From assembly GCA_035606695.1 (NCBI GenBank), contig DATNEW010000022.1:1-64000 (forward strand): DNA of 64,000 bases, read 5' to 3'. The notes beneath the pieces are model-generated. The model did not search any database and was not told the origin of the DNA. It saw only the letters and a list, made by a program, of their open reading frames with translations. Below are positions 1 to 64,000 of the stretch, piece by piece (position 1 is the stretch's first letter; each line of letters starts with the position of its first letter). Both the position numbers and the translations under genes were made by a program. The DNA comes from Gemmatimonadaceae bacterium (GTDB lineage: Bacteria > Gemmatimonadota > Gemmatimonadetes > Gemmatimonadales > Gemmatimonadaceae).

Positions 1-2
1 CA

Positions 3-1616
3 GGGATCGACCTCGCGCTGCTCGTCGTCGCGGCCGACGAAGGGGTCATGCCGCAAACGCGCGAGCATCTCGCGATTCTTCAACTCCTGGGCGTGCGGCG
101 CGGCGTCATCGCACTGACGAAGCGCGACCTCGTCGATGACGAATGGTTGGCGCTCGTGGAAGACGAGGTGCGCAGCGCGAGCGCGCAGGCGCTGCCCGGT
201 GCGGCGATCGTCGCGACGTCGGCGACGACCGGCGAGGGAATCGATGCACTGCGCGCGGAGCTTGCGCGGCTGGCGGGTTCGCTCGTTCCGCGCGACGACA
301 GCGATCTCTTTCGCCTCCCGATCGATCGGGCCTTCACGATCAAAGGCACGGGCACGGTCGTCACGGGCACGGTCTGGTCGGGCCGTCTGTCGCGAGACGA
401 AACGGTTCGCATTCTTCCCGGCAACAAGACGGCGCGCGTGCGCGGCGTTCAGGGACATGGCGCACAACTCGAGCGCGCGCTTCCCGGGTCGCGCTCGGCG
501 ATCGCGCTTGCCGGCGTGGACGTCGAGGACGTGCCGCGCGGCTCGACGCTCGTGTGCGACGCTGACTGGCATGCCACGCAGCATGCGCGCGCGGACGTCA
601 CGCTCGTTCCCGATGCCGACATCGAGCTGCGTCCGCGTGCCTGGCTGCGTGTGCACGTCGGCACGTCCGAGGTCGGCGCGCGCATCGTCACGCGCGCCGC
701 AAGCGGTGGGACCTTCGCCGCGCGCATCATCTTCGATCAAGCGGTGGTCCTGCGCGCCGGCGACCGGTTCGTCGTGAGGACGAGTGCGCCGCTGAACACG
801 ATCGCCGGCGGCGTGATCACGGACCCATACGCGCTGAAACGCGCGAAGCTGTGGCCTGTCGGGCTTGGCGTTGCCGATCGCCTGGCGCGTCTGGTGTCGG
901 AAGCGGGTGGGCAGGGCGTACCGTTCGCGAGCATTCCGGTACGCGCCGGCGTGTCGCCGGTTGCGGCGCGCGCGCTCGTCGCCGAGCCGGCTGTGGGCGC
1001 AGAGCTGGTGGCTGGAAAGCTCGTGGTCTCGCGCGAACTTCTGCAGGCGCTCGACGCTGCTGCTCAGGCTGCGGTGGCGGAGTATCAGCGCATGCATCCG
1101 CTCGAAGGCGGCGCGCCGGCGCAGGTGTTACGGACGGGGTTGGCGGCAGCGCCGGACATTGCGGACTGGGTGATCCAGCAGGGTCTGGCATCCGGGCGTC
1201 TGAAGAGCACGAGCGGGCTGATTCATGAACCAAATTGGTCCCCAACATTATCCGGCTCAAACGAATTGCTCGCCGGGCGTGTTTTGAGCGAACTCGACTC
1301 GGCAGCGATCGAACCGCCGTCGGTCCAGGAATTGAGTGGTACGATCGGGGAGGATGTGACGGCGATTCTTCGCTATCTGGAGCGCCAGGGCGAGGTCGTG
1401 CAAGTCGAGGCGGAGCGGTACTATAGGGTGCAACACTTGAAGTCGCTTATCGATCGGTTGCGGGCGGCGATGGCGGGCGGGGTCGAGGCGTCGCCGTCGG
1501 AGATCCGTGAGGCTCTGGGGGTTTCGCGGAAGTATTTGGTGCCGTTGTTGGAGTATTGTGACCGGGTGGGGTATACAAACCGGCATGCAAACGGTCGAGT
1601 CTGGGTAGGCACGTAA
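3..1616 (+). CDS. selB: Selenocysteine-specific elongation factor SelB (5' end outside the window)
   Basis: GTPase that delivers Sec-tRNA(Sec) to UGA codons on the ribosome by binding the SECIS element of the mRNA. The frame is open from base 3, so the N-terminal P-loop is missing here. What is visible starts at the VAADEGVMPQTREHL segment of the EF-Tu-like G domain, followed by the T-K-R-D guanine-specificity motif, beta-barrel domains 2 and 3 (GTVVTGTV), and a long C-terminal region of winged helices. The last of these (SPSEIREALGVSRKYLVPLLEY) is typical of the SECIS-binding SelB tail. The latter separates it from EF-Tu and other translational GTPases. No selenoprotein, selA, selD or tRNA-Sec is seen in the rest of the window. 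Confidence 0.95.
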   Translation, partial: GIDLALLVVAADEGVMPQTREHLAILQLLGVRRGVIALTKRDLVDDEWLALVEDEVRSASAQALPGAAIVATSATTGEGIDALRAELARLAGSLVPRDDSDLFRLPIDRAFTIKGTGTVVTGTVWSGRLSRDETVRILPGNKTARVRGVQGHGAQLERALPGSRSAIALAGVDVEDVPRGSTLVCDADWHATQHARADVTLVPDADIELRPRAWLRVHVGTSEVGARIVTRAASGGTFAARIIFDQAVVLRAGDRFVVRTSAPLNTIAGGVITDPYALKRAKLWPVGLGVADRLARLVSEAGGQGVPFASIPVRAGVSPVAARALVAEPAVGAELVAGKLVVSRELLQALDAAAQAAVAEYQRMHPLEGGAPAQVLRTGLAAAPDIADWVIQQGLASGRLKSTSGLIHEPNWSPTLSGSNELLAGRVLSELDSAAIEPPSVQELSGTIGEDVTAILRYLERQGEVVQVEAERYYRVQHLKSLIDRLRAAMAGGVEASPSEIREALGVSRKYLVPLLEYCDRVGYTNRHANGRVWVGT

Positions 1617-1625
1617 ATTCCATTG

Positions 1626-1671
1626 GGACAAGGGTATTCTACGCCACGGCTCGCTTGACACACCCTTGTCC
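1626..1671. promoter_or_regulatory. 10-bp perfect inverted repeat overlapping a promoter
   Basis: The arms GGACAAGGGT (1626-1635) and ACCCTTGTCC (1662-1671) are perfect complements separated by 26 bases. The right arm sits between the -35 and -10 boxes of the promoter proposed at 1655-1683, as an operator would. A long-loop terminator for selB is possible but there is no T-run. No regulator is assigned. Confidence 0.5.
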
Positions 1672-1683
1672 GAACCGTACCTT
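1655..1683 (+). promoter_or_regulatory. Sigma70-type promoter for the small secreted protein
   Basis: A perfect -35 box TTGACA (1655-1660), a 17-base spacer and a -10-like TACCTT (1678-1683) lie 77 bases before the ATG at 1760. The gene also has its own terminator, so it is probably a monocistronic unit. Confidence 0.55.
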
Positions 1684-1759
1684 CGAGGCACGTGGCAGTA
1701 TCTCGTTCACCCATTCAGGAGCTCTTGTAACGGTCCTGTTTCGTTAGCGCGGAGACAAC

Positions 1760-2230
1760 ATGTTTCACCGCTGGGCAGCACTAGTGCTCGTGCTCGCCCT
1801 TTGTGCGATGTCGCCAAAGAATGCGGCGGGACAGACTACATCGTCCCGAGGGCACGGTGCGCAGGGCAAAGTCGGATCCAACTATCCGAATCCCTTCAAT
1901 CCGGACACACGAATCAACTTCAGTGTAGGCGCGGACGATTGCACGCCAGGCACTGAGCAACACGTGGTGACCATGAGGCTGCTGAATATTCTTTCACAGC
2001 CTGTGGCGTATCCTGTGATGTTAGCGGCGGACGGGTTCTCGAGCTTCCCTTCGGGGCTCCGGAATCAGCCGATTCTGAACGTGACGCTTGCTTGTGGCAA
2101 TTACGTCGCGTACTGGGACGGCACGGTCAGTCGCACGGGAAAAGAGGCTCCATCCGGCACGTACGGCGTCCAGTTGTTCATCGACAACGTCTTGCAGCCG
2201 GGAATTACGAGAGTCTTCCACTCGAAGTAA
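1760..2230 (+). CDS. Small secreted protein made almost only of a T9SS/FlgD-like C-terminal domain
   Basis: A 156-residue product with a signal peptide (hydrophobic WAALVLVLALCAMSP near the start, cleavage probably near AAG). After about 30 residues comes SNYPNPFNPDTRINFSV, the signature that opens the beta-sandwich sorting or FlgD-Ig-like domain found at the C terminus of large secreted proteins in Gemmatimonadota, Fibrobacteres-Chlorobi and relatives. The rest fits that domain: a WDGTVSRTGKEAPSGTYGVQLF strand pair and a short tail. Normally a large passenger precedes this domain; here there is none. GGAG at 1751-1754 is well placed for the ATG. It has its own promoter and a strong terminator. 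Cargo-free secretion substrate or structural protein are both possible; the function is unknown. Confidence 0.75.
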   Translation: MFHRWAALVLVLALCAMSPKNAAGQTTSSRGHGAQGKVGSNYPNPFNPDTRINFSVGADDCTPGTEQHVVTMRLLNILSQPVAYPVMLAADGFSSFPSGLRNQPILNVTLACGNYVAYWDGTVSRTGKEAPSGTYGVQLFIDNVLQPGITRVFHSK

Positions 2231-2254
2231 GACGAACTTGACGGAAGGATATTG

Positions 2255-2297
2255 GACACGCGCCCGGGAAGTTGGTCCCGGGCGCGTGTCTTTTTTT
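2255..2297 (+). terminator. Strong rho-independent terminator
   Basis: A perfect 15-bp stem (2255-2269 with 2276-2290), a 6-base loop and seven T residues (2291-2297), 24 bases after the stop codon of the secreted protein gene. Confidence 0.95.
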
Positions 2298-2579
2298 ACC
2301 ACGGACGAACGTCGGACGACTGCTTTACCACGGACGGACGTCGGACGATCACGGAAAGGCACGGAGACGGCGTGAACTGCCGTTGACTGCAGTTTCATGA
2401 TTTTTTAACAAAACCCTCGGGACGTTCCGAACCTCGAAGCATCCTAGGGGTTTTCTAAAAGAGCTCACGTCAAACGCAGCTTCAAACGATAAACGCCGTC
2501 TCCGTGCCGATCGGCTGTTGTCCGCCCTTTGTCCGTGGTCAGCGACCCGCCACGACAAGCCTCCGCGCGAGTCCGTGGT
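2298..2579. repeat. Dispersed element with terminal inverted repeats, copy A (upstream of clpB)
   Basis: The gene-free stretch 2231-2681 holds the terminator and this element. The outer ends are ACCACGGAC at 2298-2306 and again at 2327-2335, answered by GTCCGTGGT at 2531-2539 and 2571-2579, so the ends look doubled or nested. Inner perfect arms: GGCACGGAGACGGCG at 2358-2372 and its complement at 2494-2508. The central part aligns with copy B at 5319-5590 (shared ATGATT, AAC-ACCCTC-GGA-GTTTCGA-type stretches). No credible protein is encoded. It begins directly at the T-run of the terminator. The promoter of clpB must lie in or just after it, but I cannot identify one. Confidence 0.8.
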
Positions 2580-2681
2580 GCCGAAGAGGCAGAGGCCCTA
2601 CCTTGTCGAGCATAGGCCGATCGCTCGAATTCGGCCGGAATGGCGCAACGGAAAGGCATCGCGGTTGCTCCTCAAGGCGAC

Positions 2682-5291
<2,610 letters not shown>

Positions 5292-5318
5292 ATGGAACGG
5301 CGGCGGCAAAAAGAGGCT

Positions 5319-5590
5319 ACCACGGACGAACGTCGGACGTCCACGGAACGGCACGGAGACGGCGTCAACTGCCGTCCACCGCCGTGTGATGATTCTTTTG
5401 GAACACCCTCCGGATGTTTCGATCGGAGAAACCTCCAGAAGGTGCTTTGGCGATCGAAACTGTGCGCGCGGTGTTAGCGGTGTTAGCGGTGTTAGCGGTG
5501 TTAGCAGAAAACGATATTGACGGCCGTTGACGGCAGTTTTTTTCGCGCCGTCTCCGTGCCGTTCCGAGTTTGTCCGCCTTAGTCCGTGGT
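5319..5590. repeat. Dispersed element with terminal inverted repeats, copy B (downstream of clpB)
   Basis: It fills the gene-free stretch 5292-5597. Outer ends ACCACGGAC (5319-5327) and GTCCGTGGT (5582-5590) are perfect complements. Inside them lie a perfect 20-bp pair (5345-5364 with 5546-5565) and a 10-bp pair AACTGCCGTC / GACGGCAGTT (5367-5376 with 5529-5538). The whole unit could fold into one long hairpin. It has no open frame of its own, resembles copy A in ends and core, and carries a 9-bp tandem repeat. The right end abuts tadA. The features suggest a MITE-like or large REP-like element; no mobilising transposase is present in the window. Confidence 0.85.
5470..5505. repeat. 9-bp tandem repeat, four copies
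   Basis: Four exact head-to-tail copies of GGTGTTAGC inside copy B of the inverted-repeat element. Copy A lacks them, so they arose after the two copies diverged. Confidence 0.95.
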
Positions 5591-5597
5591 GATAGCG

Positions 5598-6080
5598 ATG
5601 CGTCCCGATGACGACCACTTCATGGGCCTCGCCCTCGACGAGGCCCGCATCGCCCGCGACGCGGGAGAAGTGCCGGTTGGCGCGGTGATCGTCCGTGGGA
5701 CCGAGGTGATCGCGCACGCGTCGAACCGCACGCTTCGCGATCAGGATCCCACGGCGCACGCTGAAGCGATCGCCATCCGCGATGCGGCGGCCGCGCTCGG
5801 TTCGTGGCGGCTGGATGGCTGCACGCTCTATGTCACCCTCGAGCCCTGCGCCATGTGCGCGGGGGCCATCGTCCTGGCCCGGCTGGACCGGGTCGTGTTC
5901 GGAGCGTGGGATTCGAAGGCCGGGATGGCGGGTTCGATCGCCGATCTGTTGCGGCATCCCAAGCTCAACCATCGACCCGACGTGTTGGCCGGTATTCGTG
6001 CCGAAGAAGGGGGCGCGCTGCTCACGGAGTTCTTCCGGAATCGGCGCCAAGTCGTTGACGCGCCAGCGTCTACGATCTAA
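5598..6080 (+). CDS. tadA: tRNA-specific adenosine deaminase TadA
   Basis: Converts A34 to inosine in the anticodon of tRNA-Arg(ACG), which is needed to read CGN codons. A cytidine-deaminase fold of 160 residues with the zinc ligand and proton shuttle H-A-E (in DPTAHAEAIAIR) and the second zinc motif P-C-A-M-C (TLEPCAMCAGAI). FGAWDSKAG further on is typical of TadA rather than of free-base deaminases. I chose ATG 5598 (MRPDDDHFMGLAL); GTG codons at 5586 and 5589 are in frame but belong to the end of the repeat element. It is followed after 16 bases by tRNA-Ser(CGA), perhaps co-transcribed. Confidence 0.93.
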   Translation: MRPDDDHFMGLALDEARIARDAGEVPVGAVIVRGTEVIAHASNRTLRDQDPTAHAEAIAIRDAAAALGSWRLDGCTLYVTLEPCAMCAGAIVLARLDRVVFGAWDSKAGMAGSIADLLRHPKLNHRPDVLAGIRAEEGGALLTEFFRNRRQVVDAPASTI

Positions 6081-6096
6081 TTTCATTGGCTCCCCC

Positions 6097-6186
6097 GGAC
6101 AGGTGGCCGAGTGGTTGAAGGCACCGGTCTCGAAAACCGGCATACCGGTGAACCCGGTATCGTGAGTTCGAATCTCACCCTGTCCG
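6097..6186 (+). tRNA. tRNA-Ser (anticodon CGA)
   Basis: 90 bases. Acceptor arms GGACAGG (6097-6103) and CCTGTCC (6179-6185), discriminator G at 6186. The D arm GGCCGAGTGG, the anticodon stem CCGGT/ACCGG with loop CTCGAAA (anticodon CGA at 6131-6133), a long class II variable arm and the T arm GAGTTCGAATCTC are all present. Discriminator G and the long arm fit serine. CCA is not encoded. Confidence 0.97.
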
Positions 6187-6206
6187 CCTTTGTTGTTCTT
6201 TCGATG

Positions 6207-6242
6207 AACCCGGCGCGGCGGCGTCTGCCGCCGCGCCGGGTT
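6207..6242. terminator. Perfect 16-bp hairpin after tRNA-Ser(CGA)
   Basis: Arms 6207-6222 and 6227-6242 with a GTCT loop, very GC-rich, flanked by AA/TT but with no real T-run. It probably terminates or processes the tadA-tRNA transcript before the lipoprotein gene. Confidence 0.6.
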
Positions 6243-6289
6243 CAGTTGCACTTGGCACCGTTTCCGCGACGAACGCCGCGGGAGTTCCC

Positions 6290-6673
6290 ATGACCAGACT
6301 GTCGATCGTAATCCTTGCCCTGGCGGCGGCCGCGTGTCAGTCGTCCCAGTCCTCGCCGTCGTCGTCCGCACCCCGGCAGGCGGCGTCGAACATCACGACC
6401 TGCGACGGCGAGCCCTATCTCGATGTCAACAACAACACGGGCGCACCCGTCGACATCTACGCGTATCTCGGGACCGCGGCCGGGACATTTATCGCGTCCG
6501 CCTCGACCGGTTTCTCGCGCGTGTCGCTCGTGGGCACGCGCGCCGAGCGTGCCAATGGCAGTTTCTACGCGATGCAGAATGGTCGCAGCGTGACGAACGC
6601 TGGTGTTCCGAACTCCACGGTCTCTATCACGCGGCGATGCGACCGCGCGGCCGCGAAACCACCGGAGCACTAG
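6290..6673 (+). CDS. Small lipoprotein of unknown function
   Basis: 127 residues. It starts MTRLSIVILALAAAAC, a lipoprotein signal peptide with lipobox LAAAAC, so Cys16 should be lipid-modified. A Ser-rich linker follows, then a small domain of about 85 residues (LDVNNNTGAPVDIYAYL ... TVSITRRCDR) with two further Cys (TCDGE and RRCDR) that could form a disulfide. The fold is probably all-beta. GGAG at 6281-6284 is correctly placed. It sits between two tRNA-Ser genes; nothing links it to them functionally. Confidence 0.7.
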   Translation: MTRLSIVILALAAAACQSSQSSPSSSAPRQAASNITTCDGEPYLDVNNNTGAPVDIYAYLGTAAGTFIASASTGFSRVSLVGTRAERANGSFYAMQNGRSVTNAGVPNSTVSITRRCDRAAAKPPEH

Positions 6674-6698
6674 AACGGTCTGAAACGGTGTGACTCCC

Positions 6699-6717
6699 GT
6701 CGCGCGATACGCGCGAC
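6699..6717. promoter_or_regulatory. 8-bp perfect dyad upstream of tRNA-Ser(GGA)
   Basis: GTCGCGCG (6699-6706) and CGCGCGAC (6710-6717) with a 3-base loop, immediately before TAGGATATC and 17 bases before the tRNA. It is either a hairpin ending the lipoprotein transcript or part of the tRNA promoter region; there is no T-run. Confidence 0.35.
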
Positions 6718-6733
6718 TAGGATATCAAACTCT

Positions 6734-6820
6734 GGATGGGTGGCCGAGCGGTTCAAGGCGCACGCCTGGAAAGCGTGTTTCGGTGAAAGCCGATCGCAGG
6801 TTCGAATCCTGTCCCATCCG
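6734..6820 (+). tRNA. tRNA-Ser (anticodon GGA)
   Basis: 87 bases. Acceptor arms GGATGGG (6734-6740) and CCCATCC (6813-6819), discriminator G at 6820. Anticodon stem CACGC/GCGTG with loop CTGGAAA (anticodon GGA at 6768-6770), a class II variable arm and the T arm CAGGTTCGAATCCTG. CCA is not encoded. It is the second serine tRNA within 650 bases and resembles the first in the D-arm region. Confidence 0.97.
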
Positions 6821-6824
6821 CTCA

Positions 6825-6856
6825 GCGCCGGCCCGAGCTCACGCTCGGGCCGGCGC
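6825..6856. terminator. Perfect 14-bp hairpin between convergent genes
   Basis: Arms 6825-6838 and 6843-6856 with a 4-base loop, starting 5 bases after tRNA-Ser(GGA) and ending 9 bases before the stop of the minus-strand lipoprotein gene. There is no T-run on either strand, but its position suggests a bidirectional terminator. Confidence 0.65.
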
Positions 6857-6864
6857 GTTCACGT

Positions 6865-7275
6865 TCACTGCCGCTTATACAAAAACACTGATGTCCCGCT
6901 CGTCGCGGTGAACGTGTCGCCGCTCGCGGAGGCCGACGCCGACGAGCCGTCGCTCGCGAAGTGGAACGTCACATTGTTCCCGCTCACGACGTACGTGCCG
7001 CTATCGGTTCCCGCGGTCGTCGTCACCGCCCCGGCGGCGTCGGTCGTTCGAAACGACGAGGCTTCGACGAACGTCCCGGCGGCGGCCATCGTGAACACGT
7101 CGCTCACCAGCTCGACCTTGGGCGGCGTCGAGACGACGATCGGCAACGCGACGCCGCTGACGGACTGGAGCGACCACGTGCCCGTCATCGAGGCGTTGGG
7201 CGGCGCGTCCACGATGCCGGTGCCGGCACAGGCGGACGCGAGTACGAACAAGGCACCGATGAAGCGGCGGCGCAT
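6865..7275 (-). CDS. Lipoprotein with a lipocalin-like beta domain
   Basis: 136 residues. The N terminus MRRRFIGALFVLASAC is a lipoprotein signal with lipobox LASAC (Cys16). After a short linker comes MTGTWSLQSVSGVALP, the usual opening of small lipocalin-like or META-like domains, followed by alternating strands (GTFVEASSFRTTDAAG, GTYVVSGNNVTFHF) ending FLYKRQ. AAGGAT sits 7 bases before the ATG. Similar small lipoproteins are common in Gemmatimonadota. Ligand and role are unknown. Confidence 0.65.
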   Translation of the reverse strand: MRRRFIGALFVLASACAGTGIVDAPPNASMTGTWSLQSVSGVALPIVVSTPPKVELVSDVFTMAAAGTFVEASSFRTTDAAGAVTTTAGTDSGTYVVSGNNVTFHFASDGSSASASASGDTFTATSGTSVFLYKRQ

Positions 7276-7358
7276 GGACGGATCCTTGGGTTGGTGGGTG
7301 GACCAAACTACAAGGACCGCGCCGCCCCCGCATCGTGTCCCAAGTGATTACTCGAGGA

Positions 7359-9734
7359 TTACTTCATCACCGCGATCTCACCCGCCGAATCGGCGACACC
7401 CGCCTGTCGGGGACCGTCCAAGACGGCGCGGATTCGCGCCGCCAAGTCCGGAATCATGAACGGCTTGAGGAGCAGGGCGGTGTCCGGCATCACGACCCCG
7501 TAACTGGCGACCGCCTGTTCACTGTAGCCGGTGATGAACAGCACCCGGAGCGTGGGATACCACTCGCGAAGCTGCGCCACGAGCGTGGCGCCGTTCATCT
7601 CCGGCATTACTACGTCCGAGAGAACGAGATGCACCGGCGCGTTGTGGCGCTCGAGCACCGTGAGCGCGTCGTAGCCGTTGCGCGCCTCCAGCACGGTGTA
7701 GCCGAGATCGCGGAGCGCGTCGGCGATCTGATCGCGCAGCACGCGCTCGTCCTCCACGAGCAAAATCGTTTCGCGGCCGCCAGGCGTCGATGCGGCGTCC
7801 GTTCCCGGCGGTGATTGCAACGAGGGAAGGTCGGTGGCCGGCAGCAGAATGGTGAAGACCGAGCCCTCACCGGGCTCGCTCTCGACGTCGATCGTGCCAT
7901 GGAACCGCTCGATGATCGAGTGCACGACCGACAGGCCGAGTCCCGTGCCCCAGCCGAGCTTGCGCGTGGTGAAATAGGGCTCGAAGAGTCGCGCGCGTGT
8001 TTCGGCGGTGATACCAACGCCCGTGTCCGTGACCGTGAGCGCGACCTGCCGCGCACCGGTCGCGGTGGCGTCGCCATCGTCCGCCGTTTCGATCGTGAGC
8101 GTCCCACCGTCCGGCATGGAATCGCGCGCGTACACCGCGAGACTCACGATCACCTGCATCATCTGCGCGCGATCGACGTACACGCCCTTTCGCGCGCGCA
8201 GCGAGATGTCGAGGTGAACGTCTTCTCCGATGAGTCGCGCGAGCATCGGCTCGGTTTCGCGAACGATGTCGTTGAGGCGGCAGTTCTGCAGTGTCACGAC
8301 CTGCTTTCGTCCAAACGCGAGCAGCTCGCGAATGACGCCCGACGCCCGGAAGCATTCCTCACGCACCTGCGAAAGGCGGCGCTGCGCGCTCGTGTCGAGA
8401 TCGCCCTTCTGAATGACGAGATGCACCCCCGCCATCATCGCGGTGAGGATGTTGTTCAAGTCGTGCGCGACGCCGCCGGCGAGCTGACCCACCGCCTCCA
8501 GCTTCTGCGCTTCGTGCAACTGCGCTTCGCGAAAACGTTCGGCCGTGATGTCGCGTTCGATGGCCGAGAGTCCGATGACGCCGCCCGTTGCGTCGCGAAT
8601 CGGCGAGAGCGTGACGGCGACGATCAGCCGGCGGCCATCCTTCGCGAGCCGCTCGGTGACGATGTTCGAAACGTCGCCGCCATGCCGCGCGCTCTCGAGC
8701 AGCGCCGCTTGCTCGTTGGCCTGGTCGGGGGGCACGATACGAAATACTGAATCGCCGACCATTTCATCAGCCGTATAGCCGTAGATGCGTTCCGCGGCTG
8801 CATTCCAGTGCGTGACGACGCCGTCGGGCGCCTGCGCGATGATGGCGTCGTTCGACGACGCGACCAGGGTGCTGAGCCACGCGCGATCCTCGAGCTCGCG
8901 CATCTCCCGCGACAGATCGGTGAGCACGCCGAGGAGGCGAACGCCGCGCGGCGGCTGCTCGCTGCGCGAGTCGTCAGCGTCGAGAAACCGCACGCCGCCG
9001 CGAATGCCCACCCAGATGGCGGGCCCCGACGGGCGACTGACGCGGAACACGCCGTCGAGGGCGCCGCTGCCCCCGGGATCGAGCGATCGTTCCACGGCAA
9101 ACCGAAAGCGCTGACGATCCTCGGGTTCGATCGCCGACTCGATCATGTCGATCGTGACGTCGGCAGTCTCGGACAGGCCCAGCAGCTCGCGGCCGCGTGA
9201 GTTGATGTCGATGTGATCGGTGTCGAGCGCCCAATCCATGGTGCCGGCACGTGCCGCGTCGACGATGAGCCGAATGCGATCGGCCGCGTCGCGCAACGCG
9301 GCGTCGGATCGCTTTTGCTCGTCGATGTTCGACGCGATGCCGATCCACCCCTTCACTCGGCCGCGGCGGTTGCACACGGGCTCCGCGCGAACGCGGAACC
9401 ACTCGTGCGATCCGTTGTTCAGGCGAAGCCGAAACTCCGTGTTCAGAATTTCCTCACCGGCCCGCGCCTCGGCCCAATCGTTGGCGACGCGCGCGCGGTC
9501 GGCTTCGTGCACGCACGTGAGCCAGCCGCCGCCCTGCATGTCGGCCTGCATCTGACCGGTGACGAGCGTCCAGGTTGGCGCGACGATGCGCTCGCCGTCG
9601 GCGCTGACGCGCCACACGATCTGTGTGAACTCGCCGGCGAGACGCCAGATCTCGGAGTCGGAAATGCGATCGGATATGCGGCGCGACGGGCCCGACACGA
9701 TTGGTCGGCCCGACGGGACTTCTTTGGATGACAC
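7359..9734 (-). CDS. Hybrid sensor histidine kinase with three PAS domains and a receiver
   Basis: About 791 residues, soluble. Order: three PAS/PAC modules in the first half (the third is LVASSNDAIIAQAPDGVVTHWNA... ending in the ERDITAERFREAQLHEAQKLEAVGQL linker), HisKA with the H box GGVAHDLNNILTA (His424), an HATPase domain with G1 DTGVGI and G2 GWGTGLGLSVV, and a C-terminal receiver with phospho-acceptor Asp707 (LVLSDVVMPEMNG) and LLKPF Lys. The N box reads SLAVYARDSMPDGG where related kinases have NLAVNARDAMPDGG, so both Asn are lost; ATP binding may be weakened. I chose GTG 9734, which has AGAAGG four bases before it; the frame extends further 5' but then overlaps the preceding gene. 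No separate DNA-binding partner is adjacent. Confidence 0.85.
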   Translation of the reverse strand: MSSKEVPSGRPIVSGPSRRISDRISDSEIWRLAGEFTQIVWRVSADGERIVAPTWTLVTGQMQADMQGGGWLTCVHEADRARVANDWAEARAGEEILNTEFRLRLNNGSHEWFRVRAEPVCNRRGRVKGWIGIASNIDEQKRSDAALRDAADRIRLIVDAARAGTMDWALDTDHIDINSRGRELLGLSETADVTIDMIESAIEPEDRQRFRFAVERSLDPGGSGALDGVFRVSRPSGPAIWVGIRGGVRFLDADDSRSEQPPRGVRLLGVLTDLSREMRELEDRAWLSTLVASSNDAIIAQAPDGVVTHWNAAAERIYGYTADEMVGDSVFRIVPPDQANEQAALLESARHGGDVSNIVTERLAKDGRRLIVAVTLSPIRDATGGVIGLSAIERDITAERFREAQLHEAQKLEAVGQLAGGVAHDLNNILTAMMAGVHLVIQKGDLDTSAQRRLSQVREECFRASGVIRELLAFGRKQVVTLQNCRLNDIVRETEPMLARLIGEDVHLDISLRARKGVYVDRAQMMQVIVSLAVYARDSMPDGGTLTIETADDGDATATGARQVALTVTDTGVGITAETRARLFEPYFTTRKLGWGTGLGLSVVHSIIERFHGTIDVESEPGEGSVFTILLPATDLPSLQSPPGTDAASTPGGRETILLVEDERVLRDQIADALRDLGYTVLEARNGYDALTVLERHNAPVHLVLSDVVMPEMNGATLVAQLREWYPTLRVLFITGYSEQAVASYGVVMPDTALLLKPFMIPDLAARIRAVLDGPRQAGVADSAGEIAVMK

Positions 9735-9901
9735 GCGGCCTTCTGAGGCGGAACGCGCACAGCGTGCGCAGGGCGTGCGATAGCCGGCGGCGGCTAGGGT
9801 AGGAACAACGAAGAACTCCGCCTCGCCTGCACTATGAGACGCAAACGGGATTTGCGCCAGTTGCGTTTTGTCCGAACGTTTTGAGTTCGGATGGCGTCGT
9901 G

Positions 9902-10270
9902 TCAGCGGCGCGCGACGAGAAACGACGGAATCTCGGGGCTCGGCGTCGCCGACGTGCCTCCGAGATCGTGCCATGCGGCTTGCACCAACTCGGTGATCAA
10001 ACGTTCTTCCTGGCCGTAGAGGCGGCGGCCCAGGTCAATGGTCGCCAATCGGCGGAGGACGTCCTGTATCTCGTGAACCGGCAGATCGGCCTTCGCGACG
10101 TTCGCGATGCGATGCCGATGCTTGCGAATCCAGCGCTGCGACTGCGGCCACATGGCGCGCGCATACCGCTCGTAATCTTCGCCCGGGATGGCGCGCGGAA
10201 AGCGCGAATCGAGCGGAGCGGAGTCCGATGTCGGCCAGAACGTGATTGGTTGGCGGCGGCGCCAGGTCAT
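9902..10270 (-). CDS. Hypothetical protein, 122 residues
   Basis: No family recognised. It starts MTWRRRQPITFWPTSD from ATG 10270, which has GGAG six bases upstream; an in-frame GTG at 10300 lacks a good site. The middle is helical and charged (GEDYERYARAMWPQSQRWIRKHRHRIANVAKADLPVHEIQDVLRRLATIDLGRR), suggesting an all-helical cytoplasmic protein. No signal peptide and no catalytic motif. It lies 67 bases after the small HTH-like gene at 10338 and upstream of the hybrid kinase, all on the same strand, so the three may form one transcript. Confidence 0.5.
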   Translation of the reverse strand: MTWRRRQPITFWPTSDSAPLDSRFPRAIPGEDYERYARAMWPQSQRWIRKHRHRIANVAKADLPVHEIQDVLRRLATIDLGRRLYGQEERLITELVQAAWHDLGGTSATPSPEIPSFLVARR

Positions 10271-10337
10271 CGGGGGCTCCAGAGAAGGTCGGTCTGCCAC
10301 AGAGTGTCGGCAGGTCCCCGTGCCAGTTTGAGGGCGA

Positions 10338-10568
10338 TTACGCCCAGCGCGCGAGCGACCAGGTGCCGCGGCCGGTGCGCCGAAATCGGCCGGAGGAGTC
10401 GTCGTGGAGCACGCCGTTCAGCCGTGCCGGTGGGTCGTCGGACAAGCCGAGCCGGGCATAGACGTGGGCGGCGAGGGCGGAGAAGTGCATGGCGGAGCCT
10501 TGCTCCTCGAGCACGGAGGCGGCCGCATCGAGAAGCCGCTGCCGCTTGGTCGGAACGGAACGATCCAT
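10338..10568 (-). CDS. Small HARE-HTH-like winged-helix protein
   Basis: 76 residues. RQRLLDAAASVLEEQGSAMHFSALAAHVYARLG followed by ARLNGVLHDDSSGRFRRTGRGTWSLARW matches the pattern of HARE-HTH domains (as in RpoE delta and restriction enzyme accessory domains): a helix-turn-helix, then a short ordered loop before a G-x-W strand. The domain is the whole protein. It could be a small DNA- or RNA-polymerase-binding factor; this is inference from pattern only. It is divergent from the Crp-family gene at 10685. Confidence 0.5.
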   Translation of the reverse strand: MDRSVPTKRQRLLDAAASVLEEQGSAMHFSALAAHVYARLGLSDDPPARLNGVLHDDSSGRFRRTGRGTWSLARWA

Positions 10569-10684
10569 GAAAATGCAAACGGCCGCTTAGGTGAACAAAT
10601 GGCGTAGACGGATGCACGAGCTTGAACTATGTTGACCTCAATCGAAGGCAACTTCAAGTGCGCCAAGAACTTAGGAGGGCCGCT

Positions 10685-11479
10685 GTGTACGCTACCGTAC
10701 CTACTGACGCTTCGCTGAGCAAGAATCGCTTGGTGGCCGCGTTGCCCGAGGCGGAGCGCGAGTTGCTGGAGGCGAACGCCACGTTCGTCGAATTGCCGCG
10801 TAAGCGCCTGTTATACGACGCCAACCAGCCGATCGAGGCCGTGTACTTTCTCATCGACGGAATCGCGTCGGTGCTGAGTGTCATGGTCGACGGCACCGCG
10901 GTGGAAACCGCGACGATTGGCCGCGAGGGCATGATCGGGATGGCGCGCTTCCACGGCGTCGACATGACGCCCGAGCAGGCGATGATGCAGGTGTCGGGAC
11001 GAGGCTACCGCGTCGACGCGGAAACGTTCGCCGCGCTCCTGCCGCAGCTGCCCGCCCTCACGGCGCTGCTGCACCGGTTCTCCGTCGTCATGTTCACGCT
11101 CGCCGCTCAGAATTCCGGCTGCAACCGCAAGCATTCGATCGAGCAGCGGTGCTGTCGCTGGCTGCTGATGGTGTACGAGCGACTCGAGCGCGACACGTTC
11201 GACCTCACGCACGATTTCATCGCGCAAATGCTTGGCGTGCGCCGCGCGAGCGTCACCGAGACGCTCGGCCTGTTCGAGAAGCGCGGCTTCATCGAGATGG
11301 GCCGCGGGCGCATCAAGGTGATCGACCGGGCGGGACTGGAAGGCTGTTGCTGCGAGTGCTTCTCCGTCATTCAGAGCGTCGTCAGACGGCTGCTGCGCGG
11401 CGAAGCGATGCGGAATCCGCTCGCGGGCGTGAAGACGTCCGAGGACGGCGAGTCGACACTGGGCCCGCCGTTCGGCTGA
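10685..11479 (+). CDS. Crp/Fnr-family transcriptional regulator
   Basis: 264 residues. An N-terminal cyclic-nucleotide-binding-like beta roll (PRKRLLYDANQPIEAVYFLIDGIASVLSVMVDG) and a C-terminal Crp-type helix-turn-helix (LTHDFIAQMLGVRRASVTETLGLFEKRGFIEMGRGRIKVID). The beta roll lacks the RxSA/RxTS phosphate-binding sequence needed for cAMP, so the ligand is unknown. A Cys-rich stretch EGCCCECF follows the HTH and, with Cys earlier (NSGCNRKHSIEQRCCRW), could sense redox or bind metal; this is speculative. I chose GTG 10685 because AGGAGG (10673-10678) lies six bases before it; the frame can extend to TTG 10622. It is followed by the pyr operon after 64 bases. Confidence 0.85.
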   Translation: MYATVPTDASLSKNRLVAALPEAERELLEANATFVELPRKRLLYDANQPIEAVYFLIDGIASVLSVMVDGTAVETATIGREGMIGMARFHGVDMTPEQAMMQVSGRGYRVDAETFAALLPQLPALTALLHRFSVVMFTLAAQNSGCNRKHSIEQRCCRWLLMVYERLERDTFDLTHDFIAQMLGVRRASVTETLGLFEKRGFIEMGRGRIKVIDRAGLEGCCCECFSVIQSVVRRLLRGEAMRNPLAGVKTSEDGESTLGPPFG

Positions 11480-11543
11480 TCGGCATCTTCCAGCACGAGC
11501 CTCGCTACCATTGGCCGCCCGATTGTCGCATATTGGGCGCACC

Positions 11544-12098
11544 ATGGCAGCGGCAAAACCACAAACGGTGCTCGATGCGCGCGCGTTCGATCGAACGCTC
11601 CGGCGCATGGCCGACGAGATCGTGGAGCTGAACAACGGCACCGAGAATCTCGTCATCGTTGGGATTCAGCGCCGCGGGGTTCAGCTCGCGGCGCAAATCG
11701 TATCCACGATCTCCGATCGCGAAGAGACGGACGTTCCCCACGGCTCGCTCGACATCACGCTCTACCGCGACGATCTGCAGACCGTCGGTCCGCGGCCGGT
11801 CGTGGGACAGACGCGCATTCCCGTCGATGTCGAGGGGAAAAACGTCATCATCGTGGACGACGTGCTCTACACCGGACGCACGATTCGCGCGGCGCTCGAC
11901 GAGCTCGCGGACTTCGGGAGGCCGGGGCGAATAGCCCTGGCCGTCTTGATCGACCGCGGCGGCCGGGAGCTGCCGATTCAGCCGGACGTCGTCGGCAAGA
12001 CGATCGCGATTCTCCCGACGCAGCGCGTGGACGTCCTGGTCGAGGAGCTGGACGGCAAGAACGGCGTGATCGTGACCGACAAGGAGTCCGCGCCGTGA
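11544..12098 (+). CDS. pyrR: Bifunctional pyr regulator / uracil phosphoribosyltransferase PyrR
   Basis: 184 residues, the normal length. Type I PRTase fold with the PRPP-binding motif [19 protein letters not shown] and the N-terminal [12 protein letters not shown] loop. In Bacillus it binds pyr mRNA to cause attenuation and also makes UMP from uracil and PRPP. It is the first gene of pyrR-pyrB-pyrC and its stop overlaps pyrB as GTGA. Only 64 bases separate it from the preceding Crp-family gene, and I see no terminator/antiterminator pair there, so classical PyrR attenuation is not supported at this position. Confidence 0.92.
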
Positions 12099-13060
12099 CC
12101 CTGTCGCTCGGCAAGGATCTGCTGGGACTCGAGCCGCTGTCGCGCGAGCAAATCCAGTTGATTCTCGATACCGCCGAGCCGTTCAAGGAAATCAGCCAGC
12201 GCGCGATCAAGAAGGTGCCGACGCTGCGCGGCGCGACGATCGTGAATCTGTTCTTCGAGGCGTCGACGCGCACGCGCGTGTCATTCGAGTTTGCTGAAAA
12301 GCGTCTGTCGGCGGATGCGGTGAACGTGGCGGCCTCGGGCTCGAGCGTGTCGAAAGGCGAGACGCTGGTCGATACGGCGCGCAATCTCGAGGCGATGCGC
12401 ATCGACATGGTCGTGATTCGCCACGGCGCCTCGGGCGCGGCGCAGTTCCTGGCGGAGCGGATCGAGTCGAACGTGATCAACGCGGGCGACGGGACGCACG
12501 AGCATCCGACGCAGGGCCTCCTCGATTTATTGACACTTCGCGACCATTTCGGCCGTATCGACGGCCTCAAGGTCTGCATCGTCGGCGACGTGCTGCACTC
12601 GCGCGTGGCGCGCTCGAACATCTGGGGGCTCACGAAGATGGGCGCCGAGGTGGGGGTGTGTGGCCCCCGGTCGCTGTTGCCGAACGCGGTCGAGGAGCTG
12701 CCCGTTACGGTGTTTCGCCGCGTCGAGGAGGCGATCGAGTGGGCGGACGCGCTCAACATCCTGCGGCTGCAGCTCGAGCGCATGACGGCGGGATACATCC
12801 CGAGCCTGCGCGAATACAATCGTGTCTTCGGTGTCTCGCGCGAGCGGCTGGAGCGCGCGCCGAGGGACGTTCTCATTCTTCACCCCGGCCCCATGAATCG
12901 CGGCGTCGAGATCGACTCCGACGTGGCCGATGGACCATTCAGCGTGATCCTCGATCAGGTAACGAACGGCGTGGCGGTGCGCATGGCCGTGCTGTACATG
13001 CTGTCGGGCGGCAAGCCCGAGTTGGCGGAGGCGGCGAAGGGCCGCGGCGGCAATGAGTAA
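12095..13060 (+). CDS. pyrB: Aspartate carbamoyltransferase catalytic subunit
   Basis: Carbamoyl phosphate + L-aspartate to carbamoyl-aspartate, the committed step of pyrimidine synthesis. 321 residues. Carbamoyl-phosphate motif [13 protein letters not shown], then H-P-T-Q ([13 protein letters not shown]), and the C-terminal [11 protein letters not shown] typical of ATCase rather than OTCase. GTG start at 12095 overlaps the pyrR stop. No pyrI regulatory subunit follows. The 3' end overlaps pyrC by 8 bases. Confidence 0.95.
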
Positions 13061-14354
13061 ATCCTTATTGCTGCGCCGCGGGCGCGTGATCGATCCGTCG
13101 CAGTCGCTCGACGAGACGGCGGACGTGCTCATCGTCGACGGCAAGATCGAAGCGGTCGGCGTACGGATTGCGGACGAGACGCGGAACCGCGACGACCTCG
13201 AGACGATCGACTGTACGGGGCAGGTGATCTCGCCGGGGTTCGTCGACGTGCACTGTCACCTGCGCGAGCCGGGGCGCGAGGAAGTCGAGACGATCGCGAC
13301 GGGGGCGCGTGCCGCGGCTGCGGGCGGATTCACCGCCGTCTGCGCCATGCCGAACACCGATCCGGTCACCGACAATCAGGCGGCGGTGGGATTCATCATT
13401 CGCCAGTCGCAGATCGCCAATGCGGCGCGCGTGTATCCGATCGGCGCGATCTCCCTGGGCCAGAAGGGTGAATCGCTCGCGGAATTCGGCGAGATGATCG
13501 GCGCGGGTGCCGTGGCGTTCAGCGACGACGGCAAGCCGGTGGCGAGCGCGCATCTGATGCGCACGGCGCTCGAGTACGCGCGCACGTTCGGCGTGCCGGT
13601 CGCCGACCACTGCGAGGAGCCGACGCTCGCCAAGGGCGGCGCGATGAACGAAGGCGTCGTCAGTGCGCGGCTCGGGCTGAAAGGGGTGCCGAGCGAGGCG
13701 GAAGAGATCATGGCGATCCGCGACATTCTGTTGGCGCGGCGCACCGGCGGCCACGTGCATCTCTGTCACATGAGCACGCGCGGTTCGGTCGAGCTGATTC
13801 GGTGGGGGAAGGAGCGCGGGATCAACGTCACCGCCGAAGTGTGCCCGCATCACATTTCTCTAACAGAGGACGCGGTCGAGGACTACGACACGAACGCGAA
13901 GATGAATCCGCCGCTGCGCACGGCGGCGGACGTCGCCGCGCTGCAGGAGGCGGTGAAGGACGGCACGATCGATCTCATCGCCACCGATCACGCGCCGCAT
14001 CACTACGACGAAAAGGAGCGCGAGTTCGCGGATGCCCCCAACGGCATCATCGGGCTGGAGACGGCGCTCGCGGTGAACATCACGTGGCTCGTCGAAGCGG
14101 GCATCATCGATCTGCCGCTGCTCGTCGAGCGCATGTCGTGCGCGCCGGCGAGAATCTTCAAGCTGCCGGGCGGCACGCTGCGCCGCGGCACCGACGCCGA
14201 CGTCACCGTGTTCGATCCGACGATGGCGTGGCTCGTCGAGCCGTCGCGCTTCAAGTCGAAGGGGCGGAACACGCCGTACGCGGGCCAGACGCTCACCGGC
14301 CGCACGCGCTGCACGATCGTCGGAGGCCGCGTCGCCTACCGCGCCGACGCGTGA
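13053..14354 (+). CDS. pyrC: Dihydroorotase (type I)
   Basis: Cyclises carbamoyl-aspartate to dihydroorotate. 433 residues, amidohydrolase fold. Zinc ligands are intact: H-x-H in [15 protein letters not shown], a bridging/metal Asp-Gly region (AFSDDGKPV), His in VADHCEEP and HLCHMSTRG, and the catalytic Asp in ATDHAPHH. This sets it apart from the inactive PyrX/PyrC' paralogues that accompany some ATCases. Start ATG 13053 overlaps pyrB; the stop overlaps the next gene as GTGA. Confidence 0.95.
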
Positions 14355-15004
14355 CGCGCGACGAGGCGGCGCGCGGCATCGTGCGCGTCTGCCGCCGCTT
14401 GTATGAGCGCGGGCTGATCGCGGGGCCGGATGGCAACGTGTCGGTGCGGCTCGACGACGGATCGATTCTCGCGACGCCGAGCATGATGTCGAAGGTGAAT
14501 GTCACCGAGGACGATCTCGTGCGGGTCGCGTCCGACGGACGTGTGCTCGATCCACAGGGGACAGCGTCGAGCGAGCTGCGCATGCATCTGCGCATCTACG
14601 AGCGACGCGCGGACGTGCGTGCGGTCGTCCATGCGCATCCGCCGACGGCAACGGGGTTCGCCGTGGCAGGCGAGGGGTTCGTAGCGCCCGTGCTGCCTGA
14701 AGTTATCTTGCAGATGGGCGAGGTACCCGTTGTGCCGTACGCCACACCGGGAACCGACGCCCTGCCCGATGTTATGGAGCCGTATCTCGCGCGACACGAC
14801 GCATGGCTGCTCGCGAATCACGGTGCGACGACGGTGGGACCGACGCTCGAGGTGGCGCATCAACGCATGGAGAGTCTCGAGCACGCGGCAAGGATTCTGC
14901 TCACCGCGCGGTTGCTCGGGAGCGTGAACGAGTTGAGCATGGACCAGGCGCGCGCGCTGCACGGGATGTATGGGCTGCGTTCGCCGGATGAGGATCGACG
15001 ATGA
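14351..15004 (+). CDS. Class II aldolase/adducin-family protein
   Basis: 217 residues. FucA/AraD fold: GNVSVRLDDG, TASSELRMHLRIYE (the Ser-Ser-Glu of the family, Glu being the catalytic acid/base in FucA), the zinc ligands VVHAHPPTA, and the C-terminal LLANHGATTVG. A zinc-dependent sugar-phosphate aldolase or epimerase; L-fuculose- or methylthioribulose-phosphate type cannot be decided. GTG 14351 overlaps the pyrC stop, so it is translated with the pyr operon, an unusual neighbour for this family. Confidence 0.85.
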   Translation: MTRDEAARGIVRVCRRLYERGLIAGPDGNVSVRLDDGSILATPSMMSKVNVTEDDLVRVASDGRVLDPQGTASSELRMHLRIYERRADVRAVVHAHPPTATGFAVAGEGFVAPVLPEVILQMGEVPVVPYATPGTDALPDVMEPYLARHDAWLLANHGATTVGPTLEVAHQRMESLEHAARILLTARLLGSVNELSMDQARALHGMYGLRSPDEDRR

Positions 15005-15924
15005 CGGATGCGAACCGCCCGGCGCAGGAACTGCCGGCACTGATCGAAGAACGCCGCCGCTACGAGTCGTGGCTGGCCGCGCTCGACGCGCGCCGTGACT
15101 CGACGCCGCAGCACGTGTTCGATCGCGTGCACTCCGACTACGAGGGTCGGCTGCGCCAGGTTGACGAACAGCTGAGCGCGCACCGGCATTCGATTCAGGA
15201 AGAAAAGACGAGTCTCGAGTCGCGCCGCGCGCTGCTCGAGGCCGAGGAGCAGTTGCGTCGCGATGAGCGCGCGGAGTTGGAGTTGCGCGCGCACGTCGGT
15301 GAGATCGCCGGGAACGAAGCAGACGACGCGTTCCGCACGGTCGATGAATCGATCGAGCGGCTCGGCGTGGAGAAGGCCGAGCTCGTGAAGCGGATCGAGG
15401 AGTTGAGCGGGTTGCTGGACAGTCCAGCCGCGGCGGCGAGTACGCCGCCAGCCGCGCCAAGCGTCGAAGCAGCGAGTACAGCGAGTACGGCAGCGAGTAC
15501 GCCGGACGCGTCGTCGTCCGAGCCGCCGGATCTGGCGGAGACCGAGTCGCTGCACGACGCGCTCGCGGAGTCGGATGCGCCGTTGCACGCGCCGTTGCAC
15601 GCGCCGGTCACGGAGGAGAAAGTCGTGCTCGACGGCAACGCGCTGCATACGCCCGGCGGTTCGTTCGACGAGCTCGCGTTTCTCAGCACAGTGGTCAACG
15701 AGGGCGATTCGCGACGAACGGCTCCGGTCGAGGCGTCACCAGCGCCGGCGCCCTCGAGCGAAGGGCCGCTGGGGGCCAACGTGCCGGGGCATACGCCGAT
15801 CGTGCTGCGCGCGTCGGGTGCAATCGAGCAGTCAAAGACGCTCAAGTGCAGCGAGTGCGGCGCGATGAATTATCCGACGGAGTGGTACTGCGAGCGGTGC
15901 GGGGCCGAGCTGGCGGCGCTGTAA
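15001..15924 (+). CDS. Coiled-coil protein with C-terminal zinc ribbon
   Basis: 307 residues, no signal peptide. Residues about 10-140 are strongly coiled-coil (EERRRYESWLAALDARRDS, LRQVDEQLSAHRHSIQEEK, ESIERLGVEKAELVKRIEEL). A long low-complexity Ala/Ser/Pro-rich linker follows (AAAASTPPAAPSVEAAST...). The last 25 residues form a zinc ribbon: LKCSECGAMNYPTEWYCERCGAEL, two C-x2-C pairs. The ATG overlaps the aldolase stop (ATGA). Similar architectures are seen in uncharacterised proteins; a scaffolding or nucleic-acid-associated role is only a guess. An 8-bp hairpin (15913-15931) spans the stop codon. Confidence 0.65.
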   Translation: MTDANRPAQELPALIEERRRYESWLAALDARRDSTPQHVFDRVHSDYEGRLRQVDEQLSAHRHSIQEEKTSLESRRALLEAEEQLRRDERAELELRAHVGEIAGNEADDAFRTVDESIERLGVEKAELVKRIEELSGLLDSPAAAASTPPAAPSVEAASTASTAASTPDASSSEPPDLAETESLHDALAESDAPLHAPLHAPVTEEKVVLDGNALHTPGGSFDELAFLSTVVNEGDSRRTAPVEASPAPAPSSEGPLGANVPGHTPIVLRASGAIEQSKTLKCSECGAMNYPTEWYCERCGAELAAL

Positions 15925-15942
15925 GCGCCGCGTTGACGGTGA

Positions 15943-16182
15943 CTACGCCGTCGCGGCCTTGCTCAGCCTGCTCTTGTTGCGGGCGGCGTTGTTCTTGTGG
16001 ATCAAGCCCTTCCGCGCGGCGCGATCGAGCAGCCTGGTCGCGGCGAGCTTCTGCTCGGCGGTGGCACCCGGGGCCTGTGCCTTCTTGAGCGCAGTCCGCA
16101 AGGCGGAACGTTGCGCACGGTTGCGCACGGTCGCCGCGCGCGACTTACGCATGTTCTTTTTGGCGGATGCGATATTCGGCAC
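15943..16182 (-). CDS. rpsT: 30S ribosomal protein S20
   Basis: 79 residues, small and very basic: starts PNIASAKKNMRKSRAATVRNRAQRSALRT and ends AARNKSRLSKAATA, the helical bundle pattern of S20, which binds 16S rRNA early in 30S assembly. The start codon is GTG (16182) without a clear Shine-Dalgarno sequence, as often for this gene. It is monocistronic, on the opposite strand to its neighbours, with its own promoter (16263-16291) and a terminator-like hairpin in the leader. Confidence 0.97.
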   Translation of the reverse strand: MPNIASAKKNMRKSRAATVRNRAQRSALRTALKKAQAPGATAEQKLAATRLLDRAARKGLIHKNNAARNKSRLSKAATA

Positions 16183-16223
16183 GAAATAGTCTCGAAAACG
16201 AGGAAAACACGAAAAAAACGAAG

Positions 16224-16245
16224 AAAAACTCGCCCATGTGGCGAG
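16224..16245 (-). terminator. Terminator-like hairpin in the rpsT leader
   Basis: On the minus strand a 6-bp stem CTCGCC/GGCGAG (16240-16245 with 16229-16234), a 5-base loop and then five T (16224-16228). It lies about 40 bases after the -10 box and 40 before the rpsT GTG, so it could act as an attenuator. The leader after it is T-rich and resembles common dispersed CACGAA-type repeats on the other strand. Confidence 0.5.
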
Positions 16246-16262
16246 CTGATTTGCGGACGTGG

Positions 16263-16291
16263 AAACTAGATTTCGATAGCGCGAAAGTCAA
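16263..16291 (-). promoter_or_regulatory. Promoter of rpsT
   Basis: Read on the minus strand: -35 TTGACT (16291-16286), a 17-base spacer, -10 TAGTTT (16268-16263). Predicted start near 16256 gives a leader of about 75 bases. Confidence 0.65.
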
Positions 16292-16390
16292 GGCGCTATA
16301 ACGCTTTGCTAACGCTTGCCCACGTTGGCCGGCGCTTTGACACGTGTTCCGCGGTCCACTACGTTTCGCCCATTCCGATCCTCGGCCGGC

Positions 16391-17116
16391 ATGGGCGTCG
16401 ATCGCTTGTCCCGGCCCCCGCCTCGTACCGACTTGGACTTTCGGCTGATTCTGTTGATCGCGCCGGTGATGCTGTTCTCGGTCATCGCGCACGAAATCGC
16501 GCATGGGTACGCGGCGCTCCGTCAGGGCGACACCACCGCGCGCGACATGGGCCGGCTGACGTGGAATCCGATCAAGCACATCGATCTCTGGCTCACGATC
16601 ATCCTGCCGGTGATCCTGTTCCAGACGATGCACATGGCGATCGGCGGCGCGAAGCCGGTGCCGGTCGACCCGCGGAATTACCGCAACTATCGTCGCGGCG
16701 ACATCATCGTCTCACTCGCCGGCGTCGCGACGAATCTCGTCATCGCGATCGCGTGCACGATCCTCGCGGCGCTGATCGGACTCGCCGCGCACGCCGCCGA
16801 AGGGCTCGTACCGGTCGCGGCCATCGCGCAGGCGATGATGCTCTGGGCCATTTACCTTAACCTCGGCCTCGTCGCGTTCAATCTCATTCCGGTGCCGCCG
16901 CTCGACGGGTCGCACGTCGTCAAGTATCTGCTGCCTCCGGCCTGGGCGGCGCAGTACCAACGCATAGGATTCGCCGGCATCGTCCTGCTGATCCTGATGG
17001 TGAAGTTCAATTTTCTCGACTGGTGGTTCAAACCCGTCGAGCTCGCGGCACAGGGCTTGTTCCATTTCATCTCGCGCCTCGTATTGCCCGAGACGACCCA
17101 GGACTGGTTCCGTTAG
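16391..17116 (+). CDS. Site-2 protease family membrane metalloprotease (M50)
   Basis: 241 residues, about six membrane segments. The zinc motif H-E-I-A-H sits in the first segment (LFSVIAHEIAHGYAALRQGD) and the third ligand motif N-L-I-P-V-P-P-L-D-G-S in a later one, the arrangement of short, PDZ-less S2P homologues. Cleaves membrane-spanning substrates within the bilayer. I chose ATG 16391 (MGVDRLSRPPPRTDLDF); the open frame extends upstream without a better start. Followed after 27 bases by scpA, a neighbour order common in many phyla. The substrate is unknown. Confidence 0.88.
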   Translation: MGVDRLSRPPPRTDLDFRLILLIAPVMLFSVIAHEIAHGYAALRQGDTTARDMGRLTWNPIKHIDLWLTIILPVILFQTMHMAIGGAKPVPVDPRNYRNYRRGDIIVSLAGVATNLVIAIACTILAALIGLAAHAAEGLVPVAAIAQAMMLWAIYLNLGLVAFNLIPVPPLDGSHVVKYLLPPAWAAQYQRIGFAGIVLLILMVKFNFLDWWFKPVELAAQGLFHFISRLVLPETTQDWFR

Positions 17117-17143
17117 CCAACGCACGCTCGCCTTTGCCTTTCC

Positions 17144-17884
17144 ATGACGGCTGCCTACGCTCCAGATCCGAACGCTCCGGAAGCCACCTTCCTGGTCGAC
17201 GTCCCGAGCTTCTCGGGACCGCTCGACCTGTTGCTCTCGCTCATTCGCGAGGAGCAGGTGGACATCTACGACATCCCGATCGCGCGCGTGTGCGAGCAGT
17301 TCGTGCTGCGCATTCGCGAGCTCGGGCTGAACGAAGCCGCGGAGTATCTCGAGATGGCGGCTCGGCTGCTGCGCATCAAGGCGCAGATGCTGCTGCCGCG
17401 CGCGGACGTCGAGGCGTGGGAAGATCCACGCGCCGAGTTGGTGCGGCGGCTGCTCGAGTATCAACAGATGCGCGAGGTGGTCGATCTCCTCGAGCGGCGC
17501 GGCGAAGAGCGGCGCAACCAATTTGCGCGCGCGTATCTGCCGCAGGCCCCGGCGCCGCCGATGGCGCCATTGGCACTCTCGCTCTCGGAATTGCTCGCCG
17601 CGGTCGATCGCGTGTTGCGCGCGGTGACGCCGGCGAACATGCACGAGGTCATTCCGCGCGCGATCGACATTCCGGGCGCGGTGAAGGTCATTCGCGCCGT
17701 GCTCGAGCTCAAGGCGCGCATTTACTGGACGGACATCGTCGAGCGCGGCGCCGAACCGTGGCAGATTCTCTCGACGCTCCTCGGACTGCTGGAGCTGGCC
17801 AAACTCGGCGAGCTTCGTGTCGCGCAGCCCAAACCATTTGCCAACGTGGAAATCTCTCGTGACGCCGCTAGCGAAGCTGCTTGA
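17144..17884 (+). CDS. scpA: Segregation and condensation protein A
   Basis: Kleisin subunit of the SMC-ScpAB condensin, bridging SMC heads during chromosome segregation. 246 residues. Family opening FLVDVPSFSGPLDLLLSLIREEQVDIYDIPIARV, then EYLEMAARLLRIKAQMLLPR, and a C-terminal winged helix (YWTDIVERGAEPWQILSTLLGLLELAKLGELR). It overlaps scpB by 26 bases, consistent with coupled synthesis of partners. Confidence 0.93.
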   Translation: MTAAYAPDPNAPEATFLVDVPSFSGPLDLLLSLIREEQVDIYDIPIARVCEQFVLRIRELGLNEAAEYLEMAARLLRIKAQMLLPRADVEAWEDPRAELVRRLLEYQQMREVVDLLERRGEERRNQFARAYLPQAPAPPMAPLALSLSELLAAVDRVLRAVTPANMHEVIPRAIDIPGAVKVIRAVLELKARIYWTDIVERGAEPWQILSTLLGLLELAKLGELRVAQPKPFANVEISRDAASEAA

Positions 17885-18449
17885 AGCGGCGATGTTCGCC
17901 AGCGCCCGCCCGATCGCAACCGACGAGCTGGCGACGCTCGACCCCGACGCCTCGCCGGCCGAGCTGCAGGCCGCGCTCGACGAAGTGCGCGAGCACTACG
18001 ACGTCGAAGGACATGGCGTGGAGCTCGTGGAGGTGGGCGGCGGCTGGCAGATCCTGACGCGGGCTGAATACACCGAGGCGATCGAGCGCGCGCAGCTTGC
18101 GGCGCGGCCTGCGCGCCTGTCAGGTGCGGCGCTCGAGACGCTCGCGATCATTGCGTATCGCCAGCCGATCAGCCGCGCCGAGATCGAGGAGATTCGCGGC
18201 GTTGCGGTGGGCAGCATGCTCAAGTCCCTCCACGAGCGCGGCCTGATCGACGTCGTCGGACGCGCCGAGGGATTGGGACGTCCGCTGTTGTACGGGACGA
18301 CGCCCTTGTTCCTGGAGCATTTCGCGCTGCGGCATCTCGAGGAGCTGCCGCGCGCCGACGAGTTGGCGATCGCGCTGCGCGCGCCGGAGCGTCCGGTCGC
18401 CGATCATTCGGCGGACGGCGCCACGGTCGTCGCCGAAGTGAGCGAGTGA
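17859..18449 (+). CDS. scpB: Segregation and condensation protein B
   Basis: Dimeric partner of ScpA in the SMC complex. 196 residues with two winged helices: [23 protein letters not shown] and [29 protein letters not shown], followed by [21 protein letters not shown], all family hallmarks. I chose GTG 17859 with GGAA upstream; longer frames run into scpA without conserved sequence. Its stop overlaps the next start as TGATG. Confidence 0.93.
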
Positions 18450-19168
18450 TGTCCGAGCCGATGCGCATTCAGCGCGCGCTCGCCCGCGCGGGAGTCGCAT
18501 CGCGACGCAAGGCCGAGGAGTTGATCGCGGCCGGTCACGTGCGCGTGAACGGCGCCGTCGCGCAGATCGGACAGATCGTCGATCCCGACAAGGACGCGAT
18601 TGCGGTCGACGGCAAGCCGATCGCGGCGCCGAAGGGCGTGGAGTGGATCGTTCTCAACAAGCCGTCGGGAGTGATGACCACGCGGTCCGATCCCGACGGT
18701 CGCAAGACGGTGTTCGACTTCGTGCCGGCGACTCCAGGTCTCACGTACGTGGGACGGCTGGACTATCTGACGGAAGGCTTGCTGCTGCTGACGACGGACG
18801 GCGCGGCGGCGCACCACCTGTCGCATCCGAGCAGCGAGATCGAGCGTACCTACGTCGCGACCGTTACGGGAAAGGGCGACGAAGCGGTGTACGTCGCGCG
18901 CGAGGGTGTGATGCTCGACGATGGTCCCGTGCAGCCGCGGCGCGTCGTGGCGCGCAAGCTTGGGCGCGACCGATGGGACTTCGAGGTCACGATCACCGAA
19001 GGTCGCAAGCATGAAGTCCGTCGCCTGTGCGCGGCGCTCGGCCTCGGGGTCGAGCGGCTGGTGCGTGTCCGATACGGGCCGATCGAATTGGGCAATTTGC
19101 CGAGCGGCGAGACGCGGAAGTTGACGTTGCTCGAGCGATCGGCGCTCAAGAAACTGGTGTCCGCGTGA
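18449..19168 (+). CDS. rluB: Ribosomal large subunit pseudouridine synthase, RsuA/RluB family
   Basis: 239 residues. An N-terminal S4 RNA-binding domain ([30 protein letters not shown]) and a catalytic domain with [17 protein letters not shown], where Asp is the nucleophile, plus [13 protein letters not shown]. It isomerises a uridine in 23S rRNA; the RluB-like assignment rests on the scpA-scpB neighbourhood, which is conserved in many bacteria. ATG 18449 overlaps the scpB stop; a GTG three bases earlier is also possible. Confidence 0.88.
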
Positions 19169-19181
19169 AAAGCAGCGCGTC

Positions 19182-19300
19182 TTTCCGAGCGAGCGTAGCG
19201 AGTCGAGGGACCCCCATCTCAGCGGGGTGCTGCAGAGGACTCCGCCGTCGGGACGGGGGTCCCTCGACTCCGGCGCCGCGCGCCTTCGCTCGGGATGACA
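19182..19300. repeat. Inverted CCGAGCG-type dispersed repeat pair
   Basis: Left half from 19182 reads TTTCCGAGCGAGC ... GAGTCGAGGGACCCCC (to 19215). The right half (19255-19300) is its inverted partner: GGGGGTCCCTCGACTCCGG ... GCTCGGGATGACA. This belongs to the very common family of TCATCCCGAGC...GAGGGA-type intergenic repeats; another member is at 21452. It occupies most of the gap between rluB and moxR, next to the moxR start. Confidence 0.8.
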
Positions 19301-19407
19301 CCTAGTGCATTTGCCGGTGTAGGAGCAGTTCAGAGGACAGGCTGGCTCGACGGTTGCAACTCGCATCGTCGAATCTCAACGGCAACACACCTCAACCTGC
19401 GTTCATC

Positions 19408-20382
19408 GTGGCAACACAAGTCTCCACGGCGGCGGACTCGCGCCTCGTTCAGGATGTCGCACGCCAGGTGGCGCGGCGTGTGGTCGGCCAGGACTACATG
19501 GTCGACCGGCTGCTCATCAGCCTGCTCACGGGCGGGCACGTGCTGCTCGAAGGCGTGCCGGGTCTGGCGAAGACGTTGACCGTGCGCACGCTCGCCGAGA
19601 CGATCGATACGACGTTTCATCGCATTCAGTTCACGCCCGACCTGTTGCCGGCGGACGTGCTGGGTACGCAGGTGTACGATCAATCGTCGGGCAAGTTCTC
19701 GGTGAAGCAGGGACCGATTTTCGCGAACATTCTGCTCGCGGACGAGATCAACCGCGCGCCGGCGAAGGTGCAGGCGGCGCTGCTCGAGGCGATGCAGGAA
19801 AAGCAGGTGACGATCGGCGGCACGACGTTCAAGCTCGAGGAGCCGTTCCTCGTGCTGGCGACGCAGAACCCGATCGAGCAGGAAGGGACGTATCCGCTGC
19901 CGGAAGCGCAGGTCGACCGCTTCATGCTGAAGCTGCGCGTCGGCTATCCGACGCGCGATGAAGAGAAGGAGATCATGCGCCGCATGGCGGGCGGGGAGCC
20001 GATCGACGTGCAGGCCGTCGCGACGCCGGGGCAGATTCTCGACGCGCGCCATCGCATTTCCGATCTGTACATGGACGATCGGATCATGGACTACATCGTC
20101 GACATCGTCCTGGCGACGCGCGAGCCGCAGGCCGCTGGGCTTGGCGATCTGGCGCCGCTCATCGAATTCGGCGCGAGTCCGCGCGCGACGATCGCGCTGG
20201 CGCAGGCGTCGCGCGCGCATGCCTTTCTGCGCGGCCGCGCGTTCGTCACACCGGACGATGTGAAGGCGATCGCGCCGGACGTGCTGCGGCATCGCGTGCT
20301 CACGACGTATGAGGCCGAGGCGGAAGAAGTGACGAGCGATCAGATCGTGCAGCGGGTCCTCGCCAAGATCGAGAGCCCATGA
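19408..20382 (+). CDS. MoxR-family AAA+ ATPase
   Basis: 324 residues. Walker A in HVLLEGVPGLAKTLTV, Walker B ILLADEINRAPAKVQAALLEAMQE, sensor 1 FLVLATQNPIEQEGTYPLPEAQVDRF, and the sensor 2/lid region at the C terminus. MoxR ATPases act as chaperones that mature or activate partners carrying VWA domains; several such partners follow here. GTG 19408 gives MATQVSTAADS; a TTG at 19354 in frame would add 18 residues, and neither has a clear Shine-Dalgarno site. First gene of the Bat operon. Confidence 0.93.
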   Translation: MATQVSTAADSRLVQDVARQVARRVVGQDYMVDRLLISLLTGGHVLLEGVPGLAKTLTVRTLAETIDTTFHRIQFTPDLLPADVLGTQVYDQSSGKFSVKQGPIFANILLADEINRAPAKVQAALLEAMQEKQVTIGGTTFKLEEPFLVLATQNPIEQEGTYPLPEAQVDRFMLKLRVGYPTRDEEKEIMRRMAGGEPIDVQAVATPGQILDARHRISDLYMDDRIMDYIVDIVLATREPQAAGLGDLAPLIEFGASPRATIALAQASRAHAFLRGRAFVTPDDVKAIAPDVLRHRVLTTYEAEAEEVTSDQIVQRVLAKIESP

Positions 20383-20385
20383 TCG

Positions 20386-20434
20386 CGATGGGCGATGGGC
20401 GCTCCGCGATGGGCGATGGGCGATGGGCGATGGG
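20386..20434. repeat. 7-bp tandem repeat (CGATGGG) at the moxR-DUF58 junction
   Basis: Two exact copies at 20386-20399, a 7-base interruption, then four exact copies at 20407-20434. The tract lies between the moxR stop (20380-20382) and the GTG of the next gene (20454). An ATG at 20379 overlapping the moxR stop opens a 23-codon frame through the repeats, in the same frame as the DUF58 gene but closed by TAG at 20448-20450. Confidence 0.92.
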
Positions 20435-20453
20435 CGGCGCGCAGGCGTAGAGC

Positions 20454-21443
20454 GTGTTCGACTTTCTTCGGCGGCGCACGGCGCACAGCACGGCCAGCGG
20501 CCAGCGCGCAGCGCAAAAGCGCGCATCCCCCAACGCGCAACGCCCAACGCAAAAGTCGCCGGCGGTACCGCCTGAAGTCCTCCGCCAGGTCAAGCTGCTC
20601 GAGCTGCGCACGCGCGGGCTCGTCAACTCGCTCTTCACCGGCGAGTATCGCTCGGTGTTCAAGGGGCAGGGCATGGAGTTCGCCGAAGTGCGCGAATACC
20701 AGCCGGGCGACGAAGTGCGGTCGATCGACTGGAACGTCACGGCGCGCATGCAGCGGCCGTACGTCAAGCGCTACATCGAAGAGCGCGAGCTCACCGTCAT
20801 GCTCGCGGTCGACGTGTCGGGCTCGGAGCGCTTCGGTACGCGGCGGCGCTTCAAGAGCGAAGTGGCGTCGGAGCTCGCGGCGGTGCTCGCGATGTCGGCC
20901 ATCCGCAACAACGATCGCGTCGGCTGCCTCATGTTCACCGACGTGATCGAACACGTGGTGCCGCCGCGCAAGGGCCGCCGGCACGCACTGCGTCTCATCC
21001 GGGACATTCTCGCCTTCGAGCCGAAGAATCGCGGCACCGACATCGGCGGCGCGACGGAATACCTGAACAAGATGCTCTCGCACAAGGCGATCATCTTTCT
21101 CGTCTCCGACTTTCAGGGCGCGAGCGTCGAGCGGCCGCTCAAGCTGCTCGCGCAGCGGCACGACGTCGTTGCGGTCACGGTCGAGGATGCGAGCGAACGG
21201 TCGCTGCCCGACATCGGTCTCGTGCGGCTCGTCGATCCCGAGACGGGACAGACGATCGACATCGACACGAGCGATCCCGAGGTGCGCGCGCAGTTCGACG
21301 TCCAGGTGACCGACGACGCAAAGGCGCGCCGGCATCTGCTGCGGCGCTTGGCGATCGATGAGATTCCTGTCAACACCGACACGGGCATCATGGATCCGCT
21401 GCTGCGATTCTTCCGCTCGCGCGAGACCAGGCTTCGGAAATGA
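20454..21443 (+). CDS. DUF58 domain protein of the MoxR/Bat operon
   Basis: 329 residues. Residues about 8-40 are low complexity (RRTAHSTASGQRAAQKRAS...) and look like translated repeat DNA. From residue 45 the protein is a normal DUF58/VWA-like protein: LLELRTRGLVNSLFTGEYRS, the signature GQGMEFAEVREYQPGDEVRSIDWNVTARM, and MLAVDVSGSERFG, a MIDAS-like D-x-S-x-S. Probable cytoplasmic client of the MoxR ATPase. GTG 20454 (MFDFLRRR) is the first usable start after the repeat tract. Its stop overlaps the next gene as ATGA. Confidence 0.9.
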   Translation: MFDFLRRRTAHSTASGQRAAQKRASPNAQRPTQKSPAVPPEVLRQVKLLELRTRGLVNSLFTGEYRSVFKGQGMEFAEVREYQPGDEVRSIDWNVTARMQRPYVKRYIEERELTVMLAVDVSGSERFGTRRRFKSEVASELAAVLAMSAIRNNDRVGCLMFTDVIEHVVPPRKGRRHALRLIRDILAFEPKNRGTDIGGATEYLNKMLSHKAIIFLVSDFQGASVERPLKLLAQRHDVVAVTVEDASERSLPDIGLVRLVDPETGQTIDIDTSDPEVRAQFDVQVTDDAKARRHLLRRLAIDEIPVNTDTGIMDPLLRFFRSRETRLRK

Positions 21444-22477
21444 AAAACGTCGTCATTCCGAGCGGAGCGAGGAATCGTGTGTCACGGATGAGGGGCAGAT
21501 CTCTCTGCCGGGATGTTAGATCCCTCGTCGCTGCGCTCCTCGGGATGACAATCGCTGCGCTCCTCGGGATGACAATCGCTGCGCATACAGCCCGAGCCCA
21601 GACCATTCAGGTGAAAGCCGGCGTCACCGTCGCGCCCGACTCCGTGCGCATCGGCGATCCGTTCCGCATCACCGTCGGCATTCGCGCGCCGCGCGGCGCG
21701 ACGATCGACTTCCCGCGCATGACGGATTCGACGTCGACCGTGCAGTCGCTCGATCCCGTGGCCGTGCGCACGACCGGCGACACGACCGCGATCGAGCAAT
21801 ACGCCGACTATCGCGTCGCCGCGTGGGACATCGGATCGCAGCCGATCAAGCTCGACGACGCCATCGTGCACTTGAACGGCGTCGAGCGCCGCATTCCACT
21901 CGGCGGATATTCCGTATTCGTGCGCAGTCTCCTGCCGAAAGACAGCGCGCAGCGCGTAGCGAAGCCGCCTCGCGAATTGTTCGAGTCGAACATGTTTCCA
22001 TGGTGGCTGTGGGCATTGATCGCGGCAGCGATCATTGGCATCGGCACGATCGTCTGGTGGTGGATCAAGCGGCGGCGGCGTCCCAAGCCCGTCGTGATCG
22101 TCGATCCGTACGCGCGCGCGGTGGCCGAGTTCGAGCGCATCGATGCGTTGGGGCTGCTCGATGCCGGTGAGCGCGGACGCCATGTGACGCTCGTCGTCGA
22201 AGTGCTCCGCGACTATCTCTCGGCGCGCTATGCCGTGGCGACGTTGTCGCTCACGAGCACGGAGTTACAGCGCACCGCGCGCGAGCTGCCGCACGTGCCG
22301 CAGGATCGGTTGACGCGGCTGCTCACCGAAGCGGATCTGATCAAGTTCGCGCGGCGTCCCGTGAGCTCGGAGCGAGCGCGCGAGATTGGACGTGAGGCGC
22401 GCGCGATCGTCGAGCACGAGCATCAGGCGTCGCAGCCGCCGGCGGCGACGGCATCGCCTCAGGAACGCGCCGCATGA
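21440..22477 (+). CDS. Membrane protein of the Bat operon (BatD/DUF4381-like), N terminus encoded by a repeat
   Basis: 345 residues. From residue about 52 there is an extracytoplasmic beta domain (VTVAPDSVRIGDPFRITVGIRAPRG ... IEQYADYRVAAWDIGSQPIKLDD), then one membrane segment (FPWWLWALIAAAIIGIGTIVWWWI), a basic stop-transfer RRRRPKP and a cytoplasmic helical tail. This is the layout of the small membrane proteins between DUF58 and BatA genes. Residues 5-50 (VIPSGARNR ... ALLGMTIAALLGMTIAA) are the translation of a dispersed repeat, yet form a workable signal peptide ending HTARA-Q. ATG 21440 overlaps the DUF58 stop; ATG 21545 inside the repeat would give a compact signal peptide and may be the real start. 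Confidence 0.8.
   Translation: MKNVVIPSGARNRVSRMRGRSLCRDVRSLVAALLGMTIAALLGMTIAAHTARAQTIQVKAGVTVAPDSVRIGDPFRITVGIRAPRGATIDFPRMTDSTSTVQSLDPVAVRTTGDTTAIEQYADYRVAAWDIGSQPIKLDDAIVHLNGVERRIPLGGYSVFVRSLLPKDSAQRVAKPPRELFESNMFPWWLWALIAAAIIGIGTIVWWWIKRRRRPKPVVIVDPYARAVAEFERIDALGLLDAGERGRHVTLVVEVLRDYLSARYAVATLSLTSTELQRTARELPHVPQDRLTRLLTEADLIKFARRPVSSERAREIGREARAIVEHEHQASQPPAATASPQERAA
21452..21585. repeat. CCGAGCG-type repeat inside the coding sequence, with a 24-bp tandem duplication
   Basis: Opens GTCATTCCGAGCGGAGCGAGGAATC and closes with the inverted form GATCCCTCGTCGCTGCGCTCCTCGGGATGAC. The closing part is tandemly duplicated: 24-bp units at 21529-21552 and 21553-21576, then a partial third. The unit length is a multiple of three, so the reading frame is kept. 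Confidence 0.9.
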
Positions 22478-23466
22478 TTTCCCTTGGCTCCGTGCAATTC
22501 GCGACGCCCTGGGCGCTGCTGTTGTTGCTTGCGCTGCCGATCTGGTGGATCGTGCGCCGGCGCCGCCGTCCGGCGGCGATTGTGTTCTCGCGGGTCGCCG
22601 TTCTCGCCGCGGGCCCGCGTGCCGGTCGCGCGACGACGCTGATGTTGTTCATTCTGCGCAACCTGCTTTTGGCTTCGACCATCGTCGCATTGTCGCGTCC
22701 GCGGGCGGGCGCGCATGCTGAGGACGTGACGAGTGAGGGCATCAACATCGCGCTCGCGATCGACCTCTCGAGCTCAATGCTCGCGCAGGATTTCCAGCCG
22801 CAGAATCGGCTGGAAGTCGCGAAGGACGTCGTGAAACGATTCATCGCGGCGCGCACCAGCGATCGCATCGGCGTCGTGGCGTTCGCGTCCGAGGCGTTGA
22901 CGCAGGTGCCGTTGACGACGGACTATCCGGTCGTCAACGCGGCGGTCGACAATCTCGCGGCGGGGCAGCTCGAGGACGGCACGGCGATCGGCACCGCGAT
23001 CGCGACGGCAGCGAACCGATTGCGCGATGCGCCCGGCCGTTCCCGCGTCATGATTCTGCTCACCGACGGCGAGAACAATCGCGGGTCGATCGATCCACGC
23101 ACCGCGGCGAAGGCGGCGGCCGTGTTCGGCATCAAGATCTACACGGTCGGTGTCGGAACCGAAGGCATGGCGCCGGTTCCGGTCGGCCGCGGACTCTTTG
23201 GCTTGCGTTACGAAAATCGGCTCGTGCGGATCGACGAGCCGCTGCTCGCCGACATCGCGAAGACGACAGGCGGCCGCTACTTCCGGGCGCGCGACGCCGC
23301 GGCGCTCGATCGCATCTATCAGGAGATCAATCAGCTCGAGCGCGAGCCGGTGCGCACGCGCTCGTACGTGCGCTACACGGAGCTGTTCCGCTGGCCGCTC
23401 TTTTTCGCGGCGCTGGCGCTCGTGACCGAGCTGTTGCTCGCGGCGCGTCGAGGACCGCTGCCATGA
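22474..23466 (+). CDS. BatA-like VWA-domain membrane protein
   Basis: 330 residues. Two N-terminal membrane segments (FATPWALLLLLALPIWWIV and LFILRNLLLASTIVAL), a VWA domain with the metal site D-x-S-x-S in ALAIDLSSSMLAQD and the LLTDGENN loop, and a C-terminal anchor (WPLFFAALALVTELLLAA). In Bacteroides the Bat proteins support aerotolerance; elsewhere they are membrane complexes served by MoxR. ATG 22474 overlaps the preceding stop (ATGA) and its stop overlaps the next start. Confidence 0.9.
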   Translation: MISLGSVQFATPWALLLLLALPIWWIVRRRRRPAAIVFSRVAVLAAGPRAGRATTLMLFILRNLLLASTIVALSRPRAGAHAEDVTSEGINIALAIDLSSSMLAQDFQPQNRLEVAKDVVKRFIAARTSDRIGVVAFASEALTQVPLTTDYPVVNAAVDNLAAGQLEDGTAIGTAIATAANRLRDAPGRSRVMILLTDGENNRGSIDPRTAAKAAAVFGIKIYTVGVGTEGMAPVPVGRGLFGLRYENRLVRIDEPLLADIAKTTGGRYFRARDAAALDRIYQEINQLEREPVRTRSYVRYTELFRWPLFFAALALVTELLLAARRGPLP

Positions 23467-25169
23467 ACGTCTCGTTCGCCGGCGTGGTCTTCGACTATCC
23501 GTATCTGCTGCCGCTCGTGCTGCTGCTGCCGCTGCTCGCGTTCTTCGTGTTGCGGCACTCGTATCGGCAGCGCAAGCGCCGGCTCGAACGGCTTGGCAAT
23601 TTCGACGTGATCGCGCGGCTCATTCCCGCGAATACGCTCACGCCGCCGGGCTGGCGCATGGCGCGGCTCTGCGGCGCCAGCGCGCTGGTTGGACTCGCCG
23701 TCGCCGGCCCGCGATGGGGGGAGGAGCGCGACGTCGTGCGCTCGCGCGGCATCGACATGGTGTTGGCGCTCGACGCGTCGCTCTCGATGATGGCACAGGA
23801 CGAGCGGCCCAGCCGCCTGGAAAAGATGAAGGAAGAAGTACGGCGTTTGCGCGCGCTCTCACCGGGGGATCGCGTCGCGGTGCTTGCGTTCGCTGGGCGC
23901 AGTTACGTGCTCTCGCCGTTCACCATCGACGCCGGCGCACTGGATCTTTTTCTGGACAACCTGGATCCTTCGGTGGTGGGGCAGGCGGGCAGCTCGCTCG
24001 CGCGCACCATTCGGCAGGGTGTCGACCTGGCGACGGTCAGCACGGGTGGCTCCGACAAGGCGTTGGTCGTCATGAGTGATGGCGAGGCGTTCGAGCCGCT
24101 CGATGACATCGTTACCGAATCCAAGCGGGCAGGCTCGCAGGGCATCAGCGTCGTCACCGTCGGTTTCGGCACCACGCAGGGCACGACCATTCCAATCAAG
24201 AATCCCGACGGCACCATCGGAACGAAGAAGGATGAGAATGGAAACACGGTGATCACGAATTATCATCCAGAAATTCTCAAGGCCGCGGCGGATGCCGCGA
24301 ACGGCACCTTCATTCCGGCCGAGGCCACCGACAAGGCCGCACGCGTGAAGTCAGCGCTTGCCACGCTGCGTACGCAGGCGCGTGCGTCGGCGGGCGGCGA
24401 GACCAAGACGCCTCGGTATCAGTGGTTCCTGTTCCCCGCGCTCGTGCTCCTGTTGCTCGACACCGCGCTGATGGAGCGCCGCGGTCGTCGTCGCCGGCGC
24501 GCTGCGTCAGCCGAAGCCGCTGTCGCCGCGACGCTGTTGTTCGCCTTCTCGCTCAACGGCTGCGCGGGATTGTCGCGCAATCAGGCCGCCGTCACCGCCT
24601 ATCATCGCGGTCAGTTCAGCAACGCCGCCTCGCTCTTCCGCGACGCGATCACCGCCGGCGACAAGTCGACGCAGACGATGTACAACTTCGGCACGTCGCT
24701 CGTCGCCGCCGACTCCACGCAGAGTGCCGCCGAGGTGCTCGGCCGACTCTCCGATGACAAGGACGAGGAGCTCCGCTTCCGCGCGCTGTTCAATCTCGGG
24801 CTCGCGCATCTCAAGCCGGGACTGGCGGCGCAGGCGGGGCAGGATAACGGCGAGCTCGATTCGACGCTCGCCGTCTACAAGAAAGCCATTCTGATGCGCC
24901 CGAACGATCTCGACGCCAAGTGGAATTACGAGCTCGCGCTCAGGAAGAAGCAGAGCGGTGGTGGCGGCGGTGGAGGAGGAGGTGGCGGGGGAGGTGGCGG
25001 CCAGTCGAACAAGTCGCCGCAAGGCCAGGCGCCGCAGCCGCAGGGTGGTCTCGGACAGCAGCAGGCGGATCAGCTCCTCGGCAGCGCGGCGCGTGAAGAG
25101 CGCGACGTGCAGGCGAAGAAGCAGAAACAAAACCGGCAAGAGCCGCCGCCGGGAGGAAAGGACTGGTGA
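23463..25169 (+). CDS. BatB-BatC fusion: VWA domain plus TPR repeats
   Basis: 568 residues joining two proteins that are usually separate. The first 340 residues are BatB: membrane segments, VWA with LALDASLSMMAQD (D-x-S-x-S) and VMSDGEAF, and a third membrane segment (WFLFPALVLLLLDTAL). Then ATLLFAFSLNGCAGLSRNQAA, which looks like the old lipoprotein signal of BatC, followed by TPR units (AYHRGQFSNAASLFRDAITAGD, LDSTLAVYKKAILMRPNDLDAKWNYELAL). A run of 15 Gly precedes a Gln/Pro-rich tail ending GGKDW, also a BatC feature. The stop overlaps the next gene as GTGA. Confidence 0.88.
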   Translation: MNVSFAGVVFDYPYLLPLVLLLPLLAFFVLRHSYRQRKRRLERLGNFDVIARLIPANTLTPPGWRMARLCGASALVGLAVAGPRWGEERDVVRSRGIDMVLALDASLSMMAQDERPSRLEKMKEEVRRLRALSPGDRVAVLAFAGRSYVLSPFTIDAGALDLFLDNLDPSVVGQAGSSLARTIRQGVDLATVSTGGSDKALVVMSDGEAFEPLDDIVTESKRAGSQGISVVTVGFGTTQGTTIPIKNPDGTIGTKKDENGNTVITNYHPEILKAAADAANGTFIPAEATDKAARVKSALATLRTQARASAGGETKTPRYQWFLFPALVLLLLDTALMERRGRRRRRAASAEAAVAATLLFAFSLNGCAGLSRNQAAVTAYHRGQFSNAASLFRDAITAGDKSTQTMYNFGTSLVAADSTQSAAEVLGRLSDDKDEELRFRALFNLGLAHLKPGLAAQAGQDNGELDSTLAVYKKAILMRPNDLDAKWNYELALRKKQSGGGGGGGGGGGGGGGQSNKSPQGQAPQPQGGLGQQQADQLLGSAAREERDVQAKKQKQNRQEPPPGGKDW

Positions 25170-27559
25170 TCGGCGCGCTGGCGCTGTTCGCGCAGCTCGC
25201 GATCGTCGCGCACGCGCCGGACAGCGCCGCCGCGTGCGAGGCAATCGAGGTCAGTGTCGCGGTGCGGGCTCCTGGCCGCGTCGCGCCGCAGCTCGTCTCG
25301 CCGTCGTTCTATCCGTTCGACGTGCTCCGGTCGTCCGCCGTGCCGCACGTGACGTACGATCAGAATTCTGTGATTGCCGAATATCGGTATGTGTTGACGA
25401 CGGATCGCATCGGAACGTTCTCGATCGCGCCGTTCGAAGCACGGCTGAACGGTGCGAGCACGCGCTCGCGCCTCGTGCAGATCTCGGTGCGGAGCGGTGC
25501 CCGGGCGAACGTACCGACGGTCGTTGCCCGCGCGCGCATCGACACGAGCCTCGACGTCAATTATCGAGCGCTCACGGTGCCCGAGACCGTCTATGTCGGA
25601 CAGCAGGCGAACTACGAAGTCGCGGTGTTTCTGAATCAAACGGTGCGCGACCGGCTGCGCCGCAACCCCACGTTCTTTCCGCCCGACATGCAGTCGATGC
25701 TCGCCTACGATCTGCCGGCGCGTGGTGAGAGTGCGCACCGGACCGGCGGATCGCACTGCTTCGACGCGCTCGTGTATCAGCGCGCGCTGTTCCCGCTCAT
25801 GCCGGGCCGCTTCGCGATCCCACCGGCGCAACTCGTCTACTCGCTGCCGTTGTCGGCCAGCTTCTTCAGCCGCGAGGAGACGCACGAGCTGCAAACGGAC
25901 AGCACGATCATCGTCGCCGTCGAGCCGCCGCTGAGCGGCCGGCCCGCCGACTACGGCGGCGCGGTCGGCAATCTGCGCCTCGCGGCCAAAGTCGATACGT
26001 CAACGTCGCGCGTCGGCGATCCGGTCGTGCTGACGGTCAGCGTGTCGGGTACGGGAAACGTGAAGCTCTTTCCGCGACCGAACGTCGGCTTGGGCTGGGC
26101 GACGCTCGTCAAAGGCGACGAACGCGTCGACGTGGACACCACCGCGCGCAAGATCGCCGGTTCCAAGGAATTCGATTGGGTGCTGACGCCAAAGATCGCG
26201 GGTGAGCTCGACGTCCCGCCGATTCGCTACAGCTACTTCAATCCCGAAACCCGGCGATACGAAGTCGCGGCCACGAGCACGACGCACATGCATGTGGCGC
26301 CCGGCGCGCTCGCGTCGGCCGATACAGCGCGTACAGAGAATCTGCTGTCGCTGCGCACGCGATACCGCGGCGTCGCGGGCTCGCCGTTGCACGAGCATCC
26401 GGTCTTCTGGGCCGTGCTCGCGCTGTTGCCCGTTCCCGCGCTGACGCTCCGTTCCCGCGATCGTCGCCGGCGCGCGATACCGATGTCGGCGTCAGCGACG
26501 GCGCGACTCGCCACGCTCGCGCGCGAAAGCAATGCGGCGCGCGATCCCTGCGAGGTGCGGCGGACGTTCACGCTCGCCCTTGCGGATCGACTCGGGCTGC
26601 AACCCGAAAGCTTCACGCGCGCCGGCGGGTTGGCGCGCGCGCTTCGCCGGCGCGGTGTCTCGACCGACGTCGCGCTCGATGCCGAACGTTTTCTGCGCGA
26701 GCTCGACGAAGCGGCATTCTCGTCGTCGGGCACGCTTGCGCCCGACGCGGCGGATCGCGCGAGCCGGATCTATCGCACGGTGGATGAGGAAGCATTGCCT
26801 CGCACGCAGATCGCCGCGCCGGTATTCGGGATCATCGTCGCGATTGCCTTGAGCACCGCCGCCGCCGTGCACGCGTTCGACGGCGTGAATGCTCGCCGCC
26901 TCTTCGACGCCGGCGTCAGCGAGTACCAGCAGCACAATTTCGTCGCGGCGCGCGAGTCGTTCATCGCCGCCGCCCGTGCGGAGCCGCGAGCGCCGGACGC
27001 GTGGGCGAACGTCGGCACGGCGTCGTGGGCGGTGGCCGACACCGCGCGCAGCGTTGGCGCATGGCAGCGCGCGCTGCGACTCGAGCCGTTGGCCGCCGAC
27101 CTTCGCGAGCGCGTCGAGCTGGTGCACGCGCTCCCGTGGACGTCCGCCGGGTATGTTCCACCACTGCCGCCCGCATGGGTGTTCGACGTCGCGGCGCTCC
27201 TCTGGTGTCTCGCATGGGGCGCGGCGGCCGTGCGTGCGGCGCGCGGTCAAATCGTCGGCGCACGTGAAACGGTAACGCTCGCCGTGATCGCGGTGCTCGT
27301 CGCGATCGGCGGATTCGCGCTGCAAGAGAAGATGTCCGGCCGCCACGTCGCGGTCATTCGACACACCGCGTCGTTGAGCAGCGACCCCGAGCTCGGCGGG
27401 GATCGCGGCGCAACGGCCATCATCGGCGAAGTGGTGCGTGTCGCCGGCCGACAGGGCGCGTGGACGCGCGTGGTGCTCGACGACGGCCGCGACGGCTGGC
27501 TGGAGAACCCATCGCTGATCTCCCTCGACGCCGTCGACACGTCGGCACTCGCCAATTGA
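25166..27559 (+). CDS. BatD-BatE fusion: oxygen-tolerance beta domains plus TPR and SH3
   Basis: 797 residues. A signal peptide, then BatD-type beta domains (VPETVYVGQQANYEVAVFLNQTVRDRL, VGDPVVLTVSVSGTGNVKLF, KEFDWVLTPKIAGELDVPPI) up to about residue 400, a membrane segment, a cytoplasmic helical stretch, another membrane segment, then BatE features: TPR (GVSEYQQHNFVAARESFIAAARAEPRAPDAWANVGTASW), two membrane helices and a C-terminal SH3-like domain (IIGEVVRVAGRQGAWTRVVLDDGRDGWLENPSL). GTG 25166 overlaps the previous stop. Last gene of the Bat operon; mutL follows after 32 bases. Confidence 0.88.
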   Translation: MIGALALFAQLAIVAHAPDSAAACEAIEVSVAVRAPGRVAPQLVSPSFYPFDVLRSSAVPHVTYDQNSVIAEYRYVLTTDRIGTFSIAPFEARLNGASTRSRLVQISVRSGARANVPTVVARARIDTSLDVNYRALTVPETVYVGQQANYEVAVFLNQTVRDRLRRNPTFFPPDMQSMLAYDLPARGESAHRTGGSHCFDALVYQRALFPLMPGRFAIPPAQLVYSLPLSASFFSREETHELQTDSTIIVAVEPPLSGRPADYGGAVGNLRLAAKVDTSTSRVGDPVVLTVSVSGTGNVKLFPRPNVGLGWATLVKGDERVDVDTTARKIAGSKEFDWVLTPKIAGELDVPPIRYSYFNPETRRYEVAATSTTHMHVAPGALASADTARTENLLSLRTRYRGVAGSPLHEHPVFWAVLALLPVPALTLRSRDRRRRAIPMSASATARLATLARESNAARDPCEVRRTFTLALADRLGLQPESFTRAGGLARALRRRGVSTDVALDAERFLRELDEAAFSSSGTLAPDAADRASRIYRTVDEEALPRTQIAAPVFGIIVAIALSTAAAVHAFDGVNARRLFDAGVSEYQQHNFVAARESFIAAARAEPRAPDAWANVGTASWAVADTARSVGAWQRALRLEPLAADLRERVELVHALPWTSAGYVPPLPPAWVFDVAALLWCLAWGAAAVRAARGQIVGARETVTLAVIAVLVAIGGFALQEKMSGRHVAVIRHTASLSSDPELGGDRGATAIIGEVVRVAGRQGAWTRVVLDDGRDGWLENPSLISLDAVDTSALAN

Positions 27560-27591
27560 CCGAGCGCGCGCCGCACCGGTAGCTTTGCGCG

Positions 27592-29370
27592 GTGTCCGCC
27601 GCGCCGCAGTCTCCGCCAGCTTCGCCGAACTCGCGCATCGCCGTTCTGCCGAGTGCCGTCGCCGATCAAATCGCGGCGGGCGAGGTGGTGGAACGTCCGG
27701 CGTCCGTCGTGAAGGAGCTCGTCGAGAACGCGCTCGACGCGGGCGCGCACGCCGTCGATCTCGCGATCGAAGATGGCGGCCGACAGACCATTCGCGTGAG
27801 CGACGACGGCAGCGGCATGTCGCGCGAAGACGCGGTGCTCTCGATCGAGCGTCACGCCACGTCGAAGATTCGGAGCGCGCACGATCTCGTCGGCGTGCGG
27901 AGCTTCGGGTTCCGCGGCGAAGCGCTTGCCGCGATTTCGTCGGTATCGCAGCTCGAGCTGGAAACCGCGACCGATGACGGCGCGGGTACGCTCGTGCGTG
28001 TCGAGGGCGGACATGTGCGCGAAGTGACCGACGCCGCACGCCGGCGCGGAACGACCGTCCGCGTCGCGCGGCTGTTCTACAACGCGCCGGCGCGCCAGAA
28101 ATTCCTGCGCGGCGCGCGCTCGGAGTGGCGCGCGATTCTCGACGTCGTCGGCACGATGGCGCTCGCTCGGCGCGACGTGCGTCTCGATGTTTCGCACGAC
28201 GGCAAGCCGATGCTCAATCTCCCGGCCGCCGCCTCGCTGCGCGATCGACTGGCCGCGATTCACGGCGGCAGCGTCGCCGGACGATTGCTCGGCGTCGACG
28301 AGGTGAGCGGGACGACGCACGTGGCGGGACTCGTCGAGCGACCGGCCGACGTCGGCACGGCGACGCGGCGGATCTTTCTCTCGGTGAACGGCCGCGCGGT
28401 GCGCGACATCGGTATCGTGCGCGCCGCGGAAGCCGCGTATCGCTCGACGATTCCAGGCGGCGTGCGTCCGACTCTGTTTCTCGAAGTCGTCGTCGCGGCA
28501 GACATGGTGGACGTGAACGTGCATCCCGCGAAAGCTGAAGTACGATTCCGCGATCGCTGGCAGGTCGAGCAGACCGTCGAACGCGCGGTGCGCCGCGCAC
28601 TCGGCACCTTCGACGCGGGGGCGACGTTCGGTCGGAGCGTGTGGCCCGCCGCCCTCGCCGGCACCGCCCCGGCTCCCGCGGAACCGGTCGACGTCGAGTC
28701 GCTCCAGCCGACGACGACGACGAGCGACGGATTGTTCGCCGCGTCTGATTCCGCGTCGGCGTCCGCGGCCGCGCTGCCTGAAGCGTCGCGCCCTGTCTCC
28801 GACATTCCTCCGCTCATTCAGCTGCAGCGGACCTATCTGATGTTCGAGCACGAACACGGTGTCGTGCTCATCGATCAGCATTCCGCGCACGAACGCGTGC
28901 TGTTCGAGCAGTTCATGAGAACACTCGAATGTGGCGAGCAGCCGTCGCAGCGATTGCTCTTTCCGATGACGCTGCACCTGGGGCCCGCTGAGAGCGAAGC
29001 GTTCGAGACACATCGCGAGCTCTTCGAGCGGTTGGGGTTCGAGATCGAGGGCTTTGGCGGGCACACGCTCATCGTGCGGGCCGTGCCGATGCCGCATCCA
29101 CGCTTCGATCCCGAACGCTGTCTGCGCGAAACGCTCGCGACGCTCACCGGCGATCGCGAGACGGGAGCGCATGCGCGCCATGAACGACTCGCCGCGACGG
29201 TCGCGTGCAAGGCGGCGATCAAGGCGGGCGACTCGCTGTCGCCGGGAGAGATGCGCGCGCTGTTCGTCGCGCTGCGCGATACGACGCTTCCCGCGCACGA
29301 CGTGCATGGCCGCGCGACGATCGTGCAACTCACGTGGGACGAGATTGAGCGACGCTTCGGCCGCAAATAA
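27592..29370 (+). CDS. mutL: DNA mismatch repair protein MutL
   Basis: 592 residues. The GHKL ATPase domain is complete: VADQIAAGEVVERPASVVKELVENALDAGA, DDGSGM, GFRGEALAAIS, KFLRGARSEW. The C-terminal dimerisation domain carries the endonuclease metal motif as DQHSAHERVLFE near residue 428 and ACKAAIKAGDSL. The usual final motif C-P-H-G-R-P reads D-V-H-G-R-A here, so one metal ligand (Cys) is absent. It couples MutS mismatch recognition to strand incision. GTG start. No mutS in the window. Its end overlaps miaA. Confidence 0.94.
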   Translation: MSAAPQSPPASPNSRIAVLPSAVADQIAAGEVVERPASVVKELVENALDAGAHAVDLAIEDGGRQTIRVSDDGSGMSREDAVLSIERHATSKIRSAHDLVGVRSFGFRGEALAAISSVSQLELETATDDGAGTLVRVEGGHVREVTDAARRRGTTVRVARLFYNAPARQKFLRGARSEWRAILDVVGTMALARRDVRLDVSHDGKPMLNLPAAASLRDRLAAIHGGSVAGRLLGVDEVSGTTHVAGLVERPADVGTATRRIFLSVNGRAVRDIGIVRAAEAAYRSTIPGGVRPTLFLEVVVAADMVDVNVHPAKAEVRFRDRWQVEQTVERAVRRALGTFDAGATFGRSVWPAALAGTAPAPAEPVDVESLQPTTTTSDGLFAASDSASASAAALPEASRPVSDIPPLIQLQRTYLMFEHEHGVVLIDQHSAHERVLFEQFMRTLECGEQPSQRLLFPMTLHLGPAESEAFETHRELFERLGFEIEGFGGHTLIVRAVPMPHPRFDPERCLRETLATLTGDRETGAHARHERLAATVACKAAIKAGDSLSPGEMRALFVALRDTTLPAHDVHGRATIVQLTWDEIERRFGRK

Positions 29371-30283
29371 CTCGACCGACCGCGGTGACGTGCTCGTCAT
29401 TTGCGGACCGACGGCGGCGGGGAAGACCGCGATCGCGCTCCGGCTCGCCGAGGAGACGCCGTCGCTCGTCGTGAGCGCCGATTCGCGCCAGGTATATCGC
29501 GGCTTCGACGTCGGCACCGCGAAGCCGACGCGCGAAGAGCTCGCCGGTGTCCCGCACCGCGGCATCGACGTCGCCAACCCAACCTCGCGCTACACGGCCG
29601 CACTCTGGGCACAGCGCGCGGACGCATGGATCGCCGAGGCGATCGCGGAGGGACGGCGGCCAATCGTCGTCGGCGGTACGGGACTCTACGTGCGCGCGTT
29701 GTTCGAGGGCTTGTTCGAGGAGCCACCGCTCGACGTCGAACGCCGCCGCCGGCTCGAGGCAATCATCGGCGCGTTGCCTGTCGACGAACTGCGCCGTTGG
29801 GCGATGCAACTCGATCCCGGCCGCGCGCATCTCGGACGCACGCAACTGCTGCGGTCGATCGAGATCGCGCTCCTCACCGGACGCCGGCTGAGCGAATTGC
29901 ATCGCGAGCGGCCGCGGTCGACCCGTTGGCGCCCGCGCTATCTTGTGGTGGATCCCGGCCCCGCGCTCGCCGACCGAATTGGTGCGCGCATCGACGAGAT
30001 GCTCGATCACGGCTGGCCAGACGAGGTGCGGCGCTTGATGCAGACGATTCCGGCGGACGCGCCGGCCTGGAACGCGACCGGATACGACGTCGTGCGACGG
30101 TTGGTGCGCGGCGAGCTGACTCGCGACGCGGCGCGCAATCAGATCCTGATCGATACGCGACAGTACGCCAAGCGGCAGCGCACGTGGTTTCGGCATCAGC
30201 TGCCCGAAGGCTCGGTCACGCGCGTGAACCCGCTCACCGACGGTTGGCGCGCGATCGTGCGCGAGTGGAGCCGCCCCAAGTGA
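29345..30283 (+). CDS. miaA: tRNA dimethylallyltransferase MiaA
   Basis: Adds a dimethylallyl group to A37 of tRNAs reading UNN codons. 312 residues. P-loop CGPTAAGKTAIALRLA, then VVSADSRQVYRGFDVGTAKP with the catalytic Asp, IVVGGTGLYVRAL and the C-terminal NATGYDVV and YAKRQRTWFRHQ. I chose TTG 29345, which overlaps mutL by 26 bases and has a GGGACGAG-like site; GTG 29390 would start right at the P-loop and is less likely. mutL-miaA adjacency is widely conserved. The stop overlaps bshA as GTGA. Confidence 0.93.
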   Translation: MSDASAANNSTDRGDVLVICGPTAAGKTAIALRLAEETPSLVVSADSRQVYRGFDVGTAKPTREELAGVPHRGIDVANPTSRYTAALWAQRADAWIAEAIAEGRRPIVVGGTGLYVRALFEGLFEEPPLDVERRRRLEAIIGALPVDELRRWAMQLDPGRAHLGRTQLLRSIEIALLTGRRLSELHRERPRSTRWRPRYLVVDPGPALADRIGARIDEMLDHGWPDEVRRLMQTIPADAPAWNATGYDVVRRLVRGELTRDAARNQILIDTRQYAKRQRTWFRHQLPEGSVTRVNPLTDGWRAIVREWSRPK

Positions 30284-31461
30284 AGATCGGCATCACGTGC
30301 TATCCCACGTACGGCGGTTCAGGCGCGCTCGCGACCGAGCTGGGCATCGCGCTCGCCCGGCGCGGACACGAGATTCACTTCATCACCTACGCGCAGCCGT
30401 TCCGGCTGCCGGCATTCTCGCCGCGCATCTACTTCCACGAAGTGGACGTCGGACGCTATCCGCTGTTCGAGTATCCACCCTACGACCTCGCGCTCGCGGT
30501 GCGCATGCACGAGGTGGTGCTCGATCACGGGCTCGACCTGTTGCATTGCCACTATGCCATTCCGCACGCCACGAGCGCGTGGATCGCGAAGGAAATGCTG
30601 CGGACGGCGCGGCCGGACATTCGCGTCGTCACGACGCTGCACGGCACGGACATCACGATCGTCGGCCAGGATCCGTCGTTTCGGCCGATTACAAAATTCT
30701 CAATAGAAAAGTCTGATGGCCTGACCGCGGTGTCGCGCTATCTGCAGACCGAGACGCTCACCACGTTCGGGTGCACGGCCTGCCGCATCGAGGTCATTCC
30801 CAACTTCGTCGATCCCGAGATCTACGACCGCACGCGCTATACCTCGATCCTCGACGAACAGGTCTCGTCCGAGACGCGCGTGCTCATGCACGTCTCGAAC
30901 TTCCGCCCCGTCAAGCGCGTGCGCGACGTCGTGAAGATCTTTCACCGCGTCCAGGAACAACTGCCCGCGGTGCTCCTCATGGTCGGCGACGGCCCCGACC
31001 GCGTGGACGCCGAAGCCGAAGCCCGCGAGCTCGGCGTCCACGAAAAAGTCTTCTTCCTCGGCAAGATCGACGCGGTCGCGCCGCTCCTTGCCGGCGCCGA
31101 TCTGTTCCTGCTGCCGTCGAAGAGCGAGTCGTTCGGCTTGAGCGCGCTCGAAGCGCTGGCGTCCGGCGTGCCGGTCATCGGCTCGAATACCGGCGGGCTG
31201 CCCGAAGTCGTGAAGCAGAATGAGACCGGCGTGTTGTGCGAGGTCGGCGACGTCGAAGGGATGGCGGCCGCCGCGATCGACATCCTGCGCGACGAGCCGC
31301 GCTGGCGCGCCATGAGCTACGCCGGCGCCGCCGACGCGCGCGCACGGTTTTCGCTCGACGCGATCGTCGCCGAATACGAAGCCTTCTACGAACACGCCTT
31401 GTCTCTGCCGTCGCTCACGCAACGCGCCGGCAGCCCCGACCCCCGACCCACGCCGACGTGA
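30280..31461 (+). CDS. bshA: N-acetyl-alpha-D-glucosaminyl L-malate synthase BshA
   Basis: First step of bacillithiol synthesis: UDP-GlcNAc + L-malate to GlcNAc-malate. 393 residues, GT4 glycosyltransferase with two Rossmann domains. The BshA hallmark KIGITCYPTYGGSGALATELG opens the protein; HCHYAIPHATSAW, TTLHGTDITIVGQD, FRPVKRV and the donor-site KSESFGLSALEALASGVPVIGSNTGGLPEV follow. This makes bacillithiol the probable low-molecular-weight thiol of the organism. bshB and bshC are not in the window. GTG start overlaps miaA, stop overlaps uppP. Confidence 0.92.
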   Translation: MKIGITCYPTYGGSGALATELGIALARRGHEIHFITYAQPFRLPAFSPRIYFHEVDVGRYPLFEYPPYDLALAVRMHEVVLDHGLDLLHCHYAIPHATSAWIAKEMLRTARPDIRVVTTLHGTDITIVGQDPSFRPITKFSIEKSDGLTAVSRYLQTETLTTFGCTACRIEVIPNFVDPEIYDRTRYTSILDEQVSSETRVLMHVSNFRPVKRVRDVVKIFHRVQEQLPAVLLMVGDGPDRVDAEAEARELGVHEKVFFLGKIDAVAPLLAGADLFLLPSKSESFGLSALEALASGVPVIGSNTGGLPEVVKQNETGVLCEVGDVEGMAAAAIDILRDEPRWRAMSYAGAADARARFSLDAIVAEYEAFYEHALSLPSLTQRAGSPDPRPTPT

Positions 31462-32288
31462 CGATCCCGCCGCCGCACCTCCTGCAAGCCATTCCCGCCG
31501 CGCCCGCCGTTGCCGCGACCACGCTGTCGATCGGGCAATCGATCATGCTCGGCATCGTCGAAGGGATCACCGAATTCCTGCCGGTCTCGTCCACCGCGCA
31601 TCTCATTCTCGCGACCAACGCGCTGCGATTGGCCGAGACGGAATTCATGAAGAGCTTTCAGATCATCATTCAGTTCGGCGCCATCCTGTCGGTCGTGATC
31701 CTGTACTGGCAGAAGTTCCTGAACATCGAGGTACTGAAGAAGCTCGTCGTGGCCTTCATCCCGACGGGCATCATTGGATTGACGGTTTATAAAATCCTCA
31801 AGCAATATCTTCTGGGAAACATTCACGTCATCCTGACGTCGCTGCTCGTGGGCGGCATCATCCTCATCATCTTCGAGCGCTTCAGCAAGCGCGAAGAGAC
31901 GGACGTGGATTTCTCCGAGATCACGTATGGCCGTGCGCTGCTGATCGGTCTCTTCCAGGCGATCGCGATCGTGCCCGGCGTCTCGCGCTCCGCCGCGACG
32001 ATCGTCGGCGGCATGGTGCTGGGCATCAGCAAGCGCACGATCGTCGAGTTCTCGTTCATGCTCGCCGTGCCCACCATGCTTGCCGCCAGCGGCCTCGAGC
32101 TCCTCAAGAACCATTCGGCCGTCTCCGAGAACATTCCCGCGCTCGCGGTGGGGTTCATTATCAGTTTCCTCATGGCCATCGTCGCGATCAAGTCGTTCCT
32201 GGCCTACCTGAAGAAGCGGGATTTCCGCGCGTTCGGCTGGTATCGCGTCGTGCTGGCGATCGTGTACTTCTTCGTGTTCGTGCGGTAA
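31458..32288 (+). CDS. uppP: Undecaprenyl-diphosphatase UppP/BacA
   Basis: Recycles the lipid carrier by dephosphorylating undecaprenyl diphosphate on the outer face of the membrane; it also gives bacitracin tolerance. 276 residues, about eight membrane segments. Signature motifs GIVEGITEFLPVSSTAHL and IVPGVSRSAATIVGGM are intact. GTG 31458 overlaps the bshA stop; the first 20 residues (TIPPPHLLQAIPAAPAVAA) are not conserved, so a start nearer LSIGQSIMLG is possible but there is no suitable codon with a better site. Confidence 0.93.
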   Translation: MTIPPPHLLQAIPAAPAVAATTLSIGQSIMLGIVEGITEFLPVSSTAHLILATNALRLAETEFMKSFQIIIQFGAILSVVILYWQKFLNIEVLKKLVVAFIPTGIIGLTVYKILKQYLLGNIHVILTSLLVGGIILIIFERFSKREETDVDFSEITYGRALLIGLFQAIAIVPGVSRSAATIVGGMVLGISKRTIVEFSFMLAVPTMLAASGLELLKNHSAVSENIPALAVGFIISFLMAIVAIKSFLAYLKKRDFRAFGWYRVVLAIVYFFVFVR

Positions 32289-32308
32289 ACACCGGTGAAG
32301 CGTCGCCG

Positions 32309-33037
32309 TTGACCGACTCACCATCGCCGATCTTTCTTCCCGAAGTCACGTCCACGCTCGACGTCGCGCACGACCTCGCGGCGAAGGGCGCGGCGCCTGG
32401 TACGCTGATCGTTGCCGACAGGCAAACCGCCGGGCGGGGGCGCATGGGGCGAAGCTGGCGCTCCGAACCGGGCGCCGGCATCTGGTTGACGCTCATCGAG
32501 CGTCCGTGCGATGCGTCGGCGCTCGAGGTACTGTCGTTGCGCGTGGGACTCGCGCTCGCGCCCGCGCTCGATGCATTCGCCGAGTCGAGTGTTCGGCTCA
32601 AATGGCCGAACGATCTCTACGTGGCCGATCGCAAGCTTGCCGGAATTCTCATCGAAGCCCGGTGGCGGGACGCCAAGCCGGAGTGGATCGCGATCGGCGT
32701 CGGCATCAACCTGCGTCCGCCGGCGAGCGAACCCCGGGCCGGCGGTCTGCGCGACGGTGTCACGCGCGACGATGTCCTCGCGCGCATCGTCGCGCCGCTC
32801 CGTGCGGCCGCGGCGTGCACAGGTCGGCTCAGCGACGATGAACTCTCGGCGTTCGCCGCGCGCGATCTGGCGCGCGATCGCCGGTGCGTCGAGCCCGTGG
32901 CCGGCGTGGTGCGTGGCATCGACGCGAGCGGAGCGCTCGTGGTCGACGTAGCTTTGTCGGAGACCGGACCGGCGCAGGTCACGACGGTGCGCGCCGGATC
33001 GCTCGTGCTCGCGGAAGCCGTGAAGGAGAACTCGTGA
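32309..33037 (+). CDS. birA: Biotin--[acetyl-CoA-carboxylase] ligase BirA (no HTH domain)
   Basis: Attaches biotin to the carboxyl carrier protein via biotinyl-AMP. 242 residues. Catalytic motif GRGRMGRSWRSEPGAGIWL, then RLKWPNDLYVADRKLAGILIEA and IGVGINLRPP, followed by a short C-terminal SH3-like domain. There is no N-terminal winged helix, so it cannot repress a biotin operon like E. coli BirA. TTG 32309 is the only start that keeps the PEVTSTLDVAH opening. It overlaps coaX as GTGA. Confidence 0.92.
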   Translation: MTDSPSPIFLPEVTSTLDVAHDLAAKGAAPGTLIVADRQTAGRGRMGRSWRSEPGAGIWLTLIERPCDASALEVLSLRVGLALAPALDAFAESSVRLKWPNDLYVADRKLAGILIEARWRDAKPEWIAIGVGINLRPPASEPRAGGLRDGVTRDDVLARIVAPLRAAAACTGRLSDDELSAFAARDLARDRRCVEPVAGVVRGIDASGALVVDVALSETGPAQVTTVRAGSLVLAEAVKENS

Positions 33038-33816
33038 TCCTGGTTTTCGACGTCGGCAATACGGAGTTGACGATCGGCCTGTTCAGCGAGGCCGATCTGC
33101 GCGGGCATTGGCGCATCATGACCGACGTCGCGCGCACGCCCGACGAATTCGGCATTCTGCTGCGGTCGCTGCTCGCGGCCAGCGAGTTCACGCCGGACAT
33201 GGTCGACGGCGTCGCGATTGGGTCCGTCGTGCCGCGCGTGACGGGCTCGTTGGCCGAGTCGTGCCGCCAATACTTCGGCGTCGGCGAGCCGCTGATCATC
33301 GACGCGCGCGCGAAGCTGCCGATCACGCTCGACGTCGACGAGCCGATGACCGTCGGCGCCGACCGGTTGATCAACACGCTCGCCGCGAGCCGGATCTTTG
33401 CGTGCGATGCGATCGTCGTGGACATGGGCACCGCGATGACCTTCGACTGCATTACCGCGGAGGGGGTTTTCCTGGGCGGCGTGATCGCGCCGGGCGTGAT
33501 GACGGCGTCGGAGACGCTGACGCGCCGGACGTCGAAGCTGCCGGCGACGGAGCTCGAGATTCCGTCGCGCGTGATCGGCCGTCGTACCGAGGAATGCATT
33601 CGCGCGGGCGTGATGTTCGGCGCCGCGGAGGCGATCGACGGCATCGTCCGCCGCATTCGGGCCGAGTGGCCTCGTCTGTCGGAACCGATGGTGATCGCGA
33701 CGGGCGGGTTCGCGGAGACGATGGCGAAGCTGTGCACGTCCTTCGATCGGGTCGAGCCGTATCTGACGCTGCAGGGGCTTCAGATCGCGCACACGCTGCT
33801 GAGGGGCTCAGACTGA
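33034..33816 (+). CDS. coaX: Type III pantothenate kinase CoaX
   Basis: First step of CoA synthesis, K+- or NH4+-dependent and not feedback-inhibited by CoA. 260 residues, ASKHA fold. Phosphate 1 motif VFDVGNTELTIGLF, PITLDVDEPMTVGADRLINTLAA, the phosphate 2 motif VVDMGTAMTFDCI and GVIAPGVMTASETL are all present. GTG 33034 has AAGGAG (33023-33028) five bases upstream. The birA-coaX pair is a common arrangement. Confidence 0.95.
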   Translation: MILVFDVGNTELTIGLFSEADLRGHWRIMTDVARTPDEFGILLRSLLAASEFTPDMVDGVAIGSVVPRVTGSLAESCRQYFGVGEPLIIDARAKLPITLDVDEPMTVGADRLINTLAASRIFACDAIVVDMGTAMTFDCITAEGVFLGGVIAPGVMTASETLTRRTSKLPATELEIPSRVIGRRTEECIRAGVMFGAAEAIDGIVRRIRAEWPRLSEPMVIATGGFAETMAKLCTSFDRVEPYLTLQGLQIAHTLLRGSD

Positions 33817-33836
33817 TCCGTCGCGGCTGTGGTTAT

Positions 33837-33865
33837 CGTAAGTAACATTATGATAAATACTTACG
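33837..33865. promoter_or_regulatory. 8-bp AT-rich inverted repeat upstream of groESL
   Basis: CGTAAGTA (33837-33844) and TACTTACG (33858-33865) are perfect complements with a 13-base AT-rich centre, 27 bases before the groES -35 box. This is much more AT-rich than its surroundings. It could be a binding site for a second regulator or a weak coaX terminator; no T-run follows. Confidence 0.5.
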
Positions 33866-33892
33866 CAGACACGGTCACGACTGGCGGAGGCC

Positions 33893-33921
33893 TTGACGGT
33901 CGCCCCGGACCCGCGTAGAAT
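33893..33921 (+). promoter_or_regulatory. Vegetative promoter of groES-groEL
   Basis: -35 TTGACG (33893-33898), a 17-base spacer, -10 TAGAAT (33916-33921). Transcription should start near 33929, directly at the CIRCE operator. Confidence 0.88.
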
Positions 33922-33930
33922 TCGATTCTG

Positions 33931-33957
33931 TTAGCACTCCCCGCTGGTGAGTGCTAA
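33931..33957. promoter_or_regulatory. CIRCE operator (HrcA binding site)
   Basis: TTAGCACTC (33931-33939), 9 bases, GAGTGCTAA (33949-33957): an exact match to the CIRCE consensus. HrcA bound here represses groESL until heat or misfolding titrates GroEL. hrcA itself is outside the window. Confidence 0.97.
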
Positions 33958-34010
33958 CCATTCGTTCTCATCGATTTTCACCGCAGCGATAGACAGGAGG
34001 CGCATTCCGT

Positions 34011-34313
34011 ATGGCCACCAAGACCGGTGTGAAGGTGCAACCGCTGGCCGACCGCGTCGTCGTCCGGGCCCTCGAGGAAGCCGAGACGATGCGTGGCGGC
34101 TTGTACATCCCCGACACGGCGAAAGAGAAGCCGCAGCAGGGCGAGATCGTCGCCGTCGGCCCCGGCCGCTTCGAGAAGGACAAGCGCGTCCCGATGGACG
34201 TCAAGGTCGGGGACAAGGTGCTCTATGGGAAGTACAGCGGCACCGAGGTCACCGTGGACGGCGAGCAGCTGCTCATCCTCCGCGAGTCGGACGTCCTGGC
34301 GGTCCTCGCCTAG
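34011..34313 (+). CDS. groES: Co-chaperonin GroES
   Basis: Heptameric lid of the GroEL folding chamber. 100 residues. [36 protein letters not shown] shows the mobile loop (MRGGLYIP), and [27 protein letters not shown] the C-terminal strands. AGGAGG at 33995-34000. Under the CIRCE-controlled promoter, 51 bases before groEL. Confidence 0.98.
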
Positions 34314-34349
34314 GCCCTCGATTTTAGATCTCTAATATTCAACAACTAA

Positions 34350-35999
<1,650 letters not shown>

Positions 36000-36031
36000 G
36001 CGAGACTCGGGGATCCGAGACTCGAACTGCG

Positions 36032-36064
36032 AAACGGGCCGCCGATTGGCGGCCCGTTTTGTCT
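36032..36064 (+). terminator. Intrinsic terminator of groESL
   Basis: Perfect 12-bp stem AAACGGGCCGCC / GGCGGCCCGTTT (36032-36043 with 36048-36059), GATT loop, T-rich tail TTTTGTCTT. It starts 33 bases after the groEL stop. Confidence 0.88.
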
Positions 36065-36080
36065 TGTCTCATATTCCCGC

Positions 36081-38000
36081 ATGCTCTCATATCGTCTCGC
36101 CCGCCGCACGTGGCTCATTGTGCTGGCGCCGCCGTCGCTCGCCGCCGCGCAGTCCGCGCCCAACGCCACGCCCGTCTTCACCAACGGCATGGCCCAGATC
36201 GTCCCCGCGTTCGCCGACTCCACGCAATGGATCCGCCAGGAACTGTGGGTCGAAACGAATTTCGACTCCGACCACGACGGCAAGCCCGATCGCATCCACG
36301 TCGACGTCACGCGGCCGCGACAGACTGAGACCGACGGGCTCAAGGTCGCCGTGCTGTACGGCGCGAGTCCGTACTACGCCGGCACGGCGCGCGGGCAGGT
36401 GAACTGGGACGTCCATCAGGAGCTCGATCAGCAACCGACGCCGCGCGAGCCCATGGCGAACCCGCCCTACCGCGCCGATCGATCACGAATCTCGAATGCC
36501 CTCGTGAATGAGTGGGTGCCGCGCGGCTTCGCGGTCGTCCACTCCGAGCAGCCGGGCACCGGGCGCTCGCAGGGATGTCCCACCGTCGGCGAGATCCCCG
36601 AGCGTATGCCGATGAAGTTCGTCGTCGATTGGCTCAACGGCCGCGCGAAGGGCTACACGACCGAGACCGGCAACGACGAAGTCAAAGCCACGTCGTGGTC
36701 GACCGGCAAAGTCGGCATGATCGGCACGTCGTACGAAGGAACGCTGCCGTTGGCCGCCGCGACGACAGCGGTGCCGGGGCTCGAGGTCGTCGTCCCCGTG
36801 TCGCCCAACACGTCGTACTACCACTACTATCGCTCGAATGGTCTCGTGCGTTCGCCGGGCGGTTATCTCGGCGAAGATGTCGATGTGCTCTACGACTTCA
36901 TCGCCAGCGGCGACTCGACGAATCGCGCGAACTGCGATCGACTCTACAAGAACGGCATCTTCGCGGGCTCGCACGGCCAAGATCGGGCCACCGGCGACTA
37001 CAACGATTTTTGGGCGGTCCGCGATCTCTTGCCGTTCGTGAAAAACATCAAGGCGGCGGTGCTGCTCGCGCACGGATTGAACGACTACAACGTCGTGCCC
37101 GAGCACAGCGTGCGCATCTACAACGAGATGAAGGCGCGCAAACTCCCGGTCTCCATGTTCCTGCATCAAGGCGGGCATGGCGGCAATCCGCCGGCGGACA
37201 TGCTGAATCGCTGGTTCAGCCACTATCTCTACGGCGTGAAGAACGGCGTCGAGCACGACGCGCCGATCTGGATCGATACGTCGACTGCCGTGCGGCCCAG
37301 AGGGCGCGGTCGCCAGGCGGGACCGCCGCCTCCACCGCCACCGCCGCCGCTGCCATTCGCGTCGTTCCCGGTCCCGGGCTCGGTGCCGCTGGTGCTGCAC
37401 CCGGCCGCGGGTGGTCGCGCGATCGGCGCGTTGACGACGCGCGCGGCGGCAACCGGAACCGAATCGCTCGTCGACGATGTCGCGTTCAGCGGCGCCGCCG
37501 ACGCAAGTGCGAACGAGTCGTCGCACCGCCTGCTGTATGCGACGCCCGCGCTGACCGACACCGTGCACATCTCGGGCACGCCGCGCGTCACGCTGCGGAT
37601 CGCATCGAGCGCGCCGGCGGCGAATCTCAGCGTGTGGCTCGTGATGCTGCCCTACGACTCGAGCCGCGTGGGATCGGAGAGCGCGAGAGGCTTGATCACG
37701 CGCGGCTGGGCAGACATCCGCAATTACAAATCTCTAACGAAGGGCGGCAACTACGGGTCGAAGGTTCCGGGTGAGCCGCTCACGCCCGGCAAGTTCTACG
37801 ATCTGACGTTCGACCTCCAGCCGGACGACGAGATCGTTCCACGCGGCAAACAGCTCGCGGTCATGATCATGTCGAGCGACCGCGAGTTCACGCTATGGCC
37901 CAAGGCGGGCACGGAGCTGACACTCGATCTGGCGCACTCGTCGTTCACCATTCCGATCGTCGGCGGAGCTGGAGCGTTGCGCGCGGCGGGATTTCGCTGA
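36081..38000 (+). CDS. Secreted CocE/NonD-family (S15-type) X-Pro dipeptidyl-peptidase
   Basis: 639 residues with a signal peptide (RTWLIVLAPPSLAAAQSA). An alpha/beta hydrolase domain has the nucleophile in GTSYEG (Ser217), an insertion, a probable acid near HGLNDYNV and His in HQGGHGG. A Pro run and linker (GPPPPPPPPPLP) follow, then a C-terminal jelly-roll X-Pro domain (TPRVTLRIASSAPAANLSVWLVM ... FDLQPDDEIVPRGKQLAVMIM). Such enzymes remove X-Pro dipeptides or hydrolyse esters and acylated antibiotics; the substrate is not predictable. It follows the groEL terminator directly and lacks a clear Shine-Dalgarno sequence. Confidence 0.88.
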   Translation: MLSYRLARRTWLIVLAPPSLAAAQSAPNATPVFTNGMAQIVPAFADSTQWIRQELWVETNFDSDHDGKPDRIHVDVTRPRQTETDGLKVAVLYGASPYYAGTARGQVNWDVHQELDQQPTPREPMANPPYRADRSRISNALVNEWVPRGFAVVHSEQPGTGRSQGCPTVGEIPERMPMKFVVDWLNGRAKGYTTETGNDEVKATSWSTGKVGMIGTSYEGTLPLAAATTAVPGLEVVVPVSPNTSYYHYYRSNGLVRSPGGYLGEDVDVLYDFIASGDSTNRANCDRLYKNGIFAGSHGQDRATGDYNDFWAVRDLLPFVKNIKAAVLLAHGLNDYNVVPEHSVRIYNEMKARKLPVSMFLHQGGHGGNPPADMLNRWFSHYLYGVKNGVEHDAPIWIDTSTAVRPRGRGRQAGPPPPPPPPPLPFASFPVPGSVPLVLHPAAGGRAIGALTTRAAATGTESLVDDVAFSGAADASANESSHRLLYATPALTDTVHISGTPRVTLRIASSAPAANLSVWLVMLPYDSSRVGSESARGLITRGWADIRNYKSLTKGGNYGSKVPGEPLTPGKFYDLTFDLQPDDEIVPRGKQLAVMIMSSDREFTLWPKAGTELTLDLAHSSFTIPIVGGAGALRAAGFR

Positions 38001-38012
38001 GTGTGTCCTGCC

Positions 38013-38875
38013 TCAATCCGCGCGCAGGGTGCGGGCGGCATCCAGGCGCGTGGTTCGCCACGCCGGGACACCGCTCGCGACGATCGCAACGGCCGCGACC
38101 AGCGCGGCGGCGGCCGAACAGGGCACCAACTCCACCGCTCCCAACCCGCTGAACATCGATCGCAGCATCCGGATCGCGAGAAGCGACGCCACGCCGCCGG
38201 CCGCCACGCCAATCGCCGTCAGCGTCACCCCGTCGCCGAGCACGAGCCAGACCAGGTGGCGCGGAGCGGCTCGATGCCGCGCACGCTCGCCGCGGGCGCG
38301 ATCGGCTCGAGCACGCGGACGAGCGCGCTGTCGCGCATCGGCAGGCCGTTCCGCCCCCGCACGACAAGCGTCAAGCGGCCGAGATCAAAGTTCTGGAATA
38401 CTGGAATGAACATGGTCGGCCCGGGACCCGCGCGCATGCCCGCGAAGCGCAGATCGCCGCCGACGCCGACGACTCGCATCGGCGGCCGCGGCGCGCCCGT
38501 CGATCGCGGACGCACGAGATAGCGGCCGATCGGATTCTCCCGCGGCCAGAGCGCGTCGGCGAGACGCTTGGTCACGACCACGACGGGTTCTGAGCGATCG
38601 TCGTCGCGCACCTCGATGGCGCGCCCCAACAGAATCGGGATGCGCAACGCATCGAAGAATCCGGGCGACACGTCGTCGAAGAACGCGCGTACCGCGCGTC
38701 CATCGCCACGATCGAGCGAGCGGCGCGCCCGGCGGCGGCTCCTCACCGCGACGAAATACCCGAGCCGGTCGCGCCCAATACGCCGGCGGCGATCGAATCG
38801 CGGAACGACATCGACGTGCCGTCGTAGAGCGCGAGGCCGTTCAGCGAGCGCGCCGCGCTTACAACTGATGGCACC
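38013..38875 (-). pseudogene. Decayed FtsX/MacB-type ABC permease (ADOP-like), 5'-truncated
   Basis: Three pieces in different frames on the minus strand. About 38875-38760: VPSVVSAARSLNGLALYDGTSMSF, then a stop. About 38710-38245: the periplasmic MacB_PCD part DDVSPGFFDALRIPILLGRAIEVRDDD, PVVVVTKRLADALWPRENPIGRYL. 38243-38013: the last part LVLGDGVTLTAIGVAAGGVASLLAIRML ... PAWRTTRLDAARTLRAD. Between the second and third pieces the usual membrane segment and RTREIGIRMALGA-like motif are missing, so there is an internal deletion as well as frameshifts. The first half of the protein is absent; the next gene starts 22 bases beyond. The sequence explains the otherwise gene-free stretch 38001-38897. 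Confidence 0.8.
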
Positions 38876-38897
38876 GGCCGTCGCCGGCCACACCCGG

Positions 38898-41036
38898 CTA
38901 CAGCCGCCCCGCAAGCTCGATCAGCATCGCCGCGACGTTCGCCGGGATCTTCTTGCCGGATTGCGCCCGCACTTCGGCGACGAACGCCTGGTACTGGCCG
39001 TGTTGCAATTTAGCAATTAATGAATTGGCAATACCGGATTCGGTGACCAGGCGTGCCACGAGTGCCGTGACGCCCGCCGGCGTCACGGTCACCGTGTATG
39101 TGACCGCGGCGGTGGCCGGCAGGCCGGCGTTGTTCGTCGCCGCGGCCTGGAGCGTATGCGACCCGACGCCGGCCGCGAATGCGGGACCGGTCGCCGACGG
39201 ACAGGCCTGCGTCGCGATGCCCGAGGTTGCGTCGCTCGCGGTACATACAATCGCGATGTCCTGATCGACGGTGTAGCTCGTCGGACCATCGAAGGCGATC
39301 ACCGGTGGCGACGCATCACGCTTGATCGTGACGGAGCTCGAGCCCGTGCCGCCGGCCGACGTGGCCGTACAGCTGATGATCTGTCCCGGCGTGTCCGCCG
39401 TGACGCTCGACGCGCCACATCCGGTCCGCGAGGTGATCGCGGATTCCGCGTCCGACACGTTCCATGCGACGCTCACGTCGCTCGTGTACCACCCGTTCGT
39501 GCCGAGCGTGCCCGTGAGCGTGGGCGTGATGACGGGCGGTGTGCCATCCGCGATGATGTCGTAACCCATCGTGCCGCTGCTCGCGGCGGGGAACAGCGCG
39601 GCGCTGGCCGAACGCGAGAGATCCGGCCCGGTGTAACAGGCGAGAATCGTATGATGTCCGGCGGCCAACGTCTGCGTCGTGACGGACACGGGGGCGGCGG
39701 CGATCGCCGCCGAGCCGAGCGTGGCGCCCGGCGCGGCGCAGCTTCCGTCGGCGACGATCGTCATCGTCCCGCCGAAGATCGTGTTGCTGCCCGATCCGTC
39801 TGGCAGGGACACCGTCGCGGTGAACGTCACCGTCGCACCGACGCCGGTGCTCGATGCCGGCACCGCTGTCACGGTCGTCATCGTTTGGAACGTGCCCGGT
39901 ATTTCGGCCGCGCCCGCGTCGCAGGCGTCACCGTGCGGCCGGCCGAACCCGCGTTGATCGCGCGACGCGCCGCAGCCTTCCAGCTCTCCCGCCGGCATGA
40001 TGTCGATCGCCGGGCTGCCGGGCTGCGGCACGTGCGTCAGCGTGTTGCCGCCGTTATCGGCCAGCGGCCCGAGCTTGGGATCGACGCCGATCCGATTACC
40101 GCCCGCATCGGGCAAGCCGCAGCCCGTGCCGCCGATGACGGAAAACTGCTGATGCCCGAGCGGGCTGCCGGCGACCAGGCAATCCGTCCCGGCGTTCCCC
40201 GCGACGATCGACTCCTCGAGGTTGAGCGTCGCGGCGTCGCCGACGCTGACGCCTTCGCCGGCGTTGCTCGTGACCGTGACATAAGAGAAGTGTGAAACCC
40301 CGCCAGCCACCGAGACCGCCGCCCGGCCGTCGTTGCCGCTGATCGTCACGTTTTGCAGCGTGACGGTCCCGGTGGCCAGGAGCCCGCCCGGCGTTTCGTC
40401 GAATCCCACGTGATTGAACGCGATCACGCTTCGCTCGATGTCGGCGTCGCCCTCGAGCCACAAGCCGCCGGCGCCATGATCGCCCGTGTTGTCGCGAATC
40501 GTCGAGCCGGAGATCGTCACGCTCGTTCCCGGGTGGCTCATCAAACCGCCGGGGCCGAGCACGCCTTCATTGTTCGCGAGCACGACGTCGCCCAGCGACA
40601 GGGACGCGGGAGGGAAGACGTCAATCCCACCCGCGAAGTGATCCGACCCGGCACCGTCGCGAATCGTGAGCCCGGTGATGTTCACGGTGCCGTTCCTGAC
40701 AACGACGACGCTGCCTTCGTGATTCGCGCTGAGCGCAAGCTTGGCGCTCCCGGGTCCGTTGATCGTCACCGACCGAGTAATGGCGAGCGTGCCTCCCTGA
40801 TCGATCTGCCCGGGAAGGATGCTTGGGTCGAAGCTGATCGTGGGGCACGCCGCGTCGGCCACCAACTCGCTGAGAGATCCGGCGCCGGCCGCGGCGAGTG
40901 TGGTCACGGTGCACGGCGACGCGGCGGCGTCGCGGCGCGCGGCGGGGTGCATCCCCGTCCGAGTGGGGGCGTTGAGGTCCGTACACGCAACGGCGAACAG
41001 TGCGAGGGCGAGCGCCGTGGGTCGGGTGTAGCGCAT
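38898..41036 (-). CDS. Large lipoprotein: beta-helix plus Ig-like domains
   Basis: 712 residues. Lipoprotein signal MRYTRPTALALALFAVAC (lipobox FAVAC). Residues about 70-330 are a right-handed parallel beta-helix of the Pmp/choice-of-anchor type with repeated turns such as GSVVVVRNGTVNITGLTIRDG, GTSVTISGSTIRDNTGDHGAGG, GTVTLQNVTISGNDG. Then an Ig-like domain (TTVTAVPASSTGVGATVTFTATV), and two HYR-like stretches with paired Cys (TGCGASSVTADTPGQIISCTATSAGG; IAIVCTASDATSGIATQACPS). The last 60 residues are helical (LVTESGIANSLIAKLQHGQYQAFVAEVRAQSG). A cell-surface adhesin or polysaccharide-binding protein is plausible. GGAGA precedes the ATG. It is divergent from the SARP-like regulator, which may control it. 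Confidence 0.75.
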   Translation of the reverse strand: MRYTRPTALALALFAVACTDLNAPTRTGMHPAARRDAAASPCTVTTLAAAGAGSLSELVADAACPTISFDPSILPGQIDQGGTLAITRSVTINGPGSAKLALSANHEGSVVVVRNGTVNITGLTIRDGAGSDHFAGGIDVFPPASLSLGDVVLANNEGVLGPGGLMSHPGTSVTISGSTIRDNTGDHGAGGLWLEGDADIERSVIAFNHVGFDETPGGLLATGTVTLQNVTISGNDGRAAVSVAGGVSHFSYVTVTSNAGEGVSVGDAATLNLEESIVAGNAGTDCLVAGSPLGHQQFSVIGGTGCGLPDAGGNRIGVDPKLGPLADNGGNTLTHVPQPGSPAIDIMPAGELEGCGASRDQRGFGRPHGDACDAGAAEIPGTFQTMTTVTAVPASSTGVGATVTFTATVSLPDGSGSNTIFGGTMTIVADGSCAAPGATLGSAAIAAAPVSVTTQTLAAGHHTILACYTGPDLSRSASAALFPAASSGTMGYDIIADGTPPVITPTLTGTLGTNGWYTSDVSVAWNVSDAESAITSRTGCGASSVTADTPGQIISCTATSAGGTGSSSVTIKRDASPPVIAFDGPTSYTVDQDIAIVCTASDATSGIATQACPSATGPAFAAGVGSHTLQAAATNNAGLPATAAVTYTVTVTPAGVTALVARLVTESGIANSLIAKLQHGQYQAFVAEVRAQSGKKIPANVAAMLIELAGRL

Positions 41037-41181
41037 TCGAGATCTCCGTGTAATGAAGGCGTGGCGCCGCCGCGCTTGCGGGGCATCCGTGGCACGCCGA
41101 CATTACCGCAAGACCGTTGGCTACCCGTTGGCCGAGCGTTATCACGGCCGTTAACCGGTTCCGCAGCTCCCGCCGCACCCG

Positions 41182-43584
41182 ATGATTGAGCTTCGAACGC
41201 TCGGCACGCTCTCGCTTCGCGCCGACGACGGCGAAGAGATTCGCACGATCCTCGTCCAGCCGAAGCGATTGGCCTTGCTCGCCTATCTGGCGCTCAAGGA
41301 ACCGACCGGCTTCCAGCAGCGCGCGGCGCTTCTGCCGTTGTTCTGGCCGGAATCGGACGAAGCCCGAGCCCGTCTCTCGCTGCGGAGCGCCCTTCATGCG
41401 CTCCGTGCCGCGCTCGGCAATGACGTCATCGTTGGTCGTGGCGACGAGAGCGTCGGCCTCAATGAAGATCGCGTTCGGTGCGATGCGCTCGAGCTCGAGC
41501 GCGCACTGGCGGAAGGGCGCGTCGAGGATGCGCTCGCGCTCTACCGCGGCACGTTGCTCGAGGGTTTGTCGATCGCCGAGCTGCCGGCGTTCGACGAGTG
41601 GCTGGACGCACGCCGCGCTTCGCTGACGCAGCGTCTCTTCGACGCCGCGATGACGCGCGCGCGAGCGCGAGAACGAGACGGACACACGCAGGAAGCGATC
41701 GCCTTGGTACGGCGAGCCGCGGAGTTGATGCCATATGACGAGACGGCGATTCGCGGCGAGATGGCGCTATTGGCATCTCGCGGCGATCGCGCCATGGCGG
41801 TCGCGGCATTCGATCGATGGGCGGCGCGGCTCGAGCGCGAGCTCGAGGTGCATCCGTCGCCGGAGACGACGACTCTTGCGGCGCAGCTCCGATCGCGCGA
41901 CGCGGCCGGATCCGCGGCGCCCGAACCCGCGACGCTCGGACCCGCGGCCGTCTCGTCGACCGTGAGGTCGGCCGAGCCGTTGCCACGCCGCCGACCACGC
42001 AACGTGCGGACGTTGGCCGGCGTCGCGGCGATCGTCGTCGTCGCCGCGGCGATGACGCCGTTCTGGATGCGCGTGCGCCGCGCGCAACCGGAGCTCGAGC
42101 CGCGCACGCCGTCGGCACGCGCCGAGTTTGCGCGCGCCGAACAGTTGGAGGCGGCCGGCGAGTATGCGGCGGCGCTCGAGACGTATCGCCGCGTCTCCGC
42201 GGACGAGCCGGACTTCGCGCGTGCGTACTACGGAATGAGCATCGCCGCGCAATGGGCGGGCCGGACGGATTCGGCGCTCGTCTATGCGCGCCGCGCCGCC
42301 GGAATGCTCGATCAGCTTCCGGCGATGGAACGCGCGTCACTTCCCGCGTGGCGCGCGTTTCTCGATGCGCGCATCGGCGATGCCGCGGACCTGTACGCGG
42401 CCGCGCTCAAACGCTACCCGGACGACGCACGCTCGTGGATGCAATTGGGCGAGCTGCGCTTCCATTGGGGGTCGGCGTTCGGCGTTCCCTCCGCGAGCGC
42501 GGCTGACGCGTTTCGGCAGGCGTTGCGGCTTCAGCCCACGAACGGCGCGGCGATCGTTCACCTCGCGCGATTGACGGGGCGCTCCGGTCAGACGGCGGCC
42601 TTCGATTCATTGGCGCTGCTCGCCGACTCCCGCGCGCTCTCCACGACCGAGCGGCTCGAGCTTCACGCGTTCCGGGCCGTGCTTCACGACAACGCGGCCG
42701 GCCGCGTGCAACTGCTCGGCGAAACGATCGCCACCGGCGCGTCCGCGGTCGTTGAACTCGCGCGGCTGATCGCGCCCGTCGATTCGGCGTTGACCCGCTC
42801 GCTCGCGCACGCGTTGACCAGCGCGTCCAATCGGATCGAGACGCGCGCGCTTGGATATGTCGTGCTCGCGCATCTCGAGATTGCCCGTGGCCGCGTCAGC
42901 GCGGCGCGCGCGTGGCTCGATTCACTCGGCGTCGACCTACCGGCGCCGGGGGCGGAGCAGCTCGGCGCGGTCGCGACGCTCCCGTGGATGACCGCCGATA
43001 CCGCGTTGGCGCGAGTGGCCCTGGCGGCGATCGATCACGCGCCCCGACAGCAACAATACGTGCCGCTCCTGCGCGGTGAAGCCGGAATGCGATCGAACGA
43101 AATCCGCACCGCGCGGCGTCTCTACCTCACGGCGCTGCTCCGTGCGCAATTGGGCGACACCGCGGCGGCGGAACGCGATGCGGAGCAGCTGGAGACGCCG
43201 CCGAAGTCCGATTCGATCGAGCGAGACAATGCCCGCGAGCTGGCGTCGACCGTGCGCGCGATCTGGGCGTTCGACCGCGGCGACGCCGCGCGTGCGCTCG
43301 CGTTGATCGGCGAGCCCGGTACGCAACTCGACGCGTCGATCGGCGACTTCACCGCCTACCCGAAGGCTCGCCGGCGCTATTTGCGCGCGCAGGCGCTCGA
43401 GCGCCTTGGCCGGCCCTTGGATGCGGTCGCGTGGTATTCGACGTTTCCGGATCCGTCGTCATATGACATTGCGTATGTTGGTCCGGCGATGCTCGGCGCC
43501 GCGCGCGGTTATGCCCGGCTCGGCAATCCGACGCTGGCGGATTCGCTCACCCGCGTGGCGCGTGGGCGCTGGTCCGCGCGCTAA
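41182..43584 (+). CDS. Membrane-bound SARP/BTAD-type regulator with extracytoplasmic TPR domain
   Basis: 800 residues. N-terminal OmpR-like winged helix (ELRTLGTLSLRADDGEE ... QRAALLPLFWPESDEARARLSLRSALHALRAALG), then a bacterial transcriptional activation domain (ALAEGRVEDALALYRGTLLEG ... HTQEAIALVRRAAELMPYDETAIRGEMALLASRGDRAMAVAAFDRWAARLERELEVHPSPET). A single membrane segment (NVRTLAGVAAIVVVAAAMTPFWM, about residues 274-297) separates it from some 500 residues of TPR-like helical repeats. The topology implies a ToxR-like one-component sensor: DNA binding inside, TPR outside. The gene is divergent from a large surface lipoprotein. Its TAA shares bases with the stop of the convergent MBL gene. 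Confidence 0.82.
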   Translation: MIELRTLGTLSLRADDGEEIRTILVQPKRLALLAYLALKEPTGFQQRAALLPLFWPESDEARARLSLRSALHALRAALGNDVIVGRGDESVGLNEDRVRCDALELERALAEGRVEDALALYRGTLLEGLSIAELPAFDEWLDARRASLTQRLFDAAMTRARARERDGHTQEAIALVRRAAELMPYDETAIRGEMALLASRGDRAMAVAAFDRWAARLERELEVHPSPETTTLAAQLRSRDAAGSAAPEPATLGPAAVSSTVRSAEPLPRRRPRNVRTLAGVAAIVVVAAAMTPFWMRVRRAQPELEPRTPSARAEFARAEQLEAAGEYAAALETYRRVSADEPDFARAYYGMSIAAQWAGRTDSALVYARRAAGMLDQLPAMERASLPAWRAFLDARIGDAADLYAAALKRYPDDARSWMQLGELRFHWGSAFGVPSASAADAFRQALRLQPTNGAAIVHLARLTGRSGQTAAFDSLALLADSRALSTTERLELHAFRAVLHDNAAGRVQLLGETIATGASAVVELARLIAPVDSALTRSLAHALTSASNRIETRALGYVVLAHLEIARGRVSAARAWLDSLGVDLPAPGAEQLGAVATLPWMTADTALARVALAAIDHAPRQQQYVPLLRGEAGMRSNEIRTARRLYLTALLRAQLGDTAAAERDAEQLETPPKSDSIERDNARELASTVRAIWAFDRGDAARALALIGEPGTQLDASIGDFTAYPKARRRYLRAQALERLGRPLDAVAWYSTFPDPSSYDIAYVGPAMLGAARGYARLGNPTLADSLTRVARGRWSAR

Positions 43585-44390
43585 AACAAGGCGTACTGGA
43601 CCGGCGCTTCGGCGCGCGCATCGCCTGGCGTGAACGGTCCGACGACGGCGTCCTGTTTCGCGGCGGTGACCGTGCCCCTGAATCGCGTCCGCACGAGCGC
43701 GCCGCGCATGTTCGTGAGCGCGATGTTGGGCGAATTGCAGTTCTCGCTCAGGTGCGCCAGCACGAGGTGCTGCATCTCCCGCGTCACCGCGTCGCGCGCG
43801 AACACCCCGGCGTCGCGATTCGACAAGTGCCCCGTCTTGCACGCGATCCGCTGCTGCAGCCACCGCGGATAGGGCCCGTTCCGCAGCATGTCGTCGTCGT
43901 GGTTCGATTCGAGAACTAGTATATCAAGACGCTCACAAGCGTCCGCGACGGCGCGCGACACGTGCCCCATGTCGTAGAACAGGCCGGCCCGCGCGCCCGT
44001 CGAGTGGCTCTCGACCACGAACCCCACCGACTGATTCGCGTCATGCGGGGTCGCGGTGCTCGTCACGGTCATGCGCTCGAACTCGATCGTCATTCCCGGC
44101 TCGAACAGATGCACCGGCGCCTCCGCCAACTCCGGCGCCTTGGCCGTGCCCGGCGTCGCGAACACGCCCCAACCCCATTTCTTCGCGGCGGCGCCGGCGC
44201 CCTTCACGTGATCCGAATGCTCGTGCGTGATCAGGCAGCCCTCGATCGACTCGGGAGCAATGCCGATCGTCGCCAGCCGGCCGGCCAGCGTCCGCGTGCC
44301 GAAGCCGCAGTCGATCAGAATACGGCTCCCGTCGCATTCGACGAGAATCGCATTGCCGCTGCTGCCGCTTCCGAGCATCCAAAGCTTCAC
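43581..44390 (-). CDS. MBL-fold metallohydrolase (YycJ/WalJ-like)
   Basis: 269 residues. Metallo-beta-lactamase fold with H-x-H-x-D-H in LITHEHSDHVKGAG; opening LWMLGSGSSGNAILVECDGSRILIDCGFG is typical of the YycJ group, as are ATPHDANQSVGFVVES and LVLAHLSENCNSPNIAL. These are probably 5'-exonucleases or nucleic-acid-processing enzymes with a role near the cell-wall regulator WalKR in Bacillus. GTG 44390 overlaps the stop of the preceding gene (GTGA). Last gene of a five-gene minus-strand cluster. Confidence 0.85.
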   Translation of the reverse strand: MKLWMLGSGSSGNAILVECDGSRILIDCGFGTRTLAGRLATIGIAPESIEGCLITHEHSDHVKGAGAAAKKWGWGVFATPGTAKAPELAEAPVHLFEPGMTIEFERMTVTSTATPHDANQSVGFVVESHSTGARAGLFYDMGHVSRAVADACERLDILVLESNHDDDMLRNGPYPRWLQQRIACKTGHLSNRDAGVFARDAVTREMQHLVLAHLSENCNSPNIALTNMRGALVRTRFRGTVTAAKQDAVVGPFTPGDARAEAPVQYALF

Positions 44391-45634
44391 GACTCGTCCG
44401 TCTCCACGGTCCACCGCCCCGCGTGCACACTCATGAGATGGCGACGGGCCCGGTCGCTCAGCTCGACATGGCGGCGCGCCATCATGCGCGCCGCGGTCTC
44501 GACGAATTTATCGGCGCGATACGTCTCGTAGGGAGGTTTGCCGCCCCACGAAAACGGCGCGACGACCTTCGGCGGCATCTGATCGAACACGTTGGCCGCC
44601 GCGCCGAGCACGCAGCCCGTCGTCAGCGTCAGTCCGATCCCGGTTTTCACATGATCGCCGAACAACGTCCCCAGAAACTGCATTCCCGTATCCCGAACGC
44701 CGCTGGGCGTCCACAACGCCACGGTACCGTACGTGTTCTTCAGATTGCTCGTCACGGTGCTCGCGCCCAGATTCACCCAGCGGCCAAGGTACGAGTGGCC
44801 GACGAATCCGTCGTGCCCCTTGTTCGAGTAGCCGAGAAAGACCGTATTGCTGAGCTCACCGCGGACCTTGCAGACGTCGCCGATTGAGCAAACGCTAATG
44901 TCCCCGCCCATGACTTGAACGTCGCGTCCGATGTAACATGGGCCGGTGATGCGCGTGAACGAACGAATGTGCGCACCGGGCTGAATGAGAATCGGGCCCG
45001 CGGTCGCATCGAGCACGACGTATGGCTCGATCACCACGTTCTCGAGCACGATGATGGGTTCGGCGCCCAGCACCGTCACATGCGTCGGAAGCGGCGGCTG
45101 CTCGAGCCACGGCCGCGACGCCACCTGGCGAATGTCTGCCGAGAGCTGGTCGGGCAGCAGGCGGACGAAATCCCAGACGTCCCACAACCAGCGGCCGTCG
45201 ACGTTGCCGATCGACCCGGTGCCGACCTGCACTTCGTCGAGGGGCAGCGTGCCATCGGCGAACTGCCACACGCCGACGGGATCCTTGAGGCGCACCGCAA
45301 CGAGCTCCGTGCCGTTGCGCCACAGGCTCGACGACGCGTTCATGCGACCAACCTTCGTCGGATCGCGTGGCACTGCCGGTACGAAGCGGCTGTTAACAAC
45401 GATCGCGCCGGCGGGAATCGTCGTGTCCGCGGGGCGCGTTCCAGGTTCGTCGAAGTCGGCGTGGCGATCGCCCGCGATGAAGAATGCGTCGCCCTGAAGG
45501 CCGAGCGCCGCCATCCATCGCTCGCGAATGAGCGCCGTGCCCGCGCGCATCTCGGAGATCGGGCGCGTCGAGGCAAACGGCTCGAACGTGCGCGCGTGCG
45601 CGTCGTCGTAGAGGTAGAGCCGAGCCGTGCTCAC
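44387..45634 (-). CDS. GlmU-like putative sugar nucleotidyltransferase/acyltransferase
   Basis: 415 residues. The N-terminal part opens LYLYDDAHARTFEPFASTRPISEMRAGTALIRERW, the pattern of the Bacteroidetes-type alternative GlmU family. The second half is a left-handed beta-helix of hexapeptides (VVIEPYVVLDATAGPILIQPGAHIRSFTRITGPCYIGRDVQVMGGDISVCSIGD ... GHSYLGRWVNLGASTVTSNLKNTYGTV). In that family the protein makes UDP-GlcNAc from glucosamine-1-phosphate. The pyrophosphorylase half is short and lacks the classical LAAGxGTRM loop, so catalytic details are uncertain. GTG 45634 overlaps the manC stop. Confidence 0.8.
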   Translation of the reverse strand: MSTARLYLYDDAHARTFEPFASTRPISEMRAGTALIRERWMAALGLQGDAFFIAGDRHADFDEPGTRPADTTIPAGAIVVNSRFVPAVPRDPTKVGRMNASSSLWRNGTELVAVRLKDPVGVWQFADGTLPLDEVQVGTGSIGNVDGRWLWDVWDFVRLLPDQLSADIRQVASRPWLEQPPLPTHVTVLGAEPIIVLENVVIEPYVVLDATAGPILIQPGAHIRSFTRITGPCYIGRDVQVMGGDISVCSIGDVCKVRGELSNTVFLGYSNKGHDGFVGHSYLGRWVNLGASTVTSNLKNTYGTVALWTPSGVRDTGMQFLGTLFGDHVKTGIGLTLTTGCVLGAAANVFDQMPPKVVAPFSWGGKPPYETYRADKFVETAARMMARRHVELSDRARRHLMSVHAGRWTVETDES

Positions 45635-46689
45635 GTGCGCTCCGTCACGCTGCGGGGCAGCGCTTCGATGAGCTGCTTGAGATTCAACGAACGCTCGGCG
45701 GTCGTCACGAGCACCATGCCGTTCTCGACGACGACGACGAGATCCGATACGCCGTACAGCACCACGGATTGTCCGGGCGCGTGAACGACGTTGTTCGCCG
45801 CCCCGACAGAATGGACATGGCCCTGCGTGGCGTTGCCGTGTGCGTCCGTAGGACGGACGCGGCGAAGCGCGGCCCACGTGCCAACGTCGTCCCAGCCGAA
45901 ATCGCCGGGCACCACCGCGACGCGGTCGCTGCGCTCGAGCACGCCGACGTCGACGGCGATCGGCGTCACGGCGGAGAAGAAGCGCCGAATGTCGTTGGCG
46001 TGCGCATGCAGCGCCGGGGCGATCTCGGGCGTCAGGCGCCGCACTTCGTCCAGGAAATCGCCGACGCGCCACGCAAAGATTCCTGAATTCCACAAGTATC
46101 CGTCGCGGGTCATCTCGATCGCGCGCGCCATGTCCGGCTTCTCGACGAACCGCGCGACGCGCCGCGCATTGCTGTCGATCTCGTCGCCAGGTTGAATGTG
46201 GCCGAGCCCGGGATCCGGCCGATCGGGAACGACGCCCACGGTCACGAGCGCGTGATGCTGTTCGGCGACGTACGCCGCGCGCGAAAGCGCCTGTTGAAAG
46301 CGGTGATCATCGCGGATGGCCGAGTCGGCGTGAATCGAGATCATGACGGCATTCGGGCCGGCGCGGCGCGCGATCTCCTGGGCGCCCCACGCGAGCGCCG
46401 CCCCCGTTCCGCCGGCCCGCGGCTCGGCGATGAGGTTCTCGCGCGGAATGTTCGGCAACATTTGCGCGATGGTCGGCACCAACGTGGCGTTGGTGAGTAT
46501 CAACACCCGTTCAGGCGGCACGACCGGACCGAGCCGCTCGACCGACTGAACGAGCAGCGGATCTTCAGTGACGAGAGGCAGGAGTTGCTTCGGACGTGAC
46601 GGTGTGCTCAGCGGCCAGAAGCGAGAGCCGACTCCGCCGGCGAGAACGACGGCCCAGCGCGTCGTCGGCGATGGCGTCGACGCCGTCAT
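45631..46689 (-). CDS. manC: Mannose-1-phosphate guanylyltransferase
   Basis: Makes GDP-mannose from mannose-1-phosphate and GTP. 352 residues, the short form without the isomerase domain. Nucleotide-binding loop VVLAGGVGSRFWPLSTPSRPKQLLPL, then AALAWGAQEIA, FVEKPD, NSGIFAWRV and GDFGWDDVGTWAAL. ATG 46689 overlaps the stop of the response regulator (ATGA), and its stop overlaps the GlmU-like gene. Together they supply activated sugars for envelope or capsule. Confidence 0.9.
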   Translation of the reverse strand: MTASTPSPTTRWAVVLAGGVGSRFWPLSTPSRPKQLLPLVTEDPLLVQSVERLGPVVPPERVLILTNATLVPTIAQMLPNIPRENLIAEPRAGGTGAALAWGAQEIARRAGPNAVMISIHADSAIRDDHRFQQALSRAAYVAEQHHALVTVGVVPDRPDPGLGHIQPGDEIDSNARRVARFVEKPDMARAIEMTRDGYLWNSGIFAWRVGDFLDEVRRLTPEIAPALHAHANDIRRFFSAVTPIAVDVGVLERSDRVAVVPGDFGWDDVGTWAALRRVRPTDAHGNATQGHVHSVGAANNVVHAPGQSVVLYGVSDLVVVVENGMVLVTTAERSLNLKQLIEALPRSVTERT

Positions 46690-47102
46690 GCGGAGCCGGC
46701 CGCGGATTCGTCGGGGCCAAGCCCGACGAGCTCGGCCGCGCGCGCGTACAGCTTCTTGGGGCTGAACGGCTTGGTCAGGAAGTCGTTCGCGCCAAGTCCC
46801 ATGGCGCTGGTATGCTGCTGTTCCTGGCCGGCCGCGGTGAGGATGATGCAGGGCAGCTCGCGCCACCGCGCATCGTTGCGCATGGCCGCGAGGACGTCGA
46901 GACCGCTCAAGTGCGGCATCATGAGATCGAGCAAAACGAGGCGGATGTCGGATTCACGCTCGAGCACCTGGAGCGCTTCGCGGCCGTCATAGGCGAGCGT
47001 GACGCGAAACGGGCCTTGCTCGAGTTTCATTTTGATGATGCGGCCGATGTGGGGCTCGTCATCGGCGACGAGAACGTGCCAGCTCGGGTCGGGGTTGGAC
47101 AC
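46686..47102 (-). CDS. Receiver-only response regulator
   Basis: 138 residues, a single REC domain. Acidic pocket ADDEP, phospho-acceptor Asp59 (LVLLDLMMPHLSG), Thr in IILTAAG and Lys111 (FLTKPFSPKKL). There is no output domain, so it must act through a protein partner; the roadblock protein encoded 6 bases upstream is a candidate. GTG start at 47102. No kinase is adjacent on this strand. Confidence 0.9.
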   Translation of the reverse strand: MSNPDPSWHVLVADDEPHIGRIIKMKLEQGPFRVTLAYDGREALQVLERESDIRLVLLDLMMPHLSGLDVLAAMRNDARWRELPCIILTAAGQEQQHTSAMGLGANDFLTKPFSPKKLYARAAELVGLGPDESAAGSA

Positions 47103-47108
47103 GTGACG

Positions 47109-47462
47109 TCAAACGAGAGCGGCGATGTGTTCGCGATTTCGGCGCAGCTCGAAGAGCAGTTGGCCAATGTTCGCGCGCGGCGTGACGAGCACCAGGAGAA
47201 TGGCTTCGGCGGACAAAACGGAGATGATGGCGAGCCCGTTGCGGTGTTCCAGCACCGCGGTCAGCAGCTCGCCGCGGTTGGTGGCCGAACCGAGGTCGTC
47301 CGCGGGGCCGATGATCGCGGGAATGCGGGCCGCGATATCTTCGGCCTCGAGTCCCGGTGCCAGTTGACTGTCGATCAGCAGCCCATCGCGTCCGAGCACG
47401 ATGGCGGCGTCGACACCTTCACGCTGCCGAATGGCGGCAACCAGATCACGAATGCTCGGCAT
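47109..47462 (-). CDS. Roadblock/LC7-domain protein (MglB-like)
   Basis: 117 residues covering one roadblock domain: MPSIRDLVAAIRQREGVDAAIVLGRDGLLIDSQLAPG ... ELLTAVLEHRNGLAIISVLSAEAILLVLVTP. In bacteria such proteins (MglB) are GAPs or partners for small Ras-like GTPases in polarity and motility. No GTPase gene is in the window. A GGGGGAG site precedes ATG 47462. First gene of a cluster with a receiver protein and sugar-nucleotide enzymes. Confidence 0.8.
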   Translation of the reverse strand: MPSIRDLVAAIRQREGVDAAIVLGRDGLLIDSQLAPGLEAEDIAARIPAIIGPADDLGSATNRGELLTAVLEHRNGLAIISVLSAEAILLVLVTPRANIGQLLFELRRNREHIAALV

Positions 47463-47601
47463 GTGCCGGTCCCAACTCCCCCCGCAAAAGACTTGCAAAG
47501 TCGTGGCGAAGCTAGAGATGAAGATAGTCGAAGTCAAGCGATCACAATCGCTTGAAGAATGCGTCGCCGCTCCGTATCCTTCGCCCTTGAGCTCCCCAAA
47601 C

Positions 47602-48207
47602 ATGACTCGTCCAACTCTTCGTCCGCGGCTGTCGATCTTCGCGTGCGCGGCGGCTGTTTGTGCCGTCGCCGCGTTGTCCGCTGCGGCGTGCGGCAACTTC
47701 ACGGGCGTCCCCGCCTCGCTGCCCACCATCAGCGACACGGGAACCGTCTTCGCGCTCAATGGCGCGCCTCCCGGCGCTCCGACGGCCCTGCACGTGTTCA
47801 GCGGCGCGCTGACGTCGGCCGACGCCAACTTCATCTTCGACGTTGCGTTCGACATCGATCCCAGCGGCACCATCGTTGTGCTGCCGCAGCGCGCGGTCGC
47901 GAGCGGCCTGGCGGCGACGCACACGGTCTCCCTGCAAAAGGACACCGTGAACTCCTTCGACCAGTTGACGCGCGCGCCGGCGAACGGCTATCGCGCCGAC
48001 ACCGCGATGACGATCAAGCCGAATCAGGTGATTCTCGTGCAAAGCGCGGACGCGAACGCCTGTGGTGTGTCGCTCACCGGTACGACGATCTATGCCAAGA
48101 TCGTGATCACGGCCGTCGACAAGGCTGCCCGCCAGCTCGCCGTGAAGTACACGACGGATCCGAACTGCGGCTTCCGGTCGTTCGCGACCGGCATTCCCAA
48201 GGACTGA
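47602..48207 (+). CDS. Lipoprotein of unknown function
   Basis: 201 residues. A signal sequence (LSIFACAAAVCAVAALSAAAC) with lipobox SAAAC, then an all-beta domain (VFALNGAPPGAPTALHVFSG, ANFIFDVAFDIDPSGTIVVLPQRAVAS, GTTIYAKIVITAVDKAARQLAVKYTTDPNCGFRS). Two Cys (NACGVS, PNCGF) may pair. No family recognised. It ends four bases before serS, and its last codons contain the AAGGA site of serS, so the two are probably co-transcribed. Divergent from the roadblock gene across 139 bases. Confidence 0.65.
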   Translation: MTRPTLRPRLSIFACAAAVCAVAALSAAACGNFTGVPASLPTISDTGTVFALNGAPPGAPTALHVFSGALTSADANFIFDVAFDIDPSGTIVVLPQRAVASGLAATHTVSLQKDTVNSFDQLTRAPANGYRADTAMTIKPNQVILVQSADANACGVSLTGTTIYAKIVITAVDKAARQLAVKYTTDPNCGFRSFATGIPKD

Positions 48208-48211
48208 TCGC

Positions 48212-49486
48212 GTGCACGACGTCCGCGTGCTTCGCGAGCAGGTCGACGTGCTGCGCGAAGGGCTCGCGCGGCGCGGCGCGCTCGACACGTTGGCGCCGGT
48301 GGTCGATCGCGGCGTCGACGCCGAACGCGAGCGGCGGACGCTCATCCAGGCGGTCGAAGAACGAAAGGCGGCGCGCAACGCGAACGCGCAGGAAGTCGGC
48401 AAGCGCAAGAAGGCAAAGGAAGACGCCGACGAACTGATCGCGCGCGGCAAATCGCTCGGCGACGAGATCGCGAAGCTCGAGACGGAGCTCGCCCAGGTCG
48501 AAGCGGAACTGCAGCGCACGGTGCTGGAGATTCCGAACATCACGCTCGCGAACGTCCCCGCGGGCGGCGAAGAGAACAACGTCATCGTCAAGACGTGGCG
48601 CGAGCCGCGAACGTCCGAGGGCGTCAAGCCGCACTGGGAGATTGGCGCGCGGCTCGGCATGATCGATCTCGAACGCGCGGCGAAGGTGTCGGGTTCGGGC
48701 TTCGTGTTCTATCGAAAGTCCGGCGCACGACTCATTCGCGCACTCGTCAACTACTTCATGGACACGCATCGCGAGGAACACGGCTACGAGGAAGTCTGGC
48801 CGCCGCTCCTTGTGAATCGCGCGACGATGACCGGCACCGGCCAGCTGCCGAAGTTCGAGGACGATGCCTACGCCACGAAGGGCGACGATCTGTTCCTCAT
48901 CCCGACGGCCGAAGTCCCGGTGACGAATCTTTACCGCGACGAGATTCTCGATGCGGACCAGTTGCCGATGGCGTTCGTCGCATACAGCAAATGCTTTCGC
49001 CGCGAGGCCGGTTCGGCGGGGAAGGATACGCGCGGCATTTTGCGAACGCACGAATTCGACAAGGTGGAGCTGGTGCGATACGTCACGCCCGAGACATCGG
49101 GCGAGCAGCACGAAGCGTTGACGCGCCACGCGGAGTCGATCCTCGAACGCCTCGGAATTCCGTATCGGCGGAAGCTGCTTGCCGCCGGCGACACGGGCTT
49201 CAGTTCGGCGATGACGTACGATCTCGAGGCGTGGGCGCCGGGCGTCGGCGCGTGGCTCGAGGTGTCGTCCTGCAGCAACTTCACCGACTATCAGGCGCGC
49301 CGGGCGAATATTCGCTATCGCCCCGCCAAGGGCGAGAAGCCACGCTTCGTGCATACGCTCAACGGCTCGGGACTCGCGTTCCCGCGCACGGTCGCGTGCA
49401 TTCTCGAGCATTATCAGAATGCTGATGGTTCGGTGACCGTTCCCGACGTCTTGCGGCCGTATCTCGGAACCGACGTTCTCCGCTGA
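48212..49486 (+). CDS. serS: Seryl-tRNA synthetase
   Basis: Class II synthetase charging tRNA-Ser (and tRNA-Sec, relevant since selB is present). 424 residues. The N-terminal tRNA-binding coiled coil spans about 25-105 (QAVEERKAARNANAQEVGKRKKAKEDADEL). Motif 2 CFRREAGSAGKDTRGILRTHEFDKVEL and motif 3 GSGLAFPRTVACILE are complete. GTG 48212 with AAGGA at 48199-48203. Two tRNA-Ser genes lie elsewhere in the window (6097, 6734). Confidence 0.96.
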   Translation: MHDVRVLREQVDVLREGLARRGALDTLAPVVDRGVDAERERRTLIQAVEERKAARNANAQEVGKRKKAKEDADELIARGKSLGDEIAKLETELAQVEAELQRTVLEIPNITLANVPAGGEENNVIVKTWREPRTSEGVKPHWEIGARLGMIDLERAAKVSGSGFVFYRKSGARLIRALVNYFMDTHREEHGYEEVWPPLLVNRATMTGTGQLPKFEDDAYATKGDDLFLIPTAEVPVTNLYRDEILDADQLPMAFVAYSKCFRREAGSAGKDTRGILRTHEFDKVELVRYVTPETSGEQHEALTRHAESILERLGIPYRRKLLAAGDTGFSSAMTYDLEAWAPGVGAWLEVSSCSNFTDYQARRANIRYRPAKGEKPRFVHTLNGSGLAFPRTVACILEHYQNADGSVTVPDVLRPYLGTDVLR

Positions 49487-49497
49487 ACGGAGGTGCT

Positions 49498-50667
49498 ATG
49501 CGCATGATGCGCCGCGGCAAGCCGGAGCTCCTGGTTGCCACGCTCATCCTGGTGCTGCTGGGGGCGTACGTGTGGTACACCCAGCGGGTCGTCGCGGATT
49601 TGCGCGCCGATGCCGCGAATTCGATCGACATGTATCGCCGCGTGTATCGCGCGATCAACGATCCCCGGCCGGGTGTCGCCGATCAGGCGCTGTTCGACCT
49701 CTCGAACAGCATCGTGAAGCAGGGCGTGCCGTTGATCGTGACGGACCTGAGCGGCAAGGTCGCGTTTCACGCCAATCTCGTCTTCGATCGTAGCGGGAAT
49801 CCGGTCACGAACGACGACCCGCGCGTGGCGCAGTACATCCCCATTCTCGAGGCGCAGCACAAGCCGATCGTCGATTCGCTCGTCGGCACGAAAGTGTACT
49901 TCGGCGATCCCGCGGTCGTGCGGGGCTTGAGAATCATTCCGGCGTTGTTCGCGATCAGCGCGGCGCTGCTCGTGCTGTTCGCGCTGTTCCTGATTCGCTC
50001 GCGAGGCGACGCTGCGCGCGAACGACTGTGGGCCGGCATGGCGCGTGAGTCCGCTCACCAGCTCGGCACGCCGCTCTCGAGTCTTTCAGGATGGATCGAG
50101 CTGCTCGAGGAGCGCGCGAACGACGATTCGTCGCAAGCCGCCGTGCGCCACATGCGCGGCGATCTGGAGCGGCTCGATCGCGTGGCGCACCGCTTCGAGC
50201 GCATCGGGCGCGAGCCCAAGTACGAGGAGATCGATGCGGCCGGTATTGTCGCGCGCATCGCGAAATACTTTCAGGCGCGCGTGCCGACGCTGGCGAACAC
50301 CATCGTCATCGACTCGGCGATCGCGCCCGACCTGCACGTGGTGCACGGCGATCCCGTGCTGCTCGAGTGGGCGGTCGAGGTGCTGACGAAGAACGCGATC
50401 GATGCCTTGGCCGGGCGCGGCGGTCGCGTCTCGCTCGCCGCGGAGCGCGGGCCGGACGATGCGGTCGTCATTCGCGTCGCCGACAACGGCCCCGGCGTCC
50501 CGCGCGAGCTGCGCGCGCGGATCTTCGAGCCTGGGTTCTCCACTAAGAAAAGTGGATGGGGCATTGGCTTGTCGCTCGCCAAACGCATCGTGGAAGAGAA
50601 CCACGGCGGCAAATTGATGCTGGTGCCGGCGGAGCAGGGCGCGACGTTCGAGATTATTCTACACTGA
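49498..50667 (+). CDS. Membrane sensor histidine kinase
   Basis: 389 residues. One membrane segment at 9-28 (ELLVATLILVLLGAYVWY), an extracytoplasmic region of about 120 residues, a second segment (IIPALFAISAALLVLFALFLI), then HisKA with RESAHQLGTPLSSLSGWIELL (His187) and HATPase with an intact N box (LTKNAIDALAGRGG), DNGPGV and GWGIGLSLAKRIVEENHGG. The extracytoplasmic part has no recognised fold. No response regulator is adjacent, so it is an orphan kinase. It starts 11 bases after serS. Confidence 0.9.
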   Translation: MRMMRRGKPELLVATLILVLLGAYVWYTQRVVADLRADAANSIDMYRRVYRAINDPRPGVADQALFDLSNSIVKQGVPLIVTDLSGKVAFHANLVFDRSGNPVTNDDPRVAQYIPILEAQHKPIVDSLVGTKVYFGDPAVVRGLRIIPALFAISAALLVLFALFLIRSRGDAARERLWAGMARESAHQLGTPLSSLSGWIELLEERANDDSSQAAVRHMRGDLERLDRVAHRFERIGREPKYEEIDAAGIVARIAKYFQARVPTLANTIVIDSAIAPDLHVVHGDPVLLEWAVEVLTKNAIDALAGRGGRVSLAAERGPDDAVVIRVADNGPGVPRELRARIFEPGFSTKKSGWGIGLSLAKRIVEENHGGKLMLVPAEQGATFEIILH

Positions 50668-50677
50668 TGCATATCTG

Positions 50678-50719
50678 CGGAATTCCGAGCGGAGGTGCGA
50701 AGCGCCGAAGTGAGGAAGC

Positions 50720-50722
<3 letters not shown>
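50678..50722 (+). repeat. Dispersed repeat carrying the RBS of the uvrD/pcrA gene
   Basis: GCGGAATTCCGAGCGG ... GGTGCGAAGCGCCGAAGTGAGGAAGCATGA. A close copy is at 63196-63242. The GAGGAAGC just before the ATG at 50720 is part of the repeat, so the repeat supplies both ribosome binding site and start codon. Confidence 0.85.
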
Positions 50723-53058
<2,336 letters not shown>

Positions 53059-53059
<1 letters not shown>

Positions 53060-53370
53060 TGGCGGTGACCATCGATGACGTCCGGCACATCGCGGCGCTC
53101 GCGCGGTTCGGACTCGGCGACGAGCGCATGCAGTCGCTCGTGGGCGAGCTGAACACCATCCTCGCGCACATGGACGTGTTGTCGCAGGTGAACACGGACG
53201 GTGTCGAGGCGATTGATGGCCTGGGCGCCGCCGCCGCCCCGTTGCGCGCGGATGCCGGACCACCGATTCCGCTCGCGCGCAGCATCGACGCCTTCGCGCC
53301 AAAGGTCGAAGGCGGATTCTTTCTCGTCCCGCGGTTGTCGACGCACGAGGATCCCGAGGCCGCGTCGTGA
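53059..53370 (+). CDS. gatC: Asp/Glu-tRNA amidotransferase subunit C
   Basis: Small stabilising subunit of GatCAB, which amidates Glu-tRNA(Gln) and/or Asp-tRNA(Asn). 103 residues: [49 protein letters not shown], then the loose tail ending FLVPRLST. Overlaps the helicase stop and gatA. Confidence 0.93.
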
Positions 53371-54776
53371 CGTCTGGCCGATCGCGGGCTGAGGAGAGCC
53401 TGCGTCGCGCGCGCGAGGTCGGCGCGTTCGATCGGGCTGGCTTGAACATTCTGTTATACTCGGATGCTAAAGACCTCCGTGCGCAGGTCGAGCGCGTCGA
53501 GGAGCGGCGTGCGGCGGGGATGACGGATTCGCTCGCCGGCGTGCCGGTGGTGATCAAGGACAACATCGCGACGCGGACGTTGCCGACGACCTGTGCTTCG
53601 CGCATCCTCGAGGGCTACGTCAGCCCGTTCGATGCGACCGCGGTCGCGCGCCTCCGCGATGCGGGGGCGGTGATCATCGCCAAGTCGAACATGGATGAGT
53701 TTGGAATGGGCTCGTCAAATGAGAACAGCGCGTTCGGTCCGGCGCGGAATCCGCTCGATCCGGCGCGCGTGCCCGGTGGATCCTCCGGCGGGTCGGCCGC
53801 GGCCGTCGCGGCGGGGATCGTCGACATCGCGCTGGGGTCGGAGACGGGCGGGTCAGTTCGGCAGCCCGCCGCGTTGTGCGGCGTCGTCGGTGTCAAGCCG
53901 ACGTACGGCCGCGTGAGCAGATTTGGCCTGGTGGCGTTCGCGTCGTCCCTCGATCACATCGGCGTCTTCGGCCGCACGGTGGACGATGCCGCGCTCGGTC
54001 TCCAAACGATCGCCGGCCACGATCCGCTCGACTCGACGTGCGCCGCCGAGCCCGTCCCCGACTATCGCGCGGCCGCGCGGGGTGCGCTGACCGGCGTCGT
54101 CATCGGCAAACCCAAGGAGTATTTCCCCGACGATCTCGATCCGCAGATCCGCGCGCGATGCGACGCGGCCCTGCACGCGCTCCGCGAGCTGGGCGCCGAA
54201 ATTAGAGAAGTCTCATTGCCGCACACCGGCCTCGCGATCGAGGTGTACTACATCATCGCGCCGGCCGAAGCGTCGTCCAACCTGGCGCGCTTCGACGGCG
54301 TGCGGTATGGCGCCAGACAGGCCGCACGCGGCGGCGACGGACTGCGCGGGATGTACGAGGAAACACGCTCGCGCGGCTTCGGCCCCGAAGTCACGCGCCG
54401 CATTCTCCTGGGCACCTACGTGCTCTCGGCAGGCTACTACGACGCGTACTATCGCAAGGCGCAGCAGGTGCGCGCGCTGATCGCGCGCGATTTCGCCAAG
54501 GTGTTCGCGCGCGGCGTGCATTTGCTCTTCACACCCACGACACCGACGACCGCGTTTCCGATCGGGGCCAAGTCCGATCCGTACGAGATGTATTTGAGCG
54601 ACATCTTCACGTGTACGGCGAATCTCGCCGGCGTGCCCGCGATGTCCTTGCCGATCGGGAGGGTGGACGGTCTTCCGGTCGGCGGCCAGTTCATCGCGCC
54701 ACACTTCGACGAGCGGCAGATGTTCGCCGCCGCCTACGCGCTGGAGCGCGTCCTCGGCGAGGACGCGCACCGATGA
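53367..54776 (+). CDS. gatA: Asp/Glu-tRNA amidotransferase subunit A
   Basis: Glutamine-hydrolysing subunit, amidase-signature family. 469 residues. The Ser-cisSer-Lys triad is present: Lys in [13 protein letters not shown] and the two Ser in [51 protein letters not shown] and [13 protein letters not shown] are GatA-specific. GTG 53367 overlaps gatC (GTGA); its stop overlaps gatB (ATGA). Confidence 0.95.
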
Positions 54777-56242
54777 CCACCGCCGCGTCAGGGAAGTGGA
54801 CCGACCGGTACGAGATGGTCGTCGGCCTCGAGGTGCACGTCCAGCTCAAGACGGCGACCAAGATTTTCTGTCGCTGCTCGACGGATTTCGGTGCGTCGCC
54901 CAACGCGAACACCTGCCCGGTGTGTCTCGCGCTGCCGGGGGCGCTGCCCGTGCTCAACGAGCACGCCGTGGAGCTGGCGATTCGCGCGGCCCTCGCTCTC
55001 GAGTGCACGGTGAACACGACGTCGGTGTTCGCGCGGAAGAACTATTTCTATCCCGACTTGCCGAAGGGGTATCAGATCTCGCAGTTCGACAAACCGATCG
55101 CGAGCGGCGGGTGCGTCACCATCGGCGCTCGGCGCGATGGGTCGGACGTTCGCATTGGGCTGACGCGCGCGCACATGGAGGAAGACGCCGGCAAGTCCGT
55201 TCACGACCGGTTCTCGGGGTTCACCGGCGTCGACCTCAATCGTGCCGGCGTGCCGCTGCTCGAGATCGTCAGCGAGCCCGAGATGTTCGACACGGCCCAG
55301 GTCGACGCATATTTGAAGACACTCAAGCAAATTCTCGAATACACGCGCGTCAGCGACGTCAACATGGAAGAGGGCAGTCTTCGCGTCGACGCCAATATCA
55401 GCGTCCGCGAGCGGGGCGAGACGAACCTCGGGACCAAGACCGAGCTCAAGAACTTGAACTCGTTTTCGAACGTCGTCCGCGCGCTCGAGGTCGAGTTCGC
55501 GCGGCAGTGCGCGCTGATCGACGCCGGCGGCAGAGTCGAACAACAGACGCTGTTGTGGGATGAGCACGCCGGCGACGTCCGGCCCGCGCGCTCGAAGGAA
55601 GGCAGTCACGATTACCGCTACTTTCCCGAGCCCGATCTGCCGCCGCTCATCATCTCGGGCAAACGACTCGATCACATCAGGCGACACCTGCCGGAGCTAC
55701 CGGCCGCCCGGCGCGAGCGATACCGTCGCGAATACCCGGTGCTGACCGACTATGACCTCCACGTACTCACCGCCGGCCCAGCGATCGGTGAATACTTCGA
55801 GCAGGTGGCGCGGCAGAGCGACGACGGAAAGACCGCCGCCAACTGGATGATGGGCGAAGTGCTCGCGGCGCTGAAAAGCACCGGACAGTCCGTCGAGCAC
55901 TTCACGGTGCGTCCCGCCGATCTCGCACAGTTGCTGAACCTCGTTCGCGACGACGTCGTGAGCCACACGGCGGCCAAGCAGATTTTCGCCACCATGGTCC
56001 GCACGGGCGATCCGCCGGCGCAGATCGCCCAACGCGATCGACTGCTCAAAATCAGCGACGAGAGCGCGCTGTCGGATTGGATCGACGAAGTGTTCGCCGA
56101 GCATCCGGACGAAGCGCGGCGGTTCGTCGGCGGCGAGAAGCGGTTACAGGGTGTGCTCGTCGGCTTCGTGATGAAGAAATCCAGCGGCAGCGCCGACCCG
56201 AAGCGGGTGAATCAGTTGCTTGCCACGCGCGTCGGAACGTAG
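54773..56242 (+). CDS. gatB: Asp/Glu-tRNA amidotransferase subunit B
   Basis: Kinase and tRNA-binding subunit of GatCAB. 489 residues. [26 protein letters not shown] with zinc Cys (CRC ... CPVCLALPG), [29 protein letters not shown]-like [15 protein letters not shown], and the C-terminal YqeY-like tail ([33 protein letters not shown]). ATG 54773. The last 31 bases overlap the 3' end of the convergent gene at 56212. Confidence 0.95.
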
Positions 56243-57132
56243 AGCGGATCGGCGAGGTTCCGCGAAAACGGCAGCGTCGTGTCGGGCATCCCGAATACGC
56301 GATCGGCTTCTTCATGGAGCCGATGGTCGCCCACTTCACGCAGCGTCTTGCGGCGCACCTTCTTCGCCAGGCGCAGTGCTTCGTCGCCCGACGGATCGAG
56401 GCGGAACGGCTCCGAGCGATCCATGCGCTGCAGCATGTCGATGATGAAATCGTACGAGCGCGCGACGTACGCGCCGACTTCGTCATCCGGCAAATCCCAG
56501 CGGCTGTTCTCCTTCATGAGCTGGAAGATGCGCTGCCACGACTCGTTGTCGGCGACGATGACCATCCCGCGGAAGATGCGGCGGTTGGTCGACGTGCTGA
56601 AAATCGTGGGACTCAACACGCGGTCGAGCAGGCCGTCCGAGCGCGAGTGATCGAGCAGAATGAGCTCGCGCGCGCTGCGTGCGCACGCGGTGCCCAGGTG
56701 GGTCTCGAACCTGCTCTCCCAATACGAGTGTCCGAGCCCCGACGTGCTCGACGTGACCGCGAGTTGCTTCGGTACGAAGTAGTTGTGCGCCACGGAGTCT
56801 GCCGCGAGATGCGACAGGTATCCCAACCCGAACGCGCGGAGCGGATCATCGCCCGCGCCGTCGAGAATCTCCATCCCGACGTTCCATGAGTGACAGTGGC
56901 GGCCGACCGGCACGTACTTCTTCGCAATGCTCGTGTCCGCCGCGATCGACCCATACAGAAAGTCGTACGGGAATTCCTTGAGCAGCGCGGCAATCGACGG
57001 CGGCAGGAGCGCCAGCGATCGCATGACCGCTTCGCCGAGGTAGACGTGCGTACCCGGCGTCCAGGCGTGCGCGACCGCCGGCGCGACAATCAGGAACACC
57101 AGGGCGAGCGCGACGGCGCGCCGGGCTGTCAC
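56212..57132 (-). CDS. Secreted zinc-dependent phospholipase C-like protein
   Basis: 306 residues with a signal peptide (RRAVALALVFLIVAPAVAHAWTPGTH). After cleavage the Trp-x-x-x-x-His pattern at the N terminus, then CHSWNVGMEIL, GLGYLSHLAADSVAHNYFVP and later helices match the Zn_dep_PLPC/S1-P1-like fold with His/Asp zinc ligands. Members hydrolyse phospholipids or have unknown roles. GTG 57132 is the start that gives the signal peptide. Its 3' end overlaps gatB on the other strand by 31 bases. Confidence 0.8.
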   Translation of the reverse strand: MTARRAVALALVFLIVAPAVAHAWTPGTHVYLGEAVMRSLALLPPSIAALLKEFPYDFLYGSIAADTSIAKKYVPVGRHCHSWNVGMEILDGAGDDPLRAFGLGYLSHLAADSVAHNYFVPKQLAVTSSTSGLGHSYWESRFETHLGTACARSARELILLDHSRSDGLLDRVLSPTIFSTSTNRRIFRGMVIVADNESWQRIFQLMKENSRWDLPDDEVGAYVARSYDFIIDMLQRMDRSEPFRLDPSGDEALRLAKKVRRKTLREVGDHRLHEEADRVFGMPDTTLPFSRNLADPLYVPTRVASN

Positions 57133-57163
57133 GAGCCGCCCAACGCCCGGCGCCCAACGTCCA

Positions 57164-57643
57164 TCACAGACCGAGACGCTTGCGCTGCCGCCGAATGGAG
57201 CGACGCAAGTCCTTGAGCTCGGACTCCACCGCGTCATCGATCGCCTCACGTGCGCGGCCGAGATACTCCGACATGTGATCCGAGATCTCGTCGCGCGGAA
57301 TACTGTCCCACACGTCGTGGCCGCGGCGCGCGGCCCACCGGCCGCCTTGCTTGCCCCACCGCGATGCATGCCGGCCGGCCCACTTCGCGCCTTGACCCAA
57401 GCCGCGCATGACCGGCGACACCGGACGCGACCCCGACGGGCCGCGCCGCAACATGTACGTTAACCCCGCGCCGAGCGTCGCGCCGATGAGCGCCGCGGTG
57501 AGCAGGTCGTATTCGCGATCATATCCCTCCGAGGCCGCCTCGTCCGCTCCGCGGATGGCGGGCCCGCGGCCGGACGCGCGGGACTGCTGTGAAGCCGCCT
57601 GCCGCCGGCTCCGCGGACGGTTGGGAGCTGCCGTCGTGGCCAT
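57164..57643 (-). CDS. YtxH-like small membrane-associated protein
   Basis: 159 residues. One glycine-zipper membrane segment (EYDLLTAALIGATLGAGLTYMLRRG) is preceded by about 45 basic, disordered residues and followed by a basic region (GAKWAGRHASRWGKQGGRWAARRG) and a helical tail (SEYLGRAREAIDDAVESELKDLRRSIRRQRKRLGL). This is the composition of YtxH-type proteins, often paired with DUF948 proteins as here. ATG 57643 is the only plausible start, although it makes the gene overlap its upstream neighbour by 125 bases in another frame. Confidence 0.65.
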   Translation of the reverse strand: MATTAAPNRPRSRRQAASQQSRASGRGPAIRGADEAASEGYDREYDLLTAALIGATLGAGLTYMLRRGPSGSRPVSPVMRGLGQGAKWAGRHASRWGKQGGRWAARRGHDVWDSIPRDEISDHMSEYLGRAREAIDDAVESELKDLRRSIRRQRKRLGL

Positions 57644-58235
57644 CGTCTTCCTCCTCGCTTTCCAATTGGCTTTCGATTGCATCGGCCAGAACGGCCGGAT
57701 CGAGCTCGTCTGACGCAAGGTCCATCCCACGGCGTCGGAATGCGGCCGCTCCGCCGCGAACTCCGCGGACGGCAGAGGCCGTGGACACGAACACCTGCTC
57801 CGCTTCGTCCTGCACCACCGCGAGCAACGCATTGAATTCGTTCAGGCGTTCCTCGGTCAGCGCCACGGCGTGCTGCACGCGCTCGTTGGCGGCCACGATC
57901 GTCGCATTCACCTTCTGCACGTCGGTCCGGATCGAGGTCGTGACGAAGTTGACGTTGTCGGTGATCACGCTCAAGTGATGCATGATGGGCGTGATGTCGC
58001 CCTGCATCCGGTCGAGCAGATGGCTGACCTTGCGATACACCTTCCGGAAGTGCCAGGCAACCGGAACCGCCACGACGACGAGCACGAGCAGCGCGAGTGT
58101 GATGATCGCGCTCGCGATCGTCGTGATCTGCTCGAACACCCCGTGCGCCGGCAACACCGGCTTGACCAGCAGCGTGTCGTGGGTCGCCGCGGCCGCCTGC
58201 ATCAGAAATGGTCCCAGCGAAAAAAGTGAAGCCAT
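57519..58235 (-). CDS. DUF948-like membrane protein
   Basis: 238 residues. A membrane segment after about 40 residues (TTIASAIITLALLVLVVVAVPVAW), then a long amphipathic coiled coil (KVYRKVSHLLDRMQGDITPIMHHLSVITDNVNFVTTSIRTDVQKVNATIVAANERVQHAVALTEERLNEFNALLAVVQDEAEQV), the DUF948 pattern. An acidic segment (ESQLESEEEDDGHDG) and a Pro/Arg/Gly-rich tail end the protein. The tail overlaps the YtxH-like gene. Possibly a membrane-stress or envelope scaffold; the role is unknown. ATG 58235 with a GGA-type site. Confidence 0.7.
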   Translation of the reverse strand: MASLFSLGPFLMQAAAATHDTLLVKPVLPAHGVFEQITTIASAIITLALLVLVVVAVPVAWHFRKVYRKVSHLLDRMQGDITPIMHHLSVITDNVNFVTTSIRTDVQKVNATIVAANERVQHAVALTEERLNEFNALLAVVQDEAEQVFVSTASAVRGVRGGAAAFRRRGMDLASDELDPAVLADAIESQLESEEEDDGHDGSSQPSAEPAAGGFTAVPRVRPRARHPRSGRGGLGGI

Positions 58236-58475
58236 TGCGATTCCAGGAGTGCAAGCCAAAGGCCAAGCATGCTCGGCCGCATGTGCTGCTGTGGGGACGC
58301 GTCACCGCATGCTACGCCAAGCTGGCGTACGAAGCAACCAGAATGAACCAACGGCGCGCGCTGGTCGCACGGAACGTGCGCCATGCCACGACTCCGCCAT
58401 TGCTTTTCGCGCGGGGCCCCGGACATTCTTCGCTCGATTCCGACCACGACCACCAGCTACGCCTCAGCCACGCAC

Positions 58476-59774
58476 ATGAGCGCTCTGCAGTTCATCGTCC
58501 AAGGTGGACAACGCCTGTCCGGAACGATTCGCCCGTCCGGCAACAAGAACGCCGCGCTGCCCATCGTGTGCGCGGCCCTGCTCACCGAACACCCGGTGAC
58601 GCTCGAGAACGTGCCGCGCATTCGCGACGTCGAGACGCTGGTCGAGCTCATCGCCACCCTGGGCGTCGACGTCGCGTGGTCGGAGCGCAACACGCTTCAG
58701 ATTCATGCGAAAACCGTAAAGTCGGCGAGCCTCGACCCCAAGCTGTGCCGAAAGATTCGCGCGTCGATTCTTCTGGCCGCGCCGCTCCTCGCGCGCTGCG
58801 GCGAGATCGAGCTGCCGCCGCCGGGCGGCGACGTCATCGGCCGCCGCCGCGTCGACACGCATTTTCTGGCGCTCGAGCGCCTCGGCGCCCACTTCGAGCT
58901 CGATGAGAGCTTCCATCTCTCCACGAAAGGCCTCCGCGGCGCCGACGTCTTTCTCGATGAGCCCAGCGTCACGGCCACCGAGAACGCGATCACCGCGGCC
59001 GTTGCCGCGAGCGGCACCACCATCCTCCGCAACGCGGCCAGCGAGCCACACGTTCAGGACCTCTGCCACTTTCTCATCGCGCTCGGCGCCGACATCGACG
59101 GCGTCGGCACGAACAAGCTGACCATCGAAGGTGGACGACAGCTCGGCGGCGCGACGCATCGTATCGGCCCGGACCACATCGAGGTCGGTTCGTTTATCGG
59201 CATGGCGGCCGCCACGGGATCGGAGCTGCGCATCGCGGACGCCGGCATCGAACATCTCCGGTCGACGCTCATGGGCTTCGCGCGCCTCGGCGTCTCGTGC
59301 AAGATCGAAGGAGCGGATCTCGTCGTGCCCGCCGAGCAGGAAAAGGTCATTCAGAGCGATCTCGGCGGGCACGTGCCGAAGCTCGAGGATCAGCCGTGGC
59401 CGGCTTTCCCGGCGGACACGATGTCGATCGCGCTCGTCGCCGCGACGCAATGTACCGGGCTCATTCTGATCCACGAGAAGATGTTCGAGTCGCGCCTCTT
59501 CTTCGTCGATAAGCTGGTGGGCATGGGCGCGCGCATCGTGCTGTGCGATCCGCACCGCGCGCTCGTCTCCGGTCCGTCGCGGCTGCGCGGCAGCACCGTC
59601 GATTCACCCGACATTCGCGCCGGCATGGCGATGCTCGTCGCCGCGATGACGGCCGACGGCGAGAGCACCATCAACAACGTCGCCCAGATCGAACGCGGCT
59701 ACGAGCGCATCGACGAGCGGCTGCGCGCGCTCGGTGCCAAGATCGAGCGCGTGGAAGACCGCCGGGCAAAATGA
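58476..59774 (+). CDS. murA: UDP-N-acetylglucosamine 1-carboxyvinyltransferase MurA (Cys-to-Asp variant)
   Basis: First committed step of peptidoglycan synthesis: transfers enolpyruvate from PEP to UDP-GlcNAc. 432 residues, inverse alpha/beta-barrel fold. Opening [23 protein letters not shown], and the active-site loop [18 protein letters not shown]. The position that is Cys115 in E. coli is Asp119 here. Asp at this site is found naturally in Mycobacterium, Chlamydia and Borrelia, keeps activity and prevents alkylation by fosfomycin. ATG 58476 gives [12 protein letters not shown]. Preceded by a 240-base gap (58236-58475), shared with the divergent DUF948 gene, in which I see only a short dyad near 58312-58328. 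pgeF follows. Confidence 0.95.
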
Positions 59775-59784
59775 GCGTCGCATT

Positions 59785-59811
59785 GTCATCCTGAGCAAAG
59801 CGAAGGATCAG
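59785..59811 (+). repeat. GTCATCCTGAGC-type dispersed repeat before pgeF
   Basis: GTCATCCTGAGCAAAGCGAAGGATCAG is a half-unit of a very common bacterial intergenic repeat. Its GAAGGAT end lies about 10 bases before the GTG of pgeF and is the only Shine-Dalgarno-like sequence there. Confidence 0.8.
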
Positions 59812-59817
59812 CTTTTT

Positions 59818-60567
59818 GTGACGATTCTCGAACAATCGGAAGTCATCGGCGACTTCGCGGAGTTCGGCATTCGCGCCTTCGCGACGTCGCGTGATGCCGG
59901 AACGTTCGGCGTAAATGGCGGTGAGCCGGTCAGCGAGGTGATGGGCCGATGGAACCAGCTGCGCCAGGAGCTCGCGCCAAGCAGCGCGGGAATCGCGGGA
60001 ACCGCGGGGACCGCGGGAACCGCGGGCGGTGTGCGGCTCGCGAGCGCGTCACAGGTCCACGGCAATCGCGTCGTCGTCCATCATCGCGGCTGGGAGGGCT
60101 GGCTGCGCGGCGATGCCGCCGACGGCCACGTTTCGATCGAGCGCGGCACCGCGCTGGCCGTGAGCGTCGCCGACTGCGTGCCGGTCTTCGTCGCGCATCC
60201 GTCCGGCGCGATCGCCTTGCTGCATTCCGGCTGGCGAGGCACGGTGGCGCGCATCATCGAGCGCGGGATCGAAGCGCTGATTCATCGCGGACTCCCGGCC
60301 AGCGAGTTGCGAGTACACACCGGCGTCGCGATCTGCGGAGAGTGCTACGAGGTGAGCCCCGATGTTTACGGACAGCTCACCGGCAAGGTCGTCGACAAAC
60401 CGGCCACCGTCGATTTGCGCGCCATCATTGCCGACCACGCGCGCGGCATGGGTGTCAGGCACATCACGTCGAGCCCATCGTGCACGCGATGCGACAACGC
60501 GCGTTTCTTCTCGCACCGTGCCGGCGATTCCGGACGCCAGCTCGGCGTCATGTTCGCCGACGAATGA
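59818..60567 (+). CDS. pgeF: PgeF/YfiH-family (LACC1-like) multicopper-type enzyme
   Basis: 249 residues. Members act as purine nucleoside phosphorylase/adenosine deaminase in vitro and, as PgeF, correct peptidoglycan precursors; the murA neighbour fits the latter. The metal site is intact: ASQVHGNRVVVHH (His), SVADCVPVFV (Cys), LLHSGWRGTV (His). C-terminal ITSSPSCTRCDNARFFSHRAGDSGRQLG is conserved. GTG 59818 was chosen because the frame upstream runs through murA and a repeat. Near residue 60 a 9-bp tandem repeat encodes AGTAGTAGTAG in a variable loop. Confidence 0.88.
   Translation: MTILEQSEVIGDFAEFGIRAFATSRDAGTFGVNGGEPVSEVMGRWNQLRQELAPSSAGIAGTAGTAGTAGGVRLASASQVHGNRVVVHHRGWEGWLRGDAADGHVSIERGTALAVSVADCVPVFVAHPSGAIALLHSGWRGTVARIIERGIEALIHRGLPASELRVHTGVAICGECYEVSPDVYGQLTGKVVDKPATVDLRAIIADHARGMGVRHITSSPSCTRCDNARFFSHRAGDSGRQLGVMFADE
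59986..60030 (+). repeat. 9-bp in-frame tandem repeat inside pgeF
   Basis: Five consecutive 9-base units of GCGGGAACC type: 59986-59994 and 60004-60012 differ by one base, 59995-60003 and 60013-60021 are exact, and the last (60022-60030) is degenerate. They encode repeated Ala-Gly-Thr. The unit length is a multiple of three, so copy-number change would alter only loop length. Confidence 0.85.
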
Positions 60568-60587
60568 CCGCTCGCCGCTGATTCGAA

Positions 60588-61634
60588 CTATTTGATGGCG
60601 GCCGAGTTGACCGCGGTCGAGGCGAGCGCGACCGCGCGCTCGAGCGCGGCATCGACGCCGCGCGTGGCATCGGCGGCCGTGGCCTTCACGACGATGTCCG
60701 GCGCCAATCCAACGCCTTCGAACGTGGCGTGGTCCGGCGTGTACTCGATCCATTCCGAGAGCTGAAAGCTCCAACCATTCGGAAGCTCTCGGGTGATCGG
60801 ACCGCCCGACGCACCGCCCGTGGTATCGCCCACGACAGTTGTCGCCGGGATCGTGCGCATGGCGAGCACGAAGTCCTCTCCGCTGCTGAACACGTGGCGG
60901 TTCGTCAACACGATCACGCGGCCGGCGAAGTGCGTGCCTTTGGGCTCGATCGTTTCCGCCATGTCCGCCGTGAAGTCGGCGTGCGCGGGGCCGTTCCTGC
61001 GCCGCACGTAGCCGTACGTTCGCTTGCGGTCGGCGAAGCGGCCGGCGACGTCCGCCGCGAGCAGATAGTTGCCGCCGCCGTTGTCACGAACGTCGACGAT
61101 CAGCGCGTTCGCGTTTCCTAATGCGCGAACGACGGCGTCCATGTCGCCGGCCCATCCGTCGCCCTGAAAGCTGGCGATGCGAACATACCCGACCGTCGGC
61201 GCCACGTAACCGTACACGAGCTCACCGTCGGGCGTCGAATCGGTACTCGTGACGTACCGCGCCATCGTCCGCCGTTCATCATGAAACGTCGGCGCTGCCT
61301 CGGCGTGCGAGATGTACCGCATCGTGGTGGTCGCGCCTAGCGGCGTCAGGGAGACGTGAACGTCGTGCAGCTCGCTTAGCAATTGCGACAGGACCGTGGC
61401 GAATTGCGCGTCCGTCGTCGCCGCGAGCGCGATCGGGCGGTAGTGCGCGCCCAGCGAGTCCCAGTCGATGTGCTTCAGGTCGAAGTACGAATAGTGGAGG
61501 TCGACCTGATGCCAGAGATCGTCGAAGACGGTGCCGTGGTCGGCCACGGAATTCGTGCCGACGATCGAGTCGGCGCACCCGGCGGCGAGCAGCAGCGTCA
61601 GGCCGGCGACGAACCCGCGCGAAGTCAGGCGCAC
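60588..61634 (-). CDS. S41-family peptidase lipoprotein
   Basis: 348 residues. Lipoprotein signal RLTSRGFVAGLTLLLAAGC (lipobox LAAGC). A helical N-terminal part (FDDLWHQVDLHYSYFDLKHIDWDSLGAHYRPIA, typical of tail-specific protease relatives) is followed by the S41 core: GYVRIASFQG, ALIVDVRDNGGGNYLLA, VLTNRHVFSSGEDFVLAMR (nucleophile Ser in SSGEDF) and GGASGGPITRELPNGW. No PDZ domain is evident. GTG 61634 lies 3 bases after the stop of the upstream outer-membrane-like gene, so the two form a unit. Confidence 0.88.
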   Translation of the reverse strand: MRLTSRGFVAGLTLLLAAGCADSIVGTNSVADHGTVFDDLWHQVDLHYSYFDLKHIDWDSLGAHYRPIALAATTDAQFATVLSQLLSELHDVHVSLTPLGATTTMRYISHAEAAPTFHDERRTMARYVTSTDSTPDGELVYGYVAPTVGYVRIASFQGDGWAGDMDAVVRALGNANALIVDVRDNGGGNYLLAADVAGRFADRKRTYGYVRRRNGPAHADFTADMAETIEPKGTHFAGRVIVLTNRHVFSSGEDFVLAMRTIPATTVVGDTTGGASGGPITRELPNGWSFQLSEWIEYTPDHATFEGVGLAPDIVVKATAADATRGVDAALERAVALASTAVNSAAIK

Positions 61635-61636
61635 GG

Positions 61637-62491
61637 TCAGCGCGGCCCGCGCGCGCCGAAGCGCGTGGCGAATCCAATGGACAGCGACTGCGTCGCGGCC
61701 TCGAACGGCTGCACGTCGGCAAAGCGCAGAAGCGAGAAGCGATACGCCACGAGCAGGCCGGCGCGGCGTGTCGATGCGGGCGCGAACGTGATCGAGCCAT
61801 CCAGCGCACGAAGCGTGTTGAACGACACCGTCCGGATCGCCACGGGCGTGTAGTCGACTTTCGCTTCGGAGTACGGATGATCGACGAGCCCGGCGATCGG
61901 GGTGCGCACCTCGACACTGGCGACGCCCGAGCGCATCCGCTCGCGCCATACGACGTCGGGGCCGAGTGTGGCCGAAGCCATGAGGAAGTTCGCGGTGGTT
62001 TCGGTCGGCGTCGCGTAGGCGTGCTGGTTCGAGATGACGCCGCCCGCGAGCGCCAGACCGACGCTCAGAGACCGTGCGGCGTTGTCGACTCCGATTACAG
62101 TGCGCAGCACCGAGACGTGCGCGCCCGCCTCGATGACGTTCTCGCGCGCGGCACTGGCTGCCGTTCCGAGGCGATGTGTTCCGCCGGCGATGCCCGCGTC
62201 GAACGCGAAGGTGCGACTGAGCGCGCGCGCGTACGTTGCCGCGCCGTCGAAGCCCGAGCCGCCGAAGACCAGTGGCGACGCCGTCACATCGTGTTGTCGG
62301 CGTTGCGAGACGCCCACGAGCAGCGTGAGCTCAGTTGGCCGGCGCGTCACGGAGTCCGACTGCGCACGGGCAGGCGACGCAAGGGAACCGAGCATCGACA
62401 GCGCGGCCAGCGTTGCGACTGCCGGGACGCGTGCGATGCGCACCGCGACACGGCGGCGCCAGGCCGGCATCGGCTTGGCTGAATGACTCAT
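61637..62491 (-). CDS. Putative outer-membrane beta-barrel protein
   Basis: 284 residues. Signal peptide with a long basic n-region (RRRVAVRIARVPAVATLAALSMLGSLASPARAQSD). The mature part alternates hydrophobic and polar residues in strand-length stretches (TELTLLVGVSQRRQ, ATYARALSRTFAFDAGIAGGTHRLG, SLSVGLALAGGVISNQHAY, RRAGLLVAYRFSLLRF) and ends in QSLSIGFATRFGARGPR, all consistent with a small barrel. No named family recognised. ATG 62491 chosen to keep the signal peptide. Upstream of the S41 peptidase. Confidence 0.6.
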   Translation of the reverse strand: MSHSAKPMPAWRRRVAVRIARVPAVATLAALSMLGSLASPARAQSDSVTRRPTELTLLVGVSQRRQHDVTASPLVFGGSGFDGAATYARALSRTFAFDAGIAGGTHRLGTAASAARENVIEAGAHVSVLRTVIGVDNAARSLSVGLALAGGVISNQHAYATPTETTANFLMASATLGPDVVWRERMRSGVASVEVRTPIAGLVDHPYSEAKVDYTPVAIRTVSFNTLRALDGSITFAPASTRRAGLLVAYRFSLLRFADVQPFEAATQSLSIGFATRFGARGPR

Positions 62492-62626
62492 TTGTCTGGG
62501 GCGCGGCAGGAGGAGGGAACGACGTCGGTACTTGGTCCTATGGAAAAGACGAGCGCGCGCACGCTTGGTCAATCCCGCACGTGCCCCTTCCCGCATGCAC
62601 TGGAGGGCCTTACTTTACTCTTGCTA

Positions 62627-62645
62627 CGCGACTCTTGTGGTCGCG
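62627..62645 (+). promoter_or_regulatory. Small hairpin next to the rimP leader terminator
   Basis: CGCGAC (62627-62632) pairs with GTCGCG (62640-62645) around a 7-base loop, five bases before the terminator stem at 62650. It could be part of an attenuator fold. Confidence 0.4.
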
Positions 62646-62649
62646 AGTG

Positions 62650-62679
62650 AAATGTGGGGGAGGCTCCCCACATTTTTTT
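62650..62679 (+). terminator. Intrinsic terminator in the rimP-nusA leader
   Basis: Stem AAATGTGGGG / CCCCACATTT (62650-62659 with 62666-62675), 6-base loop, then the T-run extends to 62679. The nearest gene upstream on this strand is pgeF (ends 60567), more than 2 kb away with two minus-strand genes between, so this terminator probably lies within the leader of rimP itself. Confidence 0.85.
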
Positions 62680-62715
62680 GTTCTTGGGTCTTTCTTGCTT
62701 TCGCCTCGACTCGAT

Positions 62716-63183
62716 GTGAAGGACGCGCTGGAAGATGTTGTCGTGTCGCAGCTTGACGCGGTCGGGTACGATCTCGTGGAGCTGCGGCGTGGTGGAACGA
62801 AGAGTCGGCCGTTGCTCGAGGTTCGCATCGATCGGCGCGACGGGCAGGCGGTGAGCGTGGACGATTGTGCCACGGCGTCGCGTGCGCTCGAGGCGCGGTT
62901 GGATGGCAGCGAGCTCGTGTCGCCGCAGTATGTGTTGCAGGTCTCGTCGCCAGGCGAGCGGCCGCTGAACGGGCCGTCCGATTGGCGACGTTTCGTCGGT
63001 GAGTGGGCCAACGCGCTGGCGCCGGATCACGGCGGCCGGTTCGAAGGACGGATTGTGGCGGTCGAAGAAGAAGACGCCGGACGGGCGGTGGTGGTGCTCG
63101 AGCTGAATCAGAAGGGGAGGAAGGTCCAGCGCCGAATTCCGCTGGCTGACGTCAAGGAGGCGCGGCTCGCCTTCAAAATCTAG
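62716..63183 (+). CDS. rimP: Ribosome maturation factor RimP
   Basis: Needed for late 30S subunit maturation. 155 residues. N-terminal domain ALEDVVVSQLDAVGYDLVELRRGG ... LLEVRIDRRDGQAVSVDDCATASRALEARLD, then the conserved YVLQVSSPGERPLNGPSDWRRFVGEW and a C-terminal SH3-like domain. GTG 62716 (MKDALEDVV) is chosen; a TTG at 62695 in frame would add 7 residues. Neither has a strong Shine-Dalgarno site. Followed by nusA, as in most bacteria. Confidence 0.92.
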   Translation: MKDALEDVVVSQLDAVGYDLVELRRGGTKSRPLLEVRIDRRDGQAVSVDDCATASRALEARLDGSELVSPQYVLQVSSPGERPLNGPSDWRRFVGEWANALAPDHGGRFEGRIVAVEEEDAGRAVVVLELNQKGRKVQRRIPLADVKEARLAFKI

Positions 63184-63195
63184 AAAGTCTAAAAC

Positions 63196-63242
63196 GCGGA
63201 ATTCCGGGCGTCGGTGCGAAGCGCCGTAGCGAGGAAGCATCA
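63196..63242 (+). repeat. Second copy of the GCGGAATTCCG repeat, between rimP and nusA
   Basis: Matches the repeat at 50678-50722 in almost every position (GCGGAATTCCGGGCG ... GGTGCGAAGCGCCGTAGCGAGGAAGCATCA). Here the ATG is lost (ATCA instead of ATGA), and nusA uses its own AAGAGGG site 22 bases further on. Confidence 0.88.
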
Positions 63243-63278
63243 GGACCGCGACAAACTGCAATTCAAGAGGGATTTCTG

Positions 63279-64000
63279 GATGGTCAGTTCTGCAGAGATT
63301 CTCGCCGCGTTTCGCGAGGTATCGAACACCAAGCAGCTCGATCGCGCGGAACTGTACGCGTTGCTCCAGGACGGCATTCTCGCCGCCCTCGCCAAGAAAT
63401 ACGGGCCGAACGTCAAGGCCGAAGTCGACATCGATGACGGCAAGGGCGACATTCGCATCGTCCTCCTGCGCACGGTCGTCTCCGACGTTCAGGATCCCAG
63501 CAACGAGATCTCGATCGACGACGCCAAGGCGTTCGACGAGTCGTTCGAGATGGGCGACGTCATGGAAGAGCCGGTGGACTTCGCCGTCTTCGGCCGCGCC
63601 GCCGTGCAGGCCGCCAAACAGCGCATCATTCAACGCGTCCGTGAAGGCGAGCGCACGCGCATTCGCGACGAGTTCGCGACGCGCGTCGGCGACCTCCTCT
63701 CGGGCGAAGTGCAACAGATCGAGCGCGGCAAGCTCGTCATCATGCTCAACAAGTTTCGCGAGGCGGAAGCCATCATTCCGTATCGCGAGCAGAATCATCG
63801 CGAGCACTTTCATCAAGGCGAGCCGATTCGCGCCGTCCTGAAGCGCGTCGAAGAAACGCCCAAGGGGCCTCGCCTGATCTTCAGCCGCGGCGATCCGCTC
63901 TTCGTGAAGGCGCTGTTCAAGCTCGAGGTGCCCGAGATCCAGCAGAACATCGTGGAGATCCGGGCCGCGGCCCGCGAAGTGGGCAGCAGGACAAAAATTG
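63279..64000 (+). CDS. nusA: Transcription factor NusA (3' end outside the window)
   Basis: RNA-polymerase-associated factor for pausing, termination and antitermination. The first 240 residues are visible: the N-terminal polymerase-binding domain (SSAEILAAFREVSNTKQLDRAELYALLQDGILAALAKKYG ... GDVMEEPVDFAVFGRAAVQAAKQRIIQRVREGE), then the S1 domain (GDLLSGEVQQIERGKLVIMLNKFREAEAIIPYREQ) and the beginning of KH1 (LIFSRGDPLFVKALFKLEVPEI). ATG 63279 with AAGAGGG eight bases upstream. Confidence 0.97.

Follow-up and report, generated by a model that had tools for sequence, protein, structure and literature searches.

A conserved promoter and intrinsic terminator in the rimP-nusA leader of Gemmatimonadota form a likely attenuator, probably under NusA feedback

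The leader of the rimP-nusA-infB operon in Gemmatimonadota carries an intrinsic terminator downstream of a predicted promoter. A terminator placed after an operon's own promoter and ahead of its first gene acts as an attenuator. We consider it likely that the element is an attenuator of rimP-nusA-infB equivalent to the known rimP-leader, with NusA as the factor that most likely stimulates termination; this reading is supported because promoter and terminator are both conserved at rimP across the phylum. NusA is encoded downstream of the attenuator in the same operon, as seen from the gene order, and would probably throttle its own production through the leader terminator. The element was studied in a 64-kb stretch of DNA from a member of the Gemmatimonadaceae (here, the window), in which the following features were identified:

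59734-60567, plus strand: pgeF (Cu-oxidase_4/laccase domain), the nearest upstream plus-strand gene
60588-62491, minus strand: two genes (an S41 peptidase and an unassigned protein) between pgeF and rimP
62588-62593, plus strand: predicted -35 box TTCCCG, degenerate (relatives mostly have TTGACN)
62611-62616, plus strand: predicted -10 box TACTTT, with a 17-bp spacer to the -35 box
62623 (+/-2), plus strand: predicted transcription start, placed 7 nt after the -10 box
62627-62645, plus strand: 5' leader hairpin of 7 bp (stem 62627-62633/62639-62645), adjoining the terminator
62649-62679, plus strand: intrinsic terminator (stem 62649-62676, T7 62673-62679)
62716-63183, plus strand: rimP (155 aa, GTG start, RimP_N and DUF150_C domains of Pfam)
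63280-63999, plus strand: 5' part of nusA (NusA_N, KH and HhH domains), continuing past the window end

The terminator stem, GAAATGTGGGGG-AGGC-TCCCCACATTTT, consists of 12 pairs, 10 of them Watson-Crick and 2 G-U, and 36 bases lie between the end of its T-run and the rimP GTG codon. An initial annotation of this DNA had described a 10-bp stem with a T-run ending at 62679, 36 bases before rimP, together with a small hairpin beside it. The coordinates agree with ours, and the small hairpin was found as the 7-bp hairpin of the leader. Folded from the predicted start, the leader is more stable than its shuffled versions (z of -3.1), with pairing probabilities of 0.8 to 1.0 along the terminator stem and 0.6 for the apical G-U pair. 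An alternative leader fold was rejected, as it needs bases upstream of the predicted start. The terminator hairpin has a predicted energy of -16.4 kcal/mol, which together with T7 makes it strong. By our own stem-plus-T score, it ranks third among the terminator-like sites of the window, and the sole sites outscoring it are strong terminator-like sites at 2254-2291 and 36034-36057 (plus strand). The generic scan returned 4 sites against 2.7 expected, which is weak evidence alone and not separable from chance. The case for the terminator is carried by its conservation.

The bases 3' of the T-run (62680-62684) are also conserved in the family, often as GTTCT or ATTCT. GTTCT resembles boxA, a reading that was rejected: no boxA-like sequence was found with the pattern used upstream of the 16S gene in six relatives, and a search for 16S in the window's own genome gave no match. 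An L20 leader was likewise rejected (E of 7.3, far below its cut-off).

When the genes were followed beyond the window, NusA was found to have 445 aa in full, and the operon order rimP-nusA-L7Ae-family gene-infB was confirmed. On the upstream side, pgeF ends 2.1 kb before the leader element and only minus-strand genes lie between, in agreement with the earlier statement that no plus-strand gene is found within 2 kb. The neighbourhood of rimP was checked in 68 loci for the S41 peptidase gene and the unassigned minus-strand gene, and neither turned up. In 61 of these 68 loci, pgeF is co-directional and at most 400 nt upstream of rimP, an arrangement that would suit a terminator ending upstream murA-pgeF transcription and insulating rimP. 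This explanation is nevertheless highly improbable. In most leaders, the terminator is separated from pgeF by the rimP promoter, and for the window itself the explanation is contradicted by the absence of a plus-strand gene within 2 kb. Moreover, pgeF is displaced or was not found in the window and in five other loci (L036, L063, L092, L105 and L111), and the terminator stays with rimP in all of them, which indicates that the element belongs to rimP and bears out the earlier proposal that it serves no preceding gene.

Conservation of the hairpin within the phylum, which the initial annotation had suggested examining, was evaluated in loci gathered by RimP and NusA searches among the Gemmatimonadaceae and the rest of the Gemmatimonadota, giving 90 distinct leaders after de-duplication. 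An intrinsic terminator was present in 89 of them, with a median distance to rimP of 29 nt, and deeper lineages of the phylum carry one too. In the sole leader without a recognized terminator (L104), T8 follows a stem that looks degraded; the sequence there, GTCGAAGTTCGGCCCGCACTTTTTTTTATG, keeps the 3' half intact and differs in the 5' half. Within the family, the stem is near-invariant (AATGTGGGG..CCCCACATT, followed by T6-8). Class- and phylum-level relatives also carry a stem of the same type with a U-run; variants include GAAGTGTGGGG..CCCCACACTT in other lineages, AAGTGGGGG..CCCCCACTT at class level and AGAGTGGGG..CCCCACTCT in the deepest relatives, and in part of the order the stem is GCGGGC..GCCCGC, with U8 and then ATG after it. 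The changes in the stem are compensatory. With the G-block set aside, pairing holds in 84% of stem cells, compared with 69% (SD 2) after shuffling; 0 of 1,000 shuffles reached the observed value, in a control that leaves the relatedness of the sequences in.

To this is added the uniqueness of the strict stem. Of 59 genomes, 29 contain the pattern TGTGGGG-N1-10-CCCCACATTTTTT, each of them a single time; the reversed control gave 0 matches, and all 29 matches sit 15 to 37 nt before rimP. Genome-wide uniqueness rests on this strict pattern, which does not pick up variants of the stem like GTGTGGGG..CCCCACAC or GCGGGC, and the genomes without a match include lineages with a different stem sequence. 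The region of the 5' hairpin, from the start to the terminator, gave a mean z of -1.4 over 71 leaders, with z below -1 in 41. A hairpin is predicted at the same place in many relatives with a changing sequence, and some lineages have no clear one.

A promoter of the form TTGACN-17-TANNTT was found upstream of the terminator in most leaders, with a score of at least 8.7 in 86% of them and in 1.4% of shuffled leaders. The promoter of the window scores 6.7, below most relatives, and has a poor -35 box, which counts against an attenuator under NusA control here; it aligns with its relatives, the -35 box being matched to TTGCCT, TTGACC and TTCCCG of same-genus leaders. The predicted start at 62623 falls within the range of 62492 to 62650 that had been given for the start of a short leader transcript. 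Across leaders, the distance from the -10 box to the hairpin peaks at 30 to 35 nt. In the window, the predicted terminated RNA would have about 57 nt and the full leader 93 nt. In several genomes of family f2, the -10 box is only about 9 to 14 nt from the hairpin, for a predicted terminated RNA near 35 nt. Six compact f2 leaders (L087, L090, L095, L096, L101 and L112) have a predicted start a few nucleotides before the hairpin and then U8, with the rimP ATG following directly or within about 10 nt. Such compact leaders, reduced to promoter, hairpin, U8 and ATG, are minimal substrates for NusA termination assays.

A promoter followed by a terminator would yield a short RNA, and a Salmonella rimP-leader RNA is bound by ProQ (PMC5391140), both of which would fit an independent small RNA gene, about 57 nt long, whose end falls before rimP by chance. 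We regard this as very improbable. The terminator is the sole strongly conserved sequence, with the 5' hairpin keeping its structure but not its sequence in many relatives, and the unit stays with rimP in the loci examined, at a distance to the start codon held near 29 nt.

For the attenuator reading, we propose that RNA polymerase would start near 62623 and that the first 57 nt or so would fold into the 5' hairpin and the terminator hairpin, the latter with seven U's behind it. At this leader, NusA most likely promotes pausing and the formation of the hairpin. When NusA is plentiful, most transcripts would end near 62677 to 62682; when it is scarce, polymerase would read through into rimP, nusA and infB. 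The sequence evidence shows the terminator, a promoter ahead of it, their joint conservation at rimP, the compensatory changes and, where the strict pattern matches, the uniqueness of the stem; that transcription starts from the predicted promoter, that part of it reads through and that NusA is in control are what we infer. A conserved antiterminator was sought in leader folds from the predicted start and none was found, the terminator being dominant; therefore, read-through must come from incomplete termination or from another factor. The initial annotation had proposed a leader terminator through which NusA could limit its own synthesis. The attenuator part of that proposal is supported by the conserved promoter and terminator and by published cases in the same operon, and the action of NusA on the window copy is put forward by homology with them.

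The strength of the window hairpin also counts against control by NusA, as such a hairpin could terminate well without it, whereas in B. subtilis NusA is described as helping suboptimal terminators (PMC8060035). A fixed attenuator, which would lower operon output by a constant fraction without sensing NusA, could thus be read from the strong hairpin with T7 and from the lack of a visible sensor or antiterminator. We consider it unlikely, given that the stem is conserved in sequence and, in the genomes with a strict-pattern match, confined to this locus, which exceeds what a plain terminator needs, and that NusA feedback has been reported for this operon in B. subtilis and E. coli.

About equally unlikely is control by another factor, such as NusG, hairpin-melting cold-shock proteins, RimP or the L7Ae-family protein of the operon. 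The E. coli operon, for which NusA feedback has been described, is also strongly cold-induced (PMC6511841). NusG aids terminators whose terminal pairs are A-U (PMC8060035), and there is an A-U base in the window stem. The authors who described the rimP-leader also weighed feedback by RimP (PMC2965389). Against these candidates, no kink-turn or other protein-specific motif was noticed on inspecting the leader, and the closest tested case, that of B. subtilis, is reported to respond to NusA.

NusA action at the leader might also involve the stem sequence itself. The GUGGGG..CCCCAC stem could be a recognition signal for NusA or NusA-bound polymerase, beyond a plain terminator, in a phylum-specific feedback design. 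We advance this tentatively, as a possibility short of even, on account of the stem occurring only at the rimP operon where the strict pattern matched, the narrow promoter spacing and the 5' hairpin in many genomes. With a stem that hardly varies and occurs once per genome, it becomes possible to test directly which factor reads the rimP-leader motif.

Overall, comparative evidence extends the rimP-nusA leader attenuator to Gemmatimonadota, in a form missed by Rfam. We found no transcript-end data for Gemmatimonadota in the literature. The idea of NusA feedback is already known, the likely regulator having been named in 2010 and the B. subtilis case published in 2016. The regulatory logic is known; what is added, modestly, is a form that spans the phylum and has a stem sequence of its own.

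In the account of Naville and Gautheret (2010; PMC2965389), no attenuator is more ubiquitous than the rimP-leader; its stem reads GGGc..gCCC, it lacks an antiterminator, and NusA was put forward as the strongest candidate for its regulator. The window terminator resembles it in its place in the rimP-nusA-infB leader, within the published range of 4 to 130 nt before rimP, in its G-rich 5' arm and C-rich 3' arm (GTGGGG..CCCCAC) followed by a U-run, and in its conserved stem sequence without a visible antiterminator. It differs in that the stem of the window and most of the phylum is GUGGGG..CCCCAC instead of GGGc..gCCC, and in that a 5' hairpin precedes the terminator in many Gemmatimonadota genomes. 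As for the exact motif, the window has the GGG..CCC core, whereas the lower-case c and g are absent there and present in other members of the order, whose GCGGGC..GCCCGC-U8-ATG is close to the GGGC-TTTAG-GCCC-T7-ATG of E. coli. Neither the window nor any of 59 relatives matched the Rfam rimP model (RF01770, cut-off of 47 bits), which among 14 control genomes matched E. coli only. Gene and position are the same, but the covariance model is unmatched by these leaders, and the element is therefore not filed under RF01770.

According to a review (PMC12288461, citing Mondal 2016), B. subtilis NusA is autoregulated through NusA-stimulated termination in its 5' leader. As in that attenuator, the terminator of the window lies in the leader of a NusA-encoding operon; the dependence on NusA is reported there and would extend to the window copy by homology. 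The B. subtilis leader is about 180 nt long (PMC2965389), compared with the predicted 93 nt here. In S. agalactiae, short and long RNAs arise from one start at the rimP leader, termination was placed by RNA-seq 31 nt after the start, and NusA feedback was proposed (PMC4448216). This termination distance resembles that predicted for the compact f2 leaders, although S. agalactiae belongs to a different phylum and its leader RNAs were seen by RNA-seq, whereas the Gemmatimonadota leader is predicted from sequence. By gene, position and architecture, as read from the DNA, the element is placed with the general rimP-leader, to which it is equivalent in position.
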